A model generated the notes under the pieces. That model did not search any database, was not told the origin of the DNA, and worked only from the letters and a program-made list of their open reading frames with translations. From Clavelina lepadiformis (Eukaryota > Chordata > Ascidiacea > Aplousobranchia > Clavelinidae): a stretch of 64,000 nucleotides of DNA. Below, piece after piece: positions 1-64,000 of this stretch; positions within the stretch are counted from its first letter, which is position 1; the number at the start of each line of letters is the position of its first letter. The stretch is taken from the NCBI RefSeq assembly GCF_947623445.1, contig NC_135240.1:4960001-5024000 (forward strand), in the 5' to 3' direction. A program made the translations under genes and the position numbers.

Positions 1-1690
1 GAAAGTTAGACGGTAAATGACCATCGTTCGTAAGCTGTTTGTCAATCGTCTGGCGCTCCGTTGTTGATGAGCACAATATAACCAAAATCGATTGTCTTGC
101 TTGGTGAATATTTCTTCCTTGGTGTCGCTGATGATTTCACTGCACCTAAATCACTTGAAAGGTTTCCTTCGTGATTGTACCAGGACAAAATTACACCCCA
201 AAGGAGCTGCTTGCTGGCTGGAGAAATGCCATTTGTCACTCTGTTTTGATTGAACTGAGGGCCCTTCATCGTTTCATTCATTAATGGCTCTGACATCACA
301 GTATTTAAACTTGTGACCAATCGTACCAGATCTCTCCTGCTAGACAAGTTATCGGTGCGGCAAACAGACGCCTTTTCTTTGGCGACCACCAATCCATCTT
401 TGCCGGCATCAGCATTCCTCTTACCGACCGCAACGGGAACATCACAAATCGGTACCGGCACCACTTGATCAGCTGCTGTCTCATCAGTGCGCGACTTGCA
501 GTCATCTTGACCATAAATGCGGTTGGTCAAAAATTCTCCCGTAGTTTCTTCATGTTGCAAATCGCATGCTAACACACAACACCGGGCCTCTCTCGCTGTT
601 TCTCTCAGACTTTCAGCTTCTTTCGCACAACAACGCTTTTGTACAGCGGAAGCAAACGAAGGTTTTGCTGTTTCGGCCGAGAATTGAGTCCCATTCGATA
701 CTCGATAATCGCCATTTTCAGTAGAACAAATGGGTTGCCTCGCTTTTGTACCTCTTCTCACCAATTCATCGTACTCTAAGTCGAAAAGCGACAAGTCCCT
801 GCCTCGTACGTCCCAGATTAAATCTTCATCGAAGCTGTTAATCAGAAGATGTTTCTTTAAAGCAGGATTCGCTTCAATAGTCGTACAATAAACGTCGAAG
901 CGTTTGAAAAAGCTTCGGAAATCTTCGTTGGGCTCATATTTTGGTGGAGGAATAGCGAAATAGATGCTGGACATCGCGAAACTTCCACAAGTTTAGTCGA
1001 TTATTTTCATTGACTGCGGGATCCTGGCGCGCTCGCCAATTGTAACCAAACTTTTTCTCTACCAGGAACCTTCCCGCTCGACAGCTAGTCAATTAGCTCT
1101 GTTTGCTTTAATAACTTTTAATAGCATTTTCTTAGGTAAAAAACAATCATCTTCTTGCTATAAAACCCAAACGTAACTAACCACCACTCTCCACCCGAGC
1201 GCAACACCACACCAAAACAAATTCCACGCAATCAGAGAATCAACGTGGGACGCTAAACACCAATTAGGCCCTAGGGGTCGCGATGTGAGACGTCACAAAA
1301 GATCGACTAAAAACACGTGTACAAATAAATAAGTAAAACACAGCATCACGTGAGCAAACCTAAAACCGGACAAGCATGCATACAAAAGACACAACGCGAA
1401 TAAAAATAAGAGCTGACCCACACATTTAACTAGATTAAAATATAGGAGTGGTGCGAACAAACGATATGGTGGCTATAAAACGAGTGCATAAAATAATCCC
1501 GTGACACAAGTGCTTGTTAAGAAAGAGTAAGAAATTATAAATATTGAGAACATATCAAATATAAAAATATCCCAAGCGAACACATTCGATCATCCATCGC
1601 TTCCATTCTGCACAAAAAAAATTATTACGTAAATCAAGTATCACCTGAATTAGTTGACTATTAACACAATTATTAGGCTTGTAACACCTA
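1..1690 (-). mobile_element. LTR retrotransposon end (gag plus LTR), old copy
   Basis: Part of an LTR retrotransposon reading leftwards and cut by the window edge. A gag-like reading frame (42-974) lies just inside a stretch at 1021-1040 that reads on the minus strand as a TGGCG-type primer-binding site (ATTGGCGAGCGCGCCAGGAT). The LTR inner edge is the GTTACA at about 1041-1046 (minus strand). The outer edge is not fixed; a TGTTACA near 1689 is one candidate, giving an LTR of roughly 650 bp. TATA-like sequence (TTTTATAG) lies in the LTR body. No pol or second LTR is visible because the rest is outside the window. Ty3/gypsy-like is a guess from the primer-site style. It is treated as a fossil copy. 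Confidence 0.6.
42..974 (-). CDS. Gag-like protein of the LTR element
   Basis: A 310-residue frame beginning a short distance inside the LTR, at the position expected for gag. The N-terminus has a proline-rich start (FAIPPPKYEPNEDF) followed by an aromatic and basic segment (FRSFFKRFDVYC), the pattern seen at the start of capsid regions in invertebrate LTR-element Gag proteins. The middle is Cys-, Glu- and Lys-rich without a clean CCHC knuckle. The assignment rests on position plus this N-terminal pattern. No host function is implied. Confidence 0.5.
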   Translation of the reverse strand: MSSIYFAIPPPKYEPNEDFRSFFKRFDVYCTTIEANPALKKHLLINSFDEDLIWDVRGRDLSLFDLEYDELVRRGTKARQPICSTENGDYRVSNGTQFSAETAKPSFASAVQKRCCAKEAESLRETAREARCCVLACDLQHEETTGEFLTNRIYGQDDCKSRTDETAADQVVPVPICDVPVAVGKRNADAGKDGLVVAKEKASVCRTDNLSSRRDLVRLVTSLNTVMSEPLMNETMKGPQFNQNRVTNGISPASKQLLWGVILSWYNHEGNLSSDLGAVKSSATPRKKYSPSKTIDFGYIVLINNGAPDD

Positions 1691-2484
1691 TACCAGTTTA
1701 ACGCTTCTTCAAACTTTGAATTCTACAAGAAGGAGTTAACAAAAAGCTGGTGAAAGTAAGTACCGGTAAAAGTCATCACAATCATTAAATAGATTAAGAC
1801 TTCAATCACTACAAACCTGTTCAAAAACGGATCTGTTGCTTGAACAATCAGTTTGAAAAAGCAGCTTTTTGTTCGTCCGTTCACTCACTTCACAGCTGAA
1901 TACAATAGATCGTGAAACATCATCAATTTGGAAATGCATCAATTTTACATTAACTCGTATTTGAGTTCTGTATCAAACAGCATTAAACTTTTCATAATTT
2001 GCAATTAATGCCATCGTATTGTGCGATATAAGATGTCCTAGAAAATGTCATATCGATGTAAATGCTTTTTATGTAATTTGAGGGCGGTCACAAAAAATTA
2101 TATAACTACATGAAAATCGGTTGTTTCATAATGATGATTATACGTTGGTTGCAGTGATCATAGGTTACTCGAAACCTTCTTTGAATCGCAATTACAACTT
2201 TCCTGTGGACCACTACAATCACGTGATGACGTGACAGGTTTTGTTTTGAACATACGTCACTGGGTGAGAGTGTTTGAGCAAAAAGTCAATCAATCAGGAG
2301 AGACAAGAAAAGCGTTAAACGTGTCGAGCTCTTTGAAGTCATTTGGTTGTAAGTGAGTTAAGTTATCGCTGTTTCGAAAAAACATCTTAATATTAAAGTT
2401 GAAGAAGACAAATGTGAGGAGAAAGCGGAGATCAGAGTTGTCTCAACCTGAACTTTATTTTGTCGGATTAAATCACAGGAGATT
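1691..2484. other. non-coding, upstream of FN3 membrane gene
   Basis: No coding potential recognised. The stretch is AT-rich and holds the 5' flank and probable 5' UTR of the gene starting at 2485. No convincing TATA box was picked out. A GATGACGTGAC element lies near 2224-2234. Confidence 0.4.
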
Positions 2485-5400
2485 ATGACGCAACAAGCTG
2501 TTCTTTACTTCCTACTTTATACAAATTTTGCTGTAAGCGAAATATTTAACAGAAACAAAATTTTATAGTAGACTACAACATGGTGGCTGGACTATAATAA
2601 AATAATTGTTTTATACTAAGAGAATTCAATGGGCTGAATAGCTTAGGCAACAATTCCATGACTAATTTGACACAAAGTTATCACCAACTAAGTTCAAATT
2701 AAACTCGTTCAAATCTTTCACAGGTGGCAATAGTGCGACCACCCACCGGGTTAACAAGGTCCGGGATTCTTTCCACAGAATTCACGATGGTTTGGGACGT
2801 AGTTGATGACGTCAACTACAAAATAGCCGTCGTTGAATACCTGTCGACAACAAGCAGAAACATCAACAGGCCTCCGAACACAACTGATGTGCTGCCACCG
2901 GTGAGTGCTGCATCTTATCTGTGATAATAATTTAACTTTTAACTATTAGCTAATTCCTGTGAATCGATTTCTAGTTAATTACGACTTTATATGTTAGTAA
3001 ACACACATTTGGTAATATAATACAGCATGTAATAAAAAATAGTAAACAAACTTATGACATCATAATAAACCCGCTTCCGTGCAGTTCCGGGTTAATCAAA
3101 CAACGGTTGGAGGCGCGATCAGACCAAACACAAATCACAACATTTTCCTTTTTGCGATCAATCCAACCAACTCTAGTGACTTCAACAGAACCGTCTTCAA
3201 CAGACTCACAACAGGTGATATTGCTTTGTTTAAACGCGTGTTCATAAAGTTTTTTGCTCATAAATTACTCTCACGATGGTAATCATGTGCGTCATATGGC
3301 CAACTGGGTGTACAAAGTTCTTGCAACTTTACAAATTTGATGAGAAGTTTTATTTTCAGCTCCATCAGCACCAGTTGATGTTCGAGTAACAAGGACGAAG
3401 TCAACGCAGTTCAGGGTCTCCTGGCGCCATCGAAACCTGGGGCCTGGGTATCATAACGTCAGAAGATATTCTGTCATCTACGGCGCAAGTGACGGCCAAA
3501 CCCGGCGCAAATCAACCGCAAATCGCGTTAGTTACCTTGACGTGAGGAATGTGACGGCGAATACAAACTACAGCGTCAAAGTGTACGGTCAGATAAGACG
3601 TGGAGTTCGCACAGACGACAGTTCCTCGATCACAGTCACAACAGGTAATGACGTAAAATCAATCATCAATCAATCACGCGGTTTTCTTAATCGAATTTGG
3701 ACCGCTTGTTTCCCCTGTATTCATGAATGCTCATTTAAGTTTCATGTCTGTGGATAGCAATGGAGTAAAAAGTTGAAAACGATTTCTCTTAGGTAAGGTT
3801 GAATATTTTGCGCATAAATGTTAAAAACGTGACAAACAGAAAACGCGACTGCAACCAACCGAGCAGTTTCCGCAAAACAACCCACAGCGAGTTGACGAAT
3901 CGTCAACATTTATAGAAACGAATTTCAAAGGAACTTTCACTCAGCGGAAATAATTGAAACCCAACAAGGTTTTCGTGCAAACCTTTTCACAGGATTATGG
4001 TCGCTCTTCAACCAATTACTTTCAACTTTTCTTCACGTTGCTTTTGAGCCAGGAGATTTTTCGATTTTATAACGAACATTCAGCACAAATAACTTGGGCG
4101 ACCTTTCGAATTAAACATTGAATTGACAAAATCAAGCTCTGTTTAACTTTTCTACGGTAATGTCGTTATAAGACAAATTTTGACGCAAAACAATAACAAA
4201 CTTTGGCAAAATTTAAATGTCAATTGTCCAGTTTGATGCAGGCAGTGAAGTGAATGGAAACCCATACAAATTCGCAGCAGAAAGAAAACTATTGAGAATT
4301 TACGACGTTGATTTGCTTTTCAGTCTTTGGCAAGCCACCAAGCCCCATTTTAACCAGCGTTACGTCTTCAAATATTGCTGTCAGATGGTCGGCACCAGAC
4401 GCAGGTGGCGGCGCCACAAACATAATCGCATACGTCATATCCTGGGACCATGAACATCACAAAGGCTTAAAAGTGATATTCGACGCCAACGCTGCAACGA
4501 TTGGCGGTTTGTCGCCAAACACGTCATATTCCGTAACTCTGGCCGCACGGAGCTCAGCCGGTGACGGAGATTCGTCGGACCCGATAGTGGTCACTACAAG
4601 TAGGTACCAGATAAACAATTTTGAAAAACTATAGGATTAAAAAGTGGACATAACGCAAAATAGGACTTTTTGTTTTAGGTAAAAATCATTACATTCTCAT
4701 TTCTAGAGTCAATCGACGAAATCATGGAAACGAGTATCCCAGCCATCCAGTGTCGAACAGAGGCTTCAACTTCATCGATCAAACAGACAAATCCTCCTCA
4801 GAACACTTTAAGCAATTCTCTGAAATCAACTCCATCGCCTAATGGAGCGAGAGAAAGAATATTAGCAAAACCAAGTCAGAAAAAAAACAAAACATGGGCT
4901 GTAGTTAATATTGACTCCAATAACGCCAAATGAAGGATACGCTTGTTAATTTAATTTCCAAAATAGGAGAAAAATGCCTTAGTCATATTAATGCAATGCA
5001 ATTTACTTCTTGTGACGTCACGTTCGTTCTATTTCAGGCAGCAATCCAGTTGTGCCAATAACCGTCGTGTTAGTTTGCTGCGTTCTGATTGGCTTGCTTG
5101 CAGGGGTGGTATATCTTTACAGAAGAAAGAAAAAGATGCAAAACGACCACTTGTAAGTCCCGGTTGTCAGCTTAAACCACAGTTGCTTTAAACAAAGGGA
5201 TCACTCATAGATAGATATCTTATAACCGCATGTGACGAAGCAAGCTCAAACTTGCGAAAACTCGTGTTAATAATTTGAAGTTAACCCTTGAAGTACTTAG
5301 CCTATTCTGCCACCCTTCTTTATACTATTGAAGCTAGTTTGGTTCCAACACAACAACGTTGCTAAATACAATGGCAGCAATAGGGAAAATTAATACCGGT

Positions 5401-5487
5401 AAAAAACTATGGACGCCACATTCATAACTAGAAGGATATTTTTCTTGTTTCAGCCAAATTATTTTGTCAAACATGGAAGATGAATAA
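2485..5487 (+). CDS. FN3 x3 single-pass membrane protein, short tail
   Basis: Seven exons join in frame: 2485-2532, 2724-2900, 3085-3214, 3360-3644, 4324-4599, 5038-5152 and 5454-5487, giving about 354 residues. Exon 1 encodes a signal peptide (MTQQAVLYFLLYTNFA). Exons 2-3 form one FN3-like domain. Exons 4 and 5 each encode a whole FN3 domain ending in the usual TTG/TTS, and the introns at these domain edges are phase 1. Exon 6 encodes a membrane helix (VVPITVVLVCCVLIGLLAGV) followed by RRKKK. Exon 7 adds a tail ending SNMEDE, with AATAAA overlapping the stop (5486-5491). No enzyme domain follows, so it resembles the extracellular part of the neighbouring phosphatase receptor without the phosphatase. 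A surface receptor, adhesion molecule or decoy is possible; the ligand is unknown. Gene identity was not recognised beyond the domain family. Confidence 0.72.
4707..4933 (+). other. possible alternative last exon of FN3 gene
   Basis: This stretch sits in the intron between the third FN3 exon and the membrane exon. It follows a good acceptor (CATTTCTAG) and, entered in phase 1 like the real next exon, stays open for about 75 residues to a TGA at 4931-4933. The product would be Ser/Thr/Pro/Asn-rich and lack a membrane segment, so its use would give a soluble isoform. It could equally be chance open sequence in an intron, and no strong poly(A) signal follows. Confidence 0.25.
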
Positions 5488-8212
5488 TAAAACAACACAA
5501 GATGTGACTGATAAGACGGAAACAACAAGACATGAACAAACCAATCTGAAGTGAAGATCTTACTTTGGAGGAGTCAGGGTTTGGAAGTCCGCCGCCCTGT
5601 AAAGGGATCGTTTCAAATCATGAACTTGAGCTGGGCCACGTGTCAAGAATCGGAGCACAAACAGTGATAAAAATAATCGGTAGTTAAATTGTAAAAAGCT
5701 ATGACGTGAACATTTAAACGCGCTTCACCAAAACATTTTGCAGCTCATTTTTCCGTGGTATGGCAAAGTCGATAAAAAACTTTTATCAATGGATGTTTTC
5801 CCCAGTTTGTAAAATATTTTAAACCATATTTTGGTTAAAGACATTTTCTTGCAAATGTTGCCAGTTTTAGTTCCATATTTAGGAAATAAGTCACGAGAGA
5901 GACAAAAGAGTTGCTACGTGATTTGTCTTAGTCATTTTCCGTGACCTATCAAGAAAACTACTCCTACTGCGTTGACGATATATCGACATTTCAATGCTTT
6001 TAAGTTGTGTCCTTTGCACGAAATTCTTTCCATTAGTCAAAAACGTTGTAAAGCGGAAATAGTAGATTATTTTTAGTCGTAGTGACAAAGCTGATTATAC
6101 AACGGCCAATTCACGAACAAAAAGTTGCAATGCTGGAAGTAAGATAGCGCCCTGGTATTACGTTATATTTTATGACAACATTACAAGACATCGTGATTAT
6201 TGGTATGGCGAGGAAAATGATGAGATTCGCGAAGCATGTTCACTTCTTCGAAGTCAATTATTTTTGACAAGTGCTTTCGTGCAAATAATTTAATTATTTG
6301 TAGGTTTTCGCTATGATGGAAGCGTTAGTTTGAACTCAGATGTTGTGTTGGCACTAAAGAACAAAATGATTCGACCGCTTTCGTTAAATCACCAATGTTT
6401 CCGGCATTATCTCCTTTAGCGTCACGAAGCGATTGCTTCATAAATCACACATAGTCGTTAGGTAGCACTAAAGAGCTTTTGCAGTTTATATGAGTGACCA
6501 CATTAATGTATCAAAGAAATAAACGCGAACAAATAAGACGATCCCACAATTGAATAAAACCACAGGTAGATTTAGTTGAATATAGAAGCCGTTATGATAA
6601 CTAACTAATTGTTAAAACGATACGTTAATTAAAGCCGTAAATGACACCTGACAATTAATCATAACGATTACAAAATTTGAGGATAAATAGATAAACTCTC
6701 CCCACTTATAGTCACGTAACCAATCTCTGCTCTTCTAAATTTTAAAAACATTCACTCGAGCACGGGTAGAATAAAAACAACGCTCTTCGTTATCTGTCCA
6801 TAAAAGCACCTTCCGACACAAATCTTTTGCATTAATTGAGAACTTTACAATCAGAAAGTGAAGTATTGAATTGTTTGTCAAACAATTGTCGAATCTTCTG
6901 CGCGACACCAATTCATGAGATGAATGCAATCACTCCGGATGCGGAACCACGTCGTCATGTGACGAAGTGTTTTACGTCACAATCCACCGTGATGATGGAA
7001 TAAAGGAGACTGATGGTGAGATATACAGCTCTCAGGGAAGCATCGTTGCTTATGTGCTCAATGACATTTGACCAACAACCTTGTAAAAACGTGGCGGAAG
7101 TAAAACGATAACTTCTCAAATGTACACAATTCTATCAGAATCAAAGAGAACGTATGCAAACACGTGTGTTTTCGGTATTTATCCTATCAGCGCCTACAAG
7201 CGATAGTCGCACGATACGATCATAAATGTCAGGTGGCGCTATTAAGTTTGATCAGTGAAGATACCCAAAAACAGTAATTTGATTTCAACAAATCAAATCA
7301 AAGCAGCAACTACACTGTGATATTTTTTTCTTTACATTCTCCATTATTCAGAGCATTTACAAACGTTGGCTCAGTTGAAATAAGAAATCCATTTTTTAAC
7401 AAATAAAATGCTTGAAATTTTGATAAAAAAAATTACATAATCCACTTGCAGACTCGTTACAATTAAAGCTGAAAGTAACAAATGATAAATGCAATACAAG
7501 GAAAATGCACGAAAAACAGCTCAAACTTGTACTGCTGACGACACGATGGGCAAACACTGCGGTATGTCCAAAATGAAAGTAGTGAACGATCAAATTACTT
7601 ACTGTTTGCCAAAGGGGCTTGTGATGTCAGTTATTCCCGGTAATGTGATAATTTTTAACGACGTATGTCAACACATCTGGCTCCAAGCAACTATGTCACA
7701 AGAATAAAGCATTCCGGAATGTTTATGATACCACGTACAAGCGATGACGACCAATAAAGCACATCAAAAACTTGCCATGGCGATGTCGGATAAAAAAATT
7801 AACGGCCAAGCTACGATCATTGATTGATTCAAGAACAAACAATGTTTGAAGTTGATAAATTTTCATGATAATTTAAAGGGCAGTAGATAAAGACATTCTG
7901 AAAATTACTGTGGGTGCAATGACGACATTTTATATTGACGATCTACGTTTGCAGGAGACAAAAAGAAACAGAATTCCAGCAAAAATGAAAAAGAATTCAA
8001 AATGAACACCCACAAGCGATAAAACCCGAACTCAGATGTTTGCATAATCTACACTAAACCTTATTCATCCGTGTTACTGGGTGTGAAGAAAATAGCCTTC
8101 GAGTCTGGCAAACTTTCATGTCTAAAACAAGTTTCACAAAATCAGTTTTCGACCCAACACCAGGCTAAAGTAAGATGTTAAAGATTAGCTGAAGCTCGTA
8201 ACTACCTCACCT
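5488..8212. other. intergenic, convergent 3' ends
   Basis: The 2.7 kb between the 3' end of the plus-strand FN3 gene and the 3' end of the phosphatase receptor gene. It is AT-rich, and no frame shows protein-like composition or splice partners. It must contain the 3' UTR of the phosphatase gene (upper end). Nothing else was recognised. Confidence 0.4.
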
Positions 8213-26645
<18,433 letters not shown>

Positions 26646-28107
26646 GATTACCAAATTGTGATAAATTTATTCAAACTATCACGCAACAGATACACAAGAG
26701 AAATACGTTTTAACAATCAAGCATCATATCTGTTGGAACAGCTATATGTCATAATTTCTGCAACTGCATGGTGTAACTTTGCTAAACTAACTTCACTTAA
26801 ACTGTCTTCTGTTTTCAAAATTTAGTACTTTTCATATTTCCTACAGTGTGTCAACCTACAACCGCTGCTTCATACTAAATATATTGCTGTTTGTGAATGA
26901 CAATAAATTTAGAAACAAATGCTGGGAGATGAGCATTTGCCCAGGGTAGGAGTTAATGATTGATCGTGGTTTGTTGTCAGAAGGTAAACTGCTTTACCTG
27001 CGGTTCCATATTTTATTCTTAATCGCATAGCAAGTTATTGGCTTATCTTAGAATGATTTGTGACTTCATACAACGTCATTTATTTAAGTAACTTGAAATA
27101 AAATTTCATTGTAGCAAGAAGCAACGGATCTGACGATGTAGTTTTTCTCGCGCACGAAGTCATGTCGCTCGCGCAAACCTTTTACCGCTTGATAAAGAAA
27201 ACAGGACTCGTTTACAAAACAAATTTTCTGAGATTGTAAAATAAATAAATACTTGATTATTAAAAAACGCAAAACTGAATTTACAGCTATTTTTAGCAAA
27301 ACCTTGAACCCAACATACTCGTATTTAATGAAGTTTCTTTACAAAGTAATGATTTGTCATGTAGATAGCACATTACTATAGAAATATATACATTACTATA
27401 TAACATTAACATCTTCGCACACCAAGTGGTTATTTTTTACTTTAATTGCCCTTTTCACATGGTTCCCAAATTCATCTAATTTGCACACTTGCTTCAAATC
27501 TCCGAGACCGTTTTTTTTGGGGGGGGGGGGGAGATTGTAACATGATATATATGTTATCTATAAGTTATATGTTGTTATATGTTATATGTTGCCTATCTCT
27601 TAGCTTGGTTTTCCTACATTTTGCGACATAAATACATGCTATATAGTCAAAGAGCTAAATTCAGACGTCATCAGATGAAATTTCATACCGCTCGGCTAAA
27701 GAAAGCTCATTCGAAGCAAGCACCACTACAATGCAGTTCTGTTCTTTTTTACTGTTTTGAAATTTGAATATCCAATGGGAATATGCATGTTGAATTGAAT
27801 CGCTTGGAATAAAAGGAAATTTTGTTGGAGATTTATAAAACTAATATTTTGCAGGTTGTAAGTGTTAGCAAGGAATGATTCGCTCTTCTCGTATCACTAG
27901 TTATTTTCACTCAATGGTTGTCTCATTGACCACTATAGTTTAAGAAATCTTAAAACACGCAATGTACACAACTGACACAACTTCTTTATTTGGAACAAAC
28001 TTTGGGAAATTCCAACGAGGAAGGAACAAAAACAAATGTTCTTAATCAAAGCAAATGTTGTCTAAATAGTAAATTATTATGACGTGAATTCATTTTTAAA
28101 CGCCGCT
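26646..28107. other. intergenic, 5' flank of phosphatase gene
   Basis: Presumed promoter and 5' UTR of the phosphatase gene at its lower end. A run of about 13 G follows eight T near 27511-27531, and ATGTTATATGTTG-like simple repeats lie at 27540-27595. No gene was recognised. Confidence 0.4.
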
Positions 28108-30142
28108 TTAGTAAGCTAAGCAGTCATCACCAAAGTTACCAACTGCGGCATTCTCATAATGTCCGTATTCTGGTATTGAGTGACAGATCGCTTGTTCTAA
28201 ACAAGAATGCAAAGATCTTCGCAGTTTAATAAAGTAAACTCATCTTTGCATTGTTAAATCGAAACCCCTCAAATAAATCTTAAAACATCGTGATTAACGA
28301 CGTGACCATAGAACGCAGACAAAAACATGACATAATGGTTTTGATGTTGTAACTTAATCGTCACTCATCAGGACTACCCTCTCATGGTTACTTCTGGGTA
28401 ATACGTCAACATATAGGTGGTTGAAATAGAATTCAACAGCCTTATACAGCAGCAAATATTGTTTCTAAAACGTAATTAAGTTATTATTAGTATAGCACTT
28501 AGTTCTAGTAATTCTCGAAGTAGTAATTGTAGTTAATCGATTAATTTATAAAAACTAGTGAGGACTGATTCTACACAACTTGAAAAGAAACTGCCTGAAA
28601 AACTATTTATTCACTCACATAGTTTTCCACCAAACATGTTCTGTCATGTCTGAGATGATGGACAACTTCAGAAATACCGATAAAAGAACTGTTTTCAATT
28701 TGTTGCAATATTTGATCAAGAGCTATAAATATACCAGTTTCTCCACAACCATTCCTGCAAAGAAAAACTTTTATATGGCCAAGTGTGGCGTAGAATGCTA
28801 TGTCAATTGCGCTCTGGCAACATCAAGTGATGTGTTACTGGCTATACTAGCTGTGAGGGCAATTTTCAGACACAGATATTTGTGTAGCAATAGTTGAGTC
28901 TTATATCAACATATTTCGTCCCCGTCCGACAATGTATTTGTAATGGTTAGACAATATTGCTCTGTTGTGAGTTAAGGGGTGGGCAAACTTGTACAATGAG
29001 TCAATTGTGGAAAACTGCAAACACCAACGAGCCGCAAAATCAGTAGCATCAATACAAATATACGGTAAACAATGCATGGATAATGAGCAGTAATGGATAT
29101 TACTATTCAGCTAGAAGAGCCATAAAAAACATGTCGCAGCATCCGACCCGCGGTTTGCTCACCTTTGTTATATAAGTATAATAAATAACAAAATAAACAA
29201 ATACTCTGAAACAAAAACAAGCCAAATAAACAACTCTGAGATTTTTAGAGCATTAACCAGTTGAAATATAAATTTATGATGGAAAATAAAATCGAGTAAC
29301 ATTCACCTGCAATGAAATACAACTGGGGAATCGCTCTGTACAGTGCAGTCAAAGGCACTTTAATATTTACAATACGTTGAAAACCTCTATTTTATCTCCA
29401 TACCCTAATGGGCTGGTCCACATTAAGTCCAGGTAAGTATGATAAGTATGATGAGTCCACATTCTGGCTTACAATGAAGACTTTCACGAAGTCAGGAACT
29501 TTTAAAAATAATATATTGAGGGGGTATAGAAATGATATAATGTTTGTATAATGATACAGAATTATTGCTATGATGGAATTGTTTAAGCCTTTTGAAAACT
29601 TCTTCTAATGATCATTTGATGATATTATTATTCCGTCCTTGATATGGAAAGATGTCTATGCATAGGTCAAATGAAAAGAAAAGGGTAACAAATTTCAAAC
29701 AGTTGCTAGAAAAACAGTACAAAACAATTTTTGTAAATAAAGACAAAATTGTTTTGCAAAAACAATTTTTCCCGTAAGTTGTTGCAATATAACAAAAAAA
29801 ATACCTTGTTGCAAAGCTTGCTTTGTGCGAAATAGATAAATACGCTGAGAGAAGTCCACATAAAATGTTCGTTGTCACTTTAATACTTGATATAAATTTG
29901 CAGTACGACCCTGAATCTTCCAGGAAAGTCAAAAGAAAATACATGGGTGCCGAGTTAGGGAAGCACCCTACTTCGTATCAAAATAATTCCATCTTCTAAA
30001 CATCTTCTACTTAATAAATTAATGAAATGAAATTGAAAATTGCAGTTCCAAATTGAATCTATTGACTCAGCTAATACTTATCTTTGCAAATAAGATGAGG
30101 CGATTTACCTGAGCATTGTTCATGAATTCTGCAAAAGCAATG
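28108..30142 (-). pseudogene. second PTP gene, altered active site, broken
   Basis: Remains of a PTP domain matching the large gene exon by exon. 30142-30109: (S)IAFAEFMNNAQ. About 29450-29390: a WPD-loop counterpart reading LMWTSPLGYG. End of the next exon at 29307: SPVVFHC. 28754-28619: RNGCGETGIFIALD, 136 nt like its counterpart at 8714-8579. 28464-28354: KQYLLLYKAV. 28196-28108: a tail containing GHYENAAV. The joined catalytic loop is HCRNGCGETG: the Cys remains but the Arg is Glu, and WPD is changed, so it could not act as a phosphatase. Between the WPD and HC segments the frame shifts by one with stops, without room for an intron, and several middle exons were not found. It is probably a pseudogene of a pseudophosphatase; a partly expressed gene is not excluded. 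Confidence 0.6.
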
Positions 30143-31078
30143 CTGTAGTATCTGTCACTGTCACGTATAAATAACAACATGATGATCAAAAATTTGCAAT
30201 TCAGTTCCATTGCAAAAGAAATTTTTGCATTCAGTGTTTTTGGAAATCGAAACGGTCTCTCAAATTTATGCTTGTTCAACTACAGCCGGAAATGAGCAGT
30301 TAGTCTTTAAAAGTCGAAGTCTCTTAAAATTTGTCAACGGTCGCCAAAGTCAAACCTTAAAAAAACACTCTTTGTAATACAGATTCAGCCTACGACAACT
30401 TGTTTACTTAGAATCTTAGATGAATATTCATTATTAAGTTTGGAGGAAAAAGACAGCTGCCAGGAACTGATTGTTGATACAGTTCGTTGTAAGAGAATAC
30501 TTTCGTAATAGTGTCTAAAATCCTTTTTAATGTGTGATATGAATTCGAAGTTCTCGATCCTCGACAATTTTATCTGCTCTGCGGCGCTTCAATGACCTCT
30601 AAAGGTAAAGACACCCATTTTTCCCGTCTGTGGGCTACTGCAGCCATTAAAACAATTTTAAAATCCAGGCATCAGTGTGACGTATTGGGCGGAACATAAA
30701 TGGAACGCAGAGCGGCAGAAAAGTCCTGCATAAATTTGTGCATATATTTTATTGAATACCAATAGCATGTAATGCATCAAATCCTAGTTACTTGCAGTAA
30801 CTGCTCATGAACAAGTGATTACGTGCAGAAATAAATGCTAAACAACATGCAGTTATAGGAATTAATTATAATTATCGTTCATGCGTTCTGTTTCCCCTCC
30901 AGGTTATTGCGGCGCATTAGTTGTGACAATGGCAAGAACAGATTTGACAAATATCAGAATTCCCAATAAATTCCCAATCACAATAATTGGAAGCCATTTT
31001 CCAGAACAAAATCCACCTTAGAAAACTTGACGTGAAAAAATACGAAATTGCACGATCTATTTCCATACAATGACATTA
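30143..31078. other. intergenic, 3' flank of SDR gene
   Basis: No gene was recognised. TTTATT at 30747-30752 (AATAAA on the minus strand) could serve the SDR gene ending at 31079. A stretch near 30385-30567 has a weakly protein-like minus-strand frame (NFEFISHIKKDF) that might be the N-terminal edge of the broken PTP gene. Confidence 0.35.
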
Positions 31079-32782
31079 TTATGACGTAACAAGCCCACTA
31101 AGTTTTAAGCTTTCATTCCATAGAAATCTTATAGCATCTTGGTCACGGGCGAGTGGTTCTAGTTCTTCATGCTGGCAATCACTAAAATATTCCCCGCTAT
31201 ATTTCGTGACGTCATCATCCAAGGCACAATACAAAGTGGTCTGACATCCATAATAAGGAGTCCTACGAAACAATTATTTGGTTATTTTGCTTTAATTACG
31301 TCATAGAAGCGTAAAGCAGCTTACCTTGTAAAGAGCAAAACTGGCAACCTGATGAGAGCTCGAATGTAGAGGGGAAGCCCCATCGCTTGCCCAGAGTCGA
31401 TCATTCCTGACGTAATAAAGATTAATTTATTGCTACACTACGACAAGCGGCGTCACTTAAACTCGCGAACTACACAACTCTGACTAAAATGCATCTTTCA
31501 AACATAACCATACTAATTTATCGTCACAATTAACTTATTATGACTCAACACTACGAATTATTTGCACACAGTCAAACCCGGATGGACGGCGTATGTTGTG
31601 ACGTCAAATTTCTTCAATTCTTCGTCGAGGGCGACATTGAACATGACATTGGCGAGTTTGCTGTCACTTGCTGTTTGGAACATTTCCCCTAAACTCGTGA
31701 CGTCATTGTACATCGTTTCTTTGGTAACATTGCCCACCCTGTGACGTAATAAAAGCTAATGGTATGTATTGGCAAAAAATCACAACCGCGTTTTTCTCCA
31801 CTAACTTGTAGGAGTGTGCGGTGAGATTTATTATCCGCACAGGCCGCACCGTGGATTGCTTCTTCATCTTGCCAAGCAGCAGGTTGGTGAGGAGAAAATG
31901 ACCGAGGTGGTTGATCGCGAAAATCCGGTTTATTCCAGATTTCGCTTTGCCAAATACGGACATTACACCTGAAACAACGACACGTCACAATGCTTATTAT
32001 GATCTTCATTAGTGTTGATAGGTATAAAGTACTTGTTAAGATTTCTATGTTGGCCATGCTACCGCCATGTGCTTTCTTGGTATGCATTGTGATTCGTATG
32101 TGGAGTAATAACGTTCATGTTCAAGACTGTCTAAAATACAAGAGATTCTGCCGAACGTATTATCGACTTAGATCAACAAATAATATCACGAGAGTAGCGA
32201 TATTAACAATTAGAACTTTAACTTACCCGCATTGTTGATCAAATAATCAAGGTATTGTTCGGTTTCGTCAAATTCTTTCGCGAAATCACGAACAGAATCG
32301 AGATCTTCCAAGTCAATATACATGCACCTGACCTAAAAGTAAATCAACATCTGAAAGTATAATGACGTCCCCACACTACGTAAGCAAGAGAGATGACGGG
32401 GTGTTTTCCCTGATATTCACTTCGTCATTTCCTGTCAGTTCAATGATTTCTCTCCTCGCTTCCTCCGATCTCGGCAAGTTCCTCGAAGCAATCACAACCC
32501 TGGCCCCGGCTCTGGCGAGTTCGATGGCGGTTGCTTTCCCTATTCCGGTGTTTCCCCCTGACCATTAAATCACAAAATAATCTTCTTTTTACTCAACATT
32601 GCCGTGAAAATCTAAGGTGGGCTCTTCGCCATATATGACGTCATTCAGTTACCTGTTATTAGAACTGTTTTGCCGTTGAGAGATTTCGTGACCTCGTAAA
32701 CTGGACCTTGTTTAACGAACTTGATCCAAAGGTAGCCTAACACAGCGACAGTGATGCAACAAAGAGTTCTTTTTGTCGTCAT
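31079..32782 (-). CDS. RDH-like short-chain dehydrogenase, catalytic residues lost
   Basis: Seven exons join in frame: 32782-32653, 32557-32421, 32332-32227, 31968-31806, 31738-31578, 31406-31325 and 31262-31079, giving 320 residues. The N-terminal helix ([15 protein letters not shown]) would anchor it in the endoplasmic reticulum membrane. The Rossmann motif [10 protein letters not shown], the ASRN stretch after beta-2 (NADP-type) and NNAG are intact, as in the RDH11-14 family of retinol dehydrogenases. The serine motif N-L-S-S of its neighbour reads N-L-T-A here, and the Y-x-x-x-K motif reads A-S-D-S-K, so both the catalytic Ser and Tyr are replaced while Lys stays. No stop or frameshift is seen, so it looks like a maintained pseudoenzyme that may still bind cofactor. 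Tandem partner at 34830-37238. Confidence 0.85.
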
Positions 32783-34325
32783 TGCTATGCGTTTATCTGT
32801 CTTAGACTCAGGCTGAAAAGTTGATGGCGGCTGAACCGAGTTAACCAAAACTTTACAGTAAAATAAAAATAAGATGTATACTTTGGCACTCTGAAGGTCA
32901 ACTTTGTTTTTGATTTTTCTACACGAGCTTTCGCAAGCATAAGCTTGCTTCTTCAGGTGTACTAAGACTGAATGCTTACATATATCGCCTGAAGCAGCAG
33001 TCAGACCAAACGTTTTTGTTAGACTTGACTTTGACGACTGCTCAGAAATTTTAATGGACCACGACTTTTGATGACTATATCTGCTAATTCTCTGACGTAG
33101 TTGCAGAAGCATAAACTTTGAGAGACTGTCGGAGAAATTTAAGAGACTTTTTCGGTCTTCAAAAACACTGGTCACACCACACACTGTAAAAACGAACGGT
33201 TTTTAAATTTGTCTATGACGTAACATAGCTCGTGCGTGACAATACATAAACAGGAAGCGTGTCACGTGCAACCGAGACCTGACTCGCGCTAAACAAGCTG
33301 CAACACGACGTAAGAATGGCGCAAAAAATACGACCATGTCATGAAGTTTGTGAAAAAGTGGCTGACGTCACGTGTTTTAGCTACGACCTCTCAAGCAAGT
33401 CACATGACTACCTTAACCCCCCTCCCCCCACCCCCCTAACGGCGAGTTCCCACTGCAAGCCTGCCTGTCTCATGTGGCCTGCTAGCTCTTTTAATGTTGA
33501 TATAATACCAGCATCTAGTGATCCTAGTACCTCGTATGCACTTGCAGTGATGAAGTAGGAGTAGCAAAATACGAACGACCAAGAAACGTTTTAACTTCGA
33601 GTCCAAAATGAATTTCAACATCGCGGTAAAATCAGTCTTAAGACCAAACGACATAGCAAAACAATTTCTGTCATGCGGAACGTCGCGTGATTATGTCGTC
33701 ATAAAAGGCCTCAGGTAAATCGCGGAAAAGAGATAATTACAGCAAACACAGGAAAACAAAAACCAATAAAATGGACGCCATCGCAAAACCAAATTTGTTG
33801 GTGTTTCAAATTGTTGTTTTTTCCAATCGCGTGAGCTTTGTTGAAAACTGCCCCAAATAGGATGAGACAACGATGGTCATTCATGACGTAAGATAATTTA
33901 TAAAATTATATCGATAAATTTAAAATACTAAAATCGTGCAAACGTGATCTCGACAGCAAAACTCCCTGATTTTAATAATAAAAATAAGACAAAAATATAT
34001 TCAAAATTCACTTTCTACTCGTTTTCTGTCATTAACTTCGTATTATCTTGACGTCTTTAAACCTATTGCAACTGTGTCTCACACCCCAATTATCTTTAGA
34101 CCTATAGTTCATTTTGTAGCCAAAACAGCTATTTCGTTGTTTTACTTAAATCTCTTACACCCCCCAGTGTTGCTTAAAAAACAAAAACGTCAAAACAGTG
34201 CTCACTCTGCAGCCCACAATGTCGGCCCGGGGTTAAACCTGAACCTTTTAACTTTGGCTTGAGCGGAAATTTTTAGAAAACCGAAACGGAACAAAACTTC
34301 TAAATTTGTTTGATTTTTTGATGCC
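32783..34325. other. 5' flank of SDR gene and spacer
   Basis: The in-frame stretch upstream of the SDR start (to about 33184) is probably 5' UTR. The chosen Met at 32782 begins the conserved membrane anchor. A TGACGTCA palindrome lies at 33363-33370. A C-rich run with alternating CCCCC and A lies at 33416-33440. No other gene was seen. Confidence 0.4.
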
Positions 34326-34410
34326 ATGACAACTGCTCCTCTGCTGGCGACATTTATCGTTGTCGCTTTTCTAATCACAGAGTTTCCACCTAAATATTTT
34401 AACTTTGCTG
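34326..34410 (-). pseudogene. decayed SDR exon 2 fragment
   Basis: Matches exon 2 of the SDR gene at 36907-37043 over about 80 bp: ATGACAAC..GCTCCTCT.CTGGC, TGTCGCTTTTC and TTTCCACCT..ATTTTAACTTTG are shared on the plus strand. The glycine motif is damaged, and no other exons of a third copy were found. It sits between the two intact SDR genes, so a third tandem copy has been lost or only an exon was duplicated. Confidence 0.55.
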
Positions 34411-34829
34411 GCAGCTATATGGCATCGGAACTCGGAAGGGTCTTCCCCTTCCACTACTTGTCGCTTCACATGGTTCAACTGGGAATACAAAACGACCACT
34501 GCAGTGTCGACACCAAATGATAATTTGAACAACATTCTCTACATCAATTAATTTATTAAGATAAATCTAGAATTGCATATAAATTGAAATTAGTTAAACT
34601 ACAAATTTGAAAATCACATGTTGTGCAATTTTGTGTTGAAACCTGAATGAAATTAATACCTTCAACAAAGATAATACATCACGCATATTGTGATGTTAAG
34701 TAACAACGTTGTCACATAGAAGGATGTACAAGAACAAGAACACAACTTCAATTATCTACCACATATTATGGGATGCTTCCTTCAGCATAATGAAAGACAA
34801 ATCTCAATCATAGCTACAAGGCCCGTGAT
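34411..34829. other. 3' flank of second SDR gene
   Basis: AT-rich. TTTATT at 34552-34557 (AATAAA on the minus strand), about 275 bases after the stop, is a likely poly(A) signal for the SDR gene ending at 34830. Confidence 0.45.
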
Positions 34830-37238
34830 TTATTTCGTGGATTGTCCGGTCAACTTTAGACTGAAGTTCCAAAGTTCTTGTCTGGCAGTTTTGTTGACGG
34901 CGTGAGATTGTAGTTCTGTGTGTTGGCAATTTGTGAAATAGTCTCCACTATATTTCACCACATCATCGTCCAACACGCAATACAGAGTTGTTTGCGCCCC
35001 ATAAAATGCATTTCTGGTAACAGATAAAAATCATTCTTTGCTAAACTATCGGCCTTTTCGTGTCATTATGAAAGACCATCTATGATAGCATGTAACTGAT
35101 ACATCAGGTGATTCACACCAGAACGTACAAGCAAGGACGTAGAAATTATGTGACTCCCAATCTACGTACCTCACAAATGGCCGAACCACGATCGAAAAGA
35201 AAGTCTTCAAGGCTGGCGAAAGACCATCACCGAGCTCACTCTCAATCATACCTTTGAAGTAAGATCAAGTTTGCGTTGGTTTTAAAATATAAATGCTTAA
35301 AATAAGACCGAATTTATAGGATTCTTGACGACATTCTTGTCCGAGAGCTTGCCGTCAAACAATCGAGCGTTGGTTGTACACTTAAACTAATTAGGCGAAC
35401 TTTATTTTAAATTTGAATTAAGTGGTTTTAAACATGGAACTATCAAATTTTCCATGCTTGTTTTTAGGTTTAGTGGCCATGCTAGATGCCATTAGAAAAT
35501 TAATACCATCAGTATTTTCTTGCACGTCTTAAGCGGTTTAGGCTTTGTCGCTTATTTTCCCGTGCATTAGCGCATGCCATTCAATTACAGCAGTAATCTT
35601 TCGTCCTTAACGTACCAATGGCGAAAAAATAAAATGATTGATTGAACTTATGACACCTGACCTAGTGTCGACGTCTCTGGCATCGTGTTCGTCATACAAT
35701 GAGTGTCAGTGCACACAAAGACCACGTCGCGGGAGAAAACAAGACAATATCAGTTGATAAACATTTCTTGTTACGATAACCTCAATTCTCGTTTACTGCA
35801 AATTGACCTCAATTTGCTCTCATTGATTTTGGCAACGTGTGTAGATGTGAAGGCAGAGAAGCCAAACAGGGTTAATAAATTCTTGGGCTAATATTTCTCT
35901 CATTGTGGTCTCGAGCTACAAAGCCACGTTGCTGCAAAGTATCACTCGCTAATCACGTGTTGAACGCGTGGTCAGATTCCAAGTTGGTTCAAGTAACTCA
36001 AGTGACGCGATGGTTCACGTGACACTGAGTAACATCGTCGTCATGATCCGTTATAACGTATCGCGTTACTTTAAGCTTTTGTGTTTTGTTCTGATGCAAA
36101 AAAATAAAACACGAGACACAATGAAAATATACCACGTGATAACGCAAAAAAGCGGATGAAAGTGACACAATAAACTGATGTTTTACGTCATAACTGCTCT
36201 CCGAACGATGGTACACCAATGCGGCCTATACCAGCATTATTAGATATAATTTTGAAAAATAAACAAACTCCATTCAATTACCTGGATGTACAGCGTATGT
36301 GGTAATCTGGAAATCTTTCAGATCCTCCTGAAGTTGTTGAGTGAAGAATATGTTTGCCAGTTTGCTTTCGCCGTAAACAGCGAACATGTCAAAAGTTGAA
36401 GAGACATTCTGATACATTTTCTCCATGGTTGGTTGACCCATTCTGATCAAGAAACCATCTGTTTTATTTTTTATAAGTTCCAGGCAAGAACCAAACAACA
36501 TGTTGTTGAACTTACTTATAGATATCTGAAGACAGGTTAATGATCCTAACTGGGCGAGATTTGGACTGACTTTTCATTTTGTTGAGTAAAAGATCAGTGA
36601 GGAGGAACGGTCCGAAATGGTTGATTGCAAAAATCTTATTCACTCCACACTTGGCAAATCCAGAAACAGTTAATATTCCTATGATGTAAATTCATTTAAA
36701 AATAAAATAGTTCAAAATAAACTAACTCTACGAACCTGCATTGTTGATGAGGTAGTCGAGATATTTTTCGCTTTCATCAAATTGTTTCACAAACTTTCTT
36801 ACAGAGTCAAAGTCACCAAGATCGAGCTGCATGGCTCGAACCTAAATACAAGCCAAGCTTAAAATTTATTCTCAACTCCACCGTGATAATAACAGACATC
36901 ACATACATCACGGTTGCCGCTTTCTTTAATAATTTCATCTTTAACTTTGTTTGATTTCTCTAAATTTCTCGATGCGATGACAACACGAGCTCCTCTTCTG
37001 GCAACTTCCAAAGCCGTCGCTTTTCCAATCCCAGCGTTTCCACCTGAGCATTTTAACTTTGATAATGACAACTGGCTACTAAGTTATCGAGCAGTGTTAA
37101 GTACCAACCAGTGATAAGAACGGTCTTTCCATTCAACTTCTTGTCACTTTCATAAACTGGTCCTCGCTTCACATAATTCAACCAGTAATATCCAACAACC
37201 ACTGCAATGACAGCACTAACCAGTAATTTAAACGACAT
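34830..37238 (-). CDS. RDH11-14-like retinol dehydrogenase (SDR), intact
   Basis: Seven exons, 37238-37109, 37043-36907, 36841-36736, 36678-36516, 36442-36282, 35251-35170 and 35013-34830, encode 320 residues. Each exon has exactly the length of its counterpart in the gene at 31079-32782 (130, 137, 106, 163, 161, 82, 184 nt). Features: N-terminal anchor ([15 protein letters not shown]), cofactor motif [14 protein letters not shown] typical of NADP preference, NNAG, serine motif N-L-S-S, and Y-G-E-S-K with the catalytic Tyr and Lys followed by LANIFF, then HPG. Members reduce retinal or oxidise retinol, or act on lipid aldehydes, with NADP(H), facing the cytosol or lumen from the endoplasmic reticulum. 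Substrate cannot be read from sequence. An acceptor-like TACTGTAG lies 4 nt before the ATG. It is probably the active member of the pair. Confidence 0.88.
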
Positions 37239-38460
37239 TTTCTACAGTAGTTATCCTTTTAAGATAAATCTATAACAGATTGAATGGCATATAACTAATA
37301 TTAGTTAAATTATCCAATATGAGCAAAAGTGTATCACAGATCTGCCAACTGATTTATTTCACTTGGATCTAAGACACATACTTTGCCCAAACGGCATCAG
37401 AAGCTACCTAAGTTTGTATAAGTCTGAGGAAATACAAAAAGTTACAGATTTAAAAAATACATGCTGCGAAATTTTGTTCTTTTAAACATTTTAAACTCTT
37501 CATTCACTTTTGTGAGTTTCAAAATTGTGTTTGATCAATATTGTTTCTCACATTCATTTACAAGTTTGGTTCAGATAAAAACTTTTTCATGCTTGAAGTC
37601 ATCAAAAACATGAATCTCTTATGAAAATTTATATTCCTGACATTTTACTCTCATGAACCTTAACAATTTCAACCTAATTGCAAAATATTAAAACACAAAA
37701 ATCAATCCAACGATGAAAATTAGGTGTCTCCTTCCCAGATTTTAGAATCATGAATGTTGGTATTTAAACATATGTTATATTGCATAAAGCAAACCAAAAA
37801 TGTGTTCTGATTGCAACTTGCCACAATGAAGCCTTTCATAAACAACTGGCACCGCTTTGTCCCATTATCATCAAACCAGGAATGATATTATAAGGGAATG
37901 CAGCAAACAACACTCAGTATCTAGCAACATAAAACAAAGACTGCAGCCATGTGTTCGCAGTAGATGCCTCATTCTCAAAGACTACAGCCAAGACATGACC
38001 ATGTGTACCCTTGCAGTTTATACGAGTATGCGATATGACCAGAATATAACTTTCCCTAAAAATTCTAATTCAATTTTATTTTGCAATGGACCTTAGACAC
38101 AAAGCTATTCTTTGCTTATTGATGCATTTAAAGAACCTCTTATTCATTACTCAAAAGGAATCAATTAATCAATGATTTTATATTGTCATTTTTTGTTTGG
38201 GGACGAAAAATCAAGCCAATTATTACTAACACATGCCAATGAACAGGAAAAAGTGGCAAAGCAGAAATGGCTTAAAACCTGTTCAAAAGTGATTACGTTA
38301 ATACTAGTCTGCAAATAGCACGGTCATTAAACGCAGAATTAGTTAAATCCATAAAACTATAAGTTGAAAAAAATTAGAACTAAGCAGACGAGAATGAAGT
38401 AAACTGGGTCCGACAAAGTGTAAATGTGACTCTGTATCTAATGCACAGTAGGATGGTTGC
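37239..38460. other. intergenic, 5' flank of SDR gene
   Basis: AT-rich upstream sequence of the SDR gene. No coding frame with protein-like composition or splice context was found. Confidence 0.4.
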
Positions 38461-38556
38461 TATGTTGCAGAGTGTACGAGACTTTTCGAGTCTATGTTGC
38501 AGGGTGTACGAGACTTATCGAGTCCATGTTGCAGGGTACCCAAGACTTATTGGGTC
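38461..38556. repeat. 32-bp tandem repeat, three copies
   Basis: Units start at 38461, 38493 and 38525 with ATGTTGCAGGGT and the inner palindrome GACT-TATCGAGTC. The third unit is more diverged. It could form small hairpins. Confidence 0.8.
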
Positions 38557-39849
38557 TCATTTTCTTTTGCGCTTTCAAATCGGGATCGAATATTAAGGAA
38601 ATGGAGCAATGAGGAAACTCCTTTCCATTGGTCCTTCATTTGGGAGGGTAAAAGTGCAAAAGACACGAGTTATCAAAGCGCTCACCGAACTCTTTTATAT
38701 CACATCATTTTATAATAAACATATAAAAAGCTTCTGTTGACAGAATCAGGCTAAAATTTGTGCCTCCCTACACATGAATCACATTATCAGAAAACGCCAT
38801 GTCTTTCAATGAGGCATAGTTCAAGTTCATAGTCGTCTGTATCTCATAAGCTGAACTGATAAGCGGCAACTACATAATGATTATATAGGCATGTACGCAT
38901 CACGTTTATTACATCATAAGAAATTAAAGAAAAAGTACCATCAAGGACACTTACAGGACAGTTGAAAATTTTGCTTTCATTACCCGGATAAATACATCAA
39001 CAAATCTAATCCAAAAATTGTGCCATGCCAGTCGTTACTCGCTACTTAAAGTATTGAAGATGTGGCTTAACGACAATTTTTGACCAGTAAATTGGCGCAA
39101 AAGCCAAGTTTCTAGGCTTTCACTATTCCACCAGAAAAATTGTAAGTTCAGATCGTACTTTCCTGGTTTTTATGCAAATCTAACTTTAACATTGTAATAT
39201 TGTAACTTAAATCTAACTTCAATTAAACCATAAATAGCTTAAATCGACTTTTGTATACCCATTCTCCCAGTACAACCGCCTTTCTTCACCTATTGGTTGC
39301 GTGACCCCATGACCAGCTTACGATGAATGGTGCAATAGGAGCTCTGAACAAGAAAAAAATCGGAAAGGTTGTTGAAGACCACGTTCTCGTTAAGGGGACT
39401 TCCCGTAAAAGAAACTAAAAGAGCAAGTCCATTTGACGGAAAAAAGTTTTCATGCAAGCAGTTAAAATCAGTTTGCCTTTCACCGTAACCGTTAACTTTA
39501 CACCAACTATATGGCACTGAGCGTGGCAAAACGGAAAAATCATTGCATTACTTGCATTACGACACTCCCTCACCTAATGACGGCGAGTTTTCTCCGTACA
39601 CATTTTCCCCAGAAAAAACTACAGATGTTGCTGCAGGAACAGACAAAGGACATTCTATTTCGAAAGGAAAATTTTTAACATTTTAACCCACATTTATAAT
39701 TGATATAAACGAACATCAAGTCAACTATGTTTTACTTAACTGAACAGCAGAGAAAGAGTTTTATGGCTGAACGGTTTCACTGCGTACATCGATGAATTGG
39801 ACTAGTAAGCTCGATCAGTATTTGTGTCTCGTCTCAACGTGTATTCACC
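38557..39849. other. non-coding stretch
   Basis: No gene, repeat array or clear signal was seen in this stretch. Confidence 0.35.
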
Positions 39850-40202
39850 TTAAGGCAGCATCGTTTAACTAGTGGCGTAAGTATCCAGAACATTACACTC
39901 AAATGCAAAAGAAAGTTTATTAATAATCTGAATACATAGACACAAAAAGTGCAAAAAAGGTTACTTGATCAAATTACTGAGAGATCACCACAATCAAGTA
40001 GCAAGGTAGTACGCACGCATCGAGTAGTTCACAACTGTCAGTATGAGTAACTACGTCTTTCTGTCTTTTATAAACGCACCTTACCAGAGCCCAAAAATTA
40101 GCCGAGTAATATACTGTGGTGATGCTAAACCGCGCCAAAACAGCAACATTACTGCATTAATAAAACTCTAAGTTTAGCGCTGACACGTTTGCACAGGCCA
40201 CA
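39850..40202 (-). mobile_element. possible solo LTR
   Basis: On the minus strand it starts TGTGGCCTGTGC at 40202, followed by a TATA-like GTTTATAAAAG (40065-40075) and AATAAA at 39916-39921, an LTR-like order. The inner edge is a guess. No internal coding region or target duplication was found. Confidence 0.3.
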
Positions 40203-40548
40203 TGAAATTGTTGCTCGGATCACATCCTGGCTCTGGAGCCTATGTTGCCCAGTTAATGAGTTGAAAGTAAACAAAAATTCAACGATTTCACAGACAATAT
40301 ATACAGCAATTTTCTATACAACCAAAAATGAAACATAAGTTATATCACTGTACAAATATGGAAAAATGTCACTCACTTCATCAAATAACTTAAACATAAA
40401 GCAAGTATTTACAATAACATGCATATTTGCCTAAATTAGTGCAACTAAAGAAAAAGTAACAATTGCAGACCAACAATAGGTCATCGATATAAGGCATATG
40501 TTTTCACTAATTCATATTATTCTGTTATATCATTGGAACACTCGAGTT

Positions 40549-41380
40549 CGGTCAAACGTCATATTCTCATATTCCGAAATGTGCTCATTCTGACACAGCT
40601 TGACCTGAAAGACAATTAGACTTAAAATAAGCTTTGGTGTGAAAAAACCTAGAATCGTGCTCAATATTTCATTCAAAAGACAGACAAATGCAAGAAATTG
40701 ATAAGACGATTTCACACAGACACAGTAGAATGCTTAAGTCTAAAACCAAACTTGTAATAGACTCGCCTTCATTTTCATCTCTGTTGTCGTTTATGACGAT
40801 ATCATATGGATTGTCTGAAACATGCTTCACTGACTTGTACAACAGCAGATATTGTTTCTAAAACAAGAATTTATTTAATAAACATTGTATTAATGCATTA
40901 TCCGTACATAACGTTTATCCACTTACATAGTTTTCCACCATACATGGTCGGTCTTGCCTTAATTGACGAACAATTTCCAAAACACTGGTCAGAGATTTAT
41001 TTTGAATGTGCTGCGATATTTGATCCAGGGCAATAAAAGTTCCAGTCTCCCCACAACCATTCCTGCAATGGAGCAATAACAACCATAACAACGTATATTA
41101 AACAATCACATCAACATAACGATTGTTAGAAAAACCATTTGAAAAGTTATTTGGTAAATTTAGTTTCTGTGAAATTTACCTGCAATGAACTACAAGTGGC
41201 CCATTGCCTGCCCACATCCTGTTGGTGTTGCGTGCGAAGTTTTCTTTACAAGGCTTGTTTCTTCGGTTCCATTGATATCAGTTATCCACGAGTTAACGTC
41301 AACCGTGTACTGACTGTTTGGATTCAGACTAGAACATGTTTGTGATTTCTCCGTCTTATCTTATCTATGTACCACAGACC
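40549..41380 (-). pseudogene. chimeric fragment: FN3 piece joined to altered PTP exons
   Basis: Reading leftwards: 41377-41227 is about 94% identical by eye to the FN3 exon at 12315-12460 of the large phosphatase gene (SQYTVDVNSWITDI). It runs straight into the end of a PTP exon (GPLVVHC, donor at 41180). Next are 41062-40927 (136 nt, [14 protein letters not shown]), then 40857 onward (KQYLLLYKSV), and a possible last piece at about 40608-40549 containing SEYENMTF. The loop HCRNGCGETG matches the locus at 28 kb, so these PTP exons descend from the same inactive form, whereas the FN3 piece comes from the active gene. The upstream PTP exons are missing and the FN3 frame does not lead into the HC segment. 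It is probably not a functional gene. Confidence 0.6.
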
Positions 41381-42039
41381 AGAGACTGTAGTTTCATCAA
41401 GTTCTGTTCTAGCAGCTATCAAAGAAGGTCTTATCGGATTTTCAATATTCTTGTCTGATTGGTTTGATGCAAATGTAGATCCCATGCAGAAGACAAGACT
41501 CTGTTTAAAATAAATCACATTTCTGACGCATCATCATTGAGCTGAATATTAAAACTTCTTCAAAACAATAGAAAGATGCTGAGTCATCATAAAATGCTGA
41601 ATCAAAATATCAATGGATAGCTCTGTGGTTAAAAATTACACCTCCTAGCTCCCATGTAAGATGAACTCACCAAAGTTGTTGTTCAACACAAAATAAAAAG
41701 TTACAAAGTACAAAGTTTCAAAATACAAAGTTTCTTGCCATTTTTATCAAAAAACATAGAGAGAACTTTCTTTCTTTATGAAAATACAAACTATGTCCTA
41801 GAAATAAACCGAAAATACTAGAAAATCTTGTGCACATTTCACCGGTGAGCCCTCATAAATTTTCTACACAGGGAATTATATTTTCTTTTTTTTGAAGATC
41901 AATCGTCAATGGGAGTCAACGATTAGAAAATGATCCTGACTTACAGTTAATGTCTGACAGAGCTTAATAAATGTGTGCCTATCCATCATAATCATGTAAA
42001 GTGAAATCATTTAGATAAATTGGTGTTGTAGTGAACGAT
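41381..42039. other. non-coding stretch
   Basis: Contains CAAAGT-rich short direct repeats near 41696-41735. A short minus-strand frame near 41400-41510 begins with a signal-peptide-like stretch (SLVFCMGSTFA) next to the chimeric fragment, but no support for a gene was found. Confidence 0.3.
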
Positions 42040-43790
42040 TGTGTTCTTCAGCTAGATAAAATGTATTATTAAGAAAGTAATATTGTCTTTGGTTAGTCAT
42101 GTCATTCAAACATTTATTTCCTAAACCGACATACTTAACCCAATATTCTAGTGTTGTAAGCGTCATAAATTTAGAGTGTTATATATATCCATGGTGTTCG
42201 AAGTTAGATAGTACTTGTGGTAAAGAATCACGATGACGAAGAATATGTTAGATTTTAGTCCTTACTATGAAATACTTTTGGACACATTGTGACGGTTACG
42301 TCACCAGTTGTTTTCGAAATGCTGAAATTTTATTTTGGGATTTTACAATCCAGTTGTTGACCAAACTTAAATTCTCCTTAATGACGTTAAGATAAATTAC
42401 CTCGCTTGAACTGGTGTGTCACATATAAATATTGTTGTAATGTTTGCAATTTTCCCTTTACCCTTTTCGTTCTCACTTGTTACTTGTTACGAATTTTGCT
42501 CAATTTAAAAACAACTTAAGGTCAGGTGATCAACCGTCGATGGCAATATTGTGAGGAATACGTTGTGACCGTTACGTCACAAGTCATGGGTTGTTTTGGA
42601 AATGCTGACTTTTACTTTGGGGATCTTGCGGTTCAATTGCTGACCAAGCTTAAATTCTCCTTAATGACATTCAGATGAATTACCACGCTTGAACTGGTGT
42701 GCCATATAAATACTGTATATACTGTTGTAATGTAATCTTTTACGTTTTCTCTGTCACTTGTTACTACTGCGCAATGTAACATTAAATAAACTTTGCCCAA
42801 AGGTGAAAGCCTTTGTGTATGATAATAAATAAAATGGGAACTTTATCATTTAATAATATGCATAGACAGAATTAAGCAACTAATAGCATAGTGACGCCGT
42901 TTAAGAAATGAGAACTCATATCATGGAAGCAGAAGCAAAACAAGTTATCAACTGTAATGAAATGATTGTTTATCGTTCCTTAGCCTGTAAGGACGACCAC
43001 TTCAATTACAAAGTTTGTCTGTAGAATTGTTGTCTGTCCTCGATGATAAATGAGTCTCAGGTCGTTGTTTCGCTTCTCTTAATCTTAGAATTAATTGTAC
43101 ACCTCGACAACTGTATAAACTGGCTATATTGAAGTTTCATTGAACGAATAAATCAAGATAGAACATTGTGACAGCAACAGCACAAAGACATGTTGCGGCG
43201 TTGAACGTAGAAACCAAAAAGACTGAATAAATCAAAATGCACGCACAGGGGAAGCATCGATTACGTCACAAAGTGTTATGCTTCGCTGATTCGATAGACG
43301 AGAATTCTATGTCGTACACAATTTTATATTACATTAATTGATATATTTATCACACAACCATCAATCGTCCTCGCTCATATTCTAACATTAGCCGCCAGTA
43401 TATGCGGTCTTTATGGCGAATAAGGTTGTTGTGTAATACTTCACACAGGTAATATCACAACGAACTAATTAATTCTTTGTCATAATATATCATGATGTAA
43501 ATAACGATGTTTCTCTCAGATTGGCTGAACATAACGATATAAAAACGGAGTCTTGGTTCTAATCGTTCTATTTTATTCATCATTCAATTCAAGTGATTAG
43601 CTCTATTCGAATTTTAAAATGGATATGAAATTGCTTCTGATATAATTACGACAATATTTTGGAATATTAGAATTTAGACTTTATGAATGTTGTGCTGACT
43701 TAAAGAAACAACGGAGTCAAAAATAGAATAGAAAATGAGTTTTAAACGACTAAAGCCTTCGGCTCTTGGCCAACCTAAAACAATTACCCC
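42040..43790 (+). repeat. dispersed repeat, copy B with nested insertion
   Basis: Both ends match copy A (25440-26060). Between about 42288 and 43500 it has about 1.2 kb of extra sequence that includes LTR-like repeats. It ends at a poly-C run (about 43789-43806). Confidence 0.55.
42288..42790 (+). mobile_element. pair of LTR-like direct repeats
   Basis: Two similar blocks start TGTGAC(G/C)GTTACGTCAC at 42288 and 42564. They share AATTCTCCTTAATGAC, CTTGAACTGGTGTG and a TATAAATA box. The second block leads to an AATAAA near 42784-42789. Family and true borders were not determined. This is a fossil inserted in dispersed repeat copy B. Confidence 0.35.
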
Positions 43791-43806
43791 CCCCCCCCCC
43801 CCCCCC
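43789..43806. repeat. poly-C run
   Basis: About 18 consecutive C at the end of repeat copy B. Confidence 0.9.
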
Positions 43807-44466
43807 ATTCCCACACTTCTATCGTCATAAGTTGCGTAAAGACAAATTCTGTGGGCTCAAGCGATGAGGAATCATCGCTGTTTTTAAGTCGTGCAAAGAC
43901 ATTCCTCAGTCCGAGAATACAAATTATGATACTAAAGAATACTAAGAAAAACTTAGTAGGCCAAATTCTAGAAATCTTTGATGAAACCACAGCATTCACG
44001 CAAGGAGCGGCATGGTGTTATATTGGGGAAGTACCCTTTATCATTCTATATTATTTCTATTGACATCCTATATTTAAGCACGTAAAAACCAAATTAAATT
44101 TGTCCAAAGAAAATCTGTACGTCTGCTTCAGCTCATGGCAAACTCCAAATTCAAACAAACCAACTTGGTTTTTTTCGTTTACTTTTGCAAATACCATGAG
44201 GTAACAGCAAGCAATATGAATGCTTACGTTAGTAATGTCGGCAACGTTTAGTAACAGCGGAACAAATGTTAGCGTACTAACTTCCGCTTTGTACAGTTTT
44301 GGACAAAAAAGAAACGATGTGAAATGTTACCATGTGGTTTTCGGAAGCTATTATTTGATATTCATCAAACAGTAATAACAAAAATAATGACCAAAGATTT
44401 TTAAACTTCAAATTTCCAGAAATGTTTAGAGTTTAAGCGCACAAAATTTAATTGATCTTTTATACC

Positions 44467-44600
44467 AGTGTTTCTCTAACCTTATTTTACTATGTCAACT
44501 TTACTTCTAAAAAATTTCTAGCGTACCCCAAATTATAAAATTCCATATGCTTAGATACCTAAATAGTGGAAATACAAACTTAATTGAAATGAAAGACCGT
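44467..44600 (+). mobile_element. possible hAT transposon end
   Basis: CAGTGTTTCTCTAACCTT followed by a CGTACCCC stretch resembles one terminus of hAT-type elements widely seen in animals. The opposite terminus and target duplication were not found. Confidence 0.3.
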
Positions 44601-44672
44601 TATTATGTTATCAACACGTCTATAAAAATCTTTAAAATATTCTGTAACTATGCTTAATCATCGGCGAAAATT

Positions 44673-45125
44673 GATGTAACGTCGGTTTAATATGACAAGC
44701 GGGGTGATAGCCGACTTATGACGTCATATATAAAACGCAAACATAAGTAACGGCAAACCTATTGTTTGTAGCATCGGAGTTAACGGGAGTACTTTGTGAA
44801 GTTTAAGTAGAGAAAAGTTTCAGCATTTTTGATTCTGCGCTGAAGCATTGAATTACATTGAAGCGTTCATCATCCTGTCCACTAGGTGGTGGTAGGGCAA
44901 TAGGTTTATTTGCCTAAAGAATTATTGTGTTTGTTCTCTTTATTCTCTGTTCGCATTTCGAGTCAAACGAAATTTAAAAATTTTAAAAGGAAAGCACACA
45001 GACTTTCTGTTGAGACGTCTCTCCGCGTCAAGTAATGCCCGTGCTTCGAAACACGTTATTTACCAATAAAATACTTGCAAATTACCATCAGTCGTGAATC
45101 AGTAACAGCTCAACATACTTTTTGT
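44673..45125 (+). mobile_element. possible LTR-like block
   Basis: Starts TGTAACGTCGG, holds TATATAAAA near 44725-44733 and AATAAA near 45065, and ends near TTTTTGTTACG. The order suits a solo LTR, but the borders are uncertain and no internal genes are present. Confidence 0.3.
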
Positions 45126-47091
45126 TACGGAATATAATCAATTATGTTCGATTTGTGGTGCTTTTATTTTACATGTAGGCTACTTTATAGCTTACGACGT
45201 TTGTAAAAAGTAAACTATTGAAAGGTAAGGTCTCATAACATAGAAGGTGCTTATCTTTTCCAGTAGAGCGTAAATAGCTTTGTTTCTTCGGTTCAGCAAA
45301 CTCTGGTCTGATTATTGCAGCACTCACGCACTGCTAGATACCAGATCAATAGCTTTTGCTGTTGAAATCGGTTTTAACAAAGCAGATAAACAAGTGGGTA
45401 TGGTTAACAGGCTTGTGCGATTACATTTTAGTTTTATGTTACTTCAACCTGTGAGCTTTGCTGCTTGCTTGCTTCTAAATCTTGCTGCTTGTCAACTTTC
45501 CTTTTATGGCCAAAATATTTGACCGATTTTGGGTCTACTTCAAGTTTACGTACATGGCACGCTAGCTTTAAATCTTTCATCTTCACGTTAAATCTCTATG
45601 AACGCTATGATCATCAGCGTAACTTATACGATAAGCCGAAGGTTTTGTTCATGGCCATACATAACTCTAGACTAAAACTTGAGCTTTGTCAAACATCCAA
45701 AAATTTTCATTAAATCCATTACTGTACATTTTGCAAATAACTTTTTTGCTTCCAAAAATTTTTACGGACATACATGTTAATGGTTGGTTATTCATAACGG
45801 ATGGTTGCACTATTTGCTTTCTGATTCAGAAAGCACGATCGCTTATACACCTAAGTAGAAAAATTTCTTTGTAACTTGATCTTACCTTTCTCCAAAAATA
45901 GTTTAAGTTTGCCGTCACCGTAAGGACTGCAGGCTGGTCACGTGAATTGATGGTCTGGTCCATAGTATTTTATGGTTTATTATTATGTTTATATTTTTAC
46001 ATTATAATGTGATTTTATGTTGTTTCCACTGTATTAGATATACGTTTAGCGTTTATTATTTGCTGGAAGTGTACAAGTAAAAATAATTAGTAATTATAAT
46101 AAGTCAGTAGTAAAGTAACCATAGTAAGTTAGTAATTAAATGCAGAGTAGCCTATTCACCAGTTGGAAGAGTACATTAGTATACAGAGCACTGCTACCAT
46201 TGAGAGTATGACAATCTGGTAGAGCCATGGAACAACGGACGTTTCTGGCGACCAGATGAAGAGTAAAAAGGCAAAACTGACTAAAGTTATCCCAAAGTAT
46301 TTACAAATGACTCAAACTTCAAGTTATGCCGCACACCAAAAGCAGGTCTCTGTAGATGCAGAAATAGGCTACGTTGAGACAATTTCATGTAAAATCGCTG
46401 CAAATAATCTCAAGCATTATGTGAAGAATGTGACGTAATACTCGGCCGCTTATTGTTGTTTGCAGATCAATGAGTTCATGGTTGCGCTCAATGCCTGGTA
46501 AGCCTATAATTGCGCTTGCCTTTCATTTTGTCCGACATTGGTCTTGAACTATTTTAACAGTATCTTATTTTTGGTTGTTGTATTTTTGCCTTGTCAGTCA
46601 TTATGACCAATTCGGTTTATTTTAAAGCCATGCATGAAGAAAGTTGCGGAAATTTCTCAGACAAAAAGGTTAAATCAAAATTGTTGAGGTTTCAAACCCA
46701 ACTTCCTCAAATTTTTTCTTTTAGATTAGATTTAAAGGCTGGTAAAGTTCAATATTTGTACCAACAAGACTCTGTTCTATTCTAAAGATACAGTAGTATG
46801 TTTTGAGGAATATGCCAAATCTTCGGAAATAACTTAAAAAATGAGACTTTGTTTTGGAGAAAAACAAACAATGACAACAAAATACTTAACCGTTCGGAGA
46901 AAAACACTGCAAATAATTAAACTTTTTCGAAAAGTCAATCAATCAATCTGGTTTAAGTTTATCCTGTCGTTACACTGTAGCTCAAATGATGTAGGAAATA
47001 TTGCAAAATAAAAAAACAGTTACAAGCCCAGAGCTTAAAAATAGCTGAAAACTTGATGTAAAATATGTTTACTCTACTGCTCCATTCCATA
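45126..47091. other. intergenic, nothing recognised
   Basis: AT-rich. Several short open frames (for example 46256-46438 +) have no recognisable motif, neighbours or splice partners. Confidence 0.35.
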
Positions 47092-47140
47092 CAGGTTATC
47101 ACGTACAAGTTATCACGTAAAGGTTATTACGTACAGGTAT
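47092..47140. repeat. 14-bp tandem repeat, about 3.5 copies
   Basis: Units of the form CAGGTTATCACGTA repeated head to tail with one or two changes each. Confidence 0.8.
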
Positions 47141-49066
47141 CAGCTCAAATTTTTCCCAGGTCAGACCTAAACTTTTGCTTTTTGTTCCACCAGTCATTTT
47201 ATTAAAAGATGGTTCTTTATTAAGCCCATATTAGTTGTTGTTTGATACTTTACTTATTATCGTCGTTTCAAAAATAGAACGAGTAAATTTGTTTCCAAAA
47301 ATCTGCAACCATAAAACTTTTTTCGCTCGATCCGCATTTCGACGCTTGCTGAAGAAGGCGGGAAGCCTTTAAATGCGGCGAAGTTCGGCACAAAAAGGCA
47401 GACTGTCAGCCATAGCTTTAGCGGTCTAACAATTGTTACCAAGCTGGTTATTACAGATATGACCGATCAAGGCTTACAAGTGGAGGCTACTGTATGCGGT
47501 GATCACGACCACTCATGACCTGAGTTGAAAAGAGGTAGCGTCATAATAAGCTATAAAATCTGGCAAATTATTGTTTAAAATGACTAAAATCGCCTAAATC
47601 AGGGGCTTCTCTTACTGTTGACGATCCGACATAAATGATAGAATATACGTAAAAACAGCAGAGATAGTTCATGAACGAGTCAAACATTTTACTTTTGATT
47701 TAGATATGTTTAGATATGTATGATTTAGATATTTCGAGGAAAATGTATAAATACTGTAAAACTAAAAACGTTAATTTCGGTGTTTCGATCTAAAATGTTA
47801 AAATGCAAAGTCACAACAGGGCGAACAGTTTTGGCAGAACACAGCAATCGAGCGCGCTCGTGCCAGGCTCAGTATGTCGCGGTGTGTGAAGAGCTCACCT
47901 AATCAGACTCTGCAATGTCCAATCGCCTTCTTTGAACTTTTTATAAGGACGTCACCTTGTAGCATTCTGCTGTGTCCGTTTTTTTTTGATGAGAAAGCTA
48001 TTCTGAGGGCACACGAATTAAAAAACGCGAAAACTATAAAATTTTGGAACGTGGAAAAGACAGACTATTAAGTCAACACTTATCAAAAATAAAGAAAAAT
48101 AAATAAATATGATGTTTTACTGAGCCACGTATAACCACTACTACGATTAAGTTACCGGAGATTATTCACTATTTTGAACTGTCATACTATTTGAATGCTA
48201 TAAAATGTTCAATATGAAATATATAAATCAGTTACCTTCGAAAACCTGTGATAAGCGAGAGCATAACCTGCTTTATGAATTGCCGCAGCTTTTTCACATG
48301 TAATCATGGGAATAATTTTTCTCATTTTGAGGTATTTAAGCGTTTTTCCGTGGTAAAGACCAACAATTTGTTCGCTTTGCGCATTTTGGGCGGCGTAGCC
48401 CAACTTATGACGTAGTTTTAAAAACGCTTGGCCCGTTATGAATTGTAATTCAAACCACAGCGTTGGAAATGAGGCGGCATTTTTGCTTCTACGCATGTCA
48501 GCCAAAAGTCAGGTAAAAACACTGTTTCAGCGAGAATAGACATTACGTGGTGAAAATGGGGCAAAACAATTTAAATTTGCCCCAGGGTTCCAGTGGTTCG
48601 GCCACTGACCTTCGATAGTCGATTTGAGGTAATCTTTAGTTATAAACCACATGTGACTTGTGTTAAAGAGTGATGGAGCACGTCCAAAAACTTGAGATAT
48701 TCGTCGTTTACCGACGTGTTTATTTTGCAAAACGTCAGTAGTATAGTTAAGGTGGTGTTGACCAAATCTATATATGGAGGAAAAGTATAAATTTTTTCAA
48801 GACTTCGCAGTTACCGTTATTAACTATAATGAGTCACCCTAACTCAATCTGCACATATTCTGAAAATGGTTGTCTTATGGACTACATGGAATCACTTGAA
48901 TAAGCCTCTTTCCCCCAACCAGGTGTCGACGAAAAACACCCACGCAAACACATTTTTGATTTCAAATTAAGTTTTTCAATTTAAGATTTAGATAAGATTA
49001 AGACAATAAGCTTCAAATTAAAAGTTTTTTCTTTATTTTGTCACAAAATAGCTCTTCTGCTTCAAA
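47141..49066. other. intergenic, upstream of collagen-pentraxin gene 1
   Basis: No convincing gene. A 98-residue minus-strand frame at 48209-48505 has no recognised motif. The last 24 bases before the ATG at 49067 (AATAGCTCTTCTGCTTCAAA) are shared with the second copy at 54453 and are probably 5' UTR. Confidence 0.4.
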
Positions 49067-50849
49067 ATGCTTAAGGTCTTAATTGTTTTTATCGTCGTGA
49101 GTTCGGTTTCTGCTCACACCGATGAAGTCTGCTTCTGTCTCCGCGCTGGAGGAGTTAGCAACCAATCAGAAATCGGTCCTCCTGGCACACCAGGGATCCA
49201 AGGCCCTCCAGGTCCTCCAGCAGCTCCCGGACTACCAGGTGACGATGGACTTCCAGGGATCCAAGGTCCTCCTGGTCCTCAGGGAGTTTCTGGACCGCAA
49301 GGTGAAGTTGGTCCTCCAGGGATAGATGGTGTTGATGGTGCTCCAGGCATAAGCGGTGCAGATGGCGAATGCACGTGCGATGCGGATGCACAAATTGCAA
49401 ATCTTCAGCAACAAATATTTGACCAGGAAGGTAATTAGGTTTCCAGCAAATTTTGCTTTTACACCGATATACAGTAATTTATAATGGTTTCTATGAGTTG
49501 TGTTTTGAGCAATTAGTATTTTAATGAGAAAATAAATCCTTGGTATTATGTTTCAGCAATTGTGTCGGATTTGCAAGGCAGGCTTGATGAAGTTGATGCA
49601 AGGTTACATGAAGAAGGTGAGTTTTGTGGCAACAAAATGAAACTTATTTAAAGAATGCAATTAGACTGGGGAGAAATATTTAAAGAATTTATTGTAGTAA
49701 TGTAACAACTAATACTTCTACCAACTTCATATTTCCATACAGATCACTGTCCAGCATCTTCCTTTGAATTTCCTCCAAGTCCGAGTGTTCAAGATTACGT
49801 CGATTATCAATTTCACGTTCCGGGCATGCGCGAGTTCACCATGTGCATGTGGCTCGAGATTCCTCAAGCAGATCTTGACGTTTCAGTTACTGCTATCGTC
49901 AGTTACGCCGTATCTGGGGAGGACAATGAAGTGTTTCTTCTGGTCCGCAATGGAGTCTTACGCTTAATTCTATCCGATGATTCGGACGACTTTTATTGGT
50001 CCCCACCGCCATCCCCAGCAAAGGTGAGTTAAGTCACATGACGCTTATTCTGTAAAACATTAAATGGAGTAGAGGGAGCAGCAATGGGGAGCAGCAATGG
50101 GGAGCAGACTTTCACAGATGAAAAGTAAAGCAAATATCAACACTATCGGCTTTCACCGTAAATGTTTGATTTAGACACTCAGTTGCGTGCTCTACTAACC
50201 TCTGTATATCGCTGTCAACTAAAACAATTTGTACAACACAACATCTTTGTTCGGTAGAGTCATATCTGTGTCTGGGCGTCGAGTGATACTAACGTAGTAG
50301 GGCTGGCAGTGGATGGAATCATGAGAGAGAATATCACATTGGCTCACAATCCAACTCGCTCTGGAGGAAGACTTTTCCTCGGCCAGGACCAGGATTCTCT
50401 CGGAGGTGGTTTAGATGCGAATCAGGCGTTCAAGTAAGTGCACTTATTTTGAAAGTAAAATAATTTCTTTTTGTTTGTCCAAATGAGAACTTTTGTGTTT
50501 GTGTGTTTGGAACTTTTGTGTTTGGAAACCGACAAGCAACCATCAATCACTAAGGCTATAAGCTATTAAGTCGGATTGATTTGTTACCGTTTAGTGCTTT
50601 AAATTTTTAACGTGTCGCTTTAATGGAGGTTATTTAAAATCTTTAAACGCTTTTTTCCTTTTATATTTCAGCGGAAATTTGACCAATTTCTTTATCTGGC
50701 CTCGGATTCTTTCACAAGACGAGATTGGCGACATCGCGTGGCAATGTCACTGTCCCAGAGATTACGTCATTGATCTGTCTTTGGGAAAATCTGTCACAAA
50801 TGGCGAAGTGTCTCACAGCATGCCTGATATCTGCCCAACTGCACCATAG
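49067..50849 (+). CDS. secreted collagen-stalk, pentraxin-like protein, copy 1
   Basis: Five exons, 49067-49430, 49557-49616, 49743-50023, 50258-50433 and 50672-50849, give 352 residues. Order: signal peptide ([16 protein letters not shown]), Cys pair VCFC, about 21 Gly-X-Y triplets with one AAP break, Cys pair CTC, a short neck with heptad spacing ([12 protein letters not shown]) encoded by the 60-nt exon, then a C-terminal domain of about 210 residues. That domain has the pentraxin-type core [15 protein letters not shown] and the C-terminal strand [13 protein letters not shown], so it should fold as a pentraxin/LamG jelly roll. The plan parallels collectins (stalk, neck, head), with trimers held by the Cys pairs. 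A role in binding carbohydrates or microbes in body fluid is inference. AATAAA follows at 50857-50862. Confidence 0.85.
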
Positions 50850-52907
50850 CTGGTAAAATAAACGGCCATGAGAAAGCCGCTGAGAAAAGCTCGAAAGCAG
50901 AACTATATATCTGCGCTATATACATGTACACGCATATATAGGCCATGTTATTGTGTAGAATTAATAAATATGCTTGGATTAGCCCAACCTTTGATTACTT
51001 TATTGTGTTTTGCATCGTATTCATTACAAAATGCTTGTGCACTTTACTATCGCGCACGTGGTACATGTTGTAGCAAGAACAGAAATCTTAAATTTAAGTT
51101 GACGCTTTATTTACTCATCACCCATTGCATATAACCTTCAATAAAATATATCATCGGGTCATTGCGTGAAGAATTTATCTGTTGTATATAATTATGAATA
51201 TAACTGTACTTGGCGACTTGGCAATATAAGTTAAAGAAGAAAGTATACAGTAGATATGTTTGCAGGCAACGCAAAAAAACTTTTTCCTCTACCAACAGTC
51301 GTAATTGTTCTCCGGAAATGATGCACGATCTCAAAGCGAACGCTTTAAGGGTTGGATGATAAACTTATCATAAAAAGAATTATTTTGTTAATATGAATAA
51401 ATAAAAAAGTACAGAGACATTGGGTTGGATTTTCCAGCAGAATCGTTTGCAGTAAATCAGATCATTGTCAGGAGAATTGTAAGTGTATGGCGTCGCGTTT
51501 TGAGTGGTTCAAGATAAAGTCAATGATTTTCTTCTAAATGATTAGAATTTGGATACAGTACTTTGAGTTTTACTGAATACCCCGTCGCACAATGGCGTAA
51601 ATAATTGGACGGCTTACCTTTGATTTATGTGCAGTGAACCGTACGACTCATACTTAATAACACGGTTACGCGGGAGACACTTTCCATATTTTGAGTTCTA
51701 TGATATTGCCAGGTATTTGCCAGAATGATGGTGTATTTGTGGCCAACAATGAACACTAATTTTTCGGGGATTTCCAGTTAAAAAAAGGGTCAGTCGGCGT
51801 CAACACATAATTTTAAAAGAAGTGGCAATGGCAATGAAGAATATCTGGCGTCTGTCGATGGCGGTTTGAGTGAAAACTACGAGCAAAATATATAATTTAT
51901 TCTGCCGCATTCCATGTGTACCCATACATTTTTATTCCAATTATAGGTAAGCAATATTCTGGCGAAAACAGGTATATAGTTGACAAAGGAATACTTCTTC
52001 CAATACTTTTGTTATGCGCATCGACGTCATAAAAAGTAGCGACCTTCTCAACCTTGGTTTTACAGAAATGTGCTTAAAATTCATTTTTCGTTATTTTAAA
52101 GTATTTTAGTAGTAGCAGTAGTAGTTTTAAAATATATAATGTAGTTAAAATTTGTTCTTCGACATTTTGAAAAAAGTCAGTTTTGTACAAAAGAAAAACT
52201 TCATTAATTTGGTTTTCTTTAATTTCGTTGCAGCAGTTTAAAGTGACAGAAGTTATTTCAAACCATTCGTAAATGACATAAACTTTAAAGGGATATGTTC
52301 CATGCATGACGACAGATTTCCGTAGATCCAAGACTAAGTCACGGCCATTTTACGCGTAACTCGAACAAAGAGTCGCAAGCAACAAACTTGTCACGTGAGT
52401 AGGTCCACATTCAGCAGCTTAAAATAATTGACAGGTCGCAGAGCTCATTTCAGTCAAAACGAAATAATTTATCTTTAATTCTGTCTGAGATTTTCCTGTG
52501 ACAAAGCATTGGAGGAAAAATTACTCTTTCTTTTTTCTGTTTGCGCAATACCTTTATTTAGCAAAAGGAGTTATTTTAATTCATGCATCAAAACGGTAGG
52601 TGAATTTCACCGAAAAGTATGAAATTAACATTCCTCGCAGTTCTGCTTTTACACTGAACACGGGTTTAGGTTCAATTACTCTTCAATTTAAGACTTTGTG
52701 TTGATACAAAAATGATTCGACGAAATTGTAAAACTGTTGGAAGCATTGACTTGTCGGGAAAGTACCTCATACTCGTTCATTTCGCAATGAATAGAAAAAA
52801 CGCTGCCTAACATTTGATTGTTCGGCAAATCTTAAAAAATCTGTAAGTTTGTTTATATTTATTGTATCACTATAAACAACATTTACTGCGATAAGCTATT
52901 TCATTGA
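50850..52907. other. intergenic between collagen-pentraxin genes
   Basis: AT-rich. No gene was recognised. Part of it is the 3' UTR of copy 1. Confidence 0.4.
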
Positions 52908-53189
52908 ATGAAACCAATCGACAACAGAGAGGCGACCAGCATTAAATTTACTTTGTTACCTTTCGAAGAAAAGCAGGAAAAATTAAAAGACTTGATAATA
53001 AAAAACTCACTTTTTCCCCGATTATGCGACCGGACATATGCGTTGTCACGAAATGGCAAACTTAATAATCACTTGTTCTATAAGATGTACCAGGAACTTT
53101 TTTCGAAGTGGTTTGTGTTAAAAGGGTTAAGTTTTATGAAATCTGGAAATAAGATAGAACTCCGGCGGGTTTTACATCCCATGTTATGA
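52908..53189 (+). other. unrecognised 93-residue open frame
   Basis: An ATG-to-stop frame, Lys- and Leu-rich, without signal peptide, membrane helix or known motif. No splice partners were seen. It may be chance, but is the longest open frame in the spacer between the two collagen-pentraxin genes. Confidence 0.15.
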
Positions 53190-54452
53190 GAATAAGACAG
53201 TCACTATTCGGTCATCAAACAACTTGCATTGAAAACTCAAAAAGACTCTATTAAATCGCGTTATGTTATCAAAAGATTTCTCATAATCACATAATTATAA
53301 TGGGCACCGTTATTCTTTTAGAAATTTGCAGCCATTAAACATTTCCTTTCTTCAGTTGTCCCACAATTTGACGATCTTGTCATAAGTTTTCGAAAAAGGT
53401 GGGACGTCTTTAAATTCAATCAAGATTGGTAGAAAAGCGCAGATCCTCAGGTAGCTTCAGATGGCAAGCAACTATTTCTAAACCGGTTAAGACAGGATCG
53501 ATCAAGTATTCGAAGTATACAATGATAATGATTCATGCCTTCAGTTTAAGAATGTTTTACGCCCAAATAGCTATTAAGTTACATTACAGCGTAAGAAAAA
53601 AGTAAACTGTTGTTCTCGTTAAATGGGGTTTATATGACAAAAAAGTACAAGGTTAATCAGGTCATTTATTAATTACATCACTTTAGATTTCTATTGACTT
53701 GTCTAAACACGAATAAATTCTCGTCCATTCATTTGAAGCTTGATAACTAATAACTTGCTTTAATAATAATAACGCTTTAACGGTAACTTGCTTTTTTCAA
53801 GGCGTTTGTTACGTCTTGGCATCATGAAGCCAGCGCAGAGTTTAAACTTTGTCCGGTTTACATTTTCCCTCTAAGTATTTACCACAATTGCGGTGATTCC
53901 GGTTTTGTTAAATCTCATTTTACGCAAAAAGCGCAATCCATCCAACAACTGCATATGAGTCGCATATGCTGAATAGCTTAACATTAGCAAACGCATTACG
54001 TCATTTAACTTTGCGGTGATTTGACAACCTCGTTCTTTTTTTCATGCGATGTCAACAGTTTTATTTTTCGTTTCCCCCTAAAAAACTCTGCATTACAATA
54101 GGAACTTGTGTACCTTGCATGGTTGTAGACAGATCTTCACTTTAAAAAAGTTACACAAAAGGCAGGACAGGTATTTTCAGCGCGGAATATTTCTTCAGCG
54201 CAACACTTGCCATTGTACAAAGTTGTCGCACGACACTCTCATGTTAGCAAAAGACTGTGGGAATATACTGTGGTTGGTCTTCTGCTTCAAAAAAACGCGA
54301 AAGCTTATCGAAGCCGCTTGTCTAAGAACCGGACGCTTTCCACGATAATCTAAAATCGAAGTTATTCGCTTCAAATTAACATTGTTTCAGAAAATAATTT
54401 TTAAAGTAAAATATTTTCAATGCATTTTTAGAAATAGCTCTTCTGCTTCAAA
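53190..54452. other. 5' flank of collagen-pentraxin gene 2
   Basis: No gene was recognised. The 24 bases before the ATG at 54453 match those before copy 1 and follow an acceptor-like TGCATTTTTAG. Confidence 0.4.
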
Positions 54453-56471
54453 ATGCTTAAGGTCTTAATTGTTTTTATCCTCGTGAGTTTGGTTTCTGCT
54501 CACACCGATGAAGTCTGCTTCTGTATCCGCGCTGGAGGAGTTAGCAACCAATCAAAAATCGGTCCTCCTGGCCCACCTGGAATTCAGGGCCAACCAGGTC
54601 TTCCAGCAGCTCCTGGACTACCAGGTGACGATGGACTTCCAGGGATCCAAGGTCCTCCAGGTCCTCAGGGAGTTTCTGGACCGCAAGGTGAAATTGGTCC
54701 TCCAGGGATAGATGGTGTTGATGGTGCTCCAGGCATAAACGGCGCAGATGGTGAATGCACGTGTGATGAGGATGCACAAATTGCAAATCTTCAGCAGGAA
54801 GTATTTGACCTGAAAGGTAATATAACTTTCTAGAAAGTCAGCTGATTTGCTTTTACGCCGATAAACAATATTAATTATAAAAGTTTTTGAGCAACTTTAG
54901 CTTACTTTATTTACTCTTAAAAAGAAACAGTTATTAAAGCCGACAACATCAACCTTTGATTTGTAATGGAGCAATGTGCTCGGTTTTGTGTTTCAGGTCT
55001 TGCGGTGACTTTGCAGACCAGGCTGAAAATAATTGATGCTAAGTTACAGGAAGAAGGTGGGAGTTTTGATTTTATATAATTGTGTTTATTTGAAGAATAC
55101 AAATAAGCTTAAGTGCTTAAAATATTTAATTCCAAACTTTTTTGTTGTGCTATATATTGATCATAACTTTTTACCTTTATCATTGACCAGCCATGTCTTC
55201 TGCATTTCTGGCCCTAAAATGATAATTATTTGAAAAATGCCTTAATTTGAGTACTCCAAGGATTGTGTTATGCTCAATATGACAAGTAATACAAGAAATA
55301 TTTAAAGAAACTTATGTAGTATTGTAACAATTAATACTTCTACCAAATTCTCATTTTTACCCAGATCTTTGTCCAGCATCGTCCTTTGAGTTTCCTCCAA
55401 GTCCGAGTGTTCAAGATTACGTCGATTATCAATTTCACGTTCCGCGCATGCGCGAGTTCACCATGTGCATGTGGTTCGAGATTCCTCAAACAGACATTGA
55501 CGCTTCGGTTACTGCTATCGTCAGTTACGCCGTATCTGGGGAGGACAATGAAGTGTTTCTTCTGGTTCACAATAGAGTCTTACGCTTAATTCTTTCCGAT
55601 GATTCGGAAGATTTCTATTGGTCGCCACCACCATCGCCATTAAAGGTGAGTTACTTGTTGTGCAGAACATTAGATGTAGTGTGCTCCTACCGAACAAATT
55701 TCCATAAATAAAAGTAATCCTAAAATAACCATATCATCAGTTTTCACTACAAGTTTGTGATTTAGGAAATTAACGGAGTGATAATTGCGACCTTGACGGG
55801 TGAACCCTTATGACCTTATCGATTTACAGGATTTGTAAACTTATACATGGTTTTGTGTTCGTGTGGGTGTAGAGTCATATCTGTGTCTTGGCATCCACTG
55901 ACACTAACACAGTAGGACTGGCAGTGGATGGAATCATGAGAGAAAATATCACATTGGCTCACAATCCAACTCGCTCAGGAGGAAGACTTTTTCTCGGCCA
56001 GGACCAGGATTCTCTCGGAGGTGGTTTAGATGCGGATCAGGCGTTCAAGTAAGTACGGTTGGTCGGAAGGTAGAATAAGTTCTCTTGATGTGTCCGATTG
56101 AATGAACGTTGCGATATTGACAAGCAATCATTAACAACAGAACAAAGCAACTTAATCTCAAAAATTGCAAACTCTTTAAAAGATTTGTTATATATCTTAA
56201 ATGATTAAAAGCATTTTTTATGTAAAGGCTCACCTACAAATGTTAGGGAAAGTTAACCAATCTCTACATATTTTATTTCAGCGGAAATTTGTCCAATTTC
56301 TTCATCTGGCCTCGGATTCTTTCACAAGACGAGATTGGCGACATCGCTTGGCAATGTCACTGTCCCAAAGATTACGTCATTGATCTGTCTTTGGGAAAAT
56401 CTGTCACAAATGGCAAAGTATCTCACAGCATCCCTGATACCTGCCCAAATGCGACACCGCCAATAAGATAA
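54453..56471 (+). CDS. secreted collagen-stalk, pentraxin-like protein, copy 2
   Basis: Tandem paralogue of the gene at 49067, with exons 54453-54816, 54997-55056, 55365-55645, 55873-56048 and 56282-56471; the first four have identical lengths (364, 60, 281, 176 nt). It encodes 356 residues: signal peptide, VCFC, Gly-X-Y stalk, CTC, a neck ([13 protein letters not shown]) and the pentraxin-like head ([17 protein letters not shown], where a Trp of the core reads Leu; [13 protein letters not shown]). The head and stalk are nearly identical to copy 1; the neck exon is the most diverged part, which could favour homotrimers over mixed trimers. The C-terminus differs (NATPPIR against TAP). Same orientation, 3.6 kb apart. 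Confidence 0.85.
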
Positions 56472-57037
56472 AAATATATTTTAACAACTTACAATGAAAG
56501 CTGCACATCTTCACTTTAAACAAACACAAGGCGCTCATTATTGCCTGAAGAAAGGTCTTGATGCAGACTGACTTTATATTTCTTTATCGTGCATTTGTAT
56601 CATCTTCATTAAAATTTCATCCACGTTTAACTACCACGCACATAATACATGCACAGTACGTGTGTTGTAGAATGTATATTTTAAAAATCGTCATTAAAAT
56701 ATGTCATCAGTCCATCGCATGGTGAATGCTTGAACGCAGTTATGCTTGTAGTTAGGCTTTTTAACCAACCACAACCAACCATTAAACTATTTTTAAACAT
56801 TTTCATCGCTTCATTGCGAAGGATTTAGGAATATGGTTGTAGCAATGAATGAACATTCCGCAGGTTTTCGAGAACGATGTTGACGTTTGCAAGATTTTGC
56901 TCGGATTTTGTTTCAAGGAATTCGCCTTGAAGCGAGTGCGCGCTTCTCATATCAGCGGTGGAAGTCGCACGCGATTTCTTGAACCTTGGTTTCACGTCAG
57001 TGGTGGTGGCTACTCACGTGTATACTATTGTATATAC
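56472..57037. other. 3' flank of collagen-pentraxin gene 2
   Basis: No gene. An ATTAAA near 56609 is a possible poly(A) signal. Confidence 0.4.
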
Positions 57038-57466
57038 TAGGGATGGGCCGATACCAACCCAAACCCGAATAGGTTCGCCGAATATCGTCTTTGTAGAAGA
57101 TTCGGGAGAACACGAATACCAACAATGCCGAACCCGAATACAATATTACTTATAAATTTGATGACTTTGTTAAAAAATGATGACCTAGTTTCCAGACGAA
57201 GCTAAAACTGAATCAGCAATACTTACAATGAAGGTCATTTTTCTAACGATTTTGCTTTTTCAATCGTTTTTTAGACACTGTTTTTTTTTTTGAAAGAAAG
57301 CGACTTGTTTATCGATTACGTCATGTTACAAGCAAGACTTGACAACTTTTGGATGAAATTTTATTGTTTGTTTCTAATACGAATAGATTCGGGATTCGTT
57401 CGTATCGACCTTCAGGATATTCGGGTTCGCACGAACCAGAATAATCTTCCTCGTGGCACATCCCTA
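57038..57466. mobile_element. MITE-like element with imperfect inverted ends
   Basis: Begins TAGGGATGGGCCGATAC and ends GTGGCACATCCCTA, which are inverted copies of each other. Further in, GGTTCG..CGAATAT pairs with ATATTCGGGTTCG in reverse. It is 429 bp without coding sequence. The ends resemble hAT-type termini, but no 8-bp target duplication was found, so the class is uncertain. Confidence 0.5.
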
Positions 57467-58409
57467 ACGCTAATGCTTCAAGATGCTAACGCTTTTCTGA
57501 CATATCCACTTAAAATTATGGTTAATTTAAAGTAAAATTTGCATTTTTATATAAACTAGCTACATTACTATGCAGTATTAAACAGTTTTTTGTATCAATT
57601 TATAGGTGTCTTTGTAAGGGATAAGTTTGCTCATTGGTTGAAATCTATTGGACTTGAGAAAAAACTGTGTAGAATAGAGACTGATCTAACGTTGTCTATG
57701 CTGACAAGTTCACCTGATTTGTTAACCCTGAGTAAGGATTTTATCAGGACTGTGAACGATGCTATGTTATAGTTAAAATGTTATTCAGGCATCTGGCTTT
57801 GGAGCTTTGGAGCTTGCTGTTGTGTTTGTTATATCATGGTCGTTGTTGCCGTCTTTTGCAGGTTTATGTGTCTTTGAATGTTTTGACTTGTTTTGTGGTC
57901 GAAGTCTTTAAGCTTTCTGTGCTCGCTTCTGTGTTGAATCTCTATTGTTGCTGCATTTCTGCGCTTCGGCATTTCTAGTATTGTTGGTGACTTTTTGTTT
58001 TGGCTTTTTGACATTTTTTAGGTTATTTGTAAATTTATCTGATTTTGTTCTGCCTATGCATTGATCTTCATTTCTGTACAAACTAGTAGCATTTTGTAGA
58101 GCTCAGTTCAGTGATAAATCGCTTCAGTCAATTTTTTTCTGGACTTTGTTTTCAGAATTTTCTATGAGATTCCTGACATCTGATGAATGTTTCAGTAAAA
58201 TTTCTCTCGGTCATTGCTGGTCTGATTTCTGCAAATCTGAACAAATTTTTAAACGAACCAAAATTTTTAATTTTTAATTTTTTTAAATATTTAGCAAATA
58301 TACCACCAAACAAATTTACAATGGGAGTTGATAATTGCTTCATTATTATTATTATTATTAAATATTATTTAAAATTGGGAAGGGAAGGGGGAAGGGAAAA
58401 AGTAGACAT
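57467..58409. other. intergenic, 3' flank of secreted FN3 gene
   Basis: No gene was recognised. A short plus-strand frame at 57590-57772 (containing HWLKSIGLEKK) follows an acceptor-like TTTATAG, but has no partners. A TTATTATTATTA run lies at about 58343-58358. Confidence 0.3.
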
Positions 58410-61400
58410 TTACTTAAACTCAAAGTCTTGCAACAATTCCCAGCTGGTGTTCTCCGAACTTGTAAAATCTTTGGAAGTTTTTAATTTTTTAACTACACTG
58501 AGTTGCCATGAATAGTGCAAACGTGATGAGCTATAACCAGTGCTTTGAGAGTTTGACGGCAGAGATGGATCGCTTGACGCTACAGGAGCTTTGCTTGAGG
58601 GAGTTAAAGCTTGAATTGTTGCTTCGTAAACTTCCCCCGGCTTTAGATTTCCAACCAAACATGTTGTGGGGGACTTGGAACTAGCGAAATATTTCTTGGT
58701 GACTTGGAACCCTTGAGAAGATGTCAAGGTAACGTTGTAAGATTTGATGAGAAATGGGATATTTGGCATCTTCCAGGTAACGTTGAGATGAGTGGTGGCG
58801 TCCCCGGTCAGTGGTAGTTTCAATACAACGTTTGTGGGTGTAGGAGGGCCTGGAATAGAAACATGTATGTCATAAAGATGTTTCATGTTTTTATTTCTAT
58901 TTTGAAACAGATAGATCAAGTATTTACTTGTTCTATTTGCTGAAGACTTTTCTGATTCCAAGCTTTGAACATCTCCACTGATGGCAGCGACTGTTGCGAC
59001 GTAAGCTGCACCTGGCTCCAGGCCAGTGGCAACTATAAAAACGTCATTTGTCTCGCCGTCAAATGCCACAATATGACCGAGATAAACTTTGACTCGATAC
59101 CTCTCCACATTTCCTTCGGGCTTGGTCCAGTTCACCAACAAAGTGGTGATCGTTCCGTGAAGTGCTCGAGAAAGAAGCGGCTTGGAAGGCTGTGCGGGGT
59201 CTACACCAGCACGATCGGAAAGGTAATGTTATCGAATTTAGCTTGAAATCTAGCAAATACTTTGTAGAAATTTAAATGCATATCTCGACCTACATGTGTA
59301 AGAAACTGTTGAAGAGGAAGGAGATCCCACCCCGGCTCTGTTTTTTGTTTTCACCGTAAATGAGTATCTTGTTCCCGGAGTAAGGTTAGTAACGTTGCTC
59401 GATGTTGAAGTAATGTCGCTTTTTCTGTCGGCCCCTTCCTCCGTTGAGGAATTCCATGCTAGTTCATACGTCACAATGATCGCTGTCCCTTCCGCTTTCT
59501 TCCATTTTAGGGAAATCGATGTAGTGGTCAAGGTTGTTATTGTTGGCTCCTTTAATGTTGATGGGACTGTGAAAAAGAACCTTACGCTAAAGTGTTTAAG
59601 TTTGTGCGGGTTGTAAGTGAAAAATTCAATACTAACTCGTGATGGCAGAAAGAAAACCGGATCTTTCCGATTCCACAAACACGGAATCAACTTCACGAAA
59701 CGAAGTCAACTGGAACAAATATTTTGAATTTGATGCGAGGCCGGTCAACAAGAACGAGACAGCAGACTCTTTGTTGATCCTGATCAATTTATTAGTTGGT
59801 AGAGATTGGTTGCTGAGGGCGTAGTAAATGTTGTAGCCACTTGCTGGTCCATCAGGTAAAGACCACGACAGTTTGACGCTTGTCTCAGTGGTTGTGTGGG
59901 TTGTAAAGTTGCATGGAATGTCGGGAACTGAAAAAAGTATTTTGTTATTCTTCCCTACCTCACTATTATCAACCTATTTAGATTTAACCATTTTTTACCT
60001 GTAACTGCCATCGTTGTTTCTGATATTTCTCCTAAACCTGCAGAATTTTCGGCTCTGACCGTGAATTTATACTCAGTTCCTGCAGTGAGATGTTCAACGT
60101 TGTATAAAAGTGATGTAATTCTCGTGGAAGAGTTACTAATATTATTAGATGTCCATGAGAGCGAGTACGTCACTGCAACCACTTCGCCGTCTGCCTCAAT
60201 CCACTCCAAGAAAGCCGACGTCTTAGTTGTGTTGATAACTCGCGGTGGGCTCAGTTTTTCAGGAACTAAACGTTGCAAAGGGAAAAGAAAATTGGAGAAA
60301 TAAACATATATTAATTATCAATTTCAAGCACACCTAATAATTCTGGTACCTGTTGTGGCTTGCGCAAAATTAGATCTTTCAGATTCAGCTGTAAAAGACG
60401 GTTGTAATCCAGCAAAGGAGCTTATTTGAAAAATGTAATCAGAGTTTGGTTTGAGACCGGTTACTTGGATGATTTTGGCCGAGGTATTGGTCGACTTGAA
60501 ACGTGCCGTCAATGGCATGGGATGACCGCGTAAAGTTGAATAGACGTTATATCCGGTATAGTTGCTTTCTGGAAGAAGCCAAGACAAAGTAACCGCATTT
60601 TCTGTAGTTGAGGTGACTGTCAAGTTGAATGGAGGCCTGGGAACTGCAATATAAGAATGCAACATTGTTGTTTAACAACTCAAGTAATCAAACATCAGTA
60701 AAAGCTTTCTGTCTTTACTCACACGTGATCGATTTTGTTTGTTCAGAGAACATTCCAGAACCTACGGCGTTTGCTGCCGCGATCGTAAAGCTATACTCAG
60801 TTCCAGGAGTTAAACCGTATGCTGTGGTGGAGGTTGTAGTGATACCGGATTTAGATCCACTTCTTTGAGTTGATGCTGATGTCCAGGAGAGGTTGTAAGT
60901 AACCGATAGCACGCTTCCATCTACAGGTTGCCACTCTAATGAAATTGATGTCGAGGTTGCTTGGATGATGTTGAGAGGGTAGGACCGGCCAGGAGCTGCA
61001 AAGTTATTCCTCGATACGTTAAATTTAACACAACGTTGCTATTTTGCCATCAGTGCAGCAGCAAATGTTTATTCTAATCGTCGAGTTTCTAAACGCGGCT
61101 CGACCTTTGTTTGTTGACACTTGAACTGGTTTTGTCTGTGCTTGTCAGTGAAACTTACCGGTCGTTTCAAAAGCGAAATTCGATCTCTCGGAAGCGACAG
61201 ATTTTGGTGGGAATCCGGCAAACGCGGAGATTTGGAAAATATATTCACAGTTTTCTTTCAGACCAGTCATGAGAAAAGAGCTGGCCGACGGGTCGTAGAA
61301 AGTCATTGAGGGTTTTTCTGGCATGGAATTGCTCCCATAGGTGTAATAGAAGTAATATCCCGTGAAATTTCCTTTGGGTGGATTCCATGACAAGTTGATC

Positions 61401-61704
61401 GTATTTACGGTTGGTGAAGAAGCTTTAAACTCTGAGGGCGAAGGAAGAGCTGAAAAAAAAATCAGGCTATAAAAATGTATAAAAATAAATCAAAGTCTTG
61501 CTCCAGCTATAATAACTTAAGTTGTTTAACTGTTCTATCACCTGCAGTTAGTATGCCAAGAATAAACGCTTAGGAAATAGGTTTCTGTTTCATATTTCCA
61601 CCTTACCTACCTGTTGTAGTAAGAACAATCCCAGCAAAACCAGCAGCTGAACTAAACAAGTTTGTCGCCAACAATGCAACGATGAACCTTAAATCAGCGA
61701 ACAT
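58410..61704 (-). CDS. secreted protein of eight FN3 domains
   Basis: Nine exons, 61704-61611, 61449-61159, 60995-60723, 60643-60350, 60265-59999, 59927-59637, 59566-59294, 59200-58928 and 58849-58410, join in phase 1 throughout and give 831 residues. Exon 1 is a signal peptide (FIVALLATNLFSSAAGFA). Exons 2-8 each encode one whole FN3 domain; exon 9 encodes the eighth plus a polar tail of about 50 residues ending DFEFK. No membrane segment or enzyme domain follows, so the product should be secreted. Domains alternate between two subtypes: 1, 3, 5 (and weakly 7) share GY..Y and ESERSNF, while 2, 4 and 6 share VTY.LSW, TPGTEYSFT and N.AG.G. This shows growth by duplication of a two-domain unit. 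It resembles ectodomains of R3 phosphatases; a soluble receptor or matrix role is inference. Confidence 0.82.
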
Positions 61705-62597
61705 TTTTATGGCTGCTTGATTCAGTTAAATGTCACAACTTCGCGCGACAACTTCGTGACAATCGACTGCGTCAGCTGCATCATAGCGTGTGTGTGCACA
61801 AAACAAACTGTGGCAGGACAAACAAAAGCTCTCGATTGTTGTTAAGATCAACTCAGATCTCTTTGCTTCTCTTGTTATCTGCTATTACGTCATACAAACA
61901 TAAACAGTTGATTTAAATCTGAATACTCTAGGCTTTGTTTTATCATGCATTGTGTGTGTGGTGAAGTGTATATCGCATCGTTAAATGAACCTCACTGCTC
62001 GTAATTCTTGTTAGTTTGGGTTCTATGATCTTGCTAGTATTTTGTTAGAATGACGATGATATTAAAATAGCTAGTTTTTCTGCGAATAAACGTGAGATTT
62101 ACAATAAACTTGGAAGATTTCTAAAGTCGTTTTTGAGGCATAAAACCCATATTTGCGTTTAGTGCTTTTTGGCGAGGTGGGCAAATGCTGGAAGGTTAGA
62201 CTCAGCCTTTAGAAAGGTTCGTTCGCCATTTGGCTTAAACGCAATACTAAATACGCCACTGATGGTGAGATGAACAATTTTTTTAAAAGAAAAGCTGAGG
62301 CTTTGGGCAAAAAAGGTTTGAGAAACACTGGGCTATGGCCTATAAGAAAACACATGTAAACGCAATGCGCGAACGTACTGCAAAAATCTAGTACAATTGC
62401 AAATAAATGCAAACATTTATTGTCGTCCACGTTAAAGATATGTGGTCAGCATGCGTACATACTGCGGGCAAAACTTTACTATTTGTCTGCTAAGTCAAAA
62501 AATTGCCAAACTAAATCACCAAACTAAATTAAAAGCTAAAATCAATTCAAAAAATTGAAGCGTGAAACAAGGACGATTATACACTTATGACGTGTTC
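61705..62597. other. intergenic; probable hAT end and poly(A) signal
   Basis: Between the secreted FN3 gene's 5' end and the next gene's 3' end. TTTATT at 62416-62421 (AATAAA on the minus strand) is a likely poly(A) signal for the gene ending at 62598. A stretch ending AAAAAAGGTTTGAGAAACACTG at about 62310-62331 looks like one hAT terminus. Confidence 0.4.
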
Positions 62598-64000
62598 TCA
62601 ATTCGGGAAATCTTCATGATGTAAAAACCTGAAAAAATGACAGAATGACGTAATGATTTACTCAAAATATAATAAGTCTCAGAGAGTAATTCTAGTTGTT
62701 ATCGTCAAAAAAGTCTTTCTGAAGACCAAAAAACCAAGTATTAGATAAAACATGGACTTGATAAAATCAGTTATAATCTATACCTATGCGAATCGTACAA
62801 TATATCAACGTTTTCATGTTTGAGTTATGTTGTCGTTTACTGCGCTAGTTTTATTACAACCGACGGTGTTCAAGGGTTTGCCCATTAACGCTTATTCACA
62901 AGCATCGGCTTTTTCTTACCCTTGTTTTCTCTTGTAGAGCAGAGTACTTCCAAGTAGAGCTAGGACGAGTAGCAGAGAACCAACCAACAGACCAGCTATC
63001 ATGATTGAGCCTGGCGCTAAAACAAAAGCGAAGATCATCACCTATAGTGCGGTGTCTTTGTACTTAGAATTATTTCTAAGATTTAACCTTGTCTGTGATC
63101 GTATTTTCCAATTTCTTGCATCATAAATATTAAGCCGTTATGCTACTGAATTAAATTTGTTTTTATTATTTCAAATGGATTTTATAAATTATTTATTTGA
63201 TGATTTTCTTATGACGACCAGGCCACGTCATCGGCATGATCGAGCTTTTGTAAAGAGTAGTAGGTTAAAAACTGACCGGCAGATTTTGCAGGTGCATCAT
63301 TTCCACCAAAATCTAAGCTGAGCCCTAAAAAGTTTTTTTTTAGTTTTAAAATCATTGTTTATTACAGCTGATAACCCGAAATGACAAGGAGCGAACAAAA
63401 CTTACTGTTAATTTCCTGCAGTTATGAAAAAATAGGTGGCAAAGTAACAAATAAACAAACTAAGATTCATACCTGATTGAATACTTTCAGCGGATCTCCT
63501 CTTTCTTGATACAGTTTCTAAAAGTAATAACAACAAACCAATTCAGGCAAGTATACAACCAACGTGCTTCAGTTACACATGGAAACAATCAATCTTTAGC
63601 AGGAAACAGAATTATCTTTATTTATAAAAACCAATGGATCAAAATCTTACCATAAACCGTATCAAAAACAATTTGAATAAATAAACTAAATCTACTGAAA
63701 TAAGTTTTAAAATGACATTTAGCCTTTAACTTCACAAACAAAACACCGCAAATTGTTCATTATTACTCAAACATCTTGTAAATTGCGTCATTGTACCCAC
63801 CATTGGCATTCTTCAGCGTAGTGCAGGACCGCGCAGTAGACGTGCTGCGCTCGACGATTCCGTTTACGTCATAAATAATAGCATACAGCATAATGACGTG
63901 ATCTGTATCCGCAACAACGTCATCGATAGTGTATGATGTCATTGACTTATCCAACTTTTTGGTCTAATGTCATAAAATGGTGTTTTTACCAAAGAAATCT
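62598..64000 (-). CDS. single-pass protein with furin-like site, 3' part only
   Basis: The 3' exons of a gene running off the window: 63963-63797, 63694-63651, 63517-63473, 63324-63277, 63016-62920 and 62628-62598, all in phase. The first shows a membrane-proximal strand (DTDHVIMLYAIIYDVNG) like that of the large phosphatase receptor (IEYYAVYITLADNT). Next is VSRKRRSAESIQS, an R-K-R-R/S furin-like site at the same relative place as RRKR/S in that receptor. The helix runs from MIAGLLVGSLLLVLALLGST to LYKRKQG, and the tail is only GFLHHEDFPN. So it looks like a receptor-phosphatase-type ectodomain without the phosphatase. FN3 domains are expected upstream, outside the window. A candidate microexon near 63404 was left out because it would bring an in-frame stop. 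Confidence 0.65.

Follow-up and report, generated by a model that had tools for sequence, protein, structure and literature searches.

The SDR gene on the minus strand at 31079..32782 of the window (the whole 64,000-nucleotide stretch of Clavelina lepadiformis DNA analysed here, C1:4960001-5024000), hereafter gene A, most likely encodes a pseudoenzyme kept by selection, a reading to which we give a probability of roughly 0.68. Both the catalytic Ser and the catalytic Tyr are replaced by Ala, 53 of 57 residues that are invariant among complete relatives are kept, and a dN/dS ratio of 1 is rejected on the branch leading to this gene. The features on which this reading is based are collected in Table 1.

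Gene A retains an SDR scaffold but lacks the catalytic Ser and Tyr

Gene A consists of 320 codons (963 nt including the stop codon) in seven exons with the same lengths as those of its tandem partner, gene B (130, 137, 106, 163, 161, 82 and 184 nt). All six introns are GT..AG, and a gap-free alignment with gene B revealed no stop, frameshift or indel. A splice alignment guided by B rather than by A gave identical exon boundaries but stopped one residue before the last codon; the exon-5 donor, GTTTGA, is weak and reads GTTTGT at the same junction of the active paralogue c5_3156p. The protein matches Pfam PF00106 (adh_short) with 98.2 bits, and that of gene B, with the motifs NLSS and VYGESK, does so with 128.7 bits (cut-off 26.6). 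The TGGNTGIG motif is found at residue 43 and NNAG at residue 122, and the gene A product has a classical SDR scaffold that is probably anchored in a membrane. The model given in the preliminary description, with seven exons, splice sites, frame, cofactor motif, NNAG and Lys intact, was thus recovered in full.

In gene A, Ala175 (in NLTA) occupies the position of the catalytic Ser and Ala202 (in TASDSK) that of the catalytic Tyr, so that only Asn144 and Lys206 are present of the Asn-Ser-Tyr-Lys set of an active classical SDR. Codons 174/175/202/206 read ACC/GCA/GCA/AAA, compared with TCT/TCA/TAC or TAT/AAA in three active copies; because all three bases of codon 202 are changed relative to the active copies and the frame is unbroken, a sequencing error is unlikely. 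In an alignment with the solved SDR PDB 3rd5, the TA of gene A faces SS, of which we take the second Ser to be the catalytic one, and TASDSK faces AYSQSK. The changes from NLSS to NLTA and from YGESK to ASDSK that had been noted by eye are therefore as first stated, and neither chance nor misalignment can account for the motifs, given that gene A aligns without gaps to B and also aligns to a solved SDR. Catalysis in classical SDRs uses the Tyr as general acid/base; the Ser keeps this Tyr and the substrate in position, and the Lys lowers the pKa of the Tyr and holds the nicotinamide ribose. Without the Tyr and the Ser, the product of gene A should not be an ordinary dehydrogenase; it lacks residues that catalysis in the family requires, which is the mark of a pseudoenzyme.

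Table 1. Coordinates and catalytic state of gene A, its neighbours in the window and related genes elsewhere in the genome.
Feature	Position	Strand	Description
Gene A	31079..32782	minus	Ser, Tyr lost
Gene A exon 1	32653..32782	minus	start codon; hydrophobic N-terminal anchor (by eye)
Gene A exon 2	32421..32557	minus	TGGNTGIG cofactor motif
Gene A exon 3	32227..32332	minus	NNAG at its end
Gene A exon 4	31806..31968	minus	Asn144 and NLTA
Gene A codon 175	31817..31819	minus	GCA (Ala), catalytic Ser position
Gene A exon 5	31578..31738	minus	TASDSK
Gene A codon 202	31669..31671	minus	GCA (Ala), catalytic Tyr position
Gene A codon 206	31657..31659	minus	AAA, catalytic Lys present
Gene A exon 6	31325..31406	minus
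Gene A exon 7	31079..31262	minus	includes stop codon
Probable relic	34293..34535	minus	between A and B; resembles exons 1-2 of a third family copy, with frameshifts
Gene B	34830..37238	minus	tandem partner of A; 7 exons; Ser-Tyr-Lys intact
Lys-less paralogues	C5:224-243 kb, 483-511 kb, 1.60 Mb; C8:17.96 Mb		7 open genes; Lys of YxxxK changed to Asn/Asp
c5_241p, c5_483p, c5_509p, c8_17960p			Lys lost
c5_1603m			Lys lost; Asn to Asp
c5_226m			Tyr, Lys lost
c5_231m			Asn to Ser, Ser to Thr, Tyr and Lys lost (all four changed)

Gene A is an old copy with a conserved core

Gene A is an old copy, with 0.72-0.89 of synonymous sites differing from each of ten paralogues in either half of the gene, which is saturated or nearly so. 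Pairwise NG86 dN/dS was discarded as a figure for gene A since dS is saturated, and codon models and counts of invariant sites were used instead. As an invariant set we took the 57 residues that are identical in the active copies B, c5_238p and c5_3156p and in L090-L093, four further genes of this genome that are more distant and that, according to approximate models, all have Ser, Tyr and Lys. Gene A keeps 53 of the 57, having lost S165V, S174T, S175A and Y202A. The complete sets (57/57) of B, c5_238p and c5_3156p offer no comparison because these genes help to define the set, and the Lys-less genes described below, which keep 39 to 50 of the 57 residues (7 to 18 lost), are a fairer one. By a post hoc hand calculation, both catalytic sites would fall among four random losses with a probability of 12/(57x56), or about 0.004.

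No rate excess in gene A was found by 12 Tajima relative-rate comparisons, in which A was paired with B, c5_3156p or c5_238p and four outgroups were used; the chi-squares ranged from 0 to 2.78 and were all non-significant. When 316 codons of A, c5_3156p, B and c5_238p were fitted with a codon model, the common omega was 0.108, and fixing omega at 1 on the A branch gave a lnL of -3595.01 compared with -3567.16 when it was free, a cost of 27.9 lnL; the free omega of A (0.025) lies at the branch-length bound and is not an estimate. Relative to a common ratio, omega 1 on the A branch cost 19.5 lnL in exons 1-4 but only 4.06 in exons 5-7. The dN/dS comparison proposed in the preliminary description rejects a value of 1, here by a codon model of paralogues from the same genome. 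The claim of selection that went with it stands for the scaffold, which outlasted the loss of Ser and Tyr (omega 1 rejected, 53/57 residues kept), but not in full for the period after the loss, since averages of dN/dS on the A branch span time when the gene may still have been active.

Gene A might instead be a very young pseudogene that encoded an active enzyme up to a recent loss of Ser and Tyr by drift and has yet to accumulate stops. A recent loss after the last strong selection would be invisible in paralogue data from a single genome, and decayed copies of the family exist, for example c5_233m with three stops, c5_481p and c4_3819p. However, any neutral phase must have been short. When a neutral terminal segment was added to the codon model with codons 174, 175 and 202 excluded, the best of eight lengths was zero, and a segment of 0.2 changes per codon cost 1.96 lnL (the terminal branch of B is 0.85). 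Hits at two of the 55 other invariant sites give a similar bound of 0.155 neutral changes per codon, assuming that 3/4 of changes alter the residue. A neutral terminal phase longer than about 0.2 changes per codon is therefore disfavoured, this being a bound on post-loss selection from the paralogues of one genome rather than a direct estimate. In addition, two or more base changes that alter the residue are required for Y202A (TAY to GCA), an unlikely event over such a brief period; for S175A and S174T one such change each suffices. Taken together, these results make a young pseudogene unlikely.

Eight of 11 open family members lack a catalytic residue

Protein searches of the whole genome (209 Mb in 95 contigs, among them those labelled C1, C4, C5 and C8) returned 131 exon-level matches with gene A as query and 138 with gene B, counts that include A, B and distant SDRs, and the strongest matches outside the window were on contigs C5, C4 and C8. 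Twenty regions were modelled with a custom spliced aligner, and one (c6_7643p) was dropped as a distant SDR. Nine of the 19 remaining family regions are open and full length, giving 11 members together with A and B. Ser, Tyr and Lys are complete in only three of these, B, c5_238p and c5_3156p, and at least one of the three residues is missing in the other eight open full-length members modelled, as itemized in Table 1.

The ten family regions left out of these counts are decayed, partial or partly covered. Ser, Tyr and Lys are present in two of them, c5_233m, which has three stops and unrecognisable exons 1-2, and c5_3151p (C5:3151.4-3153.6 kb), which adjoins the active c5_3156p and has two apparent frameshifts. 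Only exon 7 is recognisable in c5_481p and c5_522p, and only exons 1-3 in c4_3819p; c5_501p has 25 nt of exon 1 and altered junctions, c4_3828p has a partial exon 1 and an altered NNAG region, and c5_525p, c5_543p and c5_551p are copies in a duplicated block with partial sequence. A further remnant near C5:477-479 kb is not among the modelled regions. Several copies are plainly decayed, indicating that loss is common in the family.

The relic between A and B is probably of the same kind. Its score of 91 is insufficient by itself, since other stretches of the window score up to 88, and the real evidence is the readable match GGNSVIRKATTINVASRGA.

The regions C5:481-511 kb and C5:522-553 kb are closely similar blocks about 41.8 kb apart that carry the same SDR genes, and reflect either recent segmental duplication or a haplotype left uncollapsed in the assembly.

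The Lys-less clade and apparent gene conversion

The whole-protein tree and the tree of exons 5-7 each unite the seven Lys-less genes in a single clade with 100/100 support. Their Lys codon is AAT in two genes and GAT or GAC in five, compared with AAA in gene A and the three active copies, and such codons would be expected of one route from Lys through Asn to Asp. Since gene A keeps AAA and falls outside this clade, it lost its residues separately, and the best reading of the sequences is that the family has undergone two independent catalytic losses. Placement of gene A inside the Lys-less clade (Thr174 is common to A and three Lys-less genes) was unsupported in either tree, and neither tree fixed its attachment relative to c5_3156p and B.

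Selection after the loss can be followed more directly in the Lys-less genes, since all branches within their clade postdate the loss of Lys. In a codon model of nine genes on a simplified tree with multifurcations, omega on these branches was 0.40 for exons 1-4, where omega 1 was worse by 16.9 lnL, and 0.43 for exons 5-7, where it was worse by 24.7 lnL. With a within-clade omega of about 0.4 and omega 1 rejected, we conclude that the Lys-less members have been maintained by purifying selection after the loss. On the remaining branches (B, c5_238p and the clade stem together) omega was 0.23 and 0.20 in the two sets of exons, and two ratios were better than one by 2.4 and 5.7 lnL, indicating weaker constraint inside the clade. 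Because more of the invariant core has been lost in the Lys-less genes than in gene A, they may differ from it in what they do. These paralogues are predicted to be catalytically dead, although the Tyr is present in five and the Ser in six of the seven, and Lys mutants of the plant SDR iridoid synthase are reported to show little change or to have 10-20% of activity (PMC6172241).

Identity between copies drops along the genes. In six pairs, each of two Lys-less copies or of a Lys-less copy and the active c5_238p, identity is 87-98% in introns 1 and 2 but only 44-78% in introns 3-6, and among Lys-less pairs the dS of exons 5-7 exceeds that of exons 1-4 by a factor of about 2 to 8. Gene conversion or recombination appears to keep the cofactor half common to the copies as the substrate half diverges, and the pattern suggests that conversion has also taken place between c5_238p and Lys-less copies. 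Whole-gene trees and dN/dS need care because of this drop, and the analyses were split by halves for that reason.

A candidate role for the gene A protein

The most familiar pseudoenzymes belong to the kinases, phosphatases and proteases, and SDRs commonly act as oligomers. NMRAL1/HSCARG, an NADPH sensor and an atypical SDR from a different subfamily, is a natural protein with an SDR fold that lacks the usual catalytic Tyr. Lacking both Tyr and Ser, the gene A protein would be incapable of the normal proton relay and hydride transfer, and it should still bind NADP(H). It may use the SDR oligomer interface to pair with an active member of the family, for which B is the obvious candidate given its tandem position, and could then stabilise this partner or tune its activity. 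Our tentative choice for the most likely mechanism, at somewhat less than even odds, is that the protein acts in this way, with no catalysis of its own, as partner or regulator of an active paralogue, and it was chosen on the precedent of DHRS3. The DHRS3 variant Y188A is reported no longer to reduce retinaldehyde but still to bind and activate RDH10, and the natural DHRS3-RDH10 pair is mutually stabilising (PMC7022914). DHRS3 Y188A resembles gene A in being a Tyr-to-Ala SDR, in its case one that cannot catalyse but activates an active SDR; however, it is a laboratory mutant of an enzyme, and gene A is a natural gene for which a partner is only proposed. Dead relatives kept beside active ones, like gene A, are also represented by FAM20A/FAM20C and by an inactive S-adenosylmethionine decarboxylase homologue, but these have other folds, and for pairs of the FAM20A/FAM20C type the partnership is proven (PMC10211241), whereas for gene A it is postulated. 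Retinoid binding and partnering of the active copy, both suggested in the preliminary description, are thus putative roles. Alternatives to partnership are binding of a cofactor or ligand without a partner, or a changed reaction.

If the reaction has changed, the gene A protein would still catalyse isomerisation, cyclisation or slow reduction by means of Lys, Asn and the cofactor, and Lys206, Asn144 and the cofactor motifs are indeed present. Protochlorophyllide reductase (LPOR), an active light-driven enzyme with an SDR fold, has Thr-Ala aligned with the NLTA site of gene A in the T. elongatus chain, but unlike gene A it has Tyr and Lys in the aligned stretch, the alignment being weak. PRISE reductases (PmMOR and iridoid synthase) are members of the SDR superfamily that, like gene A, lack the canonical triad and yet are active, and the iridoid synthase Lys mutants mentioned above remain active; however, PRISE reductases belong to a different subfamily and have an active-site Tyr, and the PmMOR Lys result is contrasted with that of iridoid synthase, implying that Lys matters in PmMOR (PMC6172241). 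Both kinds of reductase thus have a Tyr at the active site where gene A has Ala, and we consider altered catalysis quite improbable. Finally, an artefact of the assembly or splice model can be set aside almost entirely, since, although the exon-5 donor is weak and the bases rest on one assembly, a second guide gave the same boundaries, the codon differences involve multiple bases and a frameshift is absent.

Gene A may be one instance of the conversion of a whole SDR family to non-enzymes, an idea that we put forward as possible, with slightly less assurance than the partner role. The family would have undergone at least two losses (Ser and Tyr in gene A; Lys-Asn-Asp in the clade of seven), conversion would keep the cofactor half uniform while the substrate half diverges under selection, and the proteins would act as NADP(H)-sensing or ligand-binding partners coupled to the few active members. 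If most full-length members of one SDR family in a single animal are dead yet selected, the fold is useful beyond redox chemistry. The natural variants in this genome (Ser and Tyr lost, Lys lost, all four residues changed) make the partner idea directly testable.

Family assignment and other features of the window

Human RDH11, RDH12 and RDH13 have an N-terminal anchor, as gene A probably does, and a C-terminal tail that is probably related to that of gene A, and Rdh10, Rdh16 and RdhE2 belong to other SDR families. The RDH11-14 label of the preliminary description is doubtful. Like gene A, human RDH11, RDH12 and RDH13 (SDR7C) are classical SDRs with seven exons, but the exon phases of gene A, derived by hand from exon lengths, are 1-0-1-2-1-2, compared with 122221 in human RDH11 and 122222 in human RDH13, and gene A has Ala at the catalytic Ser and Tyr; the phase formulas of RDH14 and DHRS13, which belong to this human family as well, are other than these, and those of five Ciona SDR7C genes listed in Table 3 of the same source are different again (PMC9859523). 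The label is thus weakened, although membership is still possible since phases vary within SDR7C. In tunicates, Rdh10, Rdh16 and RdhE2 are reported as single-copy in four species (PMC5882950). None of the best 25 of 213 bacterial or archaeal NCBIfam SDR families matched by gene A reaches its cut-off, the top match among them being PRK06197 (161 bits, cut-off 268). A search for COX1 had no result. Among the matches listed in the open-access literature, there was no natural SDR family of such pseudoenzymes, and no open-access paper was found that joins retinol dehydrogenase with pseudoenzyme.

The usual tyrosine-phosphatase signature is CxxGxGRTG. Elsewhere in the window, an isolated tyrosine-phosphatase fragment on the minus strand at 28610-28822 (PF00102, 36.5 bits) reads CRNGCGETG, with Glu in place of the phosphate-loop Arg. 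A similar phosphatase-like reading occurs near 41062 on the minus strand, where the 20-residue piece at 41003-41062 has no Pfam match, and these may be pieces of pseudophosphatases. On the plus strand, two similar tandem sets of open frames at 49052-50849 and 54438-55711 look like secreted collagen and pentraxin genes. Frames of the first set, the only one compared with Pfam, match collagen with 40.7 bits and pentaxin with 22 bits, below the cut-off of 25, and we infer that the collagen- and pentraxin-like frames form one gene.
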